DNA of 64,000 bases, from the NCBI RefSeq assembly GCF_006861655.1, contig NZ_SESI01000002.1:248001-312000 (forward strand), written 5' to 3'. Positions within the stretch are counted from its first letter, which is position 1, and every line of letters starts with the position of its first letter. Position numbers and translations under genes: made by a program. The notes under the pieces are model-generated. The model was not told the origin of the DNA. It searched no databases and worked only from the letters and a program-made list of their open reading frames with translations. This stretch comes from Halonotius roseus. Its GTDB lineage: Archaea > Halobacteriota > Halobacteria > Halobacteriales > Haloferacaceae. Positions 1 to 64,000 of this stretch are shown here, one piece after another.

Positions 1-142
1 CGATCACGGCCTCCAGCACGTGTTCCAACAGTGGTTTGTTGACTACCGGCAACATCGGCTTCGGCCGCCGGTTGGTCAGCGGCGACAGCCGTTGGCCCTC
101 ACCGGCCGCAAGAATCACCGCTGTCGGCGTCGATTGGCTCAT
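1..142 (-). CDS. Sugar-1-phosphate nucleotidyltransferase, N-terminal fragment cut by the window edge
   Basis: Only the first 47 codons are inside the window; the rest lies beyond base 1. The translation starts MSQSTPTAVILAAGEG and continues with QRLSPLT, a run of Arg/Lys, PKPMLPVVNKP and LLEHVLEAV. This is the nucleotide-binding signature (LAAGxGxRLxPLT...KPMLPV) of glucose-1-phosphate thymidylyltransferase/GlmU-like enzymes, which join a sugar-1-phosphate to an NTP. It is divergent from the ABC exporter on its right and resembles the full-length enzyme at 3141-4340, so it probably serves the same surface-glycan pathway. The nucleotide and sugar specificity cannot be read from this fragment. 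Confidence 0.85.
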   Translation of the reverse strand, partial: MSQSTPTAVILAAGEGQRLSPLTNRRPKPMLPVVNKPLLEHVLEAVI

Positions 143-298
143 ACCAACGGATTCGCCGCTGTTTGCTTGAATGCTTTGCCAACGAGTAGCCATCGGTGTC
201 AACGAATCTGTAAATAGCTGGTAACAAACAGACGATCTTGAGACATGTCACCATTGCTCCCACAGGATTTTCACCGGAGGTAATAGACACGGGGGACA

Positions 299-2104
299 AT
301 GACAGAGGCCTCCATCGATCAGCCAGACCTCACGTGGGGTGAGAAGCTGTCCGCCCTCCTCCGGGTCGCCCGCTACCGCCCCACATTCACCGCCGGACTG
401 ATCCTTCTCGGCGGCTTCGTCGCCGCCCTCGAAGGCGTCGGCCTTGGCTTCATCCATCCGATCATCGAAGTCGCACAGGCAGAGGGCCCCGTTGACGGCG
501 GTGGCCCGGTGTTGGAAACCTTCCTTGCGATCTACGAGTTCCTCGGTGTTCCGTTCGAACTCGGCTTCCTCCTCGTCGGCGTCACCGCGGTGATGACCGT
601 CCGGTACACGCTCTCCTTCATCGTCGCGTGGCTGAAAGCGTGGCTCGCCACGCAGTACGAGACGACACTCCGCACCCGGGCGTTCGACAGCGCGCTCAAC
701 GCACGCGTCGGCTACTTCGACGCAGAGGGCTCCGACGACATCCTCAACGCGATCATCACCGAGACCCGGTTTTCCGGCCAAGTGATCGAGAAGGGCGTGG
801 CAACGATGGAGCGACTGTTTCTGGTCGGAATGTACCTCGCTATCATGCTGTATATCACACCGTTGATGACCGGGGTCGCAGTCGGTCTCCTCGGGACGAT
901 CACTGTCGTCCTCCGGGTTGGCATCGAGCCCGCTGTCACCGTCGGCACGCGTGTCGCCGAGGCGAACGAACGCGTCCAAACCGCCGTCCAAGCCGGCACA
1001 CAGGGTATCCGCGACGTGAAACTCTTCAGAATGGCCGACGAGCTGTTCGGAAACTTCCGGTCAGCGATCGATCAGTACGCCGAGGCCGAGGTCGCCATCT
1101 CGCGCAACGAGGCGGCGATCACCAACTTCTACCAGCTTGCGGCCGCGGTCACGATCTTCGTGTTGATCTACGTCGGCTTCGTTTTCTCGGGGCTCGAACT
1201 TGGCGAACTCGGGATCTTCCTCATCGCCATGTTCCAGCTCGCGCCGCGGGTGAGCACGCTCAACAGCCAACTCTACAGTCTTGAAGGCGCGCTCTCACAT
1301 CTTGTTCGTACCCACGAGTTCCTCGATCAACTCGACGAGCGACGGGAGTCTGACGGCGATCAGCCTGTGTCGTCGGTCGAAGAGATCGACTTCGACGATG
1401 TCGCGTTCAGCTACACCGACGACGAGCGGGTGCTCGATGGCATCTCATTCGACGTTGTTCGCGGCGAGTTTGTCGCCTTCGTTGGCCAGTCCGGCGCGGG
1501 AAAGTCAACCATCGTCTCGCTGCTCGCTCGACTCTACCAACCCGACACCGGTGAGATCCGTGCCGACGGCGTCCCGATCAGCGAGTTCGATCTCACACAG
1601 TGGCGCGAACGGATCGCTGTCGTCCGCCAACAGCCGTTCATCTTCGACGACACGCTCGAACGCAACGTGACCGTCGGCAACCGCGAGGCGACCCGCGAGG
1701 AAGTCGAACGCGTCTGTCGGATCGCCATGGTCGAAGAGTTCCTCGACGACCTGCCGAACGGCTACGAGTCACAACTCGGCGACGACGGCGTTCGGCTCTC
1801 CGGCGGCCAACGCCAGCGGATCGCCGTCGCTCGCGCGCTGCTGACCGACGCCGACTTCCTCGTCCTTGACGAGGCGACCAGCGATCTCGATTCGGGGCTC
1901 GAATCCGACCTGCAGGCCTCGATCGAATCGATGGATCGAGAGGTCGGCATTATCGCCATCGCACATCGCCTATCGACGGTGCGGAACGCCGACCGGATCT
2001 ATACCCTTGACGACGGCCAGATCGTCGAGGCAGGTACCCACAACGAGTTGTTGGCGGAAGCAGGGGCCTACGCCGAACTCCACGAGATGCAGTCGAGCAC
2101 GTGA
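299..2104 (+). CDS. ABC exporter (fused permease-ATPase), probable lipid-linked glycan flippase
   Basis: A 601-residue half-transporter. Residues about 1-335 hold roughly six membrane helices (ABC type-1 exporter fold) and residues about 350-600 hold the ATPase. Walker A GQSGAGKST is near residue 395, the signature LSGGQRQR near 500, Walker B FLVLDEATSD near 520, and the H-loop AIAHRLSTV near 553. Size and domain order match MsbA/PglK-type exporters. The flanking nucleotidyltransferases and the epimerase suggest it flips a lipid-linked sugar for the S-layer or envelope, but that substrate is inferred from context only. A purine-rich GGGGG lies just before the ATG, so either leadered or leaderless translation is possible. 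Confidence 0.9.
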   Translation: MTEASIDQPDLTWGEKLSALLRVARYRPTFTAGLILLGGFVAALEGVGLGFIHPIIEVAQAEGPVDGGGPVLETFLAIYEFLGVPFELGFLLVGVTAVMTVRYTLSFIVAWLKAWLATQYETTLRTRAFDSALNARVGYFDAEGSDDILNAIITETRFSGQVIEKGVATMERLFLVGMYLAIMLYITPLMTGVAVGLLGTITVVLRVGIEPAVTVGTRVAEANERVQTAVQAGTQGIRDVKLFRMADELFGNFRSAIDQYAEAEVAISRNEAAITNFYQLAAAVTIFVLIYVGFVFSGLELGELGIFLIAMFQLAPRVSTLNSQLYSLEGALSHLVRTHEFLDQLDERRESDGDQPVSSVEEIDFDDVAFSYTDDERVLDGISFDVVRGEFVAFVGQSGAGKSTIVSLLARLYQPDTGEIRADGVPISEFDLTQWRERIAVVRQQPFIFDDTLERNVTVGNREATREEVERVCRIAMVEEFLDDLPNGYESQLGDDGVRLSGGQRQRIAVARALLTDADFLVLDEATSDLDSGLESDLQASIESMDREVGIIAIAHRLSTVRNADRIYTLDDGQIVEAGTHNELLAEAGAYAELHEMQSST

Positions 2105-2159
2105 TCACGGTCGGCAATAGAACCGAAGTAGTGATGAACGGCAAACCCGAGAAGTGAGT

Positions 2160-3086
2160 ATGGACGACCAGCGCGTCCTCGTCACCGGCGGGGCGGGGTT
2201 TATCGGTTCGAACCTTGCAAACCGGCTGGCCGTCGACAACGACGTGATCGTCGTCGACGATACGTATCTCGGGACGCGGGCAAACCTATCGAAATCCGTC
2301 GAGTTCGTCGAGGCGTCGATTCTCGACGAGACGTATCCGACCGATGTCGACGTACTGTTCCATCTCGCCGGCTACTCCTCGCGGGACATGCACGAGGACG
2401 ACCCCCAGCGCGGCTGTCGCGTCAACGTCGAAGGGTTCGTCAATACTGTCGAGCGCGTCCGGAAGGCGGGCTGTGAGACCGCCGTCTACGCCTCGACATC
2501 CTCGGTCTACGGAAGTCGCACTGAGCCATCACCGGAGAGCATGGCAGTCAAGGCCCAGACAGCCTACGAAGCCTCGAAACTCGCCCGGGAACGCTACGCC
2601 GAGTACTACGCCAACCACTACGGCATGAACATGGCTGGCCTGCGCTTCTTCTCGGTCTATCAGGGCTTCGGTGGCAACGAGGAACACAAAGGCGAGTACG
2701 CCAACACGGTCGCCCAGTTCGCCGACGCCATCGCCAACGGCGACGCCCCGGAACTGTTCGGCGACGGCACTCAAACACGGGATTTCACGCACGTCGACGA
2801 TGTCGCTCGCGCTTGCGAACTCGCCGCCGACCACGAACTAACGGGCGTCTACAACGTCGGAACAGAAAAGGCCTACAGCTTCAACGAGATGGTCGAGATG
2901 ATCAATGACGCACTCGGCACCGACATCGACCCCAAATACATCGAGTGTCCCTTCGACGGCTACGTCCACGATACAATGGCCGACATCTCGAAGTTCCACG
3001 AGGCGACCGGCTGGGAACCACAGATCAGCTTCGAGGAAGGAATCGAGCGCGTTTGTGAACCCTATCTCGCTGACAACGTCGCCTGA
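2160..3086 (+). CDS. NAD-dependent sugar epimerase/dehydratase (UDP-glucose 4-epimerase-like)
   Basis: A 308-residue extended short-chain dehydrogenase. The NAD-binding glycine motif TGGAGFIGSN is at about residues 8-17, and the catalytic YxxxK is in AYEASK (Tyr near 136, Lys near 140) with an upstream Ser-rich STSSVYGS segment. These are the residues of GalE/RmlB/WbpP-type enzymes acting on nucleotide sugars in the cytoplasm. A GTG two codons upstream (2154) is an alternative start; I chose the ATG because the Rossmann strand follows it directly. It lies between the flippase and a nucleotidyltransferase on the same strand, consistent with nucleotide-sugar supply. Whether it epimerises C4 or does something else cannot be settled here. 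Confidence 0.85.
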   Translation: MDDQRVLVTGGAGFIGSNLANRLAVDNDVIVVDDTYLGTRANLSKSVEFVEASILDETYPTDVDVLFHLAGYSSRDMHEDDPQRGCRVNVEGFVNTVERVRKAGCETAVYASTSSVYGSRTEPSPESMAVKAQTAYEASKLARERYAEYYANHYGMNMAGLRFFSVYQGFGGNEEHKGEYANTVAQFADAIANGDAPELFGDGTQTRDFTHVDDVARACELAADHELTGVYNVGTEKAYSFNEMVEMINDALGTDIDPKYIECPFDGYVHDTMADISKFHEATGWEPQISFEEGIERVCEPYLADNVA

Positions 3087-3140
3087 CGACGGCCGCCTCG
3101 CCACCAGAACGGTTTTTGCGCCCCCTCCGAAGAAGCAGCC

Positions 3141-4340
3141 ATGCAGACAGTCGTCCTCGCAGCCGGCCAAGGAACACGGATGCGACCCCTGACCGACGCG
3201 ACACCGAAACCAATGTTGCCGGCCGCCGGCAGGCCGCTGCTTGAACACACTCTCGACCGCGCGGCCGACGCCGGAGCCAGCCGGTTCGTCGTCGTCGTTG
3301 GCTACGAGGCCGACCAAGTCCGCGAGCACTTCGGCGACAGCCACGCTGGCGTCGACATCGAATACGCCGAACAGACCGCCCAGCGCGGCACCGCTGACGC
3401 CGTCCGGGCGGCCGCACCCGAACTCGACGACGCCCAGTTCGCCGTCCTCAACGGCGACGCGCTCTACGATCACGACTCGTTGGCGACACTCTACGAGTCC
3501 GGCCCCGCCGTCGGTTCCTACCGCGTCGACAACCCCTCGAACTACGGCGTCCTCCAACTCGATTCGGACGACGACACCCGCGTCACTGGCGTGGTTGAAA
3601 AGCCAGCCAACCCCGAGTCGAATCTGATCAACACCGGCTCCTATGTCTTCCCGGCGTCGACGACAGAGTATCTCGACGTGTCGACCTCCGAACGCGGCGA
3701 GTTGGAACTGACAGACGTACTCGAAACTGTCTGCGGGGAGACGACGGTGACGGCCGTCCCCTTCGACCGCTGGCTGGATGTCGGTCGGCCGTGGGAATTG
3801 CTGGCCGCCACCGAGTGGCTCTCGGAGTCGCTATCGACCCGGATCGACGGTACCGTCAGCGACGACGCAACCATCGAGGGCGACATTGTCGTCGAATCCG
3901 ATGCGACGATCAAAAGCGGCGTCACGATCGAGGGGCCGGCCTACATCGGCGAGGACGCGACCGTCGGTCCGAACGCCTACATCCGCGGGGCGACCGCCGT
4001 CGGCGCGAACGCGAAAGTCGGCCACGCCGTCGAGATCAAGAACAGCGTCCTGCTGAGCGATGCCACGGTCGGCCATCTCTCGTATGTCGGCGACAGCATC
4101 CTCGGCCGCGGCGTTAATTTCGGCGCAGGGACGACAGTTGCCAACCTCCGGCACGACGACGAACCGGTCGAGATGACGGTCAAAGGCGACCGTGTCTCGA
4201 CGGGGCGCCGAAAGTTCGGTGTGGTCGTCGGCGACAACGCGAAAACCGGGATCAACACGAGTCTCAACGCTGGCGTCGTGTTGGGAACCGCAGCGACGAC
4301 GACACCGGGGGAAGTCCTCACGCGCGACCGGTGGGAATGA
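3141..4340 (+). CDS. GlmU-like sugar-1-phosphate nucleotidyltransferase with left-handed beta-helix
   Basis: A 399-residue two-domain enzyme. The N-terminal half is a nucleotidyltransferase (LAAGQGTRM...PKPMLPAAGRP at residues 6-34, LNGDALYD near 110, EKPANPESNLINTGSYVF near 155). From about residue 235 the chain turns into hexapeptide repeats (for example SDDATIEGDI and GEDATVGPNAY), the acyltransferase-type left-handed beta-helix. Archaeal bifunctional GlmU proteins with this layout acetylate glucosamine-1-phosphate and make UDP-GlcNAc; glucose-1-phosphate specificity is the main alternative. A T-rich box about 26 nt before the ATG suggests a leaderless transcript. It shares its N-terminal signature with the fragment at the left edge, so the cluster has at least two such enzymes. 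Confidence 0.87.
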   Translation: MQTVVLAAGQGTRMRPLTDATPKPMLPAAGRPLLEHTLDRAADAGASRFVVVVGYEADQVREHFGDSHAGVDIEYAEQTAQRGTADAVRAAAPELDDAQFAVLNGDALYDHDSLATLYESGPAVGSYRVDNPSNYGVLQLDSDDDTRVTGVVEKPANPESNLINTGSYVFPASTTEYLDVSTSERGELELTDVLETVCGETTVTAVPFDRWLDVGRPWELLAATEWLSESLSTRIDGTVSDDATIEGDIVVESDATIKSGVTIEGPAYIGEDATVGPNAYIRGATAVGANAKVGHAVEIKNSVLLSDATVGHLSYVGDSILGRGVNFGAGTTVANLRHDDEPVEMTVKGDRVSTGRRKFGVVVGDNAKTGINTSLNAGVVLGTAATTTPGEVLTRDRWE

Positions 4341-4373
4341 ACGGGACTGCGACCCGGTAGAAGGGTAGCCGAA

Positions 4374-5783
4374 CTACTCGTCGGTGCCCAAAATCACACG
4401 GTGGGTCATCGCTTCGGGATCGAGTACCTCGTCGGCTTCGGACTCGGTCAGATACCCTTCCGCGACGGCGACTTGTTTCACTGTCTTCCCTTCTGCGAGG
4501 GCCTTTTTCGCCACCTTGCTGGCCTTATCGTAGCCGATGGCCGGGTTGAGCGCGGTCGCCAGTGCCATGCTCTGTTCGACTTGTTCGGCGCAGTGCTCCT
4601 CGTTGGCCTCCAGTTTGGCGACGAACCGCTCGGCGAAGACTTCGGAGCCATTGGCGATGAGGTCGGCCGACTGCAGGAAGTTATGCGCCAAGATGGGTTT
4701 GTAGAGATTGAGATCGATCTGACCTTCGGCCGCACCCGCCGAGACGGCGGCGTCGTTGCCGACGACCTGTTTGTGGAGTTGATTGACTGCTTCGGCGACA
4801 ACAGGGTTGATCTTGCCGGGCATGATCGACGAGCCCGGCTGGTTTTCGGGCTGTTCGATCTCGCCGAGACCGTTGCGCGGGCCGGAGGCCAGCAGCCGGA
4901 GGTCGTTAGCAATCTTGTTGAGCGAGCCGGCGACCGTCCGGAGCGCGCCGTGGGCCTCGCTCATCGCGTCGTGGGCGGCCTGGGCCTCGAAGTGGTTGTC
5001 GGCCTCACGGAACGGCAGGCCGGTTTCCTTGGCGATGTAGTCGGCCGCGCGCTCGGGGAACTCGGGATGCGTGTTGAGTCCAGTGCCGGTGGCCGTCCCA
5101 CCGAGGGCGAGTTCGGCGAGGTGATCCTGGACGCTCTCGACGCGGTCGACTCCTTTCTCGATCTGGGTGCGATAGCCACCGAACTCCTGGCCGAGTCGAA
5201 CCGGTGTCGCGTCCTGTAGGTGGGTGCGGCCGGTTTTGACCACGCTGTCGAACTCGTCTTCCTTCGCTGCGAGTTCATCAGCCAGCGTTTCGAGCGCGGG
5301 CACCACGTCGTTGGCGACGGCTTCCAGGCTGGCGACGTGCATCGCCGTCGGAATCACGTCGTTACTCGACTGGCCGTAATTGACGTGATCGTTCGGGTGG
5401 ACGGAGCGGTCGCCGATCTCGTGACCCCTGATCTCGGCGGCGCGGTTGGCGATGACCTCGTTGGCGTTCATATTCGAGGAGGTGCCGGAGCCGGTCTGGA
5501 ACACGTCGACCGGGAACTGGTCGTCGTGGTCGCCGGCGATGACTTCGTCCGCGGCGTCGACGATTGCGCCAGCGATCTCGTCGTCGACGAGGTCGAGATC
5601 GCGGTTGGCCTGCGCCGCGGCCTTCTTCACGATGCCGAGCGCGCGGACGAACCGGCGGCCAAAGGAGATGCCCGAGATGGGGAAGTTCTCGACGGCGCGC
5701 TGGGTTTGGGCCCCCCAGTAGGCGTCGGCCGGCACCTGCATCTCACCGAGACTATCGGACTCCGTGCGGTAGTCGTCTGCCAT
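4374..5783 (-). CDS. fumC: Fumarate hydratase, class II
   Basis: A 469-residue protein of the aspartase/fumarase superfamily. It has the superfamily signature GSSIMPGKINP at residues 317-327 on the mobile catalytic loop, the substrate-binding QTGSGTSSNMN near 97-107, and the catalytic His in TGRTHLQDATP (His188). Fumarase C reversibly hydrates fumarate to malate in the TCA cycle and acts as a cytoplasmic tetramer without an iron-sulfur cluster. The length is normal for class II. It is convergent with the nucleotidyltransferase on its left and stands alone. Aspartate ammonia-lyase is the nearest alternative; the GSSIMPGK loop and overall residues read as fumarase. Confidence 0.95.
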   Translation of the reverse strand: MADDYRTESDSLGEMQVPADAYWGAQTQRAVENFPISGISFGRRFVRALGIVKKAAAQANRDLDLVDDEIAGAIVDAADEVIAGDHDDQFPVDVFQTGSGTSSNMNANEVIANRAAEIRGHEIGDRSVHPNDHVNYGQSSNDVIPTAMHVASLEAVANDVVPALETLADELAAKEDEFDSVVKTGRTHLQDATPVRLGQEFGGYRTQIEKGVDRVESVQDHLAELALGGTATGTGLNTHPEFPERAADYIAKETGLPFREADNHFEAQAAHDAMSEAHGALRTVAGSLNKIANDLRLLASGPRNGLGEIEQPENQPGSSIMPGKINPVVAEAVNQLHKQVVGNDAAVSAGAAEGQIDLNLYKPILAHNFLQSADLIANGSEVFAERFVAKLEANEEHCAEQVEQSMALATALNPAIGYDKASKVAKKALAEGKTVKQVAVAEGYLTESEADEVLDPEAMTHRVILGTDE

Positions 5784-5850
5784 ACCCGAGCCAACGGGTG
5801 AATCCGGGGTAAAAGCTACTGATTGCCCCTACTCGTCGCGGTTCGCGTTG

Positions 5851-6114
5851 CTACTCACCGTGTTCCTCGTACTCCTCGGGCGTGTAGGTCGTCAATTCGA
5901 TGGCGTGGATGTCTGTCGTCATGTGCTCGCCAAGGGCGTCGTAGACCTGCTGGTGTTGATCGACCAGACTCTGATCTTCGAACGCGGGCGAGACGACGAC
6001 GGCGGCGAAATGGGCATCCTCGAACTCCTCGTCGACGCTACGGGGACGGCTGACGGTTGCCTCACAGTCCTCGATCCCGGCTTCGATGGCGGCCTCGATA
6101 TCGGCGGCGTCCAT
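5851..6114 (-). CDS. bolA: BolA family protein
   Basis: An 87-residue acidic protein with the compact BolA/IbaG layout: a short N-terminal helix (DAADIEAAIEAGI), a central FAAVVVSPAFEDQSLVDQHQQVYDAL segment in broken register with the KH-like fold, and a C-terminal AIELTTYTPEEY strand. BolA proteins bind monothiol glutaredoxins and iron-sulfur clusters or act as DNA binders in bacteria; in haloarchaea the role is not established. It sits downstream of fumC on the same strand side but is separated by 67 bases, and upstream lies the long structured gap at 6115-6649. Confidence 0.85.
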   Translation of the reverse strand: MDAADIEAAIEAGIEDCEATVSRPRSVDEEFEDAHFAAVVVSPAFEDQSLVDQHQQVYDALGEHMTTDIHAIELTTYTPEEYEEHGE

Positions 6115-6225
6115 ACCGACTACCCGGTATCAACCCACAAAAACGCGCGGGCTTCGGGGGCGTCAGCTTGGGATGCAGTATAGCTACGGTCGTGCTCAGA
6201 TAAACGGACAAATGGGAACCGCTTC

Positions 6226-6328
6226 GAAAGCCCCGACGCGCTGGAGTCGGGGGGCTCGCTGCGCGCTTCGGGCCTGCGGCCCTGCAGTGCTTGCGTCGCC
6301 CGTCTTCCTCCAGCGCGTCGCCCCTTTC
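6226..6328 (-). repeat. GAAAG...CTTTC structured element, copy A1
   Basis: Read on the minus strand, the element opens with GAAAGGGGC and closes with GGGGCTTTC. Directly inside are the two arms of a perfect 13-bp stem (plus-strand 6234-6246 CGACGCGCTGGAG with 6308-6320 CTCCAGCGCGTCG). The interior holds GACGCAAGCACTGCAG (6282-6297) and GCGCGCAGCGAGCCC (6252-6266). These two inner boxes recur in copies A2 and B while the stem sequence does not. It is back to back with copy A2. No ORF is supported in it. It could be a structured RNA or a hairpin-ended non-autonomous repeat; the function is unknown. Confidence 0.7.
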
Positions 6329-6383
6329 AGTCCCGCCCGACCGCGGCTGCCTGACCAGCCGACACGGGTGGGACTGAAAGGGG
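6321..6383. repeat. 18-bp inverted repeat joining element copies A1 and A2
   Basis: The outer 5' ends of the two divergent copies face each other. CCCCTTTCAGTCCCGCCC (6321-6338) pairs with GGGTGGGACTGAAAGGGG (6366-6383) at 17 of 18 positions, the exception being a G-T pair. The 27-nt loop contains a second hairpin, CGGCTG...CAGCCG. A GGCTGATCAGCC palindrome also lies just before copy B (14432-14443), so this small hairpin may be a regular 5' part of the element. Confidence 0.7.
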
Positions 6384-6585
6384 CCGGCGTCTCGGCGAAC
6401 CCGGCCGACGTAAGCACCACAGCGAACGCAGTGAGCGAGGAGCGCAGCGAGTCCCGGGAGTTCTGCGAGCTGGGCGGGATCTACGATCCCGCTGGAAGCC
6501 GGCCGTAGGCCGGCGACGAAGCGAGCAGAACCTCGAAAGACGAGCGCAAGCGAGTCTTTCGGTGGCCGATCCGCCGGGGGCTTTC
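6376..6585 (+). repeat. GAAAG...CTTTC structured element, copy A2 (expanded)
   Basis: Opens with GAAAGGGGC and closes with GGGGGCTTTC. The closing arms are CCGGCG (6384-6389) and CGCCGG (6572-6577). The inner boxes are GACGTAAGCAC (6407-6417) and GCGCAGCGAGTCCCGGGAG (6442-6460), the last shared with copy B. Compared with A1 and B it is about 100 nt longer. The extra sequence has its own hairpins: GTTCTGC/GCAGAAC (6460-6466 with 6525-6531), GCGGGATC/GATCCCGC, GCCGGCC/GGCCGGC and CGAAAGAC/GTCTTTCG. Between the boxes runs a purine-rich GCGAACGCAGTGAGCGAGG stretch. Together the two copies fill most of the 535-base gap between fen and bolA. Confidence 0.68.
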
Positions 6586-6649
6586 GAGATAGTCACAACC
6601 CAATCAACCTACTCTAAACAATACCATAGCCGCCCGCGAAAATGATAAT

Positions 6650-7630
6650 TTAGCTCCAGCGGTCGAGACCAGTCTGGACGACCGCCGACTCGATCCGCTC
6701 GAAGCCGCGTTCGACCTCGTCGGCGTCGACTTCCCACTGCTCGGTGACGTAGGCGCGAGCGGCGTCAAGATCCGGGTCAATGTCGCTGTCGATCTCGTAG
6801 TCGTCGGTGACCGGCGGATCGAAGAACAACTCCCGAATGCGGTCGGCGAACTCGATATGCGCGCCACGGGCGTCGAGCACGCCGAAGAGGTCGCCGTGTT
6901 CTTTGATCAACTTCACGCCGGTCTTGGGGCCGATCCCACTGATCCCCTCGTTGAAATCGGTGCCACAGAGCATCGCCACATCGACCAACTGCTCGTAGGT
7001 GAGTCCGTGATTGTCCAGCGTCGCCTGCAACTCCATCAACTCGGGATCGCCCTTGCTCGTCAGCTCTCGCAGCGTGCGCGGCGCGCCGAACAGCAGCGTG
7101 TCGTAATCCTCGCTGCCGACGTAGTCGGCGTCGCCGATCTTGTTCATATAGGCCGCTTGGGCCTCGCCCTCAGCAGGCGCGTCGATGTAGGGCACGTCGA
7201 GGAGTGCGAGCAGATCGCGGGTCGTCTCCTGAATCGTCTCGGTGAGTTGAACAGTACGAGCAGACAGCCGCGCGGCTTCGACGCTGTCGCCGGCGGCCTC
7301 GGCCTCAGCAAGCCGTTCTTCGGCCCGCTCGCGTTGCTCGCGACGTTTTGCGACTTCGTCGTCTTTCAGGTCGGTGACGCCGCCGTCGAACACGAAGATC
7401 GGCGTCAGATCGTGTTCGAAGAATTTTGGAAGGCCTTGGACGACGCCGATCAGGTTGGCGACCTCGGTGCCGTCGTCAGTCGTGTAGATCGCGTCGTCAG
7501 TCCATTTGACCGTCGTCGTCAGATACCGATACAGCCAGTTGTGGGCGTCGACGGCGACGGTGCTACCCGCGATCTCCTCGAAGGAACACGTCGAGAGGGC
7601 GGCCAGCGAGCGCAGATCCGCGTTTCCCAT
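6650..7630 (-). CDS. fen: Flap endonuclease FEN-1
   Basis: A 326-residue XPG/Rad2-family nuclease. The N-region starts [10 protein letters not shown] (the Gly after Met is the conserved 5' end of FEN-1) with [13 protein letters not shown]. It continues with IFVFDGG, the acidic I-region [16 protein letters not shown] and [11 protein letters not shown], and the H3TH region [20 protein letters not shown]-1 cuts 5' flaps during Okazaki fragment maturation and base-excision repair. The C-terminus ends QTGLDRWS, which fits a PCNA-interacting PIP box (QxxLxxW). The gene's 3' end abuts the structured element region. Length and motif order are typical for archaeal FEN-1. Confidence 0.95.
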
Positions 7631-7686
7631 ACCGGCCAGTGGCGCGCCGGTGGCTTGAAACTCCCGAGTCGATCTACAGCAGGTAG

Positions 7687-8349
7687 CTACTGATCGTCAG
7701 CAGTCGACAACAACGCTGGCGGCGTGACATCGATATGCTCGGCGAGGAACTCGGTTTCAGCCGTCGAGAGCCCCGTCCGCCCGCGGAACACATCAAGTCC
7801 GCGCTGGTAGCCCGATTGGGACGCCACGGCCGGCGTGCTGATCGGCCGGTCGAGAACGAGTTCGGCCAGTCCGGTCTCCCGATCAGTGTACGTGAAGCCG
7901 GCCTTGTAGAGCGCGTGATACGAGAAGGCGTTGTTGACCGCGATGGCGATGCGGTCGTAGCCAGCCGCGGCCGCCCGCGAGGTCAGAAACGCGACGAGTT
8001 TCGGCCCGAGTTGCTGGCCGTCACCGCGAAGGTCGTCACGGACTGTGAGATACCGAATTTTCAGCGTCGACGGCTCGGTTCGATCCGGGCTGAACGCGAT
8101 AGCGGCGAGGATATCGTCGGCGAAATCGCTCTCGGCGACGCCGTCAGGCAGCGACGCCAGCGAGTCCGTGTCGTCGCTTTCGGCGTCGGTACTGCTGTCG
8201 CCGGCCGCGGTCGCGCTCCCTGCAGCGTCGCCGCGGATCACCGCGACGCCAGTCCCGCCGGTGACGAACTTCCCGGCGTAGCTGAACCGTCGGTAATCGA
8301 GCCGCAGCGTGGGATCAGCCTCGGCCCAGCCCAGCAGCGCGAACTCCAT
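7687..8349 (-). CDS. GNAT family N-acetyltransferase
   Basis: A 220-residue protein. The start at [13 protein letters not shown] is preferred over a longer reading that would overlap the divergent methyltransferase region. The acetyl-CoA fold is seen in [24 protein letters not shown] followed by [27 protein letters not shown], matching motifs A (RxxGxG-like [10 protein letters not shown]) and B of GNAT enzymes. An acidic Ser/Thr/Asp-rich insert near residues 55-85 is a halophilic embellishment. The acceptor substrate cannot be predicted. It is divergently arranged with the methyltransferase at 8411, with a 61-base shared promoter region. Confidence 0.8.
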
Positions 8350-8410
8350 ACACCGAGGTAGCGGCGGCACCGACAAGAGTGCTTTTGCCGACGGCCGTCG
8401 AGGACGACGT

Positions 8411-9022
8411 ATGCACGGCGTCGGCGACGGCCGGTTTTTCGACCGGTTCGCGCGACTCTACGATTGGGTGATGCCAGCAGCCGACCGGCAGTCACTGGCG
8501 GCAGCCCTCGCGCGGGCCGACGGCGACATCGACCGCGTGCTCGATCTCGGCGGCGGCACCGGCCGAGCGAGCATCGCGGTCGACGCGGGCGAGCGAACTG
8601 TTGTCGACGTTTCCCGCCCCATGCTGACGCGTGCGCGAACCCGAACAGCGAGCGGGCCGGGGCGACCCACCGATCCACCCGGCCCGCTGGGCGCGGTACA
8701 GGGCGACGCGGGCCGACTCCCGATCGGCGACGACGCGGTCGACGCTGCGATCATCGTCGACGCGTTTCACCACATGCCACAGCAAGCAGCGGTTGTCGCC
8801 GAAGCGAATCGCGTGATTCGTCCGGGTGGCGTCCTCGTCGTTCGGGAGTTCAATCCGAGCCACCCGCTGGGCTGGCTACTGGTTCGCGCCGAACACGCGA
8901 TCGGCATGAAATCGACGTTTTACACGCCGGCGGATCTCGCCGACTTGCTCACGGACACCGGTTTTTCAGTCGACGTGCTCGACGCCGGCTTCGAGTATAC
9001 CGTGGTCGGAACGAACCGCTGA
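8411..9022 (+). CDS. Class I SAM-dependent methyltransferase (UbiE/COQ5-like)
   Basis: A 203-residue protein. The N-terminus GRFFDRFARLYDWVMP resembles UbiE-type methyltransferases. Motif I RVLDLGGGTGRASIAVD starts near residue 43, VVDVSRPML is the acidic post-I strand, and DDAVDAAIIVDAFHHM is motif II/post-II. A further strand, VIRPGGVLVVREF, follows. These bind S-adenosylmethionine. The substrate may be a menaquinone precursor or another small molecule, but sequence alone does not fix it. The gene is divergent from the GNAT gene and is followed 51 bases later by a DUF3054 membrane protein. Confidence 0.85.
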   Translation: MHGVGDGRFFDRFARLYDWVMPAADRQSLAAALARADGDIDRVLDLGGGTGRASIAVDAGERTVVDVSRPMLTRARTRTASGPGRPTDPPGPLGAVQGDAGRLPIGDDAVDAAIIVDAFHHMPQQAAVVAEANRVIRPGGVLVVREFNPSHPLGWLLVRAEHAIGMKSTFYTPADLADLLTDTGFSVDVLDAGFEYTVVGTNR

Positions 9023-9073
9023 GCCGTTGGGACGAATCGCTGAACGTTTTACCCCCCAGTCGAAGGATGGGGT

Positions 9074-9460
9074 ATGCTCAACGACCGCGTCGATACGGCC
9101 GGCCTCCCGCTGGCCGTCGGGGATCTGCTGGCGATCCTCGGCGTGTTGACAATCGGCATGATACAGCACAGTACGCTGACGCCCGGCCGCGCGCCCGGTG
9201 TCTACGCGCCGTTCGTGATCGGCTGGCTCGTGGGTGCCGTCGTGATCGGGGCGTACTCGGCGGGAGCCGGCGAGTCAGCGAAGGCGGCGATTCCGCTGGG
9301 GATTCGGGCGTGGGTTGTCGCCGCGTTGATCGGCTTCGGCCTGCGGGCGACACCAGTTTTCCCCGGCGATCTCGCGGTCGCGTTCGTAGCGATCACGCTT
9401 GTGCTCACCGGCGGGCTGATCGCCGGCTTCCGGTGGCTCTTTTTCAAAATCGTCGGTTGA
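9074..9460 (+). CDS. DUF3054 family membrane protein
   Basis: A 128-residue protein with four predicted membrane helices (about residues 15-32, 45-63, 75-92, 98-120). The line-up GDLLAILGVLTIGMIQH, PFVIGWLVGAVVIGAY, IRAWVVAALIGFGLR and FVAITLVLTGGLIAGFRW corresponds to DUF3054, a family of unknown function found in actinobacteria and haloarchaea. TTTTA about 24 nt before the ATG is a likely TATA-like box, so the transcript is probably leaderless. It is convergent with the ABC permease; only 16 bases separate the two stops. Confidence 0.8.
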   Translation: MLNDRVDTAGLPLAVGDLLAILGVLTIGMIQHSTLTPGRAPGVYAPFVIGWLVGAVVIGAYSAGAGESAKAAIPLGIRAWVVAALIGFGLRATPVFPGDLAVAFVAITLVLTGGLIAGFRWLFFKIVG

Positions 9461-9476
9461 GAACCCACGACCGTTT

Positions 9477-11084
9477 CTATTCCATTCGATACCCTTCGAC
9501 CGTCCGGCGCGCATAGAGGAACGAAAACAGGCCGAAGGCGACGCCAAGCACCGCCGTTATGACGATCCCAACGCCGCCGAAGACGACCCGCGAGATGCCG
9601 AGCGTGTCGGCAACGAGGTGGGCGATGAAACCGGTGTGGGTGAGCAACAGCGGGAGGGCGACGATAGAAACGATCAGCGAGTAGATGACGAACGCGACCG
9701 TACTCGGAATGATTGCCTTCCGGCTTCGGGAGACGCTGACGGCCTCGTGTCGCGGGAACGCCGCGCCGATCCCCGTCGCTATCGGGCCGGCACAGCCCGC
9801 GGCGACGACCGTCCCGACGGTCAGCGTGGCGACCGTCGTGAGCGACTGCGGGCCCAGAACCCCGAGTACGGCGACCGCAAGAGCCGTCGCGGGAAGGCCG
9901 ACGAGCGCGCCCGCGGCGATGTGACCGCCGACAAGTGCGCGAGCCGGGCTGGGGCTCAACACTGTCGCGGGCAACACCGCACCCTCGTTGCCAACGATAT
10001 TGAGCGTAAACAACACGCCCGTGATCCACACGCCACAGAACGCCACCAACACCGGGAACGATCCGGCGACGCTGCCGGTCTGGACGGTTTCCATGATCGG
10101 CGTCACCAACACGAACACCGGGTAGATCGCATACGATAGCGAGATCGGCGACCGGCGGGCCCGCGTCCAGTCGACGGCGACGACGCCGGCAATCGGCTGG
10201 GGGAGCCAACTGAGCGACCGACCGCCGGTCGCATCGGTCGGCGTCGCCGTCGATTTGGTCGTTTCGAGCCCGTCGGCATACCAGAGCCAGCCCGCCAGCC
10301 GTGTCAACACGGGCGCGCTGACGGCGAGACCGACGACGGCGACGACAAATCCGCCGGCGACGCGGACAAGCGAGGCCTCGACACCGGCAACAAGGAGGGG
10401 AGCCTCACCAACCCAGCCGATCGGTGTCGGCGCGACAACGTCGAGCAGCGGCGCGAGCACATCGCTTGTCGAATTCGAGAACAGCACGGCGAAATACGCC
10501 AGAAAGCCGGCGACGAAAACGAGGGTTCGGAGCCGGTAGAGCAGCCGCGAGCGGACACCGCCGTTTTTGATAAGGAGGGCGGCACCGACCCCGGCCAGGA
10601 AACCGGTTGTCGCCAGCAACGTGGCCGCCACGAAGAAGACCGGTGCGGCAGCCACCGAGCCGACGCCGACAGCGAAGGCGACCGCCGCCAGCGCGAGAAC
10701 GAGAACTGTCGGGAGACCAAGCACCGTTGCCTCGGCGGCGAGCACCCCTGCAAACAGCTGGCCGTGAGAGATCGTCGTCAACAGCCCATCGCGGTTGTCG
10801 GGATCGAGCAGCGACGTGTAGCCGCGGATCCCACCGAAGACGGCGGCGGCAACCCAGATCCCGACAGCGACCCGTCTGGCGAAATGACCCGGCGTCGACA
10901 CTTCGCCGGTGAGCGCGCCCCCAGCGAAGTACGCACCGCCGACAAGCACACCCACCGCAGGGAGGAGAAACAGCACCATCAACACGATGCCGATCAGTTG
11001 GCTCGGATTGTCCCGCAGCGTCCGCCAGCGGCGGCGGAGCTCGGTGCGACCGATCGTCCGAGTTCGGGCCCACGAAACCGACAT
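9477..11084 (-). CDS. ABC-2-type transporter permease
   Basis: A 535-residue polytopic membrane protein with about twelve hydrophobic segments. The cytoplasmic N-terminus WARTRTIGRTELRRRWRTLR precedes the first helix (IGIVLMVLFLLPAVGVLVGG). A basic loop, VAVDWTRARRSPISLSYAIYP, lies mid-chain, as is common in ABC-2 permeases. The ATPase at 11085-11906 ends exactly where this gene begins, so the two are cotranscribed, probably as one exporter. The substrate is not readable from the sequence. Confidence 0.82.
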   Translation of the reverse strand: MSVSWARTRTIGRTELRRRWRTLRDNPSQLIGIVLMVLFLLPAVGVLVGGAYFAGGALTGEVSTPGHFARRVAVGIWVAAAVFGGIRGYTSLLDPDNRDGLLTTISHGQLFAGVLAAEATVLGLPTVLVLALAAVAFAVGVGSVAAAPVFFVAATLLATTGFLAGVGAALLIKNGGVRSRLLYRLRTLVFVAGFLAYFAVLFSNSTSDVLAPLLDVVAPTPIGWVGEAPLLVAGVEASLVRVAGGFVVAVVGLAVSAPVLTRLAGWLWYADGLETTKSTATPTDATGGRSLSWLPQPIAGVVAVDWTRARRSPISLSYAIYPVFVLVTPIMETVQTGSVAGSFPVLVAFCGVWITGVLFTLNIVGNEGAVLPATVLSPSPARALVGGHIAAGALVGLPATALAVAVLGVLGPQSLTTVATLTVGTVVAAGCAGPIATGIGAAFPRHEAVSVSRSRKAIIPSTVAFVIYSLIVSIVALPLLLTHTGFIAHLVADTLGISRVVFGGVGIVITAVLGVAFGLFSFLYARRTVEGYRME

Positions 11085-11906
11085 CTATCGCTCCGTCGCC
11101 GCCGCGTCGGTCTCGCCAGCGACCTCGCCGGCGTTGCTGTCGGCGACGGCGGTCGCCGCTGTCGACGATTCGGTCGTCACCGAAAGGAACACATCCTCCA
11201 GCGTCGAATCCGCGCCGGCTTCGGCGGCCGCCGTCAGCTCCGACGGCGCGCCCTCGGCGACGAGCTCGCCCTCGTAGAGCACGCCCACGGTGTCGGCGAG
11301 TTCCTCGACGACCGAGAGGATATGCGTCGAGAGAAAGACCGTCTGGCCGTTGTCGGTGAGGTCGTCGATGGCGTTGATGACGGTGCGGGCGGCCCGCGGG
11401 TCGAGCCCGCTTGTCGGCTCATCGAGGAAGACGACCGCGGGTTCATGCAGGAGGGCCTGAATGAGGCCGATCTTCTGGCGCATCCCCTTCGAGTAGTCGT
11501 CGAGCCGGCGGTCGGCGTCATCGGTGAGATCGAAGCGGTCGAGCCACGTCTCGATCCGATCGGCAGCCGGCTCCGGCGGGAGATCGCGGAGGCGGGCGAA
11601 ATATCGAAGCTGTTCGCGGCCGGTGAGTTCGTCGAAAACGGGCGGCTCCTCGGGGAGGTAGCCGACGCGGCTGCGGACGCCGTCGCGGTCGCCGACCGAC
11701 GTACCGAGGATCGCCGCGTCGCCGCTGGTCGGCGTCGTCAGCGTCGTCAACATCCGCATCGTGGTCGTCTTGCCCGCGCCGTTGGGGCCGAGGAAGCCGT
11801 AGACCGATCCCTGGTCGACGGTGAGATCGATCCCGTCGACGACAGCGTCGTCGTCGAAGGTTTTGGTCAGCTCGCTGGCGGTGATCGCCGGCTGATCGTT
11901 GCTCAT
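11085..11906 (-). CDS. ABC transporter ATP-binding protein (ABC-2 type)
   Basis: A 273-residue ATPase. Walker A GPNGAGKTT is near residue 42, the Q-loop region VGYLPEEPPVFDELTGREQL near 85-105, the signature YSKGMRQK near 137, Walker B VVFLDEPTSGLD near 158, and the H-loop FLSTHIL near 190. An Ala/Thr/Glu-rich tail after about residue 235 is typical of haloarchaeal CcmA/NatA-like subunits. It powers the permease encoded immediately downstream with no intergenic base. Drug, Na+ or lipid export are all possible. Confidence 0.9.
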   Translation of the reverse strand: MSNDQPAITASELTKTFDDDAVVDGIDLTVDQGSVYGFLGPNGAGKTTTMRMLTTLTTPTSGDAAILGTSVGDRDGVRSRVGYLPEEPPVFDELTGREQLRYFARLRDLPPEPAADRIETWLDRFDLTDDADRRLDDYSKGMRQKIGLIQALLHEPAVVFLDEPTSGLDPRAARTVINAIDDLTDNGQTVFLSTHILSVVEELADTVGVLYEGELVAEGAPSELTAAAEAGADSTLEDVFLSVTTESSTAATAVADSNAGEVAGETDAAATER

Positions 11907-12131
11907 GACTGATCAATGGAGAGCGGTGTGGTTGCCAACGAAGGCGTCGATGCTGGACGCTCGGAGGGAGGAGGGCCGGACATGTCGATGGGCGTCTGTT
12001 TTGCTGAGTTTCTGATAAACGCTATGATGTGCTGGTTCGGGTCACACGACGGTGCTCCCGGCTGTTGCTTTCTCATACGTTATGACAATGTTTTGTATGG
12101 CCAGCAAGAAGTCACGAGAAAACCACGGAAA
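11907..12131. other. Intergenic region between divergent ABC ATPase and small membrane gene
   Basis: No gene is supported here. The reading frames that cross it have no recognisable domain. A TTTATC at about 12013-12018 on the minus strand could be the TATA box of the ABC operon, but it would give a leader of about 80 nt, so the assignment is weak. The right end carries the operator-like promoter of the gene at 12166. Confidence 0.4.
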
Positions 12132-12162
12132 TTTATTAGTGATTTTACCGTAGTGTACGGTA
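12132..12162 (+). promoter_or_regulatory. TATA box plus 7-bp palindromic operator
   Basis: TTTATTA (12132-12138) is centred 31 nt before the ATG at 12166, the spacing expected for a leaderless archaeal promoter. Directly downstream is a perfect inverted repeat, TACCGTA (12146-12152), spacer GTG, TACGGTA (12156-12162), which ends 3 bases before the start codon. A protein bound there would block the transcription start, so a repressor site is the simplest reading. Confidence 0.6.
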
Positions 12163-12165
12163 GCT

Positions 12166-12381
12166 ATGGCACAGTACTACGACTATGTGCTCGGTGTGAT
12201 CCCGTTGGTGTTGGTCGGCGTGACCTCCCTCCTTTCGATCGCCGGCCTCGATCTCACCATGGCGATCCCAGCGGGGGCCGGCGTTGCCGCGCTCATCATC
12301 GGCCACGCGCTGTTCGTCAACATGCCGACCCGGCCGACAGCGAACACCGCCGACGCGTCCCAGCGAGCAAACGCCGAATAG
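12166..12381 (+). CDS. Small two-helix membrane protein, function unknown
   Basis: A 71-residue protein not recognised as a named family. It has two hydrophobic segments, about residues 7-26 (YVLGVIPLVLVGVTSLLSIA) and 32-52 (MAIPAGAGVAALIIGHALFV), and a short polar tail NMPTRPTANTADASQ. Such two-helix proteins are common and poorly characterised in haloarchaea. The convincing promoter, with a palindrome overlapping the transcription start, suggests a regulated real gene. Confidence 0.65.
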   Translation: MAQYYDYVLGVIPLVLVGVTSLLSIAGLDLTMAIPAGAGVAALIIGHALFVNMPTRPTANTADASQRANAE

Positions 12382-12436
12382 CCCGACAATCACCCCGTGT
12401 CAACCCTTTTTCAGCCCGCGGCGTAGAGGTCGTTGC

Positions 12437-13429
12437 ATGACCGACACGCTGTTTCTCTCCAGCGACGAGATCGGCGGCCTGGCGACGCCCGCGGAGTACG
12501 TCGCCCGCGTCGCCGACGGCTACCGCCAGCGCGGCGCGGGCGCGCCCGCCGAGCCGCGAACCGCGCTGTTCGGCGACGAGCCGCCGGGAATGTTGACGAG
12601 CTACAGCGCGATCCTCCCCGAGGACGGCTACATGGGCGGCTACACCTACAGCGCGGGCTTCGGCGCGGGCGACGCGTGGTTCATGACGCCGCTGTTCGAT
12701 GCTGACAGCGGCGAACCGCTGGCCCTGCTGGACGGCGCGAGCATGAACCCGTTCAAAACCGGTGCGACCGGTGCGGTCGGCGTCGACGCGCTGGCCCGCG
12801 AGGATGCCGACACGGTCGCCGTCATCGGCTCCGGCGCGCAGGCTCGCGGCCAGCTCCGCGCGACGGCGACAGTGCGTGAACTCACCGCAGTCGACGTGTT
12901 CTCGCCCACCGAGGCTCACCGCGAGGCGTTCGCCGATGAAATGACCGAGACGCTCGATGTCACAGCCGTTGATTCGAGCGCGGCTGCCGTCGACGGCGCG
13001 GATATCGTCATCACAGCAACGACCGCCAGCGAACCCGTTTTCGACGGCGACGAGTTGGCCCCCGGCACCCACGTCACCGCGATGGGACAGTACCACCCGA
13101 AGAAGCGCGAACTCGACGCAACGACCATCGAGCGGAGCACCTACGTCCCGGATCTCCGCGACCGCGTCATGCAGGACGCTGGCTCGTTCATCCACGCGGT
13201 CGAATCGGGTGTCGTCGACGAATCACACATCCACGCCGAACTCGGTGATGTCGTCGCCGGCAACGCTGTGGGCCGGACGAGCGACGACGAGATTACCGTC
13301 TTCGACAGCGGCGGGACGGCCATCGAGACGGTCGCCGCAGCGGGCATGCTCTACGAGCGCGCCCGCGAGCAGGGCCTCGGCTCGACAGTTGAGTTCGCAC
13401 CGGCCAGCGACGCGCTGACCGGGAGGTGA
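12437..13429 (+). CDS. Ornithine cyclodeaminase / mu-crystallin family dehydrogenase
   Basis: A 330-residue Rossmann enzyme. The N-terminal domain has RTALFGDEPPGMLTSYSAILP and YTYSAGFGAGDAW. LALLDGASMNPFKTGATGAVG is the conserved family segment (xTxxRTGAxG-like), though here the usual Arg of the RTGA box is Lys (FKTGATG). The NAD(P)-binding motif VAVIGSGAQARGQL follows at about 130-143, then ADIVITATTASEPVF. Family members deaminate ornithine or act as alanine, ketimine or tauropine-type dehydrogenases. The reaction here is open. The start at 12437 is set by a T-rich box about 29 nt upstream. Confidence 0.82.
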   Translation: MTDTLFLSSDEIGGLATPAEYVARVADGYRQRGAGAPAEPRTALFGDEPPGMLTSYSAILPEDGYMGGYTYSAGFGAGDAWFMTPLFDADSGEPLALLDGASMNPFKTGATGAVGVDALAREDADTVAVIGSGAQARGQLRATATVRELTAVDVFSPTEAHREAFADEMTETLDVTAVDSSAAAVDGADIVITATTASEPVFDGDELAPGTHVTAMGQYHPKKRELDATTIERSTYVPDLRDRVMQDAGSFIHAVESGVVDESHIHAELGDVVAGNAVGRTSDDEITVFDSGGTAIETVAAAGMLYERAREQGLGSTVEFAPASDALTGR

Positions 13430-13469
13430 GACGGCGTCAACGACGCTGCGATGCTGCTCGGTCGCCGCG

Positions 13470-14342
13470 CTATTCCTGATCGGTCGCCCGCGACGATGGT
13501 GGCTCGTCGACCGCGAGTTCGCCTGAGAGTTCGTGTTGGGTCGTCGTACTGAGGTCGATACCAGTGTCGTCGAACCGTTCTTTCACGGTGCGAATGTACT
13601 CGGAACGGGTCTCCGAAAACTCCTCGCGGTCGGGGTTGTCGATCCAGAACCGGGACTGCAGGAGTACTGCGGAATCGCCGAGTTCGGCGACTCGTACGGA
13701 GGGCTCGGGATCGTCGAGGATTTCATCGTGGTCGGCGGCCGCAGCGAGGAGGATTCGCGTGGCTTCGTCGATATCGTCGTCGTAGCCGATCCCGACGGTG
13801 TAGGAGATACGCAGCGTCTCGTTGCTCATCCGATTGGTGACCGGCGTCGTCGCCAGCACCGTGTTCGGGACGGTGATCGTCTCGTTGTCGAAGGTGCGAA
13901 CGCGGGTCACGCGAAAGCCGATGTCGTCGATAAAGCCCGCCTTGTCGTCCCACTCGATCCAGTCATCGATGGTGAAGTTACGATCCTGGACGATGAAGAC
14001 GCCGGCGACGAAGTTCGAGATCACGTCCTGGGCGGCGAACCCGACCGCCAGCGTCAGCGCGGCGACGATGAGCGCGGAGCCGCCCAACAGCCCGCCGAAG
14101 CCGGCCGCCGCCGCGCCGACGGCCAGCGTGGCGACGATGACGCCCACGTGGAGCGTCTTCTGGAGAGCCCGCGTGAGCGTCGGGTCGAGGTCGCGGCGGG
14201 CGAACAGCCACGCGACAGCCGGCTCCAGCAGATACCGACCGAGGATGTAGACGACGGCCGAAACGACGAGCAACTCGGCTAGCTGCGCGCCGACGGCGGC
14301 ATATTTCGGCAGGAGGCTGCTGATTGACTGCGGGAGGCCCAT
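13470..14342 (-). CDS. Small-conductance mechanosensitive channel (MscS family)
   Basis: A 290-residue membrane protein starting at MGLPQSISSLLPKY. Three to four helices occupy the first 120 residues, with the pore helix AGFGGLLGGSALIVAALTLAVGFAAQDVISNFVAGVFIV rich in Gly/Ala as in MscS TM3. The beta domain follows with FTIDDWIEW, VTRVRTFDNETITVPNTVL, then an alpha/beta C-terminal domain. MscS channels release solutes on hypo-osmotic shock, relevant for a halophile. A second, divergent MscS gene is at 39844-40800. The upstream gap holds structured element copy B. Confidence 0.9.
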   Translation of the reverse strand: MGLPQSISSLLPKYAAVGAQLAELLVVSAVVYILGRYLLEPAVAWLFARRDLDPTLTRALQKTLHVGVIVATLAVGAAAAGFGGLLGGSALIVAALTLAVGFAAQDVISNFVAGVFIVQDRNFTIDDWIEWDDKAGFIDDIGFRVTRVRTFDNETITVPNTVLATTPVTNRMSNETLRISYTVGIGYDDDIDEATRILLAAAADHDEILDDPEPSVRVAELGDSAVLLQSRFWIDNPDREEFSETRSEYIRTVKERFDDTGIDLSTTTQHELSGELAVDEPPSSRATDQE

Positions 14343-14613
14343 GCCACAACGCCCGGTAACCAGGAACCTAAGGCTTGCTGGTAAATCGGTAGGCGGTGTT
14401 GAGATACGAGCAGCCAAGCAGATGGGTCGGCCGGCTGATCAGCCGCCACCCTGGCGGATTGAAAGGGCGAGACGCTCTCGACGAGCCCGGACGAAGTAAG
14501 CACTGCAGGAGCGAGCGTAGCGAGCGACGAAGCGCGCAACGAGTCCCGGGAGTCGAGAGCGTCGAGGGCTTTCTACCTCCATCCATCTCAGAAAGCTGCT
14601 CGATTAGATCCGA
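14343..14613. other. Intergenic gap holding element copy B
   Basis: No gene is supported. The region starts at the mscS start codon and ends at the pelota stop codon, both on the minus strand. Its centre is the structured element described separately. To the left, a GGCTGATCAGCC palindrome (14432-14443) sits in the same position as the small hairpin before copies A1/A2. Confidence 0.6.
14461..14573 (+). repeat. GAAAG...CTTTC structured element, copy B
   Basis: Opens with GAAAGGGC and closes with GGGCTTTC. The inner stem is a perfect 12-bp pairing: GACGCTCTCGAC (14471-14482) with GTCGAGAGCGTC (14552-14563). The stem has a different sequence from that of copy A1. The inner boxes GACGAAGTAAGCACTGCAG (14490-14508) and GCGCGCAACGAGTCCCGGGAG-like sequence (14532-14552) match the other copies; AAGCACTGCAG is identical to A1 and GAGTCCCGGGAG to A2. 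Between them runs a purine-rich GAGCGAGCGTAGCGAGCGACG segment. Confidence 0.72.
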
Positions 14614-15681
14614 TTACTGCAAGCGATACCGCAGCAGCGCGGCAATTCCACCAAAGCTATCGAGCTGTTGGCCGGGCTGGAAATCCGATGAGAAGACGGT
14701 GATCTCGCCGCCCTGCTGTTCGACCGATTCGATCACGTCGTTGATGTCGAGGTCCCAGTCGCCGTCGCCCTGTCGTTCGTCCCGCAGGCGATTATCGAGT
14801 ATCAGGAGTTCCTCGACCGCGCCGAACTCGGCGGCCTCCTGTACTTCGTCGATCCCGTAGGCCGCTTTCGCGCCGTCGGCAATTCGCTCCATGAGTTCGT
14901 CGATGGTCTCGGCCTCGCGGGCGATCCGGGTTTCGTCCTGCACCTCCTCGACCGCGCCACGTTTCAGGACTTCGTGGACGCCCCGGCCGCCCGCGCTGGA
15001 GGTGTCGACGACGGTGATCAGGTCGGCGAGGTTGCGGTACTCCTCTTCGATGTAGTCGCGGGCGTCCTGCTTCGTGAAGCCAGGGCCGGCGAGGATGATC
15101 GCGTCGGTGTCGAGATGCGAGAGGGCGTCGCCCAACTCGGCGAAGAGTTCGTCGCGCGGGCGGGAGTACTCGCCCTTGCCGGTGGGTTTGGTGAAGGAGG
15201 CGTACTCGTCGACGCCGTACTCCTTGACGAGGTGGATGTAGGCCTCGCCTTCCTCGACGGTGGCGATGGCGACATCGGGGCTGTCGGCGGCCTGTTCGGC
15301 CTCCTCGATGCGCTCGATCTGGTCGGCCTTGAACTGTTTTTCAATCGTCAGTTCGTCGTGAGCCTCGACGTTGAGCGTGTGGTGGTGGCCGAGTTGATCC
15401 TCGCGGGAGCAGCCCGTGATCTCGCCGCCGACGCGCAGCCGGTTGGCGAAGCGGGCGAACTCCACGTCCGAGACTTCGATGGTCACCGAGATGTGTTCGC
15501 GCTGGCCGCCGGTATCGCGCATCTGGTCGTCGTCGCGTTGGATGCGTCTGGTGGTGTCACCGGAGACGAGATCGCCGGGTTCGAGGACGTAGGAGAGATG
15601 CCAGAGGTCGTCGACGGTTTCGGGCGTGAGCGTCAGCCGCTCGCGGCCGGCCTCGCCCTGCCCGCGGCTCGAAATTCGCAT
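14614..15681 (-). CDS. pelA: mRNA surveillance protein Pelota
   Basis: A 355-residue eRF1 paralogue. The N-terminal Sm-like domain starts [22 protein letters not shown] with [24 protein letters not shown], the standard Pelota/Dom34 signature. The central domain lacks the GGQ of release factors, and the C-terminal domain includes [15 protein letters not shown] and ending [11 protein letters not shown]. Pelota with aEF1A or ABCE1 rescues stalled ribosomes. Length fits archaeal Pelota. It is isolated between structured element B and the AT-rich accessory gene. Confidence 0.93.
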
Positions 15682-15731
15682 AGCGGGTGTTCAGGTGGGG
15701 CGGTAACAACGCTTGTGTTCTGTTTTTCGAA

Positions 15732-16091
15732 TTACTGCTCAAAAAACGATTTTGAAGACATAGAAGACCAAGACAAAGACAGCGCAGGCATAGCCGGCTT
15801 AGCTTCTTTGGCTCCTTTTGCGGGTTTGGCAGACTTTGCACTTTTTGCTGGTTTTGCGTGTTTCGCGGGCTTTGCTGGCCCACTACCGCTCGCATTCTCG
15901 GTGAAAAATGCTCTATCTCCCTGAGGATCAATAACCCATCCATTCTTTAGCCAACCTAAGTGCGTTCCAGAGAACGAATATAGCGAGTTGCTACTAATGA
16001 AAGCAACTGGCTCTCCAGTAAAGAGATAAATATCTTTGTTGTTTTCTGTGTAAGCAATTGGTTTCCCACTTTTGTTATAGAATGTTGTCAC
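15732..16091 (-). CDS. 4-fold beta-flower protein with Lys/Ala/Pro repeat tail
   Basis: A 119-residue protein starting at GTG. Residues 1-65 contain four repeats of a short beta unit ending in G-x-P/H-(V/I/L)-A/G-(Y/W/F): FYNKSGKPIAYTE, IYLFTGEPVAFIS, LYSFSGTHLGWLK and VIDPQGDRAFFTE. This is the 4-fold beta-flower domain as I know it. The second half is a basic repeat PAK-PAK-HAK-PAK-SAK-SAK-PAK-GAK-EAK ending SLSWSSMSSKSFFEQ; family members commonly end in an equivalent PAR/PAK repeat and a S-W-S-x-x-S tail. The codons are strikingly AT-rich and the protein is basic, unlike its neighbours, suggesting transfer from a non-halophile. A TATA box 30 nt upstream suggests it is expressed. Function is unknown. 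Confidence 0.8.
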   Translation of the reverse strand: MTTFYNKSGKPIAYTENNKDIYLFTGEPVAFISSNSLYSFSGTHLGWLKNGWVIDPQGDRAFFTENASGSGPAKPAKHAKPAKSAKSAKPAKGAKEAKPAMPALSLSWSSMSSKSFFEQ

Positions 16092-16117
16092 AAACGATAC
16101 GATGTTGTCAATCTCAA

Positions 16118-16124
16118 ATAAATA
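16118..16124 (-). promoter_or_regulatory. TATA box of the beta-flower gene
   Basis: TATTTAT on the minus strand is centred about 30 nt before the GTG start at 16091, implying a leaderless transcript. It lies inside a near-perfect palindrome, TCAAATAAATATTTTGA (16113-16129). Confidence 0.6.
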
Positions 16125-16148
16125 TTTTGAATGTTCTACTTGTCGATT

Positions 16149-16670
16149 CTACTCACGGTTCTGTGTACCTCTCTCGTCACAATTACACCGCGGGTACGCA
16201 TCGGCAAACGCCACCACGTAGGCGTGTGCTGCTTCCGCCAACTCATGCATACCGGCCGCTAAATCACGGCCCGGCCGGTCGAGATCGTAGTAGATTCGCG
16301 CCCGATGCGTCGACCGGAAGGCGTCGATTCGGTCGGGTACGTCAGTGTCCGAAAAGACGCCGCGCGCTGCGATTTCCTCGAACACCTGTCCGTGGCTGCG
16401 GAAATCAGCGGACTCAGCGGCGGTCTGATCGACGAGATAGAACTGAAACGAGCGTTCGATAGCGTTGAACGAGAGTTCGACGATGCTCACGTAGTTGTTC
16501 GTGCCCTGGCGCAGTTGCCGACACGTCCCGAGCATCGCACACGCCTTGCCCAACTGAATGTCGGCGTCGGTTTGCTGCCACGACAGCGAGTCCTGTACCG
16601 GCCCCGTCTCGCCGTCGGCCAGCAGCGATTCGACGTAGTCCACCGCGTCGACAACGTCATCCAGTCCCAT
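16149..16670 (-). CDS. HEPN-domain protein, putative toxin partner of MNT nucleotidyltransferase
   Basis: A 173-residue all-helical protein. Its start overlaps the 3' end of the upstream nucleotidyltransferase gene by 14 bases, so the two are translationally linked. YVSIVELSFNAIERSFQFYLV and the helix ending in DAFRSTHRARIYYDL resemble haloarchaeal HEPN proteins. In HepT-type RNases the active site is RX4-6H; at the matching place here I read R123-A-R-I-Y-Y128, with Tyr where His is expected. The nearest RX6H (Arg135-His142) is in a later helix. It is therefore either a variant active site or a non-nuclease HEPN. A Cys pair (CNC) and acidic tail end the protein. Confidence 0.7.
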   Translation of the reverse strand: MGLDDVVDAVDYVESLLADGETGPVQDSLSWQQTDADIQLGKACAMLGTCRQLRQGTNNYVSIVELSFNAIERSFQFYLVDQTAAESADFRSHGQVFEEIAARGVFSDTDVPDRIDAFRSTHRARIYYDLDRPGRDLAAGMHELAEAAHAYVVAFADAYPRCNCDERGTQNRE

Positions 16671-17346
16671 TACCGGCGACCTGCTGCCTAATCGCTTTTA
16701 GAACCTCGGCCTCGTTGAGCGTAATCCCCTCAGTGAACACCTGCTCGATTCGGTCATGAGACACCGCTGAGTCTCTCGTTTCGACGACGATGTGTGGTTC
16801 GTAGCGGTCGCCGTCGAACCGCTCGTCGGCCATCTCGTCCTCAATAGCGTGGGCGGCGCGCTGGGCGGCCATGCGCTCGTCGTCGACGACAACGAAGATA
16901 TCGAGGTCGCTGGCGCGGTCGGCCTCGCCGCGAGCGACGCTGCCGAACAGCACGATTCCGGCGTCGTCGCCGATGTCATCGATGAGTCGGTCGCGGACAG
17001 CCTGCACCGGAGGGCGGTATTCCGACTGCGGGATGCTCGCAATCGGATCATCGGGCCGAGAGAGTTGCCGAGTGTCGATACCGACCTGATTCGACCGTCC
17101 GGCGCGATCAACCTGAATCACGCCCAACGCTTCAAGCGAGTCAACGGCTGCGTTCACGTTTGACATGCCCTTGCCGGTCAGCCGGTGGAGTTCGCGGTTC
17201 GAGAACGTCTGCTCGGGGTTGTCAACGAGAATAGCGAGAATATCGGGTATCGAGTCGTGTGCGAAGGCGTCGGCGTTACGAATCGGCAGCGGAACACGAA
17301 GTTCCAGTCTTGACTCTGTATCTGACTGAACCGAATTTCGGTTCAT
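16657..17346 (-). CDS. Winged-helix + minimal nucleotidyltransferase (MNT), putative antitoxin
   Basis: A 229-residue fusion. Residues about 30-85 form a winged helix (DILAILVDNPEQTFSNRELHRLTG...VNAAVDSLEALGVIQVD). Residues about 110-229 are an MNT-type nucleotidyltransferase with GSVARG (135-140) and DLD (147-149), the GSx10DxD pattern of Pol-beta-like enzymes. In MntA/HepT systems the nucleotidyltransferase AMPylates the HEPN toxin and neutralises it. The N-terminal winged helix suggests it also represses its own promoter. It overlaps the HEPN gene by 14 bases. The pair may be a toxin-antitoxin or defence module, although the HEPN partner lacks the usual His. Confidence 0.8.
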   Translation of the reverse strand: MNRNSVQSDTESRLELRVPLPIRNADAFAHDSIPDILAILVDNPEQTFSNRELHRLTGKGMSNVNAAVDSLEALGVIQVDRAGRSNQVGIDTRQLSRPDDPIASIPQSEYRPPVQAVRDRLIDDIGDDAGIVLFGSVARGEADRASDLDIFVVVDDERMAAQRAAHAIEDEMADERFDGDRYEPHIVVETRDSAVSHDRIEQVFTEGITLNEAEVLKAIRQQVAGNGTG

Positions 17347-17443
17347 GAACCGATTTAGGATTCGATTGCACTAAATATTGTCCTCGAAACCGCTCTCAAA
17401 ACACGCCTCGAACCGACGACGACAAAATTGGAGTCAGAATCGC

Positions 17444-18517
17444 TTAGTCCGACTCAGCAATCTGTTCGACGCCCGACTGCGCCACACCGGACTCCACGAG
17501 CACGCCGTGAGCACTCTCGCGTTCCTTCGCGCCGTCGGAGACTTTCACGAACACCGCGTTCTCGCGGGCCTCGGGAATCGTATGCCCGCCGCAGTAGCTC
17601 AGCCCCGAGCGAATCCCCGCGAGGAACTCCTCGGTCAGCGGCACGAGCGGGCCTTTGTACGGCGTCAACGCCTCGACGCCCTCGCCGGAGTCGACGTCGA
17701 TCTCTTTGTCCTCGCGGTCGTCGTTGGCGGCCGTCGAGGCCATCCCGCGAGAGCGTTTGAACCGCTCGCCGTTGCGCGTGACGACGCGGCCGGGTGCCTC
17801 GTCGGTGCCGGCGAAGAAGCCGCCCATCATCACCGTCTCCGCGCCGGCCATCAGCGCCTTGGCGGCGTCCCCGGAGTTCTGAATCCCGCCGTCGGCCATG
17901 ACCGTGATCCCGAGTTCGTCGGCGCGGTCAGCACACTTGTCGACCGCCGAGAGCTGTGGGTAGCCCGCGCCGGCGACCTCGCGGGTCGTGCAGTGCGACC
18001 CCGGCCCGACGCCGACTTTCACGCAGTCCGCGCCCGAGTCGTACAGATCCTCGACAGCATCGGGTGTGACGACGTTGCCGGCGATTATCTCGGGATCGTA
18101 CTCCGCGCGGATCTCCGCGACCGCGTCGAGGGCGCGCTCCATGTGGCCGTGGGCGACATCAAGGACGACGGCGTCGCCGCCAGCATTCAAAATCGCCTCT
18201 GTGCGGTCGAGATAATCCTCGTCGATGCCGACCGCCGCGGCGACAGGGCCGCCCCCCTCGGCGACGGCGCGCACCTCGGCGGCCTGCTCCTCAATCGAGA
18301 GGAAACGGTGGATGACCCCGAGTCCGCCGAGGTCAGCCAGTGCGGCTGCCGTGTCGGCTTCGGTGACGGTGTCCATCGCCGCGCTGACAAGCGGAATATC
18401 CAGCGTGAGCGACGGCGTCAGCCGTGCGGTGAGGTCGATGTCGCTGCGGCTGTCGACAGCCGAGCGCTGTGGAACCAGCAATGCATCTCCGTACGAGAGT
18501 CCGGTGCGGATCTCCAT
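17444..18517 (-). CDS. IMP dehydrogenase/GMP reductase family protein without CBS domains
   Basis: A 357-residue TIM-barrel enzyme. Family markers are [11 protein letters not shown] at the N-terminus, [13 protein letters not shown] near residue 43, the phosphate-binding [17 protein letters not shown], and the catalytic-loop motif [15 protein letters not shown] with the nucleophilic Cys. There is no CBS pair, as in GMP reductase. The Arg-Tyr dyad that IMPDH uses to activate water is not seen; the corresponding stretch is NDDREDKE. However [12 protein letters not shown] looks like the IMPDH flap. I favour GMP reductase but cannot exclude an IMPDH-like role. His replaces the usual Ile/Val before the catalytic Cys. 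The GMPR option would regenerate IMP for purine salvage. Confidence 0.8.
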
Positions 18518-18548
18518 GTGTAACCCTCATCAAACAGGGGTGACACGG

Positions 18549-18554
18549 TATTAA
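18549..18554 (-). promoter_or_regulatory. TATA-like box of the IMPDH/GMPR gene
   Basis: TTAATA on the minus strand is centred about 34 nt before the ATG at 18517. The transcript would begin within about 8-10 nt of the start codon. Confidence 0.5.
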
Positions 18555-18623
18555 CCCCACTGCTCGCGGGTGCTGCTGCCGCAGCGCAAATGATTTAGCC
18601 GCTGGCGCGTGTATCTTGAAGGA

Positions 18624-18680
18624 ACACACGTCACACCTGCGGGACTCCATGTGTAACCACCCCCGCTCTGTGACGTGTGT
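18624..18680. repeat. 12-bp perfect inverted repeat with inner stem, possible structured RNA or operator
   Basis: ACACACGTCACA (18624-18635) pairs perfectly with TGTGACGTGTGT (18669-18680). Inside, GCGGG pairs with CCCGC, leaving an 18-nt loop that contains CTCCATGTGTAACC (18645-18658). The same 14 bases occur at the IMPDH/GMPR start codon (18512-18525). The structure lies about 70 bases upstream of that gene's TATA box, in the gap between two divergent genes. The rest of the 254-base gap shows no gene. Confidence 0.55.
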
Positions 18681-18771
18681 CTCAACCCCCGTGAGCGACG
18701 GTGCTGTGTCGGTGAGTGCGTACTACGTGAGATAACAAGGCACATCACACAGGTGGCGGTCGAGATAGTGT

Positions 18772-19155
18772 ATGCGGGAGTCGCTGACGGTCACACGAGT
18801 GTCCGGGCTTCTGTTTCTCGTGATCGTCTCGGCGTTGACGCTGCTCCGAGTGGGGAACGCCGAGCCGCCAGTCTCCGTTCAGTCGGCGATTGTCAACGCT
18901 GCCGCAGTCCTCACACTCCTCGCGCTCGCCCGGTACGTCGCCCGCGGTGGCTCGTTCATCGATTGCTGGCTGCTCGCTCTCGGCCCGTGTTTCGCGTACA
19001 CACTGAATCTACTCGTGCCGCTCATTCCGATTTTCAACGTCGTCAACGTCGTCTCGGTGGGACTGCTCGCGCTCGCGGCCGGCCTGGCCGTCTCGGGTGT
19101 CCTCACGACTGTCGCGTACGCTGTCGGGCAACTGTTCCGGACAGCAGACATATAG
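18772..19155 (+). CDS. Membrane protein of unknown function
   Basis: A 127-residue hydrophobic protein with four likely helices (about residues 9-25, 38-58, 63-84, 90-118). I do not recognise the family. The segment NLLVPLIPIFNVVNVVSVG between helices 3 and 4 is notably apolar. It is divergent from the IMPDH/GMPR gene and convergent with purM, 42 bases from purM's stop. No obvious cofactor or metal ligands are present. Confidence 0.6.
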   Translation: MRESLTVTRVSGLLFLVIVSALTLLRVGNAEPPVSVQSAIVNAAAVLTLLALARYVARGGSFIDCWLLALGPCFAYTLNLLVPLIPIFNVVNVVSVGLLALAAGLAVSGVLTTVAYAVGQLFRTADI

Positions 19156-19197
19156 GGTCGTGGCAGTCGGTTGAGCGATATCGCCGGTTCTGGCCGG

Positions 19198-20193
19198 TTA
19201 CAGATCCAGCCCGCGAATCGAGACTCCAGCCCCGGCGTCGTGGTCATCGCTCGCTTCGACGTGACCGATCACCCGGCCGTCAGTCGCGGCTGCGAGGTCA
19301 GCGGCGGCCTCGCTGTCGCCGACGGCAGCGACGAAGCCGGTGCCCATGTTGAACGTCGTATGCATCTCGGCGTCGGAAACGTTGCCCTGTTCTTGGACAA
19401 AGTCAAAGACTGGCTGTGCGTCGAAGGGGTCGTCGATGACGTAGCGGTGCTCGCCGAGTCGCTGGAGGTTCCCCCAGCCGCCGCCGGTGATGTGGGCCGC
19501 GCCGCGAACGCCGTGGGCGCGCATCGGCGTCAACAAGTCGGTGTAAATTCGGGTCGGCTCCAACAGGGCCTCGCCGATGGTGTCATAGCCCTCGAACGGA
19601 CAGGCGTCAGTGTACTCATGGTCGCGGGTCGTCGCCGTTCGCGCCAGCGTGAGCCCGTTGGAGTGAATCCCCGAGGATGCCCAGCCGACGAGCGTGTCGC
19701 CCGGCTCGGCCGCGCCGTCGAAGAGGCCGTCCTTGTCGGCAAGTCCGACGCAGGCCCCCGCGAGATCGAGGCCCTTGACGACTTCGGGCATCACCGCGGT
19801 TTCGCCGCCGACAAGTTCAATGTCAGCCTGGTCGGCTCCGGCGGCCAGCCCCTCGCCGATCTGTTCGGCGAAGTCGTCGTCGGGCTCGTCGATCGCGAGA
19901 TAGTCGACGAAGGCGACCGGCCGGACGCCGGCGGCGACGAGGTCGTTGACGTTCATCGCGATGCAGTCGATGCCAACTGTCGAGTAGTCGCCGATGGCTT
20001 CGGCGACGAGGAGTTTCGTGCCGACGCCGTCAGTCGCCAAGGCGAGATATCGGTCGCCGATGTCGAGCAGGCCGGCGTAATCACCCTCGCTGTCGCCGAC
20101 CGCGTCGATCAGCGCGGCCGTCGCCGACTCGCTGGCTTCGATATCGACGCCCGCGTCGGCGTAGGTGAGTTCGTCGTCCGCGTCGTCAGTCAT
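19198..20193 (-). CDS. purM: Phosphoribosylformylglycinamidine cyclo-ligase
   Basis: A 331-residue PurM (AIR synthetase). YADAGVDIEASESATAAL is the N-terminal signature. The ATP-binding core has LATDGVGTKLLVAEAIGDYSTVGIDCIAMNVNDLVAAGVRP, characteristic of the PurM family, and later LVGGETAVMPE and HITGGGWGNLQRL. It converts formylglycinamidine ribonucleotide to aminoimidazole ribonucleotide with ATP, the fifth step of purine synthesis. It lies near the IMPDH/GMPR gene, so two purine enzymes are within 3 kb, though not in an operon. Confidence 0.95.
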   Translation of the reverse strand: MTDDADDELTYADAGVDIEASESATAALIDAVGDSEGDYAGLLDIGDRYLALATDGVGTKLLVAEAIGDYSTVGIDCIAMNVNDLVAAGVRPVAFVDYLAIDEPDDDFAEQIGEGLAAGADQADIELVGGETAVMPEVVKGLDLAGACVGLADKDGLFDGAAEPGDTLVGWASSGIHSNGLTLARTATTRDHEYTDACPFEGYDTIGEALLEPTRIYTDLLTPMRAHGVRGAAHITGGGWGNLQRLGEHRYVIDDPFDAQPVFDFVQEQGNVSDAEMHTTFNMGTGFVAAVGDSEAAADLAAATDGRVIGHVEASDDHDAGAGVSIRGLDL

Positions 20194-20243
20194 ACCTCAC
20201 AGCGCGGGCAGCGAACACAAAAACACGGTGATTCGGCGGTTGA

Positions 20244-20756
20244 TCACAGGCTGTCGTACAGTCGATCGGTATCCGCCTGTGTGAACCGATAGTGATCCTC
20301 AGTTCGGAGATCCGAAAGCAGTGCTGACAGCTCCGCCTGTGTGTCGATAAAGCCCTCAGTGACACACGTTTCGAGGAATAACGGAAGATCCCATACGGCC
20401 GTGACATCCCGTTGGACAGCAGTTGTACCGAGATGCGTATCGTCAGTCAACAGCCGTTCAGCACGCTGTTCGGCAATGGCGAGACACTCAGCATCCGTAT
20501 AGGAGAGGCTTTCATCGACGATGTCGTCAGTCAGTTCCAGCTCGGCCTCCGTCGGGGAGCGAATTTGAAGCCAGCCGCCGTTGTACGATTTTAGCTCGTC
20601 GATCCGATCAACGAACGCGTAGCCGGCAACTGAATCGCTGTGGAGTTCGTCGAGTACGGCAGGCGTCGTTGCCACCTCATCAAAAACGGCATCAAGAAGC
20701 TCAAGCCGTTCGATCTTCGCCAGCGAACTCAACACGTTGTTATCGACGAGCGTCAT
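20244..20756 (-). CDS. PIN-domain protein, putative RNase toxin
   Basis: A 170-residue PIN-fold protein beginning MTLVDNNVLSSLAKIERLELL, with the first acidic residue Asp5. The next acidic residues lie in LSYTDAECLAIAEQ (near 86-90) and LLTDDTHL (near 105), as in PIN nucleases that use three or four carboxylates and Mg2+/Mn2+. The antitoxin-like gene upstream ends six bases before this ATG, so the two are cotranscribed. The preceding partner is of the UPF0175 type. Such pairs are common haloarchaeal toxin-antitoxin modules; activity here is inferred. Confidence 0.75.
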   Translation of the reverse strand: MTLVDNNVLSSLAKIERLELLDAVFDEVATTPAVLDELHSDSVAGYAFVDRIDELKSYNGGWLQIRSPTEAELELTDDIVDESLSYTDAECLAIAEQRAERLLTDDTHLGTTAVQRDVTAVWDLPLFLETCVTEGFIDTQAELSALLSDLRTEDHYRFTQADTDRLYDSL

Positions 20757-20762
20757 CGGTGC

Positions 20763-21059
20763 TTAGCGACGGCGTGCAGCCTCACGCTCCGCGTCGGAGA
20801 GAAAGCCGGCTGTGCGTGTGATCCCGCGCTCAGAGAGCGTTTCTTTGAATTCGGCGGGAGCCACCCCGGCGAGTTCGGCCGCGCGGTTGAGACTCACCTC
20901 ACTGTTGCGGTATTTCGTGACCGCCAACTCGGTTCGTAGTTCGGGTCGCTTCGCAAGTAGTGCCCGAACGGCGTCCTCCAAGACAGCTTCTTCCGAGGCG
21001 TACCCGCCCGACTCGCGGAGCGTCGTGATGTCGTCGTCGATGTTCGACACGGGAGTCAC
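20763..21059 (-). CDS. UPF0175-type antitoxin
   Basis: A 98-residue protein with a ribbon-helix-helix-like or helix-turn-helix pattern. GGYASEEAVLEDAVRALL is the N-terminal helical part, and the signature LAVTKYRNSEVSLNRAAELAGVAPAEFKETLSERGI is the UPF0175 core, where SLNRAAELAGV is a likely DNA-reading helix. UPF0175 proteins are typical partners of PIN toxins. The PIN gene follows at six bases. The antitoxin comes first, as in most type II modules. Confidence 0.78.
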   Translation of the reverse strand: MTPVSNIDDDITTLRESGGYASEEAVLEDAVRALLAKRPELRTELAVTKYRNSEVSLNRAAELAGVAPAEFKETLSERGITRTAGFLSDAEREAARRR

Positions 21060-21116
21060 CTACAGGCACTTCGAGAGCAATGTATAAAACCGTGTGGCCG
21101 ACAGTACCATGGCATC

Positions 21117-21767
21117 TCAGACAGCAAAGCTCAGACCTATTCGAGTGACCGCGAGGAACGTTAGCCCGACACTGAGCAGGAACGTCCCGCCCCAGACCGG
21201 TTTGCTCCACGCGATGACGGTCTTCCCGTCAAGCGGGCCAAACGGCACGAGATTGAACGCCGCCAGAAATAGGTTGACGATGATCCCGAGTTGTCCGAGC
21301 AAGACGAGCAGCCCCAGATTCAATCCGACGCCGCCAAGATACACCGGGAGGAAGACCGCCGCCAACGCGAGGTTCATCACCGGGCCGGCGATAGCGATGT
21401 GGCCGTGCTCTTTCGCGTTCAGGTAGCCGCGATGGTGTACCGCACCAGGAGCCGCAAAAATGAACCCGAGCAACGCGCTCATGACCGCCAGAAACAGCAT
21501 GTTGTAGTCGGCCCGGAACTCCGCGATCTGGCCGTAGTTGACGGCGACCACCTTATGCGCGAGTTCATGCAGCAGGAAGGCGACACCCGCAGTCAACAGG
21601 CTCACGCCGAGCAGCACCACGATTCCGGGCCCGAGCGCGAGGACGTTTGGCCCGCCGCCGGCGAAAAAGATCGTGAAGGCCAGCCCCAACGCGGCCCAGG
21701 CGATCAACAGATCACGCACCTCACGGCTGCTGAACTCGTAGTCGCCGATCTGGTAGGCAGTACTCAC
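21117..21767 (-). CDS. Site-2 protease family intramembrane metalloprotease (M50)
   Basis: A 216-residue polytopic protein. The zinc site HELAH in VAFLLHELAHKVVAVNYG is on a membrane helix near residue 67. A second ligand is expected in the downstream VPFGPLDGKTVIAW segment, which matches the N/D-P-x-x-PLDG motif of S2P enzymes (LDG). About six helices are present. It overlaps the TraB gene on the same strand by four bases (21764-21767), so translation is coupled. S2P enzymes cut membrane-anchored regulators; the target is unknown. Confidence 0.85.
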   Translation of the reverse strand: MSTAYQIGDYEFSSREVRDLLIAWAALGLAFTIFFAGGGPNVLALGPGIVVLLGVSLLTAGVAFLLHELAHKVVAVNYGQIAEFRADYNMLFLAVMSALLGFIFAAPGAVHHRGYLNAKEHGHIAIAGPVMNLALAAVFLPVYLGGVGLNLGLLVLLGQLGIIVNLFLAAFNLVPFGPLDGKTVIAWSKPVWGGTFLLSVGLTFLAVTRIGLSFAV

Positions 21768-23464
21768 GTGATCGTCCTCCAGATCAGCTCCGCGCTGTTG
21801 CGCGCGCCGTCGAGCATGAGCTGTGAGATCCCATCGACGCCGCCGAGTTCGGTGCCAAGCAGGGGAAGAATGTAGCTCACGAACAGCGCGCTGGCGACGA
21901 TGCTGCCGACGTTCGTCAGGGCGACGACCATGATCAGCTTGAACAACGGGACATCAAACATCTCACCGATGATCTCGCCGATCGGTTTCGTCTCGTCGGA
22001 CAGCAGATCATTGAGCGTCCCGATGTCGCCGACGTTGACCGTCAGATGCCGAAGCTCGACGTAGCCGGCGAACCAGCCCGGGGCGAGGGCGGGGTTGATC
22101 GAAGTCATCCACGCGACCGCGCCGCCGACGCCGGCCGACGACCACCGCGCGCCAGCTAGCTTGGCAAATCCGGCGGCGAAAACCGCGTTGATCAGGAACC
22201 ACGCACCGAACACGCGCAGCAGGAAGGCGTTTTGGACGCCAGCCATCGCCAACAGCACGAAGAAACTCACAAACGCGACCGAGAGCACGATCCCGATGAT
22301 CTTCCCCCACGGGATCCCGCGGCCAGTCTCCTCGCCGACCAGCGTGTTCATCGGCGGCAACGAGGCCGGATCGTCGAGATATCCCTCAATCCCCGCACGG
22401 TGGCCTGCGCCGACGACCGCCAGTACGTCGTAGCCAGCATCCCGAAGCCCGACCAACTGGTGGGCGATGTAGGCGTCGCGCTCGTCGATCAGGGCTTCCG
22501 CGCCGCCGGGGCTGAACTGCCGAAACTCCTCCATCATCACCGTCACCACGTCGGCGTCGGTCAGCTCCTCAATCTCCATCTCGTCGATGCCGCCCTCCGG
22601 AGCGGGGCCGGTTGGGCCAAGTAGACCGATCACCACAGCAGCGACCAGCCCGAGTGCGAGCCCGCCGACGAGACCAAGCGTGAGACTGCCGATAATCGTG
22701 ACGGCGAATCCGCCGAGCAGCGAGCCGACAGCGGCGTCAGCAACTCCGGAGGCAGCAACGACGGAGGCAACCGCCCAGCCACCACCAAGCGAGGCGATGA
22801 GGCGACGGTCGCCACCAAGTGCGAGCCCGGCAAGTTGGTCGATAAGCAAGGCGGCAGCAAGGCCAAGCAGGCCGCTTGCGGCGGCCCGGAGATAGACCGC
22901 CTCGGTGATACCAACCGCGCCGCCAAACAGAGCGAGTGCGGGGCCGGCGACCAGGCCGACCATGAGGCCGACCATCACGCCGACGACGCGGCTGTCGGTG
23001 ACGCCGAAGGCGAGGCCGCCGACCATCCGCAGCTTTTCGGTGATCGTCATCCGCGCCCAAAACCGCTGGATCGTCTCCTGAATGTCGCGGTCGACGAGGG
23101 CAACGTCGATCCCGTGTTCCTCGGCGGTTTCGACCGCGGCCAGCATATCCGCGCCGGGATCGATGTCGAACTGCTCGCCGAGCCGTGTTTGGACGTACGA
23201 CAGCATCCAGTAGGCGAGAAACTGGAAGACGGTGTTGCCCTGCAGGAGATCGCTGGCGTTGAGATCGTCAGGCTCGTGGCCCTTCAGTTGTCGGTAGCGA
23301 CCGTCATCGAGTTCGACGGCAACGATATCCGGCTGTTCGTCGGCGATCGCGGTTTCGACCTCCTCGACGCTGGCTTGGGAGACGTGGGCGGTCCCGATGA
23401 CCGATACCGACCCCTCGCCGTCGGATGGCTCGGTTCGGGTCGGTCGATCCGCGGGGGTACTCAT
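21764..23464 (-). CDS. TraB family membrane protein
   Basis: A 566-residue protein. The TraB/GumN region is at residues about 18-270 of the soluble part: SVSVIGTAHVSQASVEEVETAI, DIVAVELDDGRYRQLKG, and a later GAGHRAGIEGYL. The core motif is VIGTAHVS...E (GTAHV and ELD). Between and after these lie many Gly/Ala-rich helices, around ten. The start at MSTPADRPTRTEPSDGEGSV was chosen over a longer reading. Bacterial TraB shuts down pheromone signalling; archaeal TraB roles are unknown. It overlaps the S2P gene by 4 bp. A peptidase-type activity in the membrane is suggested by family and by the neighbour, but unproven. Confidence 0.85.
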   Translation of the reverse strand: MSTPADRPTRTEPSDGEGSVSVIGTAHVSQASVEEVETAIADEQPDIVAVELDDGRYRQLKGHEPDDLNASDLLQGNTVFQFLAYWMLSYVQTRLGEQFDIDPGADMLAAVETAEEHGIDVALVDRDIQETIQRFWARMTITEKLRMVGGLAFGVTDSRVVGVMVGLMVGLVAGPALALFGGAVGITEAVYLRAAASGLLGLAAALLIDQLAGLALGGDRRLIASLGGGWAVASVVAASGVADAAVGSLLGGFAVTIIGSLTLGLVGGLALGLVAAVVIGLLGPTGPAPEGGIDEMEIEELTDADVVTVMMEEFRQFSPGGAEALIDERDAYIAHQLVGLRDAGYDVLAVVGAGHRAGIEGYLDDPASLPPMNTLVGEETGRGIPWGKIIGIVLSVAFVSFFVLLAMAGVQNAFLLRVFGAWFLINAVFAAGFAKLAGARWSSAGVGGAVAWMTSINPALAPGWFAGYVELRHLTVNVGDIGTLNDLLSDETKPIGEIIGEMFDVPLFKLIMVVALTNVGSIVASALFVSYILPLLGTELGGVDGISQLMLDGARNSAELIWRTIT

Positions 23465-23589
23465 TGGCCGCGTTTGTCCACCGGCGGGTTTACCAGTGTC
23501 GGAGTCAGGGTTGTGGGGCTGCTTGGTGGTCGACCACGAATCGGCCACACCGGGAACAGCTATTCATACATCCCACCCGAAGTGCAGGT

Positions 23590-24090
23590 ATGTCACACGA
23601 TGCAGCGGTCGAGGGGATCGGAATGGGCGTCGGTCCCGACGGAACCAACGTCCCCGCCGTCATCCTCACCGCACGCGACGAGTACCTCCCGATCTTCATC
23701 ACCAGCGATCAGGCACAGTCGATCCGCCACTCGCTGTCGGGCGAGCCCTTCGAGCGACCGCTGACCCACGATCTGTTGGTCGAGATGGTCACCGAGTTCG
23801 GCGGCGCGATCGACGGCGTCCGGATCGACGAGCTGGCCGACGGCACCTTCTACGCCAAGGTCGACGCCGAGCGGTACGTCGACGGCCAGCCGGAAACCTT
23901 CGCCTTCGACGCCCGGCCAAGCGACGCCATCGCCATCGCCGTCCGCAGCGAGTGTCCGATCACCGTCTCCGATGAGATCCTCGATGCCGCCGGGCGCGAT
24001 CCTGACGAGATCGAGGTCGAAAAGCCGGAACCCGACCGCGACGACGAGCTGGTGCCGGACGATCTGTTTTCCGACGACAACGACGAGTAA
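23590..24090 (+). CDS. Bifunctional nuclease family protein (DUF151)
   Basis: A 166-residue protein starting at MSHDAAVEGIGMG. The DUF151/BFN core comprises VILTARDEYLPIFITSDQAQSIRHSLSG, PLTHDLLVEMVTEFGGAIDGVRIDELADGTFYAKV and RPSDAIAIAVRSECPITVSDEILD. The family includes a plant nuclease and is widespread in bacteria and haloarchaea, usually of unknown substrate. An acidic tail (EVEKPEPDRDDELVPDDL) follows. A CTATTCATAC box about 27 nt upstream suggests a leaderless transcript. It is convergent with the HtrA gene, whose stop codon begins immediately after this one. Confidence 0.85.
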   Translation: MSHDAAVEGIGMGVGPDGTNVPAVILTARDEYLPIFITSDQAQSIRHSLSGEPFERPLTHDLLVEMVTEFGGAIDGVRIDELADGTFYAKVDAERYVDGQPETFAFDARPSDAIAIAVRSECPITVSDEILDAAGRDPDEIEVEKPEPDRDDELVPDDLFSDDNDE

Positions 24091-25233
24091 CTACGCGTCC
24101 GGCAGCGTTCCGAGCGTCACGTCGACAACGATCTCCTCGCCGTCCCGCAGTACCCGAATCGGGACTGTCTGGCCGGGGCGAGTCTCCAAGGCGAGCACCC
24201 GGCTTAGCTCGTCGGTGTTGTCGATCTCGCTGCCGCCGATCGCCAGGATCACATCGCCACCGGTTGGGATCGCCGGCGAACCGGATTGGGGTTGCTCCGG
24301 GGCGGGCTCATCGGGCGATGGCGGTGTCGGCTCGGTGCCGTTTGCCGGCGGCTCCTCGTTGTCACCGTCGTCAACGTCGGAGTCCGCGTCGTCGCTGTCG
24401 GTGAGACTCGGTCGCAACACGCCGTCGCTTGGGCCGCCGTCGGTCGTTTCGACGACCAACACGCCACGCGGGCGATCGAGGCCGTTGGCGTCGGCGATCT
24501 GGGGTTCAACGGTGATGATCGTCACGCCGAGATAGGAGTGGTCGTAGCTCCCAGTTTCGCGGAGTTCGGGGATGACACGGGTTGCCAGCTCCGCCGAGAC
24601 CGCGAAGCCGACGTTGCCGCCCTGGGAGGCGAAGACGACGCCGGCAACGTCGCCCGCGAGATCGACCAGCGGGCCGCCGCTACTCCCGGAGTTGACCTCG
24701 GTGTCGGTCTGAATCGCCGCCGGGATCGAAAACCGGCTGAGCCCCTGGACGGAGCGGCCGCGCGCGCTGACGATCCCCCGCGACAGCGACTCACTGAGGC
24801 CAAAGGGTGCGCCGATGGCGACGACCTCCGCGCCGACCGGCGTCGGCTCAGCAACGAACGACAGCGTCTCCGAGACCGACACCGAGGAGTCGACCGCAAG
24901 TACCGCCAGATCGCTGTGTCGATCCGAGCCGACGACGCTGGCGTCGGCCCACTCGCCGTCGGCCAGCCGAACCGTAACCTCAGAGCCGGGGTCGACGACA
25001 TGGTGGTTAGTGACGATCGTCCGCGGATCGATCGCAAACCCCGATCCCTGCCCGACCTTGCGACCGTTTTCGGCAACGTGGACAACGACAACGGACGGGA
25101 GAACCTCGTTGTACACTCGCGTATAGGGACTCTCGCCGGCACTGCTGTCGGTCGATTCGGGGGCCGCACAGCCGGCCACCGCGGCCGCGCCCGTCGCAAC
25201 CGACGCCAACAGCGCGCGTCGCGTCTGTTCCAT
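24091..25233 (-). CDS. HtrA-like serine protease, Tat-exported lipoprotein
   Basis: A 380-residue protein starting at MEQTRRALLASVATGAAAVAGC. This is a Tat-type signal (TRRALL) with a lipobox AGC, so it is exported folded and lipid-anchored. Trypsin-like domain: catalytic His in TIVTNHHVVDPG, Asp in DRHSDLAVLAVD, Ser in GSSGGPLVDLAGD (the family GNSGGPL with Ser for Asn). A PDZ domain follows (HSYLGVTI...GDVILAIGGSEIDN), interrupted by an Asp/Glu/Pro-rich linker of about 50 residues that is likely a halophilic insertion. HtrA removes misfolded envelope proteins. The longer upstream reading frame is not used because it would skip the signal peptide. Confidence 0.88.
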   Translation of the reverse strand: MEQTRRALLASVATGAAAVAGCAAPESTDSSAGESPYTRVYNEVLPSVVVVHVAENGRKVGQGSGFAIDPRTIVTNHHVVDPGSEVTVRLADGEWADASVVGSDRHSDLAVLAVDSSVSVSETLSFVAEPTPVGAEVVAIGAPFGLSESLSRGIVSARGRSVQGLSRFSIPAAIQTDTEVNSGSSGGPLVDLAGDVAGVVFASQGGNVGFAVSAELATRVIPELRETGSYDHSYLGVTIITVEPQIADANGLDRPRGVLVVETTDGGPSDGVLRPSLTDSDDADSDVDDGDNEEPPANGTEPTPPSPDEPAPEQPQSGSPAIPTGGDVILAIGGSEIDNTDELSRVLALETRPGQTVPIRVLRDGEEIVVDVTLGTLPDA

Positions 25234-25332
25234 ACGCCGGGAGGTGTCGCCGCCGGCAAAAACAGTCCGATCACCGGTGGCGAGCCCCCGGGCGACGACC
25301 ACACTTATTCCCCGCGTCGGTATAGCTGGGGT

Positions 25333-25794
25333 ATGCCAGTCACCGCCGAGCCGCCCGACCCCCCAACGCTCGAATCGGTCGATCCCAACGAGTACGAGGA
25401 CGCCGAGGTCGTCGGCGACACCGACTACCGACGCGAGGAGATCGAGACGTTTCTGCGGGAGGGCGCGTGGGACGAAGCCTTCGAGATGTGGGCCGCCGAC
25501 ACCGATCTCGACGACGCGGGCTTCGGGATCGTTGTCGACATCGAGATGCTCCAACACTTCGATTTCTTCTGGGATGGATTCGCTGATCGTGTCGGCTACC
25601 ACGCACCCGGGATCCCCGAGGATTGGAAACAGCGCGACCTCCACCCCGATCTCGATAGCTGGGCGACCGTCTCGGCGATCAACGCCGGGCTGACCGAACT
25701 CGGCCAGCAGGTGTGTGAGGTGTTGTACGACGAGTACATCGACTGGGAATCGGAGTACGAAGCCCCCGACGACCTGCCGGACTTTGATGACTGA
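25333..25794 (+). CDS. Conserved haloarchaeal protein of unknown function
   Basis: A 153-residue acidic, soluble protein that I do not recognise as a named family. It reads ETFLREGAWDEAFEMWAADTDL, then FGIVVDIEMLQHFDFFWDGFADRVGYHAPGIPEDWKQ, with many aromatic residues. No catalytic signature is visible. The start is supported by TTATTC about 25 nt upstream. Its stop lies inside the first codons of cobT, which starts eight bases earlier, so the two genes are cotranscribed and possibly coupled. Confidence 0.65.
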   Translation: MPVTAEPPDPPTLESVDPNEYEDAEVVGDTDYRREEIETFLREGAWDEAFEMWAADTDLDDAGFGIVVDIEMLQHFDFFWDGFADRVGYHAPGIPEDWKQRDLHPDLDSWATVSAINAGLTELGQQVCEVLYDEYIDWESEYEAPDDLPDFDD

Positions 25795-26851
25795 CGAGTC
25801 GACACCGGCTGGGGACGACACCCCGATCGCGGTGTCGATCCCGCCGCTGGACGAGGCGGCCCGCGAGGCGGCCCAAGAGCGACAGACGGAGTTGCTCAAA
25901 CCGCCCGGCAGCCTCGGCCGGCTCGAATCGATGGCCGTCGAGATCGCCGCCATGCAGGCGACGCCGACCCCGAGCGTCGATCCCGCGGTGCTCCTCACGC
26001 TGGCGGGCGACCACGGCGTCGCCAGCGAGGGCGTCAGTGCCTACCCGTCGTCGGTGACCGCCGCGATGGTCGACGCCGTCGAGGGCGGCGATGCCGCGAT
26101 CAACGCCCTGGCTGGGGCCAACGAGATCACATCCCACGTCGTCGACATGGGTGTCGCCGGCGACGTGCCGAGCGGCGTCATCGACCACCACATCGCCGAC
26201 GGCACCGCGAACATGGCGGTCGAGCCCGCGATGACAGCCGCCCAGGCGCGTCGGTCGATCGCCGCCGGCCGCGAACTCGTCGCCGATCACGCCGCCGAGG
26301 CTGGTGTCGTCGGCCTCGGCGATCTCGGTATCGGCAACACGACCGCCAGCGCGGCGATCACCGCGGCCCTGACCGAGAGCTCGGTCGACGACGTAACGGG
26401 TCACGGCACCGGGATCGACGAGGCAACCCGGCACGAAAAGATCGAAACGATCGAGAGGGCCCTCGCGGTCACCGATCCTGACCCCGACAGCCCGATCGAC
26501 GTGCTTCGGTGTGTTGGCGGCTTCGAGATCGGTGGGCTCGTCGGGGTGGCACTCGAAGCCGCCAGCCGGCGGATTCCGGTCGTCGTCGACGGCGTTGTGA
26601 CGGGCGCGGCCGCGCTGGTGGCCGCCGCGATCGACGAGCGCGTGGCCGACTATCTGCTTGGCTCGCACGTCTCGACCGAACCGGGCCATGCGATCCAACT
26701 GGACGCCCTCGACGTTGCGCCCTGTCTCGACTACGAGATGGGTCTCGGGGAGGGGACTGGGGCAGCACTGGCGATCAGCAGCTATCGGGCGGCCTGCCGG
26801 GCACACACCGAGATGGCGACGTTCGGCGATGCCGGGCTTGACGATACGTGA
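25787..26851 (+). CDS. cobT: Nicotinate-nucleotide-dimethylbenzimidazole phosphoribosyltransferase family (CobT)
   Basis: A 354-residue protein starting at MTDESTPAGDDTPIAV. CobT motifs: LLKPPGSLGRLESMAVEIAAMQ at the N-terminus; VLLTLAGDHGVASEGVSAYP, the catalytic Asp-His region; GDLGIGNTTASAAI; and DLDVLRCVGGFEIGGLVG-type segment near residue 240. The enzyme transfers phosphoribose from nicotinate mononucleotide to a base to make the lower ligand nucleotide of cobamides. The true base in archaea may be unusual. The gene overlaps the unknown gene upstream by 8 bp. A GTGAGCTAAGCGTGA repeat covers its stop. Confidence 0.9.
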   Translation: MTDESTPAGDDTPIAVSIPPLDEAAREAAQERQTELLKPPGSLGRLESMAVEIAAMQATPTPSVDPAVLLTLAGDHGVASEGVSAYPSSVTAAMVDAVEGGDAAINALAGANEITSHVVDMGVAGDVPSGVIDHHIADGTANMAVEPAMTAAQARRSIAAGRELVADHAAEAGVVGLGDLGIGNTTASAAITAALTESSVDDVTGHGTGIDEATRHEKIETIERALAVTDPDPDSPIDVLRCVGGFEIGGLVGVALEAASRRIPVVVDGVVTGAAALVAAAIDERVADYLLGSHVSTEPGHAIQLDALDVAPCLDYEMGLGEGTGAALAISSYRAACRAHTEMATFGDAGLDDT

Positions 26852-26888
26852 GCTAAGCGTGACAACGCGTGAGCTAAGCGTGAGCTAA
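26847..26888 (+). repeat. Tandem repeat over the cobT stop codon
   Basis: CGTGAGCTAAGCGTGA occurs once from 26847 and again from 26867, followed by one more GAGCTAA. The first copy supplies cobT's TGA. It is likely a short duplication and no function is visible. Confidence 0.5.
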
Positions 26889-26927
26889 ATCGAGGATGAA
26901 AAGCCGGAGACAGCGGTTTCGGTCGGC

Positions 26928-27488
26928 TTAGCTTCCGGGCAGGATATCACCGAGTGCCGCCCCGACCGACATCGGGACAAACGCGACAACAACGTTGGCG
27001 ATCGCAACCGATGGCTCGGCCCAGCTGATCCGGCCCCATGCGGTCAGCAAGACGATCGCCATCAGAAACGAGATCGAGAGGGCACCCGCCAATCGGCGCG
27101 GCACCAGCCCAAACAGCCGGTGTCGAACCCGAACGTCTTGGATGTCGGCGACGTACAGCACGCCTGATGTGAGAAGGATCGAAAACAGGAGCGTGCCAAC
27201 GAGGAAGGGTGGATGCGCGACGAAAAACTGGCCGACTTCTGCTGTGCCGCCCTCGACGGCCATCGGGATCCCAAAGAGGAGACTCCCAAGCAGTGCCTCC
27301 GCGGCATCAGCCCGATCGAACCCCCAGATCACCTGCCCGAATGCCCCGTCGCTCTCGGCGGCGTCAGCGGTCAGCTCCATCGCTTTTTCGACCTGTTCGC
27401 GCTCCTCGTCGGTGTCGACGGTCTCGGCGAGCTTCTCAAGCTGATCAAAGAGATCGCCGATATCCGGATCGGCCTTCGGCGTGCTCAT
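26928..27488 (-). CDS. DUF2391 family membrane protein
   Basis: A 186-residue protein. The acidic soluble N-terminus (about 1-55: DIGDLFDQLEKLAETVDTDEEREQVEKAMEL) can form a helix or coiled coil. Five hydrophobic segments follow, including FGIPMAVEGGT, FLVGTLLFSILLTSGVLYVADIQ and GALSISFLMAIVLLTAWGRIS. Family DUF2391 has no known function. A well-spaced Tyr/Val-rich C-terminus (VVAFVPMSVGAALGDILPGS) closes the protein. It is convergent with cobT and stands alone. Confidence 0.75.
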   Translation of the reverse strand: MSTPKADPDIGDLFDQLEKLAETVDTDEEREQVEKAMELTADAAESDGAFGQVIWGFDRADAAEALLGSLLFGIPMAVEGGTAEVGQFFVAHPPFLVGTLLFSILLTSGVLYVADIQDVRVRHRLFGLVPRRLAGALSISFLMAIVLLTAWGRISWAEPSVAIANVVVAFVPMSVGAALGDILPGS

Positions 27489-27581
27489 ACGATAGCCTCT
27501 CCCGCGCTTTACAAGAACATCAGGGTGGCCCGAAAGATCGAACGAGGTCGGTCTGCGGTTGGATCAGCCCGTTCCCCGCGA

Positions 27582-27992
27582 TCAGCCCGTTCCCCGCTGC
27601 TCGATCAGCGTCTCGGTGCCATCCTCGTAGATCGCATACACCTCGAAGTTGTCCTGATCGATGGTCGCCTCACCGCCGGAGACCTGAATCGTCTCGATAA
27701 GGTTCCCCTCGGGATCGCGGATCTCGACGTAGGCAGCATCACCGGGGTTTGTCCAGGTGATCGTCGTCCCAACCCCGGTCGACTCGGTGTCGACAGCGAC
27801 CTCTCTGGTTGGGTCATCGTCATCCTGGTCGGGCTGCTGGAGCCCACGATCGTCGAACTCGCCGCTGAACACCGCGGCACCGACGACCGCGGCTGTCGAG
27901 GAGGTGACAACGAGCAGGATCGCAACGCTCAGAATGTTGATAATATCGATGATCGCACGCTGTGACGAACGATCGGTGTGACTCCCACTCAT
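27582..27992 (-). CDS. Type IV pilin-like protein (divergent)
   Basis: A 136-residue protein. The N-terminus carries a single long hydrophobic helix (IINILSVAILLVVTSSTAAVVGAAVFS, residues about 17-43) preceded by a short polar region, the layout of haloarchaeal pilins. The family normally begins with the prepilin-cleavage motif RGVSPVIG; here the corresponding part is QRAIIDI, so it may not be processed by the canonical prepilin peptidase. The C-terminal half (TGVGTTITWTNPGDAAYVEIRDPEGNLIETIQVSGG...) has the beta-rich pattern of archaeal pilin ectodomains. Pilin identity is likely, function not certain. Confidence 0.65.
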   Translation of the reverse strand: MSGSHTDRSSQRAIIDIINILSVAILLVVTSSTAAVVGAAVFSGEFDDRGLQQPDQDDDDPTREVAVDTESTGVGTTITWTNPGDAAYVEIRDPEGNLIETIQVSGGEATIDQDNFEVYAIYEDGTETLIEQRGTG

Positions 27993-28119
27993 ATTCAGGT
28001 GTGCTCCCCCGAGCAGCGGCTGTTACCCGTGGTGACGACCCCAGGAGCAAAAAACCCACCGGCACAGGGGGATCGATCCAAAGGGAAACGTCATTACCCC
28101 GGCGGGCGAGGGCCGACAT

Positions 28120-29640
<1,521 letters not shown>

Positions 29641-29722
29641 CGGCAGGAAAACGACACCGGGCAACACGAGGCGAACCGCTGGAGACGGTACGGTTTTGTC
29701 GCCCGGCCTGTATCCCGACTGT

Positions 29723-30457
29723 ATGTCAGCGTTCGATCTCAATTTTGACGAGTTTGTCCTCGCCGCCTCGACCGACAGCCTCGCCGACGAGCCGGCGGCC
29801 CGCGAGGCGGTCGCCGATGCCGTCGAGTTCCGACTCGATCTCGCCGCCGATCCCCTCGACCAGCTGGCGGGCTACGACGGCGAACTCCCGATCATCGCCA
29901 CCAACCGCGCCGCCTGGGAGGGCGGCGAGGCGACCGACGAGGCGGGTCGCCTCGATACGCTTGCGACGGCGGTTGAACACGACGCGGTTGCGGCGGTCGA
30001 CCTCGAATGCCGCGCCCTCGATGGGAGTGTAGCCGACGCCGACACCGACACCGCCCGAGATGTGCGCGCCAGTGCCCGTGAGGCAGGGGTGACGGTGATC
30101 GCCTCGATCCATGATTTTGAGTCGACGCCGCCGGTCGCCGAGCTCACCGAACGTCTGCGGCTCGGAAGCGAGGAAGGAGATATCGCCAAACTCGCCACGA
30201 CGGCACACGACCGCGGCGACGCGCTCGATCTGCTGACCGCAACGCACCGCGCGACGGCAGCCGGCAGGACGGTCGCAACGATGGGGATGGGTGCCGCCGG
30301 CCAACACACCCGGGCGGTCGCACCAGTCTACGGCTCGAAGATCGGCTACGCGCCGGTCGATCCCGCCGACGCAACCGCCCCGGGACAGTACCCGCTTGCG
30401 ACACTCCGTGAGGTGGTCGACACGCTGACGACGGCGACGGCGAACAACGATGTTTAA
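29723..30457 (+). CDS. aroD: Type I 3-dehydroquinate dehydratase
   Basis: A 244-residue class I DHQase. AVEFRLDLAADPLDQL and PIIATNRAAWEGGEATDEAGRL match the first two strands. VDLECRALDG, VIASIHDFESTPPVAELTERL (His pair region) and IAKLATTAHDRGDALDLLTATH contain the Schiff-base Lys (IAKLA). It dehydrates 3-dehydroquinate in the shikimate route. The archaeal partner aroB' is 3 kb downstream on the other strand. The start was chosen at MSAFDLNFDEF. A zinc-ribbon membrane gene follows 24 bases later. Confidence 0.92.
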   Translation: MSAFDLNFDEFVLAASTDSLADEPAAREAVADAVEFRLDLAADPLDQLAGYDGELPIIATNRAAWEGGEATDEAGRLDTLATAVEHDAVAAVDLECRALDGSVADADTDTARDVRASAREAGVTVIASIHDFESTPPVAELTERLRLGSEEGDIAKLATTAHDRGDALDLLTATHRATAAGRTVATMGMGAAGQHTRAVAPVYGSKIGYAPVDPADATAPGQYPLATLREVVDTLTTATANNDV

Positions 30458-30481
30458 CACGGGGATGGTCTAAGTCGGGGT

Positions 30482-30967
30482 ATGGACAGCGCGCGACGAC
30501 GGGTTGTGGTGACCACCCTCCTGGCTCTCGGCGGTGCGATGATCGGGGTGCCGGGGGTCGGCCACGCGTATCTCCGTCGGTGGAAACGCTCTCTGCTGTG
30601 GCTGACGGTGACACTCGGTGCGGGGATTCTGCTGCTCAGCTACTACGTGCCAAACCCCGCAACGCTCGACCCCTTCGATTTCGGTGCGATTCCGATGGAA
30701 GTGCGGCTGACACTCTTTGTGATCACGGCCGTCAGCGTCTTCGATGCGACGCTGTTGGCGTATCTTGAGGGGCGATCATCGTCCGGGATCGGAACAGATG
30801 AGACGGTCGAGGAGGACGGGACACGCTCCTGTCCGCACTGCGGGAAACCAACCGACGACGACCTCGATTTCTGCACCTGGTGTACCGAACCGCTTGACGG
30901 CGACACCGTCGACAACACACCAGAGGAGAACACAGCCGAGGAGCGGTCGCAGCCTGACGAGCCCTGA
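30482..30967 (+). CDS. Membrane protein with C-terminal zinc ribbon
   Basis: A 161-residue protein. Three hydrophobic segments (residues about 9-27, 38-57 and 75-93) are followed by a zinc ribbon CPHCGKPTDDDLDFCTWC (CxxC...CxxC) in a soluble acidic tail. I do not recognise a named function. Domain combinations like this are common in haloarchaea and may bind a metal or partner protein. GTTTAACA centred about 27 nt before the ATG suggests its own leaderless promoter in addition to readthrough from aroD. Confidence 0.7.
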   Translation: MDSARRRVVVTTLLALGGAMIGVPGVGHAYLRRWKRSLLWLTVTLGAGILLLSYYVPNPATLDPFDFGAIPMEVRLTLFVITAVSVFDATLLAYLEGRSSSGIGTDETVEEDGTRSCPHCGKPTDDDLDFCTWCTEPLDGDTVDNTPEENTAEERSQPDEP

Positions 30968-31052
30968 GAGGCTCTGACGAGCTGTGACGATCTTGAGGAG
31001 CTCAGACAGACGACGTTGATGAGCACCGACAAACCCAGACAGGGGTAGGACG

Positions 31053-32276
31053 CTATTCGCCTGTGGCGTTCGTTCCGAGGAACCGCTCGGCGAGCCGCTC
31101 AAACGGCCCGGCGTACCCCATCAGCGTCGTGCCGACGACCGCCATCACCAACACGTAGCCGACGGCGAACGCGCTGATCCGGTCGGCGACCGGCTGGGGG
31201 ATCGTGCCGTTTGCGGCACCCGAGACCGCCAGCGTGGCGATGATCAGCGAGAACTCCCCGCGGGTCGTCATCGCCAGCGCGGTTCGCGTCGACCGCCGCA
31301 CGGTGAGATCGAAGGCACGCCCGCCGAGAAAGCCGCTGAGAAGCTTCGTCGGCGTGGTGACGACAACCGCCGCTGCGATGAGGGCGGCGACACCGGCGAC
31401 CGCGAGCGGGTCGGTGACGAGGCCAATCCAAAAGAAGAAGACCGCGGCGAAGGCATCCCGCAGGGGTTCGAGCAGCTCCTCGATGTGGGTGACGTGTGTC
31501 GTCGAGGAGACGGCCATCCCGACAAAGAAGGCCGCAACCGCCTCGCTGACGCCGAGCGACAGCGCGATCCCGGCGACCGCGACTGTCAGCCCGACCGTCC
31601 GCAGGACGACGGACTCGTTGGTGTCGGCGGCCAGCAGCCGCTCCAACACCGGCGTACCGAACTGGACGCCGACAAACAGCAGGCCGATAAACGCCAGCCC
31701 GACGCCGACCGCACCCGCCGCAGCGCGGATGTCGCCGCCGCCCAGAACGACCGCGGTCGTCACCGCGAGATACCCCGCGATCAACAGATCCTCGTAGACC
31801 AGCGTGCCGAGGATCGGCTCAGCCTCGTCGTTGGCGATCCAGCCCAGATCCAGCAGCGATTTGGTGATGATGGCCGACGAGGAGATGTAGACGATTCCGG
31901 CGACCAACACCGCCGGCAACACCGACCCGAAAAACAGCCAGCCGAGCGCGAAGCCGATCGGGAGGTTGACGACAGCATCGATCGTCCCCGCGGTGCTGAT
32001 CTCGCGTCGCCGGGCGAGCAGGCGGTCGAGGTTGAACTCCAACCCAAGGAAGAAGAGGAGAAACACGATCCCAAGCTCCGCGCCAAGCTCGATAAACTCG
32101 GTTTCGGCGATATAGAGGTCGCCGCCCGCGAATGAGAGCCGGCCGAACACGTACTCGCTGGCGACCATCCCGACGACGATGTAGAAGGGGATCACCGACT
32201 GGCCGAGCCGGTCGGCCAGCCAGCCGACAACGGCGATAGCGGCGAACATGACCCCGACTTCCAGCAGGCTAGCCAC
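31053..32276 (-). CDS. Cation:proton antiporter (CPA2/Kef family)
   Basis: A 407-residue membrane protein with about twelve helices. LGAELGIVFLLFFLGLEFNLDRL has the Kef-type acidic pair region, and YISSSAIITKSLLDLGWIANDEAEPILGTLVYEDLLI matches the NhaA/Kef-type ion-binding helices (with a critical Asp in the LVYEDLL stretch). It exchanges K+ or Na+ for protons across the membrane. The regulatory subunit gene lies 84 bases upstream on the same strand. Together they resemble the KhtT-KhtU K+/H+ antiporter, which fits pH and osmotic control in a halophile. Confidence 0.88.
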   Translation of the reverse strand: MASLLEVGVMFAAIAVVGWLADRLGQSVIPFYIVVGMVASEYVFGRLSFAGGDLYIAETEFIELGAELGIVFLLFFLGLEFNLDRLLARRREISTAGTIDAVVNLPIGFALGWLFFGSVLPAVLVAGIVYISSSAIITKSLLDLGWIANDEAEPILGTLVYEDLLIAGYLAVTTAVVLGGGDIRAAAGAVGVGLAFIGLLFVGVQFGTPVLERLLAADTNESVVLRTVGLTVAVAGIALSLGVSEAVAAFFVGMAVSSTTHVTHIEELLEPLRDAFAAVFFFWIGLVTDPLAVAGVAALIAAAVVVTTPTKLLSGFLGGRAFDLTVRRSTRTALAMTTRGEFSLIIATLAVSGAANGTIPQPVADRISAFAVGYVLVMAVVGTTLMGYAGPFERLAERFLGTNATGE

Positions 32277-32360
32277 GCAGGCCCACCCCCAATCGGTGCG
32301 GTGTCGCCGACGCGCTCGGTCGATAGACCGCTGCCGCGGCTGGCCGTCGTCCCACCGCGG

Positions 32361-32846
32361 TCATGTCCCACCGGCGAGCAGCTCCTCGAAGGCGTCACAC
32401 TGCTCGTCGGTGCCGATGACGACGAGCGTATCACCCTCCTGAAGCGTCGTATCTGGGCCGGGGCTCTCGACGGTGTCGCCGCCGCGCTCGATGGCGACGA
32501 CGGTGACGCCGGTCTGGCCGCCGATATCGGTTGTCTCAATGGTCTCGCCGGCCAGCGGCGAGCCGGGCGGAATCTCATACCACTCCAAGAGCAGCCCACC
32601 CGGAAGGGTCGTCTCCTGTTTTTCGGCCTCGATAGGCTGGAAGTACGCCCCTTCGAGGATCGTGCCGACGGTACGGGCGAGATCGTCTGAGAGCTCGTAG
32701 AGCTTCTCGGAGTCCGCATCCGGATCACCCCGCCGGAAAACCTCCCGTTTGCCGGTGTTGTGCGTGACGATAATCAGCTCCTCGTCGCCGATATCGACGA
32801 CGTGTTTCTTCCCCACGCCGGGAAGATCGCTTTCCTCGATAGTCAT
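32361..32846 (-). CDS. TrkA-C/RCK-type regulatory subunit of a K+/H+ antiporter (KhtT-like)
   Basis: A 161-residue soluble protein starting at MTIEESDLPGVGKKHVVDIG. The N-terminal KhtT-like domain begins ESDLPGVGKKH...ELIIVTHNTGKREVF. The C-terminal TrkA-C domain runs LLEWYEIPPGSPLAGETIETTDIGGQTGVTVVAIERGG...LQEGDTLVVIGTDEQCD. TrkA-C domains bind c-di-AMP or nucleotides and gate transporters. It is followed by the antiporter on the same strand. It is separated from aroB' by 71 bases. Confidence 0.87.
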   Translation of the reverse strand: MTIEESDLPGVGKKHVVDIGDEELIIVTHNTGKREVFRRGDPDADSEKLYELSDDLARTVGTILEGAYFQPIEAEKQETTLPGGLLLEWYEIPPGSPLAGETIETTDIGGQTGVTVVAIERGGDTVESPGPDTTLQEGDTLVVIGTDEQCDAFEELLAGGT

Positions 32847-32917
32847 ACGACTACGGGCGAGCGACAGCATCTAAAAACCGATGGGTCGGTGCCGTGTCTG
32901 CGATCGCGGCCGCGCAG

Positions 32918-34087
32918 CTATTTCTCGATGATCGATTCCTCGACAGCCTCGCCGAAGTGCCGGGCCACATCCTCGTAGTACAGCAGCATCTCGTCGCCGG
33001 CTTCGAGATCGGTGACAGCCTTGCGGCCCTCGCTGGTGGCAACTTTGATCGTCTCGGCGTTCTGCAGCAGCGTCTCGATGCGGTCGCCGTCGACCTCCAG
33101 TTCCACCCGAAACATCGGCCGTTTCTCGATCTTCACGCGGCCGACGATCGCCTCTCGGGTGTTGCCGTCGGTGTCGACGACCTGTACCTCGTCGCCGCTT
33201 TTGAGCTCCGAGAGGTATTTCGTGCCGCCATCGGGCGTCCGAACGTAGGCGTGTACCGCGCCGGCGTTGACGCGGAACGGCCGGGAGGCAACATAGGGCG
33301 ATTCGGCGGTCTCGGCGTGAACGAAAAAGAGGCCGCGGGACATTGAGCCGATGAGCATCCCTTCGTCGTGCTCCATCAGACTCCCGGTGTCGATACAGAC
33401 CCGGTCGGCCATCCCGGCGCGTTCGACATCGAGGACTTCGCCGTACTGCAGTTCGAGGGTCTCGCGTTCGGCGGCGTCTCTGACCTCGACCGTGTTGCGA
33501 ATCTCGTCGGGGTCGTCAGTGTCGAGCAGGACGCCGTCTGCGCCGAGTTCCAGCGTCTCGAAGGCGGTCTGGGCCTCCTCGGCGGAGGTGACACCGGCCA
33601 GCAGATCGGTCTCCTCGCCGATACGGGCGATCAGGTTTTCCAGCGGGATGATCGTCCAGTCTTCGCCGATGACGGCGGTGTAGTCAGCGTCTTTCGCGGC
33701 GGCCTCGGCGAAGGCCTCGTAGTCCTGATCGAAGATACGGACGTACGCGCCCTGGGGGCCGTTGCTGCCACGGCGGAGCGTCGAGAGATCGGCTGAGCCG
33801 GCGAAATCCGAGGGGAGATCGACTGTCCCGTCGCCCTCGCCGTCCTTGCCGACGAAGTAGGCGTCGGCGGCCGCGCCCCCGGCGGCCGGCTCGGCCTCAT
33901 CGACCATGTCGGCATCCGAGCGGAAGGCGGCGACGTTGATCTCGCCGAGCTCGCGGACGCGGTCGACATCGCTTTCGTCGACGAGCACCCAGTCGACGCC
34001 GGCCTCGATGGCGGTCGTGATCCGTTGTTTGCGCGTCTCCCAGTCGCCGACAGCGTCGTCGGCTTTGATCCAGACGGTGCGTGTCAT
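32918..34087 (-). CDS. aroB': 3-dehydroquinate synthase II
   Basis: A 389-residue protein starting MTRTVWIKADDAVGDWE. Family hallmarks: EAGVDWVLVDESDVDRVRELGEI, VIGEDWTIIPLENLIARIGE, and a C-terminal PLFFVHAETAESPYVASRPFRVNAGAVHAYVRTPDGGTKYLSELKSGD stretch with conserved Asp/His. The enzyme makes 3-dehydroquinate in archaea that lack the DAHP/AroB route, using 2-amino-3,7-dideoxy-threo-hept-6-ulosonate. With aroD in the window, two consecutive shikimate steps are present. Length and order fit the archaeal family. A long gap with the tRNA lies upstream. Confidence 0.92.
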   Translation of the reverse strand: MTRTVWIKADDAVGDWETRKQRITTAIEAGVDWVLVDESDVDRVRELGEINVAAFRSDADMVDEAEPAAGGAAADAYFVGKDGEGDGTVDLPSDFAGSADLSTLRRGSNGPQGAYVRIFDQDYEAFAEAAAKDADYTAVIGEDWTIIPLENLIARIGEETDLLAGVTSAEEAQTAFETLELGADGVLLDTDDPDEIRNTVEVRDAAERETLELQYGEVLDVERAGMADRVCIDTGSLMEHDEGMLIGSMSRGLFFVHAETAESPYVASRPFRVNAGAVHAYVRTPDGGTKYLSELKSGDEVQVVDTDGNTREAIVGRVKIEKRPMFRVELEVDGDRIETLLQNAETIKVATSEGRKAVTDLEAGDEMLLYYEDVARHFGEAVEESIIEK

Positions 34088-34196
34088 TACCGGGCTGTCA
34101 GCCCGCGTCGGCTTGAACATGGCGGAAGCGAGCGGTTGGCCGCGCAGTGATAGCTCTATCTGTTATACAACGGACTCCAAATCAGTCGGTAAGAGA

Positions 34197-34220
34197 GCGG
34201 GCTGGACGCGATTTGAACAC
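34197..34220 (-). repeat. Duplicated tRNA-Lys 3' end (possible attachment-site scar)
   Basis: GCGGGCTGGACGCGATTTGA and four following bases (24 nt) repeat the 3' end of the adjacent tRNA-Lys (34295-34318) exactly, 98 bases away. The repeat matches the part of a tRNA that tyrosine integrases use as attB. Only about 74 bases lie between the two copies and no integrase is in the window, so this would be an old scar or a simple duplication. Confidence 0.7.
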
Positions 34221-34295
34221 TCACTCGTTCACTTATTCACTCGCTGCGTTCAAATCAGTAGCCGCTTTGCTCCTCACGTTTGTTCGTCGCAAAAG

Positions 34296-34369
34296 CGGGC
34301 TGGACGCGATTTGAACACGCGACCGACGGATTAAGAGTCCGTCGCTCTACCAAACTGAGCTACCAGCCC
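34296..34369 (-). tRNA. trnK-CUU: tRNA-Lys (CTT)
   Basis: The 74-nt minus-strand sequence folds as a tRNA. The acceptor arms are GGGCTGG and CCAGCCC, the D arm TAGCTCAGTTTGGTAGAGC, the anticodon arm ACGGACTCTTAATCCGT with anticodon CTT, and the T arm has loop TTCAAAT. CCA is not encoded. A TTTT run follows immediately (34291-34294 on the minus strand), a possible terminator. A 24-nt copy of the 3' end lies 98 bases further along. Confidence 0.95.
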
Positions 34370-34572
34370 TCACCGCTGGCTACCCGTGTCGTGCTAAAAG
34401 GGGTTTCCTTTCGCAGCCAGCGATCGGCAGCCGATGGCTGCCCGATGTAGTCGTCGGTGGCGAGCCACCACTCGCGGGCTGAGGTGCGGGCTCGGTCGCG
34501 TTGGCGGCCGCTGTGGCGGCCGTGGCGAAACAAACGACATTAAGTGGTCACCGCCGCTGTCTTTGGATATCC

Positions 34573-36024
34573 ATGAGTGCTGGTGTGACCGGCTCCTCGC
34601 GGTCAACCTACGCGATCCTCGGCTGTGGAAGCGTTGGCCACGCCGTCGCCGAGGAACTCACCGAGGCGGACAACGACGTGCTCATCCTCGATAAGGATAC
34701 TGACCGTGTTGAGGCCCTGCGAGATCAGGATCTCAACGCGACAGTCCAGGACATCAGCGATCCCTCGGTCGCCGAGGCGGTCGCCGACCGCGACATCCTG
34801 CTGGTGTTGGCCTCCGATATCGAAGCCAACAAGGATGCGGTCGCGGCGATCCGAGAGGCCGGCGGCGACCAGTATATCGTTGTTCGGGCATCCGATCCCG
34901 TCAGCCAAGACGAGCTCAGCGAGCTCGGCGCGGATGTCGTTGTCAACCCCTCGGAGGTGATCGCCGACTCCGCGCTCCGCAGCCTCGAATCCGGCGAACT
35001 CCAGTACAAGGCCCGCCAGCTCGCCGACATCCTTGAGGCCACGGAGGGCCGGCTGGCGATCCTCACCCAGGACAACCCCGACCCCGACTCGATCGCCAGC
35101 GCGACCGCCCTCCAGGCGATCGCCGCCGAGTTCGGCGTCGAGGCCGACATCCGGTATGCCGGCGATATCGGCCACCAGGAGAACCGCGCGTTCGTCAACC
35201 TCCTCGGGATCGAGCTGCTGGCCAGCGACGAGGAGCCGCCGATCACGGAGTACGACCGGATCGCCCTTGTCGACAACGTCCCCTCGGAGACCAACGATCC
35301 CGGCTTCGAGATCGACATCTTCATCGATCACGTCGAGCCCGACGAGGAGGTCGACGCCCCGTTCGTTGATGTACGCACCAACCTCTCGTCGACCTCGACG
35401 ATCCTCACAAAGTATCTCCAGGAGTTCGATCTCGGCCCCAGCGAGACGGTCGCTACCGCGCTGCTGTACGGTATTCGGGCGGAAACACTGGATTTCAAGC
35501 GGGATACGACACCCGCGGATCTGACCGCCGCCGCCTACCTCCATCCGTTCGCCAACCACGACACACTCGAACAGGTCGAGTCGCCGTCGATGTCGCCGGA
35601 GACCTTAGACGTGCTGGCGGAGGCGATCCAGAGCCGCGAGGTACAGGGAAGTCACCTCTTTTCGACAGCCGGCTTCATCCGCGACCGGGACGCCTTAGAG
35701 CAGGCCGCCCAGTATCTGCTGGATCTGGAGGGGATCACCACCAGCGCGGTGTTCGGCATCGTCGACGAGCGGATCATCGTCGCCGCCCGCTCGAAGGATA
35801 TCCGGATCGACATCGGCAGTGTCCTTGAGGGGGCCTTCGAGCACAGCGGCGATGTCGTCGGCCACTCCACGCAGGGTAGCGTCGAGGTGCCGCTGGGGAT
35901 CTTTACCGGGATCGAAGCCAGCGAGGACAACCGCGAGACGCTGTTGGAGCTGACCGAAGAAGCGGTGCGAAAGAAGCTGTTTGCGGAGTTGGGCGTCGAA
36001 GGCGGCGACTCGAACGGCTCTTAG
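34573..36024 (+). CDS. RCK-N + DHH phosphoesterase (paralogue 1)
   Basis: A 483-residue fusion. Residues about 12-130 are a TrkA-N/RCK nucleotide-binding domain (YAILGCGSVGHAVAEEL; VLILDKDTDRVEAL). The DHH module follows: LAILTQDNPDPDSIASATALQAIA (DNPD motif I), then IALVDNVPSETND and IFIDHVEPDEEVDAPF with the DHH-like acidic core (IDHVE instead of DHH). A DHHA1 region closes with SVLEGAFEHSGDVVGHSTQGSVEVPLGIF (GGH-type substrate site as GDVVGH). DHH enzymes cut cyclic dinucleotides or short RNAs. The RCK plus DHH combination suggests c-di-AMP or NAD-linked sensing of K+ homeostasis. A second fusion is at 51876-53330. Confidence 0.82.
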   Translation: MSAGVTGSSRSTYAILGCGSVGHAVAEELTEADNDVLILDKDTDRVEALRDQDLNATVQDISDPSVAEAVADRDILLVLASDIEANKDAVAAIREAGGDQYIVVRASDPVSQDELSELGADVVVNPSEVIADSALRSLESGELQYKARQLADILEATEGRLAILTQDNPDPDSIASATALQAIAAEFGVEADIRYAGDIGHQENRAFVNLLGIELLASDEEPPITEYDRIALVDNVPSETNDPGFEIDIFIDHVEPDEEVDAPFVDVRTNLSSTSTILTKYLQEFDLGPSETVATALLYGIRAETLDFKRDTTPADLTAAAYLHPFANHDTLEQVESPSMSPETLDVLAEAIQSREVQGSHLFSTAGFIRDRDALEQAAQYLLDLEGITTSAVFGIVDERIIVAARSKDIRIDIGSVLEGAFEHSGDVVGHSTQGSVEVPLGIFTGIEASEDNRETLLELTEEAVRKKLFAELGVEGGDSNGS

Positions 36025-36311
36025 GCGACCGCTTCCTCGGCGTCGTCGGCCTCTCGGAGGCGTTCGACCGTGTTGTTGACAAGGACGATATCGCCGACCG
36101 CCCGCACCCAGCGGTAGGGGATCAACACACCCTGACCCGGGCTAACGGTGTCGGCAAACAGCTCATTGTTAAGTTCGCCGACCGCGAGGCTGGTGACCGA
36201 TTCCGCGTCCAAATCAAGCTGTACATCCTCGATCTCGCCGACAAACACGCCGTTGTTCGAGTAGACCTCACGACCGACGAGCGTCGTAATCTCCTGTGGA
36301 GTGCCGTCCAT
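36021..36311 (-). CDS. PRC-barrel domain protein
   Basis: A 96-residue protein: GTPQEITTLVGREVYSNNGVFVGEIEDVQLDLDAESVTSLAVGEL, then LIPYRWVRAVGDIVLVNNTVERL. PRC-barrels are small beta domains found in RimM and in photosynthetic reaction centre H subunits; single-domain archaeal versions are of unknown function and may bind RNA or proteins. It is convergent with the RCK-DHH gene, and the two stop codons overlap by four bases. Confidence 0.82.
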   Translation of the reverse strand: MDGTPQEITTLVGREVYSNNGVFVGEIEDVQLDLDAESVTSLAVGELNNELFADTVSPGQGVLIPYRWVRAVGDIVLVNNTVERLREADDAEEAVA

Positions 36312-36449
36312 GCACCTACCGTTGAGGGCACCGATAATAAGATTTCGTGGTTGACAGACGGCTGTCAGACATCGACTCAGCGGTGGCGGCGGTCAAGCAC
36401 CGCCGTCAGACATCAGCTCGGCGATGGCGAGAAGGATCAGGCACCGCTG

Positions 36450-37253
36450 TCAGCGCAGCACTGATCCGGCATCGTTGATCTCAGCCAGCGGGAGTCCTGT
36501 CGCCTCACGCCGCCAGTGATCGAGTCGGCTGGTGGCCCACGCGACGGCGTCGTCGCCGCTGTTGCGCACCAAGGCGCGACCGCCGCTATCGTCGATCACC
36601 AGCAGGCCAGCCGTCGACCCCATCGGTCGTTCGATGACCGCAAGCCCATGTGGGGGTGTCGTCTCAAGCAGGTGGAGCTCAGCCCCCGCCTCCTGGAGTG
36701 CGGTCAGCGATTCGGTGTAGCTATCGACAAGCGCGGCGGCCACCGAGTCGGTGAGGATGATCTCGACGGTCTCGGTGGTGTCGGTCGCCATCGCACAGGT
36801 TTCGATGAGCTGCGGGAAGACGGCCGGACAGAGCACCCGGATCGATTGGGCCTCGCTTATCAGCGAGCAGAGCGCGGAGACCGGCTGGTGAGGGGTCGCC
36901 TGCGTGGCCGTGACGATCGTTGCGTCCTCAAGCATCGACCGATCGATCTCCTGTGTCGGCGGCAGCTCGGCGAAGATATCACCCGCCGAAAGCAGTTCGG
37001 CTGTCTGTGCCTTGAACCGGTAATACTCCGACAGCAACAGCTCGCCAAGCAGCGTCCGTCGGTACCCCTCCGGCGATCGGGTAACGAGCCCGGCAGCTTC
37101 CAGCTCGCGGATGCTCCGGTCGACTGTCGACCGCGAGGAGGGTACCGCGGCCACGATATCGCGTTTCTCACAGCCGGCGACATCGACGGCGTACAACACC
37201 GACTCTCGCTGAATGAGCGTCGATAACACATCAGAGGGATCAGTGGCAACCAT
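36450..37253 (-). CDS. Winged-helix transcriptional regulator with C-terminal sensor domain
   Basis: A 267-residue protein starting MVATDPSDVLSTLIQRES. The HTH is in CEKRDIVAAVPSSRSTVDRSIRELEAAGLVTRSPEGYRRTLLG, a winged-helix pattern. From about residue 90 a second domain (LISEAQSIRVLCPAVFPQLIET..., TVEIILTDSVAAALVDSY..., ELHLLETTPPHGLAVIERPMG) looks like the FilR1/DUF1724-type sensor domain of archaeal regulators. The ligand is not known. The ATG was preferred to an upstream TTG. A TTTAAATATA box 52-61 nt upstream gives a short leader. Confidence 0.75.
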   Translation of the reverse strand: MVATDPSDVLSTLIQRESVLYAVDVAGCEKRDIVAAVPSSRSTVDRSIRELEAAGLVTRSPEGYRRTLLGELLLSEYYRFKAQTAELLSAGDIFAELPPTQEIDRSMLEDATIVTATQATPHQPVSALCSLISEAQSIRVLCPAVFPQLIETCAMATDTTETVEIILTDSVAAALVDSYTESLTALQEAGAELHLLETTPPHGLAVIERPMGSTAGLLVIDDSGGRALVRNSGDDAVAWATSRLDHWRREATGLPLAEINDAGSVLR

Positions 37254-37616
37254 TGGTGGATGGAATCCTGCGGGGAGCTGGTCTACACGTATAAACAACC
37301 GTGATATATTTAAACGTTCGTCACTCTCCGACGCGTCAACCCAGACGGTGACGTAAAGCTATACGCCACCGTTACCGTAGATGCCGGAGTGCCTCTGACA
37401 ACCCGGCGATCCTGTCGGCCGCCCTGCCCGGACGGTCGATCAAGCTAACTTGTCGAACCTGCCCGGATCGACAAGCACCACCGGCCGACTTGCCCGGGTC
37501 GGCTCGGTACTGTCACGCTGGCTGCCAGTTGGCGGCCGCACGACACTTTTCAACAACCCACCAGTAACATCGATGTCGCCTATGGTTCTTTACGGCTGGC
37601 GATTCACTGACGTGAC
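37254..37616. other. Intergenic region between divergent regulator and FAD protein
   Basis: This 363-base gap holds the regulator's TATA box (37305-37314) and three TGCCCGG motifs in the 37425-37500 stretch that might be regulatory. On the plus strand a 15-codon reading frame (37573-37620) starts ATGTCGCCTATG and ends TGA overlapping the next gene's ATG. No conserved gene is visible. Confidence 0.4.
37305..37314 (-). promoter_or_regulatory. TATA box of the winged-helix regulator gene
   Basis: TTTAAATATA on the minus strand is about 56 nt before the ATG at 37253, consistent with a leader of about 25-30 nt. Confidence 0.55.
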
Positions 37617-38219
37617 ATGAGTCAGACTGACGCTGACGCGACTGTGAGTATTGTTGGTGGCGGCCCCGCCGGCCTGAGTGCCGCGCTGTTTACCCAGAAA
37701 AACGGCCTCCAGACGCGGGTCTTCGACACCGACGGCACGTGGATGCACAAAGCCCACCTGTTCAACTATCTCGGCGTTGGCTCACAGGACGGGACGGCGT
37801 TCATGGAGACCGCCCGCCGGCAGGTCGACAGCTTCGGCGTCGAACGACACCAAGGCGAGGAGGTCACGGACGTGGCGGCCACCGACGACGGCTTCACCCT
37901 CGAAACCGCCGAGGGAAGCTACGACTCCGAGTACGTCGTGTTGGCGACGGGTGCCAACCGCGATCTCGCGGAATCGCTGGGCTGTGGCTTCGACGGCGAT
38001 GTCGTCGATGTCGGCGTCGACATGGAGACCAGCGTCGATGACGCCTACGCCACGGGCGCGATGGTACGCGCCGAGGAGTGGCAGGCGGTTATCTCAGCCG
38101 GTGACGGCGCGGCAGCCGCGCTCAACATTCTCTCGAAGGAGAAGGGCGAGCACTTCCATGACTTCGACGTGCCGGCCGACGCCGACGGCGTGTTCGGCGC
38201 GATGAGCGACGAGGCGTAG
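37617..38219 (+). CDS. Truncated FAD-dependent oxidoreductase (thioredoxin reductase-like)
   Basis: A 200-residue protein. The FAD-binding GxGxxG-type motif IVGGGPAGLSAALF is at about residues 12-25. FDTDGTWMHKAHLFNYLGVG and YVVLATGANRDLAESLG are also TrxR-like. The NADPH domain and the catalytic CxxC of thioredoxin reductase are missing. The C-terminus SAGDGAAAALNILSKEKGEHFHDFDVP resembles the end of TrxR. It is roughly two thirds of normal length, so it is either a specialised FAD protein or a remnant. A 15-codon upstream reading frame overlaps its ATG (ATGA). Confidence 0.75.
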   Translation: MSQTDADATVSIVGGGPAGLSAALFTQKNGLQTRVFDTDGTWMHKAHLFNYLGVGSQDGTAFMETARRQVDSFGVERHQGEEVTDVAATDDGFTLETAEGSYDSEYVVLATGANRDLAESLGCGFDGDVVDVGVDMETSVDDAYATGAMVRAEEWQAVISAGDGAAAALNILSKEKGEHFHDFDVPADADGVFGAMSDEA

Positions 38220-38317
38220 GGCGGTCACGGACGGTCGCGGCGCGACGGCGACCACAGCCGCCACCGCGGCCGTCGAAGACCACAACGTTTGACACGGATG
38301 CCCCCGACAGTGAGGGT

Positions 38318-39805
38318 ATGCAATTCGAGCGCACGAGCGGTGTCTTCCTGCATCTCACCTCGCTGCCGGGGCCACACGGCATCGGCGACCTCGGTGACGG
38401 GGCACGGGAGTTCCTTTCGTTTCTGGAGACAGCCGAACAGACCTACTGGCAGTTCTGCCCGCTGGGGCCGACCTCGGCGGCCCACGGCAACTCGCCGTAC
38501 CAGTCGTTTTCGGCGTTCGCCGGCAACCCGCTGTTGATCAGCCTTGACCGCCTCGTCGATGACGGCTGGCTGACCGACGATGACCTCGAACCTATCCCCG
38601 ACTTCGACCGCCACGAAGTCGAATACGAGCGCGTCGCCGACTACAAACGCGAGCAGCTCAGAGCCGCCCACGAGCGGTTTGACGAGACAGCGACCGAGGA
38701 CGACCGCGCGGCCCTCGACGAGTTCCGCGAGAACGAACCGTGGGTCGAGGATTACGCCCTGTTCCGCGCGCTGAAACAGGAGCACGAGAAGGTCGCGTGG
38801 GTCGACTGGCCCGAGCCGATCCGCACCCGCGATCCCGACGCCCTCGACGATGCCCGCGAGCGATTGGCCGACGAGATCGAGTACCGCGTGCTCGTCCAGT
38901 ACTGGTTCGACAAACAGTGGCAAGCGTTCAAAGCCGACGCCGAGGATGCGGGTATCGACCTCGTTGGCGACGTGCCGATCTACGTCGGCCTCGACAGCGC
39001 GGACGTGTGGGCCAGCCCCGAGGCGTTCCAACTCGACGACCAAAACCGGCCGACTGCGGTCGCCGGCGTCCCGCCGAACAGCGGCGACAGCGGCCAGAAG
39101 TGGGGGAATCCCCTGTACGACTGGGGGACGCTCGCCGACAATGACTACGACTGGTGGGCCCGCCGGCTTGATCGTCTCTTCGGCCAGGTCGACGTAACCC
39201 GACTCGATCACTTCCAGGGCTTTCTGGAGTACTGGGCGATCCCGACCCACGCCGACTCCGCCGCCGAGGGTGAGTGGCGCGACGGCCCAGCCTACGACTT
39301 CTTCGAGACGATCCGGGATCGACTCGGCGAGCTCCCCTTCATCGCCGAGGATCTCGGCTTCCCCGACGCCGAACTCAACGCCTTGATGGACGAGTTCGGC
39401 TTCCCCGGGATGCGCGTCCCGCAGTACGCCGACTGGTGTCAGGACGGCAACACCCACCAGCCGATGCACTACCCGAAAAACTCGGTCGGCTACACATCGA
39501 CGCACGACACCAACACGTTCCAGGGCTACTACAACGATCTCGGCGACCGCCAGCGCGAATGCCTCCACTACAATCTCGGCGTCGACGGCGACGAGATCCA
39601 TTGGTCGATGATCGAAGCCGTCTGGCGATCCGACGCGGTCTTGGCGTTCACGACGATGCAGGATCTGCTTGCCCTCGACAACCACGCCCGGTTCAACACG
39701 CCCGGCACCGCGGAGGGCAACTGGACGTGGCGGGTCACCAGCGACGGCCTCGACGAGGATATCGCCACCAAGCTCGGCACGATGACGATGATCGAACTCC
39801 GGTAG
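38318..39805 (+). CDS. malQ: 4-alpha-glucanotransferase
   Basis: A 495-residue GH77 amylomaltase. GVFLHLTSLPGPHGIGDLGDGAREFL is the N-terminal signature. DVPIYVGLDSADVWASPEAFQLD, WGNPLYDWGTLADNDYDWWARRLDRLFGQVDVTRLDHFQGFLEYWAIP contains the nucleophile Asp (TRLDHF). The acid/base Glu is in FIAEDLGF, and the third Asp in YTSTHDTNT. It transfers alpha-1,4-glucan segments in glycogen or maltodextrin metabolism. Length is normal. It stands between the FAD protein and an MscS gene on the same strand. Confidence 0.94.
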   Translation: MQFERTSGVFLHLTSLPGPHGIGDLGDGAREFLSFLETAEQTYWQFCPLGPTSAAHGNSPYQSFSAFAGNPLLISLDRLVDDGWLTDDDLEPIPDFDRHEVEYERVADYKREQLRAAHERFDETATEDDRAALDEFRENEPWVEDYALFRALKQEHEKVAWVDWPEPIRTRDPDALDDARERLADEIEYRVLVQYWFDKQWQAFKADAEDAGIDLVGDVPIYVGLDSADVWASPEAFQLDDQNRPTAVAGVPPNSGDSGQKWGNPLYDWGTLADNDYDWWARRLDRLFGQVDVTRLDHFQGFLEYWAIPTHADSAAEGEWRDGPAYDFFETIRDRLGELPFIAEDLGFPDAELNALMDEFGFPGMRVPQYADWCQDGNTHQPMHYPKNSVGYTSTHDTNTFQGYYNDLGDRQRECLHYNLGVDGDEIHWSMIEAVWRSDAVLAFTTMQDLLALDNHARFNTPGTAEGNWTWRVTSDGLDEDIATKLGTMTMIELR

Positions 39806-39843
39806 GACGGTACGGTTTTCCGGGTGGCCGCCGAGAGGTCACT

Positions 39844-40800
39844 GTGAACCGCGCTGCCGGCTGGCTCTCAGTGTTCACCGCGATCTGTCTGGCAGCCGCC
39901 GGCGCGCTCGTGACGACACCCCTGTTTACCCTCGGCCCCGAGATGCTGGGCCCGTTGCCGACGGCTGACCTGCTCAGCAAGCTTCTCTTCGCGGGCGCGG
40001 TCGTGTTCGGCCTCTCGGGGCTGCACCTCCTCGTCTTGCAGTTCCTGCTTCGAACCGCCACCAAACGACGCGCCCATGACCTTCGCAACATCCTCCGGCT
40101 CGTCTTCGGTGCGGTCGGCGTCGTCGCCCTGCTCGGTGTGCTCACCGACCAGTGGCTCGGCGTCCTGCTGTCGCTCGGTGTTGTCGGCTTTGCGATCACC
40201 TTCGCGCTCCAACAGCCGCTGCTTTCGCTGCTCGGCTGGCTCTACATCATGGCGAAACGACCGTACTCGGTCGGCGAGCGCGTCCGGATCGGCGAGACGA
40301 AGGGCGACGTGATCAAGGTCGATTTCCTCGTGACGACGATCTGGGAGGTCGGCGGCGAGCTGATCTCGACGAACCAGCCCTCAGGCCGCGTGGTCACGGT
40401 GCCCAACAGCGTGGTGTTGTCCTCGGAGGTCACCAACTTCGGCGGCGGTGGCTCCGAGTACGTCTGGAACGAAATCTCGATGCAGGTCTCCTACGAGACA
40501 GATCTCGACGCCGCGACCGAGATCATGATCGAGGAGGCCGAGGCGGTCGTCGGCGCGGAGATGGCCGACTCCATCGCCGACTTCCGGGAGCGACTCGCGG
40601 AGACGCCGGTCGAACTCGAAGTCACCGATGGCCCGACAGTCAACGTCACGCAGGCGGAATCGTGGGTCGAACTCCGGCTTCGCTACATCGCCCATCCGCG
40701 ACAGGGAACGCGCGTCAAAAACGAGCTCTACGAGCGCGTCCTTGAGCGGTTCAACGAGAACGCGACGGTGACGAGCTTCCCGGTGAGCCGGAACCGCTGA
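39844..40800 (+). CDS. MscS family mechanosensitive channel
   Basis: A 318-residue membrane protein starting at GTG (VNRAAGWLS), 39 bases after malQ. Five hydrophobic segments lead to the pore helix VGFAITFALQQPLLSLLGWLYIMAKRPYSVGERVRIGETKGDV, and the beta domain follows with VVTVPNSVVLSSEVTNFGGGGSEYVWNEI, typical of MscS (VPNS motif). The C-terminal vestibule is complete. It differs in length and pore helix from the MscS at 13470-14342. Such channels protect against osmotic downshock. Confidence 0.88.
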   Translation: MNRAAGWLSVFTAICLAAAGALVTTPLFTLGPEMLGPLPTADLLSKLLFAGAVVFGLSGLHLLVLQFLLRTATKRRAHDLRNILRLVFGAVGVVALLGVLTDQWLGVLLSLGVVGFAITFALQQPLLSLLGWLYIMAKRPYSVGERVRIGETKGDVIKVDFLVTTIWEVGGELISTNQPSGRVVTVPNSVVLSSEVTNFGGGGSEYVWNEISMQVSYETDLDAATEIMIEEAEAVVGAEMADSIADFRERLAETPVELEVTDGPTVNVTQAESWVELRLRYIAHPRQGTRVKNELYERVLERFNENATVTSFPVSRNR

Positions 40801-40882
40801 GTCGTTGCTGCCGAATCCGGATACTCGCCCTACTCACCCAACACCGAAACCCCGAAACCCGCCGCCAGCCTCCCGTTCGGTA

Positions 40883-41797
40883 ATGGAGACAGGCGTCATT
40901 TCGGTCGACGACCTCGCCGGGCCGTTCGACCTGCAGTCGACAGTCGAAAGCGGTCAGAGCTATCTCTGGAGTCGGCTCGACGGGAAGATGTACACGACCG
41001 ACGAAGCCTACGGCGGGCAGGCGTGGTACGAGACGGTCGTCCCGCCGCTCGACGGCGTCAGCGACGAGCAGGCCGTTGTCCGCGTTCGACAGATCGACGA
41101 CGACATCGAGTGGGAGTCGACGACCGACGCCGTCCCGATCCTCACCCACCTCCTGCGACTTGACGACGATCTCGACGAGATCAGAGCCGACGCGCCCGAC
41201 GAGCCGCTGATCGATCGCGCCTTCGAGCAGTATCGCGGCATGCGACTCGTCCGTGATCCGCCGTTTGCTTGCCTCATTTCCTTCATTTGTTCGGCCCAGA
41301 TGCGCGTGGGTCGGATTCACGGGATGCAGCAGCGACTCGCCGCAGAATACGGCGAAACCGTCGAGTTCGACGGGCGAACGTATCAGGCGTTTCCGACGCC
41401 CGAGGCGTTGGCGGCCCGCACCGAAGCCGAGTTGCGCGATCTCAGCCTCGGCTACCGCGCGCCGTACGTTCAGCGCACCGCCGAGATGGTCGCCGACGGC
41501 GAGGCCGACCCGGCTGACGCCATCGGCCGGGAGTACGAAGCCGCCCGCGAGTATCTGACTCAGTTCGTCGGCGTTGGCGACAAGGTCGCCGACTGCGTGC
41601 TGTTGTTCTCGCTTGGCTACCTCGAAGCGATCCCGCTGGATACGTGGATTCGGACAGCCATCGAAGAATACTACCCCGGCTGCGAGCAGGGCTCCTACAC
41701 CGAAACGTCGCGGGCGATCCGCGAGCGGTTCGGCGGCGAGTACGCCGGCTACGTCCAGACGTACGTGTTTCACTACCTCCGCAACGGCGGCGAGTAG
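40883..41797 (+). CDS. ogg: 8-oxoguanine DNA glycosylase (Ogg1-like)
   Basis: A 304-residue HhH-GPD glycosylase starting METGVISVDDLAGPFDL. The N-terminal domain has DLQSTVESGQSYLWSRLDG, like Ogg1 OGG_N. The catalytic core: MRVGRIHGMQQRLAAEYG, then LGYRAPYVQRTAEM, the HhH hairpin FVGVGDKVADCVLLFSLGYLEAIPLDTWI with the catalytic Lys (GDKVADC) and the catalytic Asp (PLDTW). It removes oxidised guanine opposite C and cuts the strand by beta-elimination. Human Ogg1 has the same GVGTKVADC and PVDVH pattern. It is a stand-alone repair gene. Confidence 0.9.
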   Translation: METGVISVDDLAGPFDLQSTVESGQSYLWSRLDGKMYTTDEAYGGQAWYETVVPPLDGVSDEQAVVRVRQIDDDIEWESTTDAVPILTHLLRLDDDLDEIRADAPDEPLIDRAFEQYRGMRLVRDPPFACLISFICSAQMRVGRIHGMQQRLAAEYGETVEFDGRTYQAFPTPEALAARTEAELRDLSLGYRAPYVQRTAEMVADGEADPADAIGREYEAAREYLTQFVGVGDKVADCVLLFSLGYLEAIPLDTWIRTAIEEYYPGCEQGSYTETSRAIRERFGGEYAGYVQTYVFHYLRNGGE

Positions 41798-41871
41798 GGC
41801 GGCAGCGACAGTCGTGGCTGAACTGTCGTTGCGGCCGAACTTTCATACTTGCTGCCCTGCTACTTACACAC

Positions 41872-42327
41872 ATGGACTGCCGAGTCGTCGTCGAAGCTGC
41901 GGTATCGGTGTACGACGTGGAAACAGTCGATGAGGCCGTCCGCATTGCGATCTCGAAGACCGGCGAGCTGCTGAACCCGGATCTCAACTACGTCGAGATC
42001 GATATGGGATCGCCGACCGGGCCCGACGGCGAGGAGCTGCCGCCGGCGTATATCATCGCCGACGAGGCACTCGTCGCCCTGGAGTTGACGATGGACGTGT
42101 TCAACGTCGAACAGGAGGAACACGCAAAGCGAGTCGCCCGCACGGAGATCGGCCAGCGACTCAGCGAGATCCCCCTGGAGGTGATCAAAGTCGAGGAACT
42201 CCCCGACGAGGCGGGCGACACAAGCGATGACAACGGCGAAAACGATGACAACGGCGAAAACGATGACAACGGCGAAAACGATGACAACGGCGAGGGCGAC
42301 GAGCGCGCTGACAGCGGGAGAGAGTAG
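41872..42327 (+). CDS. UPF0212 (DUF555) protein with repeat tail
   Basis: A 151-residue protein. The core MDCRVVVEAAVSVYDVETVDEAVRIAISKTGELLNPDLNYVEIDMG and ADEALVALELTMDVFNVEQEEHAKRVARTEIGQRLSEIPLEVIKVEE is the UPF0212 family, archaeal and of unknown function. The tail has four tandem copies of the hexapeptide DDNGE(N/G), encoded by an 18-base unit that repeats exactly three times and then decays. Such acidic tails may be halophilic ornament or contribute to protein contacts. The start is supported by a TATA-like box about 26 nt upstream. Confidence 0.85.
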   Translation: MDCRVVVEAAVSVYDVETVDEAVRIAISKTGELLNPDLNYVEIDMGSPTGPDGEELPPAYIIADEALVALELTMDVFNVEQEEHAKRVARTEIGQRLSEIPLEVIKVEELPDEAGDTSDDNGENDDNGENDDNGENDDNGEGDERADSGRE

Positions 42328-42373
42328 GGCACCGAGGCATGCTTTTTACCGGCCGGTTAGCGTACGCGAAGCT

Positions 42374-42712
42374 ATGGCAACGAGGCGACAGTTTGGTGCT
42401 GGCGTTCTAACAGCCGGTGTCGTCGGGATCGCCGGCTGCTCCGGGTGGGCTGGAGCAACAAAGACGAGAGCAAGCGGGGCTGATCGAACACAGGACATCG
42501 AGGTTGCCACCGGCGACACGATCAGCGTTGAGGTCGAAAATGAGGAAGGAGCGGTGACCGTCGCCCGAATCGTCGCCCCAAGCGGTGAGACGGTAGCCGG
42601 ATCCGATGTCACCGGCGTCGCCACCATCACCCATACAGCGACCGAGAGTGGTGTGTACACCGTCGAGGTCAGGCCAGCACGACGCGGGTATTATCATATC
42701 GACATCGAGTAG
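42374..42712 (+). CDS. Tat lipoprotein with a small beta-sandwich domain
   Basis: A 112-residue protein. MATRRQFGAGVLTAGVVGIAGC is a Tat signal with lipobox AGC, so it is anchored outside the membrane. The mature part (DIEVATGDTISVEVENEEGAVTVARIVAPSGETVAGSDVTGVATITHTATESGVYTVEVRPARRGYYHIDIE) alternates short strands and resembles an Ig-like or pre-peptidase C-terminal fold. No ligand residues are obvious. The function is unknown. TTTTTA about 28 nt before the ATG may be its TATA box. Confidence 0.65.
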   Translation: MATRRQFGAGVLTAGVVGIAGCSGWAGATKTRASGADRTQDIEVATGDTISVEVENEEGAVTVARIVAPSGETVAGSDVTGVATITHTATESGVYTVEVRPARRGYYHIDIE

Positions 42713-42742
42713 ACGGCTCCCCGAGCCCGTCGTGTGAGGGGA

Positions 42743-42748
42743 TATTTA
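42743..42748 (+). promoter_or_regulatory. TATA box of the CARF-like regulator gene
   Basis: TATTTA centred 26 nt before the ATG at 42772 suggests a leaderless transcript. Confidence 0.55.
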
Positions 42749-42771
42749 CCTACCCCAGCGTAGTGTAGAAT

Positions 42772-43671
42772 ATGCAAACCCACATCGTCCCGGTCGGCTT
42801 CGATTACGACCGGCTTATCGCGCCGCTGATCCGCGATCAGTTCGACGTGGATCGGGCGATCCTGCTTGAGGGCGCGGTCGGTAGCGAGGCCAACGTCGAA
42901 TACTCCCGGAACCTCGCCTCCAAGCTCGAAACCGACTTTCAAAGCTTGCTGGGCGCGGAAACCGACCGCATACGCCTCGAAGATGTCTACGATTACGACG
43001 CGGCCTTCGAGGGAGCCTTCGAGCTCATCAACGACCAACTCGACGGCGGCGCGGAGGTCTGGGTCAACGTCTGCTCGATGCCCCGCCCTGTCAGCTTCGC
43101 GTTTGCGACGGCGGCCCACTCGGTGATGGTCGAACGCCAGGAGGACAGAGATCGGATTCACACCTACTACACCGCCCCCGAGAAGTATCTCGAAACCGAG
43201 CTCGCCGAGGAGCTGCGGGCCGAGCGCGAGCTGCTCGGCGACCTGCTTGAGGCCGACGATTTCGACCGCGAGCGGATCGAAGAGCGGCTGGAAAGCACCG
43301 CCGACCTCTTGGCTGAGTTCGACGAACGCGGCAGCACGATCGGCGCGAAAGAAATCAACGGCAAGCATATCGTCGAGCTCCCGGTCGCCTCATTTTCGAG
43401 CGTCAAACCCTTCGAGGAGCTCATCCTCTTTACGCTCGGCGAGCACGGCGAGTTCGATTCGGTCAGCGAGCTTGCGGAGGCACTCGCCCGCGATCTCAAC
43501 GAGGAGTACACCGACAGCTTCCGGTCGAAGGTGATCTACAACGTTGACCGGCTTGGCCCCGGCGGCAAGGGCTACATTGAACAGGAGGAGATCGGCAAAT
43601 CCTACCGGACGACGCTCTCGCGGATCGGCGAGCTGTGGGTTCGCTCACACGCGGATACAACACGCGAGTAG
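42772..43671 (+). CDS. HFX_2341-family regulator with CARF-like N-terminal domain
   Basis: A 299-residue protein. Residues about 1-150 form a Rossmann-like domain (THIVPVGFDYDRLIAPLIRDQFDVDRAILLEGAVG..., AFELINDQLDGGAEVWVNVCSMPRPVSFAFATAAH) resembling the CARF sensor fold. A linker rich in Glu/Arg follows, then a winged helix (PFEELILFTLGEHGEFDSVSELAEALARDLNEEYTDSFRSKVIYNVDRL). This matches haloarchaeal HFX_2341-type regulators. The domain may bind a nucleotide, but no cyclic-oligonucleotide system or CRISPR array is in the window. Downstream is a 42-codon convergent membrane gene. Confidence 0.8.
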   Translation: MQTHIVPVGFDYDRLIAPLIRDQFDVDRAILLEGAVGSEANVEYSRNLASKLETDFQSLLGAETDRIRLEDVYDYDAAFEGAFELINDQLDGGAEVWVNVCSMPRPVSFAFATAAHSVMVERQEDRDRIHTYYTAPEKYLETELAEELRAERELLGDLLEADDFDRERIEERLESTADLLAEFDERGSTIGAKEINGKHIVELPVASFSSVKPFEELILFTLGEHGEFDSVSELAEALARDLNEEYTDSFRSKVIYNVDRLGPGGKGYIEQEEIGKSYRTTLSRIGELWVRSHADTTRE

Positions 43672-43682
43672 CCAATGCGCAC

Positions 43683-43811
43683 TTAGAGAACGATCCCGAC
43701 GAGTTGGTAGAGCAATCCGAGGGCGAACACCGCGACCAGCAAAACTGTCGTCACGACGACCGCCGGCGAGAGCTCCGTTTCCTCCGTGGTGATGTACGAA
43801 TCCAGTTCCAT
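43683..43811 (-). CDS. Small single-pass membrane protein (42 aa)
   Basis: A short gene reading MELDSYITTEETELSPAVVV, then a hydrophobic run ending VFALGLLYQLVGIVL and a TAA stop. A 14-residue acidic leader is followed by one membrane helix. The start ATG at 43811 and stop at 43683 lie 11 bases from the stop of the HFX_2341 regulator, convergently. It is not recognised as a named family. Small proteins of this form are plausible in haloarchaea. Confidence 0.55.
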   Translation of the reverse strand: MELDSYITTEETELSPAVVVTTVLLVAVFALGLLYQLVGIVL

Positions 43812-43868
43812 ACTTCAAGGTGGTCGCTCCGACGTGTAATGTTTTGCTACTTCGCGGCGACCGCCTCT

Positions 43869-43951
43869 CATACGGTTTACTGTAGGAAGTTACCGTTCGA
43901 CCGCCGCCCGGTGGGCGGTCGAGGCGGTAACCGTCTACAATAAACAGTATC
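43869..43951. repeat. Long imperfect inverted repeat (about 36-bp arms), possible terminator or regulatory hairpin
   Basis: Left arm ATACGGTTTACTGTAG...GTTACCG...CGACCGCC (from about 43870) pairs with a right arm whose reverse complement reads ATACTGTTTATTGTAG...GTTACCG...CGACCGCC. The tip is GCCCGGTGGGC. The right arm ends at the stop codon of the sulfite-oxidase-like gene, so it would form in the 3' end of that minus-strand transcript. It may terminate it or separate it from the small gene at 43683. Confidence 0.6.
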
Positions 43952-45449
43952 AGCCCGACGCGCCCATCATATTCACCGTCTGCCGTACCCAGCCCGTCGC
44001 GCCGCTTGGGTAGGAGTCAGACCGCTCTTCGGGCTGGACAGTCCCCTCGCCGTCGACCGCCCGGACGACCACCTCGTGGCTGCCGTCGGGGTCGAACTCG
44101 TGTCGCCACTGCCGCCACACATCGTCGCCGGGCAACGGTTCGGAGAGCTCGGCGTCCTGCCACGTCGAGCCGCCGTCGGTCGAGACCTCGACGCGCTCGA
44201 TGCCGCGGGTGCCGGCGTAGGCGTGGCCGGCCAGTTCGATCGCGCCACTATCGAGCGTGGTCGTACTCCAGAGCTTGGCGACCGTGTTGACCGGGCCGGT
44301 GCCATGCCAGCCGCGCTGTTCCCAGTAGCCGTCCATCTCCTCGTCGAGCAGTTCGATCTCGCTGAGCCATTTGACGTTCGTTTCGCCCCAGTGACCGGGC
44401 ACGAGCACGCGCACCGGATGACCGTGTGATTGCGGGAGCGGCTGGCCGTTCATCTCCCAGGCGAGGAAGGCGTCTTCGAGGGCCTCGACGGGGAACTGGA
44501 CGAAGTAGTCGTCCTCGGCTCGGAGCATCGCACAGCCGCATCCACCGCCGGGATCGGCCTCCTCCAGTAGGGGCTTGATCGGCGTGCCGGTCCAGACGGC
44601 GGTATCCATCTTTTCACCGTTGAGATCCTCGCCGACACACCGCAACGTCACGTAGCGGTGTTCGGTCGGCATCGCGGTCAGCTCGTCGTAGCTGACGGTT
44701 ACGTCGTCGCCGACCTCGCCGGTGATCGTCATCGACCAGTCGTCGGCCGGCACCTCGGGGTCGAATTCGGCGATATCGACGTTGTAGAACTCGCCGATCT
44801 CGCTGACCAACCCCGGTACGTCGCCGTCGATATCGAGGGCTTGGGTGTCGGCTTGTTGCAGCCGATCGGCGACCGCCTCGCTGACCGGGTCGGTCGGAGC
44901 ATCGTTGCCACCGGCGTTGGCAAGACGGCCGACACCAGCAGCAACGCCGATAAATGCGGCCGCACTGGCGATGACGCGTCGCCGGGCGGGGTTGTGTTCG
45001 ATGGCGTCGCCGGCTTGCACGCCAAGCGCGGTGAACACCAACACCGGCGCGGCCGCACCGATCGCCAGCGATGGGTCAGCCGTGATCGCCGCGGTGACAC
45101 CCCACGCGAGCCCGCCAGCAAGGACGATCCCAAGTGTCGATTGCGTGAGTCGGTCGGCGACGCGAATACCGAGCAGGGCAATCGCGCCGAGGAGGCCGAC
45201 AGCGAGCCCCACCGAGAGGGCGATATGCAGCAGATGGCCCTCCTCGCCGATGTTCTCGATGACGAACGCAACGAGTCGACCGGGGGTGAGTCGGACGACA
45301 AGCGCGTCGATCGGCGCGACGATGAACTGGCGGGTGTAGCCGGCGACCGCATACGAGCCGGCGACGCCGGTGATGCCGGCAAGCAGCGCGACGAGCAGCT
45401 CGGTGCTGTGAGCGGACACCTGCGCTCGGAGTCGAGTAGCGCGATCCAT
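43950..45449 (-). CDS. Membrane-anchored molybdopterin-dependent oxidoreductase (sulfite oxidase-like)
   Basis: A 499-residue protein. Residues about 15-180 hold five hydrophobic helices, then the Moco domain of the sulfite oxidase family. The cofactor Cys is in RYVTLRCVGEDLNGEKMDTAVWTGTPIK (Cys271). LPQSHGHPVRVLVPGHWG and KWLSEIELLDEEMDGYWEQRGWH are further SUOX-family blocks. A C-terminal beta-sandwich dimerisation domain (RGIERVEVSTDGGSTWQDAEL, EVVVRAVDGEGTVQPEERSDSYPSGATGW) is complete. The substrate may be sulfite or another oxidised sulfur compound. It faces a Met-rich lipoprotein gene 76 bases upstream. Helices at the N-terminus are unusual for soluble SUOX enzymes. Confidence 0.86.
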   Translation of the reverse strand: MDRATRLRAQVSAHSTELLVALLAGITGVAGSYAVAGYTRQFIVAPIDALVVRLTPGRLVAFVIENIGEEGHLLHIALSVGLAVGLLGAIALLGIRVADRLTQSTLGIVLAGGLAWGVTAAITADPSLAIGAAAPVLVFTALGVQAGDAIEHNPARRRVIASAAAFIGVAAGVGRLANAGGNDAPTDPVSEAVADRLQQADTQALDIDGDVPGLVSEIGEFYNVDIAEFDPEVPADDWSMTITGEVGDDVTVSYDELTAMPTEHRYVTLRCVGEDLNGEKMDTAVWTGTPIKPLLEEADPGGGCGCAMLRAEDDYFVQFPVEALEDAFLAWEMNGQPLPQSHGHPVRVLVPGHWGETNVKWLSEIELLDEEMDGYWEQRGWHGTGPVNTVAKLWSTTTLDSGAIELAGHAYAGTRGIERVEVSTDGGSTWQDAELSEPLPGDDVWRQWRHEFDPDGSHEVVVRAVDGEGTVQPEERSDSYPSGATGWVRQTVNMMGASG

Positions 45450-45525
45450 GGGTTAGGTCTCAACTACGGTGGTGTTGTCTCGGGGACGTATTAGTGGTGA
45501 GTGTGGCTGCAACATCGGTGTCAAC

Positions 45526-45912
45526 TCAGGAGCTGTCATTCATCGTTTCGTTGCCCATCGAGCCATCGTCCATGGAACCGCCCATCGACTCGTTTTCCAT
45601 CGAACCGTTGTCCATCGAACCACTCATCGACTCATTTTCCATCGAGCCATCGTCCATGGAGCCCTCCATCGAGTCATTCTCCATCGAGCCGCCGTCCATG
45701 GAGTCGTTGCTCATGGACTCATCGTCCATTGTCTCGTTGTCCATGGAGGAATCCATCGAGTCATTCTCCATCGATTCATCATCCATTGACTCGTCGTCCA
45801 TGGAGTCGTCCGACCCTTCGTCGGATGTGCTGTCAGTATCTGTACAGCCGGCAAGAGCGATCACCGTCGCTGTTCCGGTCGCCTGCAGCAGCCGTCGTCG
45901 TGTACGTGCCAT
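45526..45912 (-). CDS. Tat lipoprotein made of Met/Asp/Ser repeats
   Basis: A 128-residue protein. MARTRRRLLQATGTATVIAL then AGC is a Tat signal with lipobox (Cys23). After a short TDTDSTSDEG linker, about 92 residues are built almost only of D, E, S, G, N, T and M: DDSM-DDESM-DDESM-ENDSM-DSSM-DNETM and so on, with 19 Met spaced four to five apart. The DNA repeats too. No folded domain is visible. Regularly spaced Met with acidic residues could bind Cu(I) or other soft metals, but this is a guess. It is on the same strand and 76 bases upstream of the sulfite-oxidase-like gene. Confidence 0.6.
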   Translation of the reverse strand: MARTRRRLLQATGTATVIALAGCTDTDSTSDEGSDDSMDDESMDDESMENDSMDSSMDNETMDDESMSNDSMDGGSMENDSMEGSMDDGSMENESMSGSMDNGSMENESMGGSMDDGSMGNETMNDSS

Positions 45913-45978
45913 ATCATCGCTACAGTCAGCCCATCAAAGGGGATTTTGCAAGGTTCGACCCAACACCGTTCATACTCA

Positions 45979-46018
45979 GTTCAAATTTCGGTCGGAATCG
46001 ATCACGCGAAGTTTGAAC
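45979..46018. promoter_or_regulatory. 12-bp inverted repeat upstream of the Met-rich lipoprotein gene
   Basis: GTTCAAATTTCG (45979-45990) pairs with CGAAGTTTGAAC (46007-46018) at 11 of 12 positions, 16 bases apart. It lies in the 285-base gap between the divergent lipoprotein and HTH genes and may be an operator. The rest of the gap shows no gene. Confidence 0.45.
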
Positions 46019-46166
46019 GGAGTTTGATCGCTTCTTGAAGAAGCTATTTAGGTATTTGCGGTGAGGAGACAGATATCGTGCCGCCTGCGGGTGATCGAGT
46101 GCGATCGACAAACCAGCGACAGAGTACCAGTCATGGAGACCCCACCGTTCCATGTGAAAAGCGATT

Positions 46167-46189
46167 TGCCACTGCCGCGGAGAGTGGCA
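46167..46189. promoter_or_regulatory. 7-bp palindrome just before the HTH gene
   Basis: TGCCACT (46167-46173) and AGTGGCA (46183-46189) are perfect complements 9 bases apart, ending 9 bases before the ATG at 46198. This position is typical for an autoregulatory operator. Confidence 0.45.
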
Positions 46190-46197
46190 GCTAACCG

Positions 46198-46473
46198 ATG
46201 GAGAAATCCCTGTGGTACCTCTTTGCCGGAAGCCGTGGCGGTGTCAACAGGGTTCGCATCGTGCGGGAGCTCAGTGATCGCCCACAGAACGCAAACGAGT
46301 TGGCCGAAACACTGGATGTCGACTACAACACGATCACCCACCACATAGAGATGTTACACGAACACGATGTCGTCGAGCCGAGCGAGCATGATTACGGAAA
46401 GCTGTACTTCCTCACCGATCGGTTTGAGCAGTACAGCGAGACGTTTGAGCAGATCGCTTCGGAGGTCGAATAG
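46198..46473 (+). CDS. Small ArsR/winged-helix transcriptional regulator
   Basis: A 91-residue HTH protein. LFAGSRGGVNRVRIVRELSDRPQNANELAETLDVDYNTITHHIEMLHEHDVVEPSEHDYGKLYFL is a full winged helix of the ArsR kind. The DNA-reading helix is around NANELAETLDVDYNTITHHI. No metal Cys pairs are present, so it may not be a metal sensor. The next gene encodes a membrane protein that begins two bases after its stop; such HTH plus membrane-protein pairs are common in haloarchaea. A palindrome lies right before its start. Confidence 0.82.
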   Translation: MEKSLWYLFAGSRGGVNRVRIVRELSDRPQNANELAETLDVDYNTITHHIEMLHEHDVVEPSEHDYGKLYFLTDRFEQYSETFEQIASEVE

Positions 46474-46475
46474 CG

Positions 46476-46775
46476 ATGATCGCAAACATCGCAACCCCAG
46501 CGGCGATGGGCGTCGCCGGTATCAACAGCATCCTGCTGTTGGTTCTCGTTTCAGTCTGGGTGCGAAACTACCGGCAGTTCGGCTCGCCGATGATCCTCGG
46601 CCTGCTTGGGTTTAGCAGCGTCTTACTCATCGAGAATCTGATCGCGCTTGCGTTCTTCTTCAGCAGCATGCAGACGCTGTACAGCATGGATCCGCTGGCC
46701 GGACAGGTCGTCTTGGGGATGCGGCTGCTGGAGCTGATCGCCATCGGGTTCCTCAGCTACGCAACACTGCAGTGA
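46476..46775 (+). CDS. Membrane protein partner of the HTH gene
   Basis: A 99-residue protein with three hydrophobic segments (about residues 13-30, 38-64, 75-97). The family looks like haloarchaeal DUF7521-type proteins that accompany a HTH regulator. The function is unknown. It is immediately downstream of the HTH gene, so both are probably made from one transcript. It has no Cys or His cluster that would suggest a redox or metal role. tRNA-Pro follows on the opposite strand 29 bases later. Confidence 0.7.
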   Translation: MIANIATPAAMGVAGINSILLLVLVSVWVRNYRQFGSPMILGLLGFSSVLLIENLIALAFFFSSMQTLYSMDPLAGQVVLGMRLLELIAIGFLSYATLQ

Positions 46776-46804
46776 TGGCTCCATCGTGTTCAACGGAAAG
46801 AGAG

Positions 46805-46875
46805 TGGGACTGCCGAGAGTCGAACTCAGGTCCTACGGACCCCATCCGCAGAGGATACCACTACCCCACAGTCCC
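46805..46875 (-). tRNA. trnP-GGG: tRNA-Pro (GGG)
   Basis: A 71-nt minus-strand sequence with acceptor GGGACTG/CAGTCCC, D arm GGGTAGTGGTATCC, anticodon loop ATGGGGT (anticodon GGG) on the stem CTGCGG/CCGTAG, and T arm CTGAG TTCGACT CTCGG. The discriminator is A and CCA is not encoded. The D loop is short. Downstream on the plus strand is a PemK-type toxin gene. Confidence 0.88.
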
Positions 46876-46948
46876 GCATCCGAGAGAATGCGAGGCGGTC
46901 GTTTAACACCTTTGTTTCGCTTGTCGCCGCCGGCTGTGTCGGGTGGTT

Positions 46949-47308
46949 TCAGTGCTGTTTCTCGATGTCGCCGGACAGATACTCACTGCTGCGAGCAATG
47001 ATCCGCCGAGTAAACTCATCGGTCAGCTGTCCCTGTGGATTTGCAACCGCGTCGTGTTTGATCGTTGCGAGCACCCACGGAGAACAGTATGAAAGCTTCT
47101 CGGGGTTGTAGCCGGCGACCCAATCGCTCTCGGTGACCGCGACGTTCGCGGGGAGATCACTCAGTGTGAGCCCCGCACAGATGTACTCCTCACCACGGTA
47201 CGGAACCGCATCCGCGCTGAGAACGAGCCATGGCCGCGGGTTCGAGCCGGTGCGGTACGGATCAGGAGCCCACACCACGTCGCCGGCGAGAAATCGGTCA
47301 CTCGTCAT
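46949..47308 (-). CDS. PemK/MazF-type toxin-like protein
   Basis: A 119-residue protein. FLAGDVVWAPDPYRTGSNPRPWLVLSADAVPYRGEEYICAGLT is a PemK/MazF-like beta-barrel start, in which MazF proteins read GDVVxxxF/P...RPxLV. MazF toxins cut mRNA. The start of this gene overlaps the stop of the partner gene by 11 bases. The two are likely a toxin-antitoxin pair with the partner upstream. The nuclease residues cannot be confirmed by eye. Confidence 0.75.
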   Translation of the reverse strand: MTSDRFLAGDVVWAPDPYRTGSNPRPWLVLSADAVPYRGEEYICAGLTLSDLPANVAVTESDWVAGYNPEKLSYCSPWVLATIKHDAVANPQGQLTDEFTRRIIARSSEYLSGDIEKQH

Positions 47309-47672
47309 CGCGGAGCGTGCGCGGATCGACGGCGTGGGGTTCCCACTCGCTCAGCTGTGGCGGGTGATCGGCCTCCTCCCGCTGGGTAAGCGTTGCTGCT
47401 GCGTGTTCACCGGCGGCGTCGACGCTCTGTTCGTGGTCGCTGACGCGCCAGTAGGGTTCTCGGTGATCGACCCGCCCACGCTCGCGGAGTCGCACGAGCG
47501 TTGGGCCAACTGATCCGGATTTCACGCCGGTGTTGGCGGCGATCTCGCTTTGGGTGTACGCCGTCTCCGGGTGCGCTCGAAGAAAGGAGAGGATCCGATC
47601 CGCGTTGGTGCCGGCCGCTGGCTCGCCGGGGTTCGACGAGAGCTCCTCAAACTCGTCGCTGGTGATCGGCAT
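47298..47672 (-). CDS. Winged-helix protein, putative antitoxin of the PemK-like gene
   Basis: A 124-residue protein beginning MPITSDEFEELSSNPGEPA. The HTH spans ADRILSFLRAHPETAYTQSEIAANTGVKSGSVGPTLVRLRERGRVDHREPYW, a MarR/winged-helix pattern. A C-terminal tail (EHAAATLTQREEADHPPQLSEWEPHAVDPRTLRDDE) could bind the toxin. It overlaps the PemK-like gene by 11 bases and is upstream of it, so it is translated first. A longer upstream frame exists but it lies across cbf5 and is not used. Confidence 0.75.
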   Translation of the reverse strand: MPITSDEFEELSSNPGEPAAGTNADRILSFLRAHPETAYTQSEIAANTGVKSGSVGPTLVRLRERGRVDHREPYWRVSDHEQSVDAAGEHAAATLTQREEADHPPQLSEWEPHAVDPRTLRDDE

Positions 47673-47722
47673 ACAGACTGATTGTACTGGCGTGTATTGA
47701 ATGTATTGCGCGGTTGAGAAGG

Positions 47723-48676
47723 TTACACCAACACAGCTTCGAGATCGACCACAACACCGCTGTCGGCGTCGGGGTCGCCGACGAGCCGCCCGAGACAGAC
47801 CGCACTCCCGTTGGGCGTATAGCAGGCCACAAGCGCGTCGTCGTCGACCGCACTGTCGGGGCCCTCGATCACACCCGGCGCGTACACCGGCGCGCCGGTG
47901 GCGACCTGGTCGGCCGCCGAGGGGGCGATGACGACGCTCGGCAGATGCTCCAGTGCGCGCTCGGCCGGCTGGACAACCTCTCGCAGCCACTCGGTGTCGC
48001 CCTCGCGGGCGACCGCCAGCGCGTCGGTAAATTCGTGGAGATCGACCAAGGAGGTGTCGTCGAAGGGATCGGTCGCGGTGCGGCGAAGATGGCCCATGTG
48101 TGCGCCTGTGCCGAGTGCCAGCCCCAGATCGTGACACAGCTTGCGAACGTAGGTGCCGCTTTCACACGCGATCCGGAGCAACGCCTGGCGGTCGGTGTGA
48201 TCCAACAGCTCCAGGGCGTAGATCTCTCGGACGCGAAGCTGGCGACGCACCGCGCTCTTTTTCGGCGGTTTCTGGTAGAGCGGGGCCTCAAACCGACTCA
48301 ACACCGACTCGAAATCAGCCGGCCGCGGGCCATGAAGCTCTAAGACGGCGACGTACTCCTTGCGGCCTTCGAGAAAGACCTGGGCCATCCGGGTGGCGTC
48401 GCCGAGCAGCATCGGGAGACAGCCTGTCACCTTCGGATCCAGCGTCCCCGCATGCGCCGCGCGGTCGACCGTGGGTGACTCCACATCCGGTGTCGACCCC
48501 TCGTCGTCGGCAGCCGAGGCAACGAGGTCGTCAACGGCGTCGCCGGCCAGATCCCGCACCCAGCCGGCGACCTGGTGGGCCGAGGGGCCGGCGGGTTTAT
48601 CGAGGTTGACGACGCCGAAGGCCAACAGCTCGGCGGGCGTGCGGTCGTCGGGTGCGGGACGAAGTAGATCGCTCAT
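47723..48676 (-). CDS. cbf5: tRNA/rRNA pseudouridine synthase Cbf5
   Basis: A 317-residue H/ACA-type pseudouridine synthase. FGVVNLDKPAGPSAHQVAGWVRDL is the N-terminal family signature (lacking the PUA linker of bacteria), and RAAHAGTLDPKVTGCLPMLLGDATRM holds the catalytic Asp (GTLDP). ESGTYVRKLCHDLGLALGTGAHMGHLRRTATDPF and the C-terminal PUA domain follow (PSVVIAPSAADQVATGAPVYAPGV...ACYTPNGSAVCLGRLVG). With Nop10, Gar1 and L7Ae it modifies rRNA guided by H/ACA RNAs, and U55 of tRNA alone. It precedes cmk on the same strand in a conserved archaeal run. Confidence 0.93.
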   Translation of the reverse strand: MSDLLRPAPDDRTPAELLAFGVVNLDKPAGPSAHQVAGWVRDLAGDAVDDLVASAADDEGSTPDVESPTVDRAAHAGTLDPKVTGCLPMLLGDATRMAQVFLEGRKEYVAVLELHGPRPADFESVLSRFEAPLYQKPPKKSAVRRQLRVREIYALELLDHTDRQALLRIACESGTYVRKLCHDLGLALGTGAHMGHLRRTATDPFDDTSLVDLHEFTDALAVAREGDTEWLREVVQPAERALEHLPSVVIAPSAADQVATGAPVYAPGVIEGPDSAVDDDALVACYTPNGSAVCLGRLVGDPDADSGVVVDLEAVLV

Positions 48677-48693
48677 TGGTGGATCAAAACCGC

Positions 48694-49272
48694 TCAGAAC
48701 TCGTAGGCGACGCCCTCGACCGGGGCTTTCCCCTCGTCGATGGCCGGATCGTAGGCCTCGACGGCGGTCGCAAGCATCCGCTGGACAGCCTCGGGCCCCC
48801 AGCGGGCGGTGTTGTAGGTGATGTCGTAGATCGAGAGATCCGCGATATCGATGTTGTAATACTCCTGATACCGCTTGCGCTCGCTGTGTTCGCGGCGTTC
48901 GGTCTCCTCGCGGGCGACGGCGGTCGATTTGTCCTCGCGGTCGGCGATGCGGTCGGCGCGGACGGCCAGCGGCGCGTCAAGCCAGATCTTCACATCCGCG
49001 TGGTCGCCGGCAAGCCAGCCGGCGAGCCGGGATTCCAAGACAACATCGTCGTCCTCGACGGCGATCTCCCGCAGCCGGGCGTCAAGATCGCGGTCGATCT
49101 GGTCGTTTTCCTCGGCCAGTTCGTTGAACTCGACGGGCGAGAGGTCGCGTTCGGCGGCCAGCTCGCGGAAGATATCCCCGCCGCTGACATGATCGAGATC
49201 AAAGGCGTCGGCGAGGGCGGCAGCGTTCGTCGACTTCCCGCTGCCGGGGGGGCCAGAAACGGTGAGTAACAT
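48694..49272 (-). CDS. cmk: Cytidylate kinase (archaeal type)
   Basis: A 192-residue P-loop kinase starting [41 protein letters not shown]. Walker [10 protein letters not shown] is at about residues 7-15. [34 protein letters not shown] and the Arg-rich lid ([30 protein letters not shown]) are the archaeal CMK pattern. It phosphorylates CMP and dCMP. The genes cbf5, cmk, DUF106 and adk are in the same order and strand as in many archaea near the ribosomal/secY region. Confidence 0.9.
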
Positions 49273-49370
49273 ATCCACTCTGCGGCCGTCCACCTAAAAG
49301 AGATTACCCTTCACCGCGCCCATGGGGCCTCCTCGCATGCGGCAACCGCGGGGTGCCCGAAAACAGGGGC

Positions 49371-50255
49371 TCAGTTCGCCGACGGCGTCATGCTGATGTT
49401 GAGCCCCTTCTGGATGATCTGGTTGAACGCCATCGAACACAGGAAGTACCAGACGATCCAGATCTGCATCGGACCGACGATCCCGGTCGTCCACTCGACC
49501 TCACCCGCAAACGGGATGACGATGTTCTGGAAGGCGTAGTGTTCGACCCCACCGCGGAAGCCGAGCGCCCAGTACATCCAGAGGAACGCCGGGATGGTGA
49601 GAAACATGATCCACACCATCGGGCGGAACTGCTCTTTGAACATGCCGAGCTGGTCGCCCATCGCCTCCATCTGTTCCTGTTGAATCTCTTCAAGGGCTTC
49701 CTCGTCGCCGCGCTCCTTGGCGTCCTCGCGTTTCTGCTTGATATCATCCATCCGTGCCTTGTACTCGCCCATCTTCTCGGCGTCGGTCAGCGCGACACGC
49801 AGCAGCGTCGAGTACAGCCCGGTCGCCAAGGCGATGATCATCACAACGACGTAAAACGGGACGACGTTTGTCAGCGGAGCCAGCACAACGTCGATCGCGC
49901 CGGCAACGATGTTGCGGGCGGGCGCCCACGCGTAGCCCGCAAAGAGGCCGACGGTCAGGCCGGCCGCGGCCTTATCCCACTTCGTCCAGGAGGTCGATTC
50001 GATCTCCTCGGCGTCGCTTTCCTCGGTAAGTCCCTCACGGACGGCGTCGGGCGATTCGATCCGGAACCCACCCTCGCCGTCGACGAGGATCCCCTTCTCG
50101 ATCAGCCGGCCCCACTGCCCGCTAGAGATCTCATCCCGAACGTCGACCCACTGCACCTCGTTGTCAGTGGCGGTGTCGAGGACGGTCTCGATGGCGGATT
50201 TCATCTCGGCGTCAGCGTTGACCAACGAGCGAACTTTGCGTTCGATTCGGCTCAT
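49371..50255 (-). CDS. DUF106 membrane protein (EMC3/TMCO1 family)
   Basis: A 294-residue protein starting MSRIERKVRSLVNADAEMKSAIETVLDTA, a regulatory-like soluble N-terminal part of about 100 residues. Membrane helices follow (VVPFYVVVMIIALATGLYSTLL; MVWIMFLTIPAFLWMYWALGF; GIVGPMQIWIVWYFLCSMAFNQIIQKGLN) with a charged helical hairpin between (MGEYKARMDDIKQKREDAKERGDEEALEEIQQEQMEAM). DUF106 is the archaeal relative of EMC3/Oxa1-type insertases. The N-terminal extension is typical for haloarchaea. It sits between cmk and adk. Confidence 0.88.
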   Translation of the reverse strand: MSRIERKVRSLVNADAEMKSAIETVLDTATDNEVQWVDVRDEISSGQWGRLIEKGILVDGEGGFRIESPDAVREGLTEESDAEEIESTSWTKWDKAAAGLTVGLFAGYAWAPARNIVAGAIDVVLAPLTNVVPFYVVVMIIALATGLYSTLLRVALTDAEKMGEYKARMDDIKQKREDAKERGDEEALEEIQQEQMEAMGDQLGMFKEQFRPMVWIMFLTIPAFLWMYWALGFRGGVEHYAFQNIVIPFAGEVEWTTGIVGPMQIWIVWYFLCSMAFNQIIQKGLNISMTPSAN

Positions 50256-50354
50256 TGCCACCCTGTTGGCAACGCGTGAATAAGAAGGTTGTACTCTGTC
50301 GGTGCCAGCAGCGTGGTCGGCGGGCTGTGGCGTGTCCGACGAGGAGGGGCTCGA

Positions 50355-50972
50355 TCAGTCGTCGAGGCCGACGGCGTCGACGATGCGATCGAAGACACCG
50401 TCCGGATCGGCTTCGCCGTCAACCTCGATCAGATCACCAGTTTCTCGATACTGTTCGACGACAGGCTCGGTGTTTTCTCGGTAGACCTCCAGTCGCTCGG
50501 CGGCGACCTCCTCGGTGTCGTCGTCGCGCTGTTCGAGTCGGTCGACGATCTCCTCGTCGTCTGGCATGTTGAACTCGGTGTGGTACACGTCGCCCGTTTC
50601 GGGGTCGACACGCCGGCCCGTCAGCCGGCGCAACAGCTCATCTTCGCCGACATCGAGAAAGACAACCGCGTCAAGCTCGGTGATCGAGTCGAGATACTCG
50701 ACCTGCGAGAGGTTTCGCGGGTAGCCATCGAGAATGAAGCCGTCGGCCTCGTCGATGGCGGCCTTGACGATCTCGTTGACCAGGCCGTCGGGGACGAGCT
50801 CGCCGGCATCCATATACTCCCGTGGGGTGCCGTACTCGGTTTCCATATCCTTGTTTGCCCGGAGAGCGTCGCCGGTCGTGATGTGTTCAAGATCGAATTC
50901 GTCGGCGAGCCGCGAGCTTTGGGTTCCTTTACCGGCACCGGGCGGGCCAAGCAACAGCAGTCGATTGCTCAT
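50355..50972 (-). CDS. adk: Adenylate kinase
   Basis: A 205-residue kinase. [41 protein letters not shown] has Walker [11 protein letters not shown], and [18 protein letters not shown] and [22 protein letters not shown] (lid) are adenylate kinase signatures. It equilibrates ATP, ADP and AMP. The lid lacks the Cys4 zinc site of some bacterial versions, since [16 protein letters not shown] has none. It completes the conserved cbf5-cmk-DUF106-adk block. Confidence 0.95.
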
Positions 50973-51041
50973 ACCGACACCATTCCGGGCGGCCTTATAG
51001 CTTTGAACAATTCCTTGTCGGGATCGATCCAGCCGATCGTC

Positions 51042-51836
51042 TCATCCCTGCAGTTTGGTCGTCGTTTCGACGAGCGGATGCCGATCCTGCTCGATGACCG
51101 AGATATCATCGATCGATGACAACCCCTGTTCGGCAGCGGTTTGAGCCATCCCCAGCTCCAGAGGTTCGGCGGGGACGATCGCGTAGGCGTCCATCTCGTC
51201 GATCCCAAGCCGGTCGGCCGCAAGCGCGCGGTGGTGGCCGTCGGCGAGATACACCACGCCGTCGTCGCCGCCGGCATCGATCACGACCAGCGGCTCGGCC
51301 AGCCCGCGTTCGAGCTCGTAGCGGCGGCCGTCGAGCTCGTCGGCGTACACCTCCGCCTGTGTCGGTACAAGCTCGGCAAGCGCGACCGATCGCCGCTCTT
51401 GGGTCAGCTCGACACCGTGGAGATCGGTGAGCATCCGACTGAGCTTGGCAACCTTCTCGGGGGTTGCCCGCTCGATCTGGCTGCGAATAACATCCGTATT
51501 CGAGAGGATGCCGACAAGCGCGCCGGCATCGTCGACGACGGGTAGCTTCTCGATGTCCGAGCGGACGATCACACGGGCGGCGTCGGTGATCGTCATCTCG
51601 GGGTCGGCGACGATCGTCTCCGTGCTCATCACATCGGCGATCGTTGCCTCGGCGTCGGCAGCAAGCAGATCACGGCCGGTGACAAACCCCTCAACGCGGC
51701 CGTCGCGGGTGACCGGAAACCCGTTGTGGCCGTCCTCGCCGTCGATCTGTGCGCGGACAGCCCCGACGGTATCGGTCGGCGAAACTGTCGTCACCGCCCG
51801 CGTCATGTACGCCTTGACACGTGGCTCAGTGTCCAT
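51042..51836 (-). CDS. CBS-domain pair fused to ParB/Srx-like domain
   Basis: A 264-residue fusion. Residues about 1-120 are two CBS domains (VKAYMTRAVTTVSPTDTVGAVRAQI..., ISTEMSTETIVADPEMTITDAARVIV...). Residues about 145-250 are a ParB-like nuclease fold (LVPTQAEVYADELDGRRYELERGL, then VYLADGHHRALAADRLGIDEMDAY, with the GHHR box). CBS pairs bind adenosine nucleotides. The ParB-like part may hydrolyse CTP or act on DNA; neither is shown here. It is followed 39 bases downstream by the second RCK-DHH gene on the same strand, read last. Confidence 0.82.
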   Translation of the reverse strand: MDTEPRVKAYMTRAVTTVSPTDTVGAVRAQIDGEDGHNGFPVTRDGRVEGFVTGRDLLAADAEATIADVMSTETIVADPEMTITDAARVIVRSDIEKLPVVDDAGALVGILSNTDVIRSQIERATPEKVAKLSRMLTDLHGVELTQERRSVALAELVPTQAEVYADELDGRRYELERGLAEPLVVIDAGGDDGVVYLADGHHRALAADRLGIDEMDAYAIVPAEPLELGMAQTAAEQGLSSIDDISVIEQDRHPLVETTTKLQG

Positions 51837-51875
51837 CGGTCGCTCTACAGGGAGCTGACAAAAAACTCTTGTCGA

Positions 51876-53330
51876 TCACTCCGGCGGAAACCGCACCAGC
51901 GGATCGCCGTACTGGCCGGGGCGCGGTGCGGTATCGAGCGTCTCAAAGAACCGGCCCGCGATGGTGTCGTGGACGACGACCGATAGCGTCTCCCACTCTT
52001 CGACGGCTCCGAGCACGCCGATCGGCACCTGCGCGCCGGCCATCGTCGCGTGGCCGCCCGCGCTGCCGACCTGGCCGAGTGCCTCCCGCAGCGTTTCGCC
52101 GAGATCGACCCCCGACCCGCGGCTCCGGCCGGAGACGTAGATGGTTTCGTCGTCGTAGCCGAAGACGATGACCGTCTCGACGCTCTCCATGGTGAGGAGT
52201 TCGTCGGCGGCTTGGGAGAGCGCGTCTCGGTCGGTGATCTCGCCGACACAGCTCGCCAGCGCGGAACCGCGCACCTCGCGGGCCTCGATGGCCGTCGCCA
52301 GCGTGTCCAGTACCGACCCACTCACGGCCGGTGATTCGATCCGGGTGAGCGCGTCCTCGTCGGCGTGTGCCGAGAGGAACGCGGCGGCGGTGAAATCCGC
52401 CTCGGAGACGCCACGAGTGAACTGTCTGGTGTCGGTCTGAATCCCATACAGCAGTGCGGTCGCCAACGACTCCGGGGGCGTTACGCCGAGTTGGCGGAGG
52501 TACTCGACCATGATTGTACTCGTCGAACCGATGTCGGGCCGGATGTCGAGGAAGCCCTCGCGGTCGTCGATGGGCTGTCGCTGGGGGTGGTGGTCGACGA
52601 CGATCTGCACCGGCGTGCCCGGCGGCAGGCTGTCGTTGACGCCAGGCCGGGCATGATCGACGAGCGCGATAGCACCGAACTCCTCAGGAGAAAACGACTC
52701 GGTCGAGGTTTCGGTCAGCGGCAGCGACAACAAATTAACGAGCGCGCGGTTTTCCTGATGCGTGATCTCGCCGAAGTAGTAGGCCTCGCTATCGACGCCG
52801 ACCCGGTCGGCGATGTGGGTGAGCGCGATCGCGCTGGCGATGGCGTCGGGGTCGGGGTTGTCGTGGGTGACGACGGCCAGCGGGGCGGAAAGCGGGCGAA
52901 GCACCGACAGCAGGCGAGCCATCCGGTCGCCGTGGACGCCGCCAGCGACATCGAGCAGCCGGTCGGTGATGTCGCTGACCGGGTCGATGTAGCGATCTGC
53001 GACCGCTCCCAGCTGCTCGGCGTGGCTCTCGGTTGCGTCGTCGTGGCGGATCGACAGCAGCGTCGCGGCAGGGAACACCTCGCGGGCTCGCATGGCGATC
53101 CGGCCGTGGCGGATGGGGTCGGCCGCGGCGACGACGACGGTATCGGCCATATCGGGGTAGTTCGACTCGTCGGTCGGATCGCCCTCGACGGCCCGAACGC
53201 CGTCCTCGCGGAGCGTCGTCACCCAGCCCCGGTCGTCGGTGACGACGTAGAGCTTGCCGGGCTGGTCGGCGACGTGGCTGGCGACGGTGCTGCCGACAGC
53301 CCGGTCGCCGAGGACGAGCCGGCGCATCAT
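51876..53330 (-). CDS. RCK-N + DHH phosphoesterase (paralogue 2)
   Basis: A 484-residue fusion with the same layout and length as paralogue 1 at 34573. The N-terminal nucleotide-binding domain starts MMRRLVLGDRAVGSTVASHVADQPGKLYVVTDDRGWV and lacks the classic glycine loop of RCK (LGDRAVG). The DHH part has VTHDNPDPDAIASAIALTHIA, IALVDHARPGVND and VQIVVDHHPQRQPI, with the DHH core intact. The DHHA1 end has EALGQVGSAGGHATMAGAQVPIG (GGH box). So catalytic residues look complete here, unlike IDHVE in paralogue 1. Possible substrates are cyclic dinucleotides or short RNAs. The function is not settled. Confidence 0.83.
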   Translation of the reverse strand: MMRRLVLGDRAVGSTVASHVADQPGKLYVVTDDRGWVTTLREDGVRAVEGDPTDESNYPDMADTVVVAAADPIRHGRIAMRAREVFPAATLLSIRHDDATESHAEQLGAVADRYIDPVSDITDRLLDVAGGVHGDRMARLLSVLRPLSAPLAVVTHDNPDPDAIASAIALTHIADRVGVDSEAYYFGEITHQENRALVNLLSLPLTETSTESFSPEEFGAIALVDHARPGVNDSLPPGTPVQIVVDHHPQRQPIDDREGFLDIRPDIGSTSTIMVEYLRQLGVTPPESLATALLYGIQTDTRQFTRGVSEADFTAAAFLSAHADEDALTRIESPAVSGSVLDTLATAIEAREVRGSALASCVGEITDRDALSQAADELLTMESVETVIVFGYDDETIYVSGRSRGSGVDLGETLREALGQVGSAGGHATMAGAQVPIGVLGAVEEWETLSVVVHDTIAGRFFETLDTAPRPGQYGDPLVRFPPE

Positions 53331-53460
53331 ACCCCTATGTGGGCGGCGATTCGGGAAAACAGTGCCGTGTCAATTATTATGGTCGCGCTGGCTGGGTTCG
53401 TGGTTGAGCTGGTCGGTTGTCGTGGTCGCACTGGCAGGGTCGAAAAAGCGGGTGGCCGTC

Positions 53461-54990
53461 TCAGGCGAACAGCGCGGCCGCGGCGGCCTCGGCGGTCTCG
53501 ATGACCGGCCCGAAGCCCGGCAGGAGCAGCACGGTCACGACGCCGGCGACGATGACCGCGGCGTAGAGGCCGGTCGGTACGTCGCCGACGGCGTCGAGAT
53601 CGGTCGTCGGGCTCTCAAGCCACAGTGCCTTGACGACCCGGCTGTAGTAGAACAGCGACAGCGCGCTGGTGACCGCGCCGACCGCGGCGAGCCACCAGAA
53701 GCCGGCGTTGATCGCCCCGAGGAACAGCACGTACTTCGAGAGGAAGCCGCCGAACAGCGGGAGGCCGGCGAGGCTGAACATGAACACCGCCATGGCGAGA
53801 CTCGCCATCGGCGCGCGCTCGGCGAGGCCGGCGTAATCCTCGAAGGTACGGCCGACGCCCCAGCGTTCGACCATCGCAATGAAGAGGAACGCGCCGGTGT
53901 TCATGAAGCCGTAGACGAACAGGTGGGCCATCGCCGCACCCATCACGGTTGCGTTTGTGGCACTCGCGCCGGCGGTGATCGCCGCCAGCCCGATCAGCGC
54001 GTAGCCCGCATGCCCGATCGAGGAGTACGCCAGCATGCGTTTGACCTCAGTTTGGGTCGCCGCCGCGAAGTTGCCGAGCACCATCGTGACGACCGCGAGC
54101 AGGCCGAACAGCAGCCCCCAGTCGATCCCGATATCGAGGGCGGGCTGGAAGCCGGTCGCAAAGACACGGAAGCCGACCGCGAAGCCGGCGGCCTTCGACG
54201 CAGAGGAGAGGAACGCCGAAACCGGCGCGGGCGCGCCCTCGTAGGCCTCGGGTGCCCAGAAGTGGAACGGCACCGACGCCGTCTTGAAGGCGACGCCGCC
54301 GGCGACCATCACGACGCCGACACCGAGCACGCCGTTGAGATCGCCGACCGAGCCGATCTGGGCGGCGACCTCTGGCAGCAGCAGCGAGCCCGTCGCCGCG
54401 TACACCAGGCTGATCCCGAAGGCCAAGACGGCCGAGGAGACCGCGCCGATGAGGAAGTATTTCAGGCCGGCCTCGACGCTGCCGCGGTTATCCTTGAGAT
54501 ACGCGACGAGCGCGTAGGATGGCAGCGACGCCATCTCAAGGCTGACGAAGACGGTCACAAGCGAGTTCGAGACCGCCATCAGCCCCATCGCCGTCGTCGC
54601 CAACAACAACAGCGAGTAGAACGACGCCGGGTTGGCATCGCTTTCGAAGTAGTCGTAGCTGGCGGCGATGACGAGCGTGGCGACGCTGGCGAAGATGGCC
54701 GTGAAGAACAGCCCGAGGCCATCGACGATGATCGCCCCGCTGAAGAGGCTGATCGCGCCGCCGTGGGTGGGCTGGCCCGTGCCAGCGAGTAGATACCAGA
54801 TGGCGACGCCCAACGCCGACAGCGTGCCGGCGATCGAGGTCAGTGCCAGCAGCTTGTTGTCACGGCCGTCGGGCCGCAAGCTGTTGATACCGAAGACGAC
54901 GAGGCCGGTGAGTGCCAGCAGGACAACCGGAAGCAGCGCGCGCACGCTGAACGCCCAGTCGGTCGCGGTACCCTGGAGAACGAGGCTCAT
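53461..54990 (-). CDS. nuoN: NADH-quinone oxidoreductase subunit N
   Basis: A 509-residue polytopic protein with about 14 helices. It has the antiporter-like subunit core SVPFHFWAPEAYEGAPAPVSAFLSSASKAAGFAVGFRVFA (Lys in helix and the PAPVSAF motif), and AYSSIGHAGYALIGL. It is the last gene of the operon and its start overlaps the nuoM stop by 4 bases. NuoN is one of three Mrp-like proton-pumping subunits. With no nuoEFG in the operon, electrons may come from a donor other than NADH. Confidence 0.95.
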   Translation of the reverse strand: MSLVLQGTATDWAFSVRALLPVVLLALTGLVVFGINSLRPDGRDNKLLALTSIAGTLSALGVAIWYLLAGTGQPTHGGAISLFSGAIIVDGLGLFFTAIFASVATLVIAASYDYFESDANPASFYSLLLLATTAMGLMAVSNSLVTVFVSLEMASLPSYALVAYLKDNRGSVEAGLKYFLIGAVSSAVLAFGISLVYAATGSLLLPEVAAQIGSVGDLNGVLGVGVVMVAGGVAFKTASVPFHFWAPEAYEGAPAPVSAFLSSASKAAGFAVGFRVFATGFQPALDIGIDWGLLFGLLAVVTMVLGNFAAATQTEVKRMLAYSSIGHAGYALIGLAAITAGASATNATVMGAAMAHLFVYGFMNTGAFLFIAMVERWGVGRTFEDYAGLAERAPMASLAMAVFMFSLAGLPLFGGFLSKYVLFLGAINAGFWWLAAVGAVTSALSLFYYSRVVKALWLESPTTDLDAVGDVPTGLYAAVIVAGVVTVLLLPGFGPVIETAEAAAAALFA

Positions 54991-56516
54991 GGCGCCCCAC
55001 CTCCCAGCAACTCAAGCAGCGGAACGGTTGCATCGCGGATCATATCGAAGAACAGTGAGGGGACGACGCCAAGCACGATAATCGCCGCCAGCAGCGCGAC
55101 CAGTGGGGCGACATCGTGGATCGGCGCGCGGTCGAGTTCATAGTCGGTTTCGAGGTTGAACGGGCCAAACAGCGTCCCCTGCATCGCACGCAGGAGGTAG
55201 CCGGCGACGATGACGATGCCGAACATCGCCACGGCGGTAAACACCGGCGCGTACGGCAGCACCGTCGAGCCGAAGGAGCCGACGAAGATGAAGAACTCCC
55301 CGGCGAAGCCGGCCATCAGCGGCAGGCCCATGTAGGCGAACGCGCCGGCAACGAGGATCCAGACGGCGATCGGCATCCGATCGGCCAGCCCGGACATGTC
55401 GCCGACAAGGCGGGTGTGGGTCGCGTTGTAGATGACGCCGACGGCCATGAACATCAGCCCCGAGATCAGGCCGTGGGCGATCATCTGGAACGTCGCACCA
55501 CCGAGGCCGAACTCGGTGAACGCGACCAGCCCGAGGAGGACATACCCCATCGAAGAGACGGAGGAGTAGGCAACGATCCGTTTGAGATCCTCCTGAGCCA
55601 GAGCCAACATCGCGCCGTAGATCACGGAGACGACGGCGATGATAGCGATCGGCACCGCGAAGTACTGTGCCTGTTCGGGCAGCATGGTGTAGTTGAACCG
55701 CAGCAGGGCGTAGGTACCCATCTTCAGCAGGACGCCCGCCAGCATCACCGACACCGGCGTCGGGGCCTCAACGTGAGCGTCCGGCAGCCACGTGTGGACG
55801 GGCACGACCGGCACCTTCACCGCAAAGCCGATGAACATGGCCGCGAAGGCGACCAAGGCGAGGGTGTCTGCGGGCAGCCAGAAGAAGTTGCCAAGCTCGC
55901 CGGCCGCAAGCGACTGGGTGATCTCCGGCAGCCCGAAGCTGTTGACCGGCAGCCCGATCACCAACATCATGAAGCCGATGAACATCACCAGCGAGGCGAT
56001 GTTGGTGTAGACGAAGAACTTGATCGCGGCGTACTTCCGGCGTGGGCCGCCCCAGATCCCGATCAGGAAGTACATCGGGACGAGCACGGCCTCCCAGAAG
56101 ACAAACCAGAGGAAGAAATCCAGGGCGGTGAAGACGCCGATGAGGTTCGCCTCCATCAACAGCATCAGCCCGTAGAACTGGCTCTGTCGCTCGTCGATCG
56201 GTGTCCACGCGCTGACGATCGCCAGCGACGTGAGGAACGTCGTGAGGATGACCAGCGGCAGGCTGATCCCGTCAAGGCCGACGTACCACTGCAACTGGTA
56301 GCCGGCGACCTCCAGCCACGGCACGACCGTGTTGAACGCGATCTCGCCGCCGGTCAGCGCGTTGCCACCGGATTCGAAGGCCGACCACAGATAGAGGCTG
56401 CCGGCGATCGGCAGCAGGCTGAGGCCGAAGGCGAGTTTGGGTGCGTACTCGTCGGGGGCCGCAAAGACGAGCAGGGCCGCTGCGAACGTGACCGCCAGTA
56501 GTGCTTCAAGTATCAT
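54987..56516 (-). CDS. nuoM: NADH-quinone oxidoreductase subunit M
   Basis: A 509-residue membrane protein; the ATG at 56516 overlaps the nuoL stop (TAATG), so it is preferred over an upstream GTG. Family core: FVFWEAVLVPMYFLIGIWGG (catalytic Glu in helix 5), VPVHTWLPDAHVEAPTPVSVMLAGVLLKMGTYALLRF and AYSSVSSMGYVLLGL. NuoM is the middle proton-pumping subunit. It is followed by nuoN with a 4-base overlap. About 14 helices. Confidence 0.95.
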   Translation of the reverse strand: MILEALLAVTFAAALLVFAAPDEYAPKLAFGLSLLPIAGSLYLWSAFESGGNALTGGEIAFNTVVPWLEVAGYQLQWYVGLDGISLPLVILTTFLTSLAIVSAWTPIDERQSQFYGLMLLMEANLIGVFTALDFFLWFVFWEAVLVPMYFLIGIWGGPRRKYAAIKFFVYTNIASLVMFIGFMMLVIGLPVNSFGLPEITQSLAAGELGNFFWLPADTLALVAFAAMFIGFAVKVPVVPVHTWLPDAHVEAPTPVSVMLAGVLLKMGTYALLRFNYTMLPEQAQYFAVPIAIIAVVSVIYGAMLALAQEDLKRIVAYSSVSSMGYVLLGLVAFTEFGLGGATFQMIAHGLISGLMFMAVGVIYNATHTRLVGDMSGLADRMPIAVWILVAGAFAYMGLPLMAGFAGEFFIFVGSFGSTVLPYAPVFTAVAMFGIVIVAGYLLRAMQGTLFGPFNLETDYELDRAPIHDVAPLVALLAAIIVLGVVPSLFFDMIRDATVPLLELLGGGAP

Positions 56517-58546
56517 TAGAACCACCCTCCGATGAGGCCGAAGACAACAAGCAGTGTCGTCAGCCCCAAGGTCAACAGCAGGGCGTAGTTGCTGACGACG
56601 CCGCTTTGAATCCGTCTGATCCGCTCGCTGCTCAGCAGGCTCACCGAGGAGACGCCGTTGACAACGCCGTCGATGACACCCTGATCGAAGGTGTCGGCAC
56701 CGCCGGCGACCGACTGGGTGTTGTCGGCGACCCAGACCTGGAACTCATCCTGGTAGTAGTTGTTGTACAGCAACTCCTTGAGCCCGCCGAGCTTGTCGGT
56801 GTGCTCGTCGGGATCAGCCACGTTGTACAGTACCCACGCGAGGGCGAGGCCACCGATCGCCAGCCCCAGTGAGGCAGCCGCGCCGGCGAGGACTGTCGGC
56901 ACCTCGCCGCCGAAGAGGTACTGGCTGCTGTAGGGGTCAAGCTCGGCGTAGTGGTGCGACGACAGGCCCTCGATGCCGCCCCAGTGGTTGTCGAGCCAGA
57001 GATGTAGGTAATCGATCCCCTCGATGTTGAGTACCTTCTGAACCGGGACGAGGTTGATGCCGCCGGTGACGACGGCCAAGATGCCGAGTACCGACAGCGG
57101 CCCTTTGACGTTCCAGCGAACCGGGTGTGGGTCGCGGGCGAGGCTGCTCCGGGGCTCGCCGTGGAAGGTGAGGAACACCATCCGGAAGGTGTAGAACGCC
57201 GTGACGGGCACCGCGAGCAGCCCCATCACGTAGGCCCCGAGGATCAGCGGCTCGTCGAGGCCGTGAATCAGTGCCTCATACAGGATCTCGTCTTTCGACC
57301 AGAAGCCGGCAAACGGGAAGATGCCCGCGAGTGCGAGCGAGCCCGCGAGGAACGTCCAGTAGGTGACGGGCAGCTTGTCCTTGAGGCCGCCCATATCCCA
57401 CATATCCTCGTTGTGGTGCATGGCGATGATAACCGAGCCAGCACCGAGGAAGAGTAGGGCCTTGAAGAACGCGTGGGTCGTCAGATGGAAGACCGCCGCA
57501 ACGTAGCCACCCGAGCCGAGTGCGAGCATCATATAGCCGTACTGTGAGATCGTCGAGTACGCCAGCACCTGTTTGAGCTCGCGTTTGACGACACCCATCG
57601 TCGCCGCAAACAGCGCGGTAAAGCCACCAACGAAGGCGATGATCGCCATCGTCGTCGGCGACAGCACGTAGAAGCCGTACATTCGCGCGACGAGATAGAC
57701 ACCGGCGGCGACCATCGTTGCGGCGTGGATCAGCGCCGAAACCGGCGTCGGGCCTTCCATCGCGTCCGGCAGCCACGTGTGCAGCGGGAACTGCGCGGAT
57801 TTCCCGATGACGCCACCGAGAATCAGGAGGCCAACGATGGTGAACCACGTCGACACCTCAAGGCCACCAGGTGTCCACACCGTCGCCTCGCCGTTGAGCG
57901 CGGCCTCGGCGAGTGCGGGGAACGATTCCGCCCCGGCGAAGGCCGCGGTGCCAAAGGTGGTAAAGACGGCGACGACGCCGACAAGGAAGAAGTAGTCACC
58001 GAACCGGGTGACCAGGAACGCCTTTTTCGCCGCCGACGGCGGGCCAGGCTCCCGGAAGTGGAAGCCGATCAGCAGGTACGAACAGAGCCCCACCAGTTCG
58101 AAGAACATGAACGCCATGAGCAGGTTGTCGGCGATGACAAAGCCGAGCATGCTGGCCGTAAAGAGGCCAAGGCCGGCGTAGTACCGCGGCAGGTCACGCT
58201 CGTCCTCGTCGTTCATATAGCCGAGACTGAAGATGTGGACGAGCATGGCGACCAAGGAGACGATGACAAGCATGAGCACCGACAGCGGATCGATCAGCGC
58301 GCCGAAGGTCAGCGTCCAGTCTTGGGCACCGGCACCGGTCGCCCACGTGTAGTAGGTTTCCTGGAAGGCCGCGCCGTTGCGCACGGAGACAAGCACCCAC
58401 AGCGACAACAGCAGCGACCCCGCGGTCGCGGCGATGCCGCCGTAGGCCCCCCGTTTCGGGAGGTTCTCACGGCCGAACAGTGCGACGATAAACGAGACGA
58501 ACGGCAACAGGACGATTGCCGGAACGTATGCGGATGCTGATACCAT
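56516..58546 (-). CDS. nuoL: NADH-quinone oxidoreductase subunit L
   Basis: A 676-residue subunit, the longest of the antiporter-like trio, with about 16 helices. The pump core: FFELVGLCSYLLIGFHF (Glu of helix 5), FPLHTWLPDAMEGPTPVSALIHAATMVAAGVYLVARM and AYSTISQYGYMMLALGSGGY. The C-terminus has an amphipathic stretch and a last helix that brace M and N. It comes directly after nuoK with a 3-base gap, and overlaps nuoM by one base. Confidence 0.96.
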   Translation of the reverse strand: MVSASAYVPAIVLLPFVSFIVALFGRENLPKRGAYGGIAATAGSLLLSLWVLVSVRNGAAFQETYYTWATGAGAQDWTLTFGALIDPLSVLMLVIVSLVAMLVHIFSLGYMNDEDERDLPRYYAGLGLFTASMLGFVIADNLLMAFMFFELVGLCSYLLIGFHFREPGPPSAAKKAFLVTRFGDYFFLVGVVAVFTTFGTAAFAGAESFPALAEAALNGEATVWTPGGLEVSTWFTIVGLLILGGVIGKSAQFPLHTWLPDAMEGPTPVSALIHAATMVAAGVYLVARMYGFYVLSPTTMAIIAFVGGFTALFAATMGVVKRELKQVLAYSTISQYGYMMLALGSGGYVAAVFHLTTHAFFKALLFLGAGSVIIAMHHNEDMWDMGGLKDKLPVTYWTFLAGSLALAGIFPFAGFWSKDEILYEALIHGLDEPLILGAYVMGLLAVPVTAFYTFRMVFLTFHGEPRSSLARDPHPVRWNVKGPLSVLGILAVVTGGINLVPVQKVLNIEGIDYLHLWLDNHWGGIEGLSSHHYAELDPYSSQYLFGGEVPTVLAGAAASLGLAIGGLALAWVLYNVADPDEHTDKLGGLKELLYNNYYQDEFQVWVADNTQSVAGGADTFDQGVIDGVVNGVSSVSLLSSERIRRIQSGVVSNYALLLTLGLTTLLVVFGLIGGWF

Positions 58547-58549
58547 TAG

Positions 58550-58852
58550 TTACCACCTCATCGTTGCGGCGTTCAGCACGTCGACATCACCGAAGTTGCG
58601 GTACAGTACGAGCACGATCCCGATCCCGACGGCGACCTCGGCGGCGGCCAACGCGATCACGAACAGCGCGAACGTCTGGCCGGTGAGGTTCCCCCACTGG
58701 AAGGAAAACGCGACGAGATTGATGACCGCCGCGTTCAACATGAGCTCGGCGGACATCAGGAAGTACAGCGCGTTTCGCCGGGTGAGGATGCCGAACAGGC
58801 CGATACAGAAGATCGCCGCCGACAACACCAGATAGTATTCGGGCGGCACCAT
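58550..58852 (-). CDS. nuoK: NADH-quinone oxidoreductase subunit K
   Basis: A 100-residue subunit with three helices. EYYLVLSAAIFCIGLFGILTRRNALYFLMSAELMLNAAVINLVAF contains the conserved Glu of NuoK (SAELMLNA), and FALFVIALAAAEVAVGIGIVLVLYRNFG is the third helix with a second Glu. It lies between nuoJ2 and nuoL with no spare bases. NuoK is part of the proton-transfer path. Confidence 0.95.
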   Translation of the reverse strand: MVPPEYYLVLSAAIFCIGLFGILTRRNALYFLMSAELMLNAAVINLVAFSFQWGNLTGQTFALFVIALAAAEVAVGIGIVLVLYRNFGDVDVLNAATMRW

Positions 58853-59230
58853 CTATCGGTCACCCCCCTCGTCGGTCGGCTCACGCTCGGCCACGTCGCC
58901 GGCGACGACCTCGCGGCCGCCGTCGGTCAACGCCGAGACGATCGAGCCCTCATCCTCGCGTTTGGCGAGGTAGATCGCGGCATCGAGGGCCACATCGAGC
59001 GCCAGCGCGATGATCAGGAACGCGGCGAGAAAGCCCTCCACGGGGATCTCGCCGAGCCCGATATCGAACAGCGCGTAGCCGATGTTGTGGACGATCGATA
59101 CGTCGGCCGGGAAGCCGGTCGGATCAGGGAACGCCTCGGCGGCCCCGAGTGCCATCGTTGCCAGGACGGCAAACAGCGCGGTCACAGCCAACGCCGCGGA
59201 TGCGCGATCCGAGCCGTCGGTATCGGTCAT
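58853..59230 (-). CDS. nuoJ2: NADH-quinone oxidoreductase subunit J, C-terminal half (nuoJ2)
   Basis: A 125-residue protein with two or three helices: SAALAVTALFAVLATMALGAAEAF, IGYALFDIGLGEIPVEGFLAAFLIIALALDVALDAAIYLAKRE. It corresponds to the second half of a split NuoJ; the first half is encoded at 59227 with a 4-base overlap. The acidic tail has the usual halophilic composition. Split nuoJ occurs in several haloarchaea. Its role in the membrane arm is inferred. Confidence 0.85.
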   Translation of the reverse strand: MTDTDGSDRASAALAVTALFAVLATMALGAAEAFPDPTGFPADVSIVHNIGYALFDIGLGEIPVEGFLAAFLIIALALDVALDAAIYLAKREDEGSIVSALTDGGREVVAGDVAEREPTDEGGDR

Positions 59231-59493
59231 ACGTTGGTCACCTCCAGGTCGGTCTCGCGTCGCGTCAGCATCACGGCAAACGTGATCAGGATGAGAACCC
59301 CGCCGACGTAGACGAGGATCTGCATCGCCGCAAGGAACTCCGCTTGCAGCAGGACGTAATGCACCGCGACGCTCAGCAAGGAGCCGCCCAACAACAGCGA
59401 CGCGTGAAACACGTCGTCGACAAGGACGACACCCAAGCTGAAGCCCACCGTCAGGAGGGCGAACAGCGCGAACGCGATGGTCTCATAAACCAT
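59227..59493 (-). CDS. nuoJ1: NADH-quinone oxidoreductase subunit J, N-terminal half (nuoJ1)
   Basis: An 88-residue protein with three helices: MVYETIAFALFALLTVGFSLGVVL, SLLLGGSLLSVAVHYVLLQAEFLAAMQILVYVGGVLILITFAVML. The last run carries VHYVLLQAEFLAAMQILVYVGGVL, the NuoJ family core (AxQxxVYxGAxxxL). The start was chosen at MVYETIAF. It lies 141 bases after nuoI, the only notable gap in the operon; that stretch contains no recognisable gene. Confidence 0.88.
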   Translation of the reverse strand: MVYETIAFALFALLTVGFSLGVVLVDDVFHASLLLGGSLLSVAVHYVLLQAEFLAAMQILVYVGGVLILITFAVMLTRRETDLEVTNV

Positions 59494-59634
59494 TACCTGT
59501 ATGTCCCGATGGAATCCCTTTGAAGATTTCGAGACTGATCCGCAAATCAAACGCCCGGGCGGACAGCCTCGCGGCTCTGGGAGGGGCAACACAACGCGGT
59601 GAGACAGCGCGGTCAGCGTGGAACGGCTGGGCGA
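59494..59634. other. 141-base gap inside the complex I operon
   Basis: No gene or clear hairpin is seen. It is the only long spacer in the otherwise tightly packed operon; readthrough is assumed. Confidence 0.3.
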
Positions 59635-60096
59635 CTACTGGTAGTCGACTTCGCCGTCGCCCTCGCCGATCCAAGCGTCCCGGTCGGGGTTCCGTGAGTT
59701 CAGCGGGTCGATCCCCTTGTACCACGGCACGTTTTTCAGCTGTTCTTTGTTGTAGGCGAACTCATCCTTCGTATCCGCCGTGAACTCGAAGTTCTGCGTT
59801 AGCAGGATGGCGTCGACCGGACAGACCTCCTCACAGAGCCGGCAGTAGATACACTGCCCGATGTGGAGGTTGTACTGCTCGCCGTTGCGCTGGTCGTCCA
59901 TCACGATCTGAATCGTGTCGTTCGGACAGACGTTTTCGCACTGTCGACACCAGATGCAGCGTTCCTGGCTGAACTTGTGGACGCCGCGGAACCGCGGGCT
60001 GACTTCCGGTGCTGTTTCGGGGTATTCGACCGTGAAGGTCTTTCCGTCCAATGCGTGTTTCATCGTCGTCGCCATCCCTTTGAGAAGTCCGATCAT
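59635..60096 (-). CDS. nuoI: NADH-quinone oxidoreductase subunit I
   Basis: A 153-residue ferredoxin-type subunit. Two [4Fe-4S] motifs are present: CIWCRQCENVCP and CIYCRLCEEVCP, each CxxCxxCxxxCP. The N-terminus carries a short helix and the C-terminus is acidic. It carries the N6a/N6b clusters that pass electrons to NuoB. It is 4 bases overlapping nuoH upstream. Length is typical for archaeal NuoI. Confidence 0.96.
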   Translation of the reverse strand: MIGLLKGMATTMKHALDGKTFTVEYPETAPEVSPRFRGVHKFSQERCIWCRQCENVCPNDTIQIVMDDQRNGEQYNLHIGQCIYCRLCEEVCPVDAILLTQNFEFTADTKDEFAYNKEQLKNVPWYKGIDPLNSRNPDRDAWIGEGDGEVDYQ

Positions 60097-61166
60097 GCTA
60101 TCACTCCCACGATAATGGCCGTGAGCACCAGGTTAGCAAAGGAGAGCACGAGCATCCCCTTCCAACCGATCTCGATCAGCTGGTCGATACGAACGCGCGG
60201 CAACGCCGAGCGACACCACTGGGTGAACAGGAAGAACGCCCAGATCTTGATGACAAACCAGACGAAGCCCGGCAGCACCGGCCCCGCCGGCCCGCCAAGG
60301 AAGATCGTCGCCATGACCGCCCCGCCGAGGAAGACGTGGAGGAACTCCCCGAGGTAGAACAGGACGAAGTAGACCGAGGAGTACTCGGTCTGGTAGCCGG
60401 CGACGATCTCGGTCGGTGCCTCCGGAATGTCGAACGGATTCCGGCCGATCTCCGCCATGTTCGCCACGAGGAACAACACGAAGGCGAAGGGGTTGACGAA
60501 GGCGAACCACGCCGGGATCGACACGCCGCCCAAGGAAATCAGCGTCTGACTCTGAACGGCGACGATCTCGCTCATCTGGAGCGTCCCCGCGAAGACGACA
60601 ACCGACATCGCGGTCACGATCAACGGGATCTCGTAGGCGATGTTTTGGGCAACCGCCCGCAGCCCACCCATCAGCGAGTACTTGTTGTTCGAGGCGTAGC
60701 CGCCCATCACCAGCGATACCGACGCTATCGACGCGAACGCGAAGACGAGCGCAAGCCCCGCCTCAGGGTCGGCAAGCTGAATGTTGAACGGGCCGAGACT
60801 CCCCATCGGGATCACCGCAAAACCGAGCATCGCCGACGCCGGGAGGATCAGCGGTGCGAGATCGTAGGAAGGGCGGTCAGCCCCATCCGGGATGATCAGC
60901 TCCTTCGAGAGCAGCCGCACCGAGTCGGCGACGATGATGAACAGGCCAAAGGGGCCGATCCGGTTGACGGCGATCCGGTCGGTGAACGCAGCCGTGATCT
61001 TTCGTTTCGCCCACGGGCCGGCAACACCGGTAAACGCCAGCATCACGTTGCCGACGATGAACGCGCCGATGAGCGCGCCGACAGCCGCGCCGAGCGCGCC
61101 CTCAAGGCCGAGGAGATCGGCGATCTGTTCCGGCAGCAAGACCTCGCTTTGTAGAGGCCCAGCCAT
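60093..61166 (-). CDS. nuoH: NADH-quinone oxidoreductase subunit H
   Basis: A 357-residue membrane protein with about nine helices. It has NRIGPFGLFIIVADSVRLLSKELIIPDGADRP (the quinone-chamber loop), SLVMGGYASNNKYSLMGGLRAVAQNIAYEIPL and EIGRNPFDIPEAPTEIVAGYQTEYS, the NuoH signature. The subunit forms the quinone cavity with NuoB and NuoD. Its start shares one base with the nuoCD stop, and its stop overlaps nuoI by four bases. Confidence 0.96.
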   Translation of the reverse strand: MAGPLQSEVLLPEQIADLLGLEGALGAAVGALIGAFIVGNVMLAFTGVAGPWAKRKITAAFTDRIAVNRIGPFGLFIIVADSVRLLSKELIIPDGADRPSYDLAPLILPASAMLGFAVIPMGSLGPFNIQLADPEAGLALVFAFASIASVSLVMGGYASNNKYSLMGGLRAVAQNIAYEIPLIVTAMSVVVFAGTLQMSEIVAVQSQTLISLGGVSIPAWFAFVNPFAFVLFLVANMAEIGRNPFDIPEAPTEIVAGYQTEYSSVYFVLFYLGEFLHVFLGGAVMATIFLGGPAGPVLPGFVWFVIKIWAFFLFTQWCRSALPRVRIDQLIEIGWKGMLVLSFANLVLTAIIVGVIA

Positions 61167-62821
61167 CAGCGATCCACCTCACCAAGAACGATATCGAGGC
61201 TCCCGAGCGACGCGATCGCGTCGGGGACATACTCACCGTTGGACATCTCCGGCAGCGTCTGGAGGTTCGAGAAACACGGGCTCCGGATCTTAAACCGGCC
61301 GGGTTTTTCGGTGCCGTCCGATCGGATGTAGATCCCGAGTTCACCTTTCGCGCCCTCGACGGATTTGTAGATCTCCGTGTCGTCGTCGGGTTTGATCGTT
61401 CGCGGCACGTTCGACTGGATGTTGCGCTCGTCTTCCGGCCAGTCCTCCAAGAGGTCGATACACTGCTCGACGATCTTGGCGGATTCCTCGACCTCGCGCA
61501 TCCGGACGAGCAGGCGGCTGAAGTTGTCACAGCCGTCCTCGGTGACGACATCCCAATCGAGGTTCTCGTAGTAGCCGTAGGGGTCGTCGCGGCGCACGTC
61601 GTAGTCGATGCCCGAGCCGCGGGCGACCGGGCCGGTCGCGCCGTAGCTTTTTGCGACTTCTGGGGGGAGCACACCGGTGTCGACCGTCCGCACCTGCAGG
61701 ATCTCGTTGGAGGTCATCATGTCGTGGTACTCCTCCAACGCGGTCGGCAGTTCGTCGAGGAAGTCCCGTGTCTTCTCGAAGAACTCCTCGCGTGGCTCCG
61801 GGAGATCCCAGACGACGCCGCCGAGTCGGAAGTAGTTGAACATGAGCCGCTGGCCCGTGAGATCCTCCAGAATATTCTGGACTTTCTCGCGGTCGCGGAT
61901 GGAGTACATGAACAGCGCGGTGAAGTCGCCGTAGATATCGAGGGCGAATGTGCCGAGCGCGAGGAAGTGTGCCGCCATCCGGCAGAGCTCCGCGCCCATC
62001 GTTCGGATGATCTGGGCGTATTCGGGCACCTCGATGTCAGCCAGTTCCTCAGCCGTCCGCGCGTAGGCCCACTCGTTGAGCAGGCCGGCCGAGATGTAGT
62101 CCCAGCGGTCGGGGTACGGCATGATCTGGTAGCGGTAGGTGCTGTTCTGACACATCTGCTCCTCACACCGATGCAGATAGCCGATGTCGGGTTCGAGATC
62201 GACGACCTGCTCGCCGTCAAGGACGGTCTTGATGTGGAGGACACCGTGGGTCGCCGGGTGGTGCGGGCCGATGTTGAGATACATCGTCTCGCTGTCGTTG
62301 TCGGCCTTCTGGTCCTCCAACAGCGGGTTTTGGTGCTCTCGCAGCGGGACGACCTGCGGCTGATCCTGATCGTAGGATTGCCCCAGCGGATGACCCTGCC
62401 ACGTTTCGGGGAGGAGAATGCGGCGGAGATCGGGGTGGTCGTCGTACTCGATGCCGATAAGATCGTAGGCCTCCCGCTCGTGCCAATCGGCGGTGCGGAA
62501 GACCTCGTTGGCCGACTGGCTGACTGGGTTTTCCTTGTCGGCGGGGACGATGATGCTGACCTCCTGGGTTCGGTCGTCGTAGCTCGTCAGATGGTAGATC
62601 GACTCGTAGCGATCCTCGTACTCCTCGGCGGTCACACAGGAGAGGTGATCGAAGCCGGCCTGATCGCGGAGCCGACGCAACGCGTCGACGACGGTGTCGG
62701 GTTTGATGACGAAGCCTGGCGCGTTCAGGTGTTCTTCACGGCCGATGACGAGGTCGCCGAGCAGGTCGGCGATCTCCTCGGGGGTCTGCGCGCCGGCGTC
62801 GGCCGGGAGTTCAACGCTCAC
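61166..62821 (-). CDS. nuoCD: NADH-quinone oxidoreductase subunit C/D fusion
   Basis: A 551-residue fusion. Residues about 1-165 are NuoC (EYEDRYESIYHLTSYDDRTQEVSIIVPADKENP, then FRTADWHEREAYDLIGIEYDDHPDLRRILLPETWQGHPLGQSYD). The D part follows with MYLNIGPHHPATHGVLHIKTVLDGEQVVDLEPDIGYLHRCEEQM (His and Tyr in quinone site), AELCRMAAHFLALG and GPVARGSGIDYDVRRDDPYG. The C-terminus ends FSNLQTLPEMSNGEYVPDAIASLGSLDIVLGEVDR, as in NuoD (DIVLGEVDR). The fusion is known in bacteria and common in haloarchaea. It overlaps nuoB by 4 bases and nuoH by 1. Confidence 0.95.
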   Translation of the reverse strand: MSVELPADAGAQTPEEIADLLGDLVIGREEHLNAPGFVIKPDTVVDALRRLRDQAGFDHLSCVTAEEYEDRYESIYHLTSYDDRTQEVSIIVPADKENPVSQSANEVFRTADWHEREAYDLIGIEYDDHPDLRRILLPETWQGHPLGQSYDQDQPQVVPLREHQNPLLEDQKADNDSETMYLNIGPHHPATHGVLHIKTVLDGEQVVDLEPDIGYLHRCEEQMCQNSTYRYQIMPYPDRWDYISAGLLNEWAYARTAEELADIEVPEYAQIIRTMGAELCRMAAHFLALGTFALDIYGDFTALFMYSIRDREKVQNILEDLTGQRLMFNYFRLGGVVWDLPEPREEFFEKTRDFLDELPTALEEYHDMMTSNEILQVRTVDTGVLPPEVAKSYGATGPVARGSGIDYDVRRDDPYGYYENLDWDVVTEDGCDNFSRLLVRMREVEESAKIVEQCIDLLEDWPEDERNIQSNVPRTIKPDDDTEIYKSVEGAKGELGIYIRSDGTEKPGRFKIRSPCFSNLQTLPEMSNGEYVPDAIASLGSLDIVLGEVDR

Positions 62822-63522
62822 GGCGAGTCACCCCAGTTGTACCGCATGACCAGATCGTCGACATCGATCTCCTCGGCGAGCTGGTCGATGATCTCGTCGC
62901 GTTCGAGATCGCCGAACTCCTCAAGCTCGTAGGGTTTGACCGTCACCGGCGAGGACTCGCCGTTGGCGATCCGCTCTTGAAGCTTGGCGACGCCGTAGAT
63001 GAGCGCCTCGGGGCGGGGTGGACAGCCCGGAACGTGGATGTCGACCGGGATGACCTCCTCGGCACCTTTGACCACGTTGTATCCCTCCTGGAAGGGGCCG
63101 CCCGAAATGGTGCAGGAGCCCATACCGATGACGAACTTCGGCTCGGGCATCTGGTCGTAGACGCGTTTCATCCGCGGGGCGAATTTGGAGACGATCGTCC
63201 CGGGGATGATGATCACGTCGGCCTGTCGGGGCGACGCGCGCGGGACACCGGCTCCGAAGCGGTCGAGGTCGTGTTTGACCGCGTAGGTGTGCATCATCTC
63301 GATGCTACAGCAGGCGATGCCGAACTGCAGCATGAACATCGAGGAGCCCCGCACCCAGTTCATGAACTTGTCGAACTTGGTGAGGATGAACGGCGAGGAG
63401 CCGAACGCCTCCCGCAGCCGGGAGTTAAACCGGTTGTCCTGGCCGGAGAGCCGTGCCTCCCGTGTGTCTGTGCCTACCTTCGAACTGTCGGTAACGAACG
63501 GTTGGTGGTTGTCGCTGCTCAT
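62818..63522 (-). CDS. nuoB: NADH-quinone oxidoreductase subunit B
   Basis: A 234-residue protein starting MSSDNHQPFVTDSSKVGTDTREARLSG, with an acidic N-terminal extension. The N2 [4Fe-4S] ligands are in FGIACCSIEMM (tandem Cys), VIGMGSCTISGGPF and VPGCPPRPEAL. NuoB docks on NuoH and D and reduces quinone. The start chosen leaves a 4-base overlap with nuoA; a longer frame reads into nuoA and is rejected. It overlaps nuoCD by 4 bases. Confidence 0.95.
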   Translation of the reverse strand: MSSDNHQPFVTDSSKVGTDTREARLSGQDNRFNSRLREAFGSSPFILTKFDKFMNWVRGSSMFMLQFGIACCSIEMMHTYAVKHDLDRFGAGVPRASPRQADVIIIPGTIVSKFAPRMKRVYDQMPEPKFVIGMGSCTISGGPFQEGYNVVKGAEEVIPVDIHVPGCPPRPEALIYGVAKLQERIANGESSPVTVKPYELEEFGDLERDEIIDQLAEEIDVDDLVMRYNWGDSP

Positions 63523-63932
63523 GAGTTCTGTCGCTCCGTTTTTCGCGTGGCCGCCCGCAAGCTGCGCGTCCACTGTACCGCGCCGACGCGCCACGCCCAG
63601 ACGAGGCCGACGACGAGGATCCCGACGAACAGCAACATCGGCAGGATGGCCTGTGAGAGGGGGACGCCCGCATCCAACGCGGATCGGTACATGACCGCCC
63701 ACGGGAAGATCATCACCGTCTCGATGTCGAAGACGACGAACAGCAGCGCGACCATGTAGTACTGGATGTTGAGCTGGACGCGCCCCGAGCCGGTCGGGAT
63801 CTCACCGCTCTCGTAGGTCGTTTTCTTACCGCTTTCTGGGACGGCTGGACGCAGCAACGCCGACACCACGATCATCGCAAGCGGGATCGCAATGCCGACC
63901 AACGCCAGTGCCCCGATAGCTAGCCATGACAT
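63519..63932 (-). CDS. nuoA: NADH-quinone oxidoreductase subunit A
   Basis: A 137-residue subunit, first gene of the operon. Three helices: WLAIGALALVGIAIPLAMIVVSALL, NIQYYMVALLFVVFDIETVMIFPWAV and LPMLLFVGILVVGLVWAWRVG. The second contains the conserved Asp/Glu (FDIETVMIFPW) of NuoA. YESGEIPTGSGRVQLNIQYY is the family signature. A GGAG sits 8 bases before the ATG, a good Shine-Dalgarno site, unlike the leaderless neighbours elsewhere in the window. Confidence 0.96.
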   Translation of the reverse strand: MSWLAIGALALVGIAIPLAMIVVSALLRPAVPESGKKTTYESGEIPTGSGRVQLNIQYYMVALLFVVFDIETVMIFPWAVMYRSALDAGVPLSQAILPMLLFVGILVVGLVWAWRVGAVQWTRSLRAATRKTERQNS

Positions 63933-63940
63933 TCGATATA

Positions 63941-63978
63941 CTCCGTAACATACGAGCGTTTGCGCCCGGCCCTCATAA
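63941..63978 (-). promoter_or_regulatory. Promoter and Shine-Dalgarno site of the complex I operon
   Basis: On the minus strand, TTATGA (63973-63978) is centred about 43 nt before the nuoA ATG, and GGAG (63941-63944) ends 8 bases before it. The spacing fits a TATA-like box giving a leader of about 15-20 nt with an SD. The TATA assignment is tentative. Confidence 0.45.
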
Positions 63979-64000
63979 GCATTGATTTTCGACCAGCGAG

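Follow-up and report, generated by a model that had tools for sequence, protein, structure and literature searches.

A covarying hairpin unit carried by IS6-type MITEs in Halonotius and present in most haloarchaeal genera

We read the three repeats A1, A2 and B in a 64,000-nucleotide stretch of Halonotius roseus DNA (hereafter the window) as members of a class-wide haloarchaeal family of structured units, which spreads through an IS6-type transposase acting in trans and whose unit works in folded single-stranded form, most likely as RNA; for this reading as a whole we put the probability at about 0.5. The dispersed family, its IS6-type vehicle in Halonotius, the conserved single-strand fold and the wide distribution are well supported, as is a structured core that is under constraint and spread by transposons. 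The copies lie where an earlier note on the window had placed them (A1 at 6226-6328 on the minus strand, A2 at 6376-6585 and B at 14461-14573 on the plus strand), however, instead of the three copies in all that were counted there, the 2.56-Mb genome contains at least 85-90 structured units by BLAST and a covariance model. BLAST of the window copies against their own genome (2,564,341 bases in 4 contigs, the window being C2:248001-312000) gave at least 91 and at least 45 matches and the covariance model gave 90, with a unit length of 108-114 nt. The window holds two elements, a double one at 6188-6625, in which A1 and A2 are arranged back to back, and a single one at ~14392-14620 with B, and their features are as follows.

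6188..6625, no strand assigned: complete double ("A-type") element from one outer terminal repeat to the other, the ends GGTCGTGCTCAGATAA and (reverse complement) GGTATTGTTTAGAGTA fitting the family TIR
6188..6207, plus strand: left terminal inverted repeat, IS6-type, core TGCTCAGATAA
6226..6328, minus strand: unit A1, apex GGCC-GCA-GGCC (GNA triloop)
6329..6375, no strand assigned: central hairpin joining A1 and A2, CCCGCCC...GGGTGGG with GGCTG/CAGCC
6376..6585, plus strand: unit A2, with accessory multi-hairpin insert
6461..6565, plus strand: accessory hairpin module in A2, fixed junction GGGAG^T...CGAG
6610..6625, minus strand: right terminal inverted repeat of the double element (TACTCTAAACAATACC)
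14392..14406, plus strand: left terminal repeat of the single ("B-type") element (GGCGGTGTTGAGATA)
14461..14573, plus strand: unit B, covariance-model match G000:C2:262460-262573 at 1.5e-23

The plus strand of the unit folds into one conserved hairpin made of covarying stems and fixed non-Watson-Crick motifs. The 33 single-element units of the genome align with one 6-nt length difference, and their fold is described here from the outside inwards. The outermost GAAAG/CTTTC stem is invariant, as is the internal loop next to it (GG/GG and C-GA-G/C-GA-G, a tandem G-A). A 12-bp stem of freely variable, compensated sequence comes next, and a GAA/A loop separates it from a 7-bp stem that has covarying pairs (G-C/C-G; A-T/G-C/C-G) and a single bulged C. 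Further in lie the 7x7 loop GACGYAA/GCAGCGA, which is strongly conserved, and a short stem whose last pair is T-A or C-G, capped by an apical hairpin of tandem G-A and triloop. Unit B displays the GAAAG/CTTTC outer stem, the GG/GG and CGAG/CGAG internal loop and the 12-bp covarying stem, and further in the GACG(Y)AA/GCAGCGA core loop and the apex GCGAGC-GTA-GCGAGC. A kink-turn reading of the core loop did not fit. In A2, ~100 nt of extra hairpins (6461-6565) lie between the inner and outer stems, and the perfect closing stem ascribed to each copy does not extend to this one, as two mismatches occur between its 5' and 3' arms. On the unit strand, RNA folding of A1 and B is better than 200/200 dinucleotide shuffles (z -4.0 and -3.1), and A2 gives a z of -3.8 against dinucleotide shuffles. 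The junction GGGAG^T...CGAG is occupied or unoccupied in other copies (L025 vs L316). Accessory hairpin modules of at least five kinds (e.g., CACCAGAAATC...GAGAGCGAAGCTCTC) were seen at fixed unit junctions, like expansion segments, in units of L009, L017, L019, L040, L043, L069, L085, L013, L024, and L047, and their loops are GNA or its complement TNC.

Covariation had been proposed from the three window copies, which are too few as proof, however, it is established by the 33 genomic copies and more strongly by 119 copies from other genera. Within the genome 15 of 32 pairs have two-sided changes with 98.2% of cells paired, and the covariation score is 0.326 vs. 0.124 for shuffled alignments and at most 0.055 with partners slid, the outcome being the same for each of two length classes alone. 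Across genera two-sided changes occur at all 32 modelled pairs, the outer stem included, where the first pair is G-C in 77 copies and C-G in 35. The cross-genus score is 0.644 vs. 0.151 shuffled and at most 0.08 slid, and it should be noted that this alignment was fitted to the model and is hence biased toward it, while the slid controls keep kinship and are not free of that bias. In both alignments the mismatch motifs are fixed while neighboring stems covary freely. The suggestion of selection on the folded structure, against which a lack of further compensated copies in related genomes would have counted, is borne out by the copies with compensatory changes found in relatives.

The vehicle of these units in Halonotius is a non-autonomous IS6-type transposon (MITE). 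It occurs in two arrangements, a double one of two inverted units around a hairpin center (~320-330 bp without inserts) and a single one of ~208 bp from TIR core to TIR core, and both end in inverted repeats that are imperfect and share the core TGTTCAGATAA. GAAAG/CTTTC, regarded in the earlier note as the ends, does not delimit the mobile unit, whose outer ends lie 38-70 bp further out here in TGTTCAGATA-like repeats; the right terminal repeat of the B element, at ~14605-14625, is decayed. The GGCTG...CAGCC hairpin, which had been taken to argue for one defined unit, forms the center of the double element and belongs to the left arm in the single one, and it is less conserved than the unit. 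A genome search with the TIR core also found two unit-free 687-bp spans, one with an intact ORF for a 213-aa IS6 transposase (NCBIfam NF033587, E 7.5e-56, 189 bits vs. a cutoff of 125; Pfam DDE_Tnp_IS240) and the other broken. The terminal repeat core (GG..)GTGTTCAGATAAG is common to the MITE and the 687-bp IS (G000:C3:354535-355227). IS6 elements are described as having 8-bp duplications, tips that start with GG and an internal CTGTT motif (PMC7986276), and the Halonotius ends agree with this description in each respect. Exact matches of the outer-flank 8-mers occur in 12 of 51 element-end comparisons vs. 0.2 expected from shuffled partners, with some elements counted from both strands, such that the 12 matches represent ~9-10 distinct elements; distinct exact duplications are those of L003, L005, L008, L012, L020, L026, L043, L048, and L069. 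The proposal of a mobile element therefore stands in its MITE-like form, however, not as an IS200/IS605 type, since TIRs and 8-bp target duplications indicate an IS6-family DDE transposase. These same features rule out an IS200/IS605 (PATE, omega-RNA) origin and a REP/REPIN type, and no unit was seen at tnpB ends in the unit-bearing loci inspected.

In the window's two elements a clean 8-bp duplication is no longer visible. Comparison of the gaps in relatives, as had been advised, found site A (between a FEN1-like gene and its neighbor) without the element in three same-genus genomes, whereas no clean empty site can be read at B because its surroundings are rearranged in relatives. The MscS-like channel gene beside B (window 13470-14417) is absent at the syntenic place in G001, G003, and G004, in which the Pelota-like gene is directly followed by another gene. 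Elsewhere, the intact IS6-type IS (L075:430-1130, G000:C3:354535-355227) has inserted at the right-hand terminus of a single element with its own 8-bp duplication AGTACCGA, and L078 (G000:C2:393740-393850) is a minimal double element left with two ends and one outer stem, apparently by template switching or hairpin deletion.

In old copies the unit is retained, whereas the terminal repeats and neighboring DNA have decayed. When 40 units from four same-genus genomes were set against 85 of this genome, 20 pairs proved orthologous in position, the kilobase on either side matching in each; one of these, L066-L328, we read as non-orthologous on account of its displaced right flank. Across 17 such comparisons, identity is 92% within the unit and falls to 74 and 76% in the adjoining 60 and 50 bp, which are part of the same original element. 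Paired positions at these sites show 31 two-sided compensatory vs. 18 one-sided differences, and 13 of 338 unpaired motif positions have changed. At a given junction, one ortholog may have an accessory hairpin that the other lacks (L025/L316, L356/L343). Some orthologous sites hold replaced or hybrid units (L014 vs. L336/L315; L066 vs. L332 and L346), such that recombination between copies probably also occurs, and ectopic recombination could be the source of part of the apparent conservation and paired changes. It is conceivable that the MITE is neutral and the unit passive, with hairpin-templated repair keeping the stems complementary and recombination among copies keeping them similar; the replaced and hybrid units of L014 and L066 agree with this, as do the near-perfect inserted palindromes. 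However, if palindromes were being corrected, Watson-Crick pairs would replace the fixed mismatches (GG/GG, CGAG/CGAG and the 7x7 core loop), and these are the most conserved positions, the adjoining parts of the element decay and the unit does not, and the strand asymmetry of the fold is unexpected from a symmetric DNA process. We therefore consider a passive unit improbable.

This asymmetry identifies the folded strand. G-T outnumbers A-C in the cross-genus stems (77 vs. 25), and of 81 apical triloops 58 are GNA and none is TNC; a symmetric double-stranded DNA process would give neither bias, and thus it is the plus strand of the unit that folds. With RNA parameters the covarying inner stems and the apex are recovered at 0.87 and 0.94 on the unit strand vs. 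0.47 and 0.28 on the opposite strand. DNA parameters give 0.58 for the inner stems and 0.05 for the apex, however, the DNA energy set has no terms for GNA loops and sheared G-A pairs, and the folding thus tilts to RNA without being decisive. We favor RNA, to which the RNA-energy folding and the tolerance of G·U point; single-stranded DNA would be possible given the GNA triloops, the unbiased orientation and an unrecognized promoter, none having been recognized by eye at the 5' side of the unit. The unit might in that case work without any RNA, its extruded hairpin (GNA triloops, tandem G-A) being a recognition or fork-pausing signal in transposition or amplification, much as REP/REPIN hairpins are signals for their TnpA. 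The double inverted arrangement resembles REPIN, orientation relative to genes is unbiased, and C-GNA-G loops are known to make DNA mini-hairpins exceptionally stable (PMC4686876, citing Yoshizawa 1997). Besides the GNA apices, 12 of the long-stemmed hairpins in this genome's elements have triloops, of which 10 are GNA or TNC. Against this, the TIRs and 8-bp target duplications indicate a DDE transposase that acts on double-stranded DNA, the covarying fold is missed by DNA parameters (with the gaps in that set mentioned above), and the unit is still conserved in copies with decayed terminal repeats. On balance we regard a purely DNA-borne role as rather unlikely, although it is the foremost of the rivals.

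In tandem gene gaps of three samples the unit lies along transcription in 56 cases and against it in 53, as judged with a simple home-made codon-bias gene caller and a loose unit pattern that counted some units inside ORFs, and a cis-acting RNA is therefore not favored. No preference for gene orientation or convergent gaps was seen across genera, and these statistics lend no support to a transcription terminator or UTR element. Of 14 retained Halonotius units, 11 have a co-directional gene 3' of them, the unit end usually lying ~55-100 bp before the start, although the sample is too small for a conclusion. This leaves space for a promoter and would suit a regulatory DNA site adopted by the host (insulator, terminator or nucleoid site) that is palindromic by chance, however, the absence of positional preference across genera and the compensatory stems, which double-stranded DNA sites do not need, make such a site very unlikely.

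Under the folded-RNA reading that we prefer, an IS6-type transposase would act in trans to spread the elements, of which the double copies would be the younger form. Once inserted, the unit would function in folded, single-stranded form, most likely as an RNA hairpin that arises when transcription from nearby promoters reads through it and that a host or element protein binds or processes, and its behavior would be comparable to that of ERIC or Correia repeats. Accessory hairpins would be added peripherally at junctions, without disturbing the core fold. We infer the mobilization in trans, the choice of RNA over single-stranded DNA, and the protein-binding or processing role.

Several known systems resemble this family in part. 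ERIC and Correia/NEMIS repeats are likewise dispersed, intergenic and MITE-like with long conserved hairpins, however, they are unrelated in sequence and the haloarchaeal unit is a multi-loop hairpin with fixed non-canonical motifs found in most genera of a class. REP/REPIN sequences with TnpA-REP (RAYT) share hairpins with conserved mismatches, often in inverted pairs, whereas the haloarchaeal unit is much longer, has IS6-type ends and a target duplication, and revealed no Y1 transposase partner in a non-systematic look. SMR and PATE elements of Haloquadratum walsbyi (PMC3119063) are also short (~110 bp), repeated, haloarchaeal and inverted-repeat or palindromic. SMRs lack a target duplication and insert into PATEs or IS605 palindromes, and PATEs have no terminal repeats and originate from IS605-type ends (PMC3119063), whereas the Halonotius elements have TIRs and 8-bp duplications in ordinary intergenic DNA; SMRs are set apart here by description. 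Archaeal IS6-family MITEs are likewise non-coding, near the insert-free ~330 bp of the double element, and have IS6-type ends, an 8-bp duplication and a genome that also encodes an IS6 transposase; a review of IS6 mentions two such MITEs, 227 and 336 bp long (PMC7986276), and MITEHarch3 is an ISfinder MITE named in another paper (PMC6807381). A haloarchaeal IS6 MITE is probably already in ISfinder (MITEHarch3, PMC6807381; the host being inferred from the name), and it may be a relative of the Halonotius elements, to which it is likened by description and not by sequence. These MITEs are known as sequence entries only, and in the literature searched no structured unit, covariation, class-wide spread or retention is reported for them.

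The covariance-model search across haloarchaeal genomes that had been recommended gave matches (E < 1e-6) in 241 of 294 genomes and 66 of 78 genera, with up to ~90 unit copies per genome; L115, a tRNA-adjacent match, was judged false. Matches were also obtained in 28 of 40 relatives and in 46 of 295 genomes of a phylum-wide sample, every one haloarchaeal, with none in the ~240 other genomes of the phylum, and a degenerate pattern scan of named GTDB genomes had only haloarchaea among the matches listed. Searches of IMG/VR (one pattern) and phage records gave 0 matches, so the unit is not a common virus feature. Rfam recovered only a tRNA in the window at the gathering threshold and nothing relevant in six unit-bearing loci at E up to 1, such that no known Rfam family accounts for the unit, nor was a description of it found in the open literature, with subscription papers outside the scope. 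A structure present in most haloarchaeal genera at such copy numbers is therefore without an Rfam family or a description in the open papers searched, and it would account for many hairpin-rich intergenic stretches of haloarchaeal genomes. Selection on the folded strand is seen both inside transposable vehicles and in their decayed remains, and the units supply many natural compensatory pairs for experiments; as haloarchaea are genetically tractable, the question of RNA vs. DNA is directly testable. More tentatively, and at less than even odds, the units may constitute an undescribed class-wide family of non-coding RNA (or functional single-stranded DNA) that uses unrelated transposon vehicles, is retained by the host after vehicle decay and is diversified by modular hairpin insertion at its junctions. 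If true, this would be a mobile structured-RNA lineage in archaea on a scale comparable to SINE-derived RNAs.

The vehicles of the unit appear to differ between genera. IS6-type ends occur in several families (L097, L272-L278, L286, L308), Halorubrum copies have a conserved GC-rich 5' module in place of such ends, and another genome has element ends of the form CCGCGAACAGCGTGAAAG. On the 3' side of the unit, one to three extra copies of the right-end sequence follow at intervals of ~55-70 bp in Halorubrum (GGCTGGGGCTTTGGAGG...; L302, L299, L297, L292, L160, L129) and in Haloglomus (GTGAGGGCTTCGTAGG...; L179), a pattern that would fit a duplication of ends or a loss of copies there. L110, L111, L113, and L114, in genomes with only a few matches, represent a divergent sub-family (GGTGGTCGCGGGATGCCGAGC...) in which a conserved GCCCGCCCCGCTCGCCGCGTTCCGCCCTCC stretch comes next.
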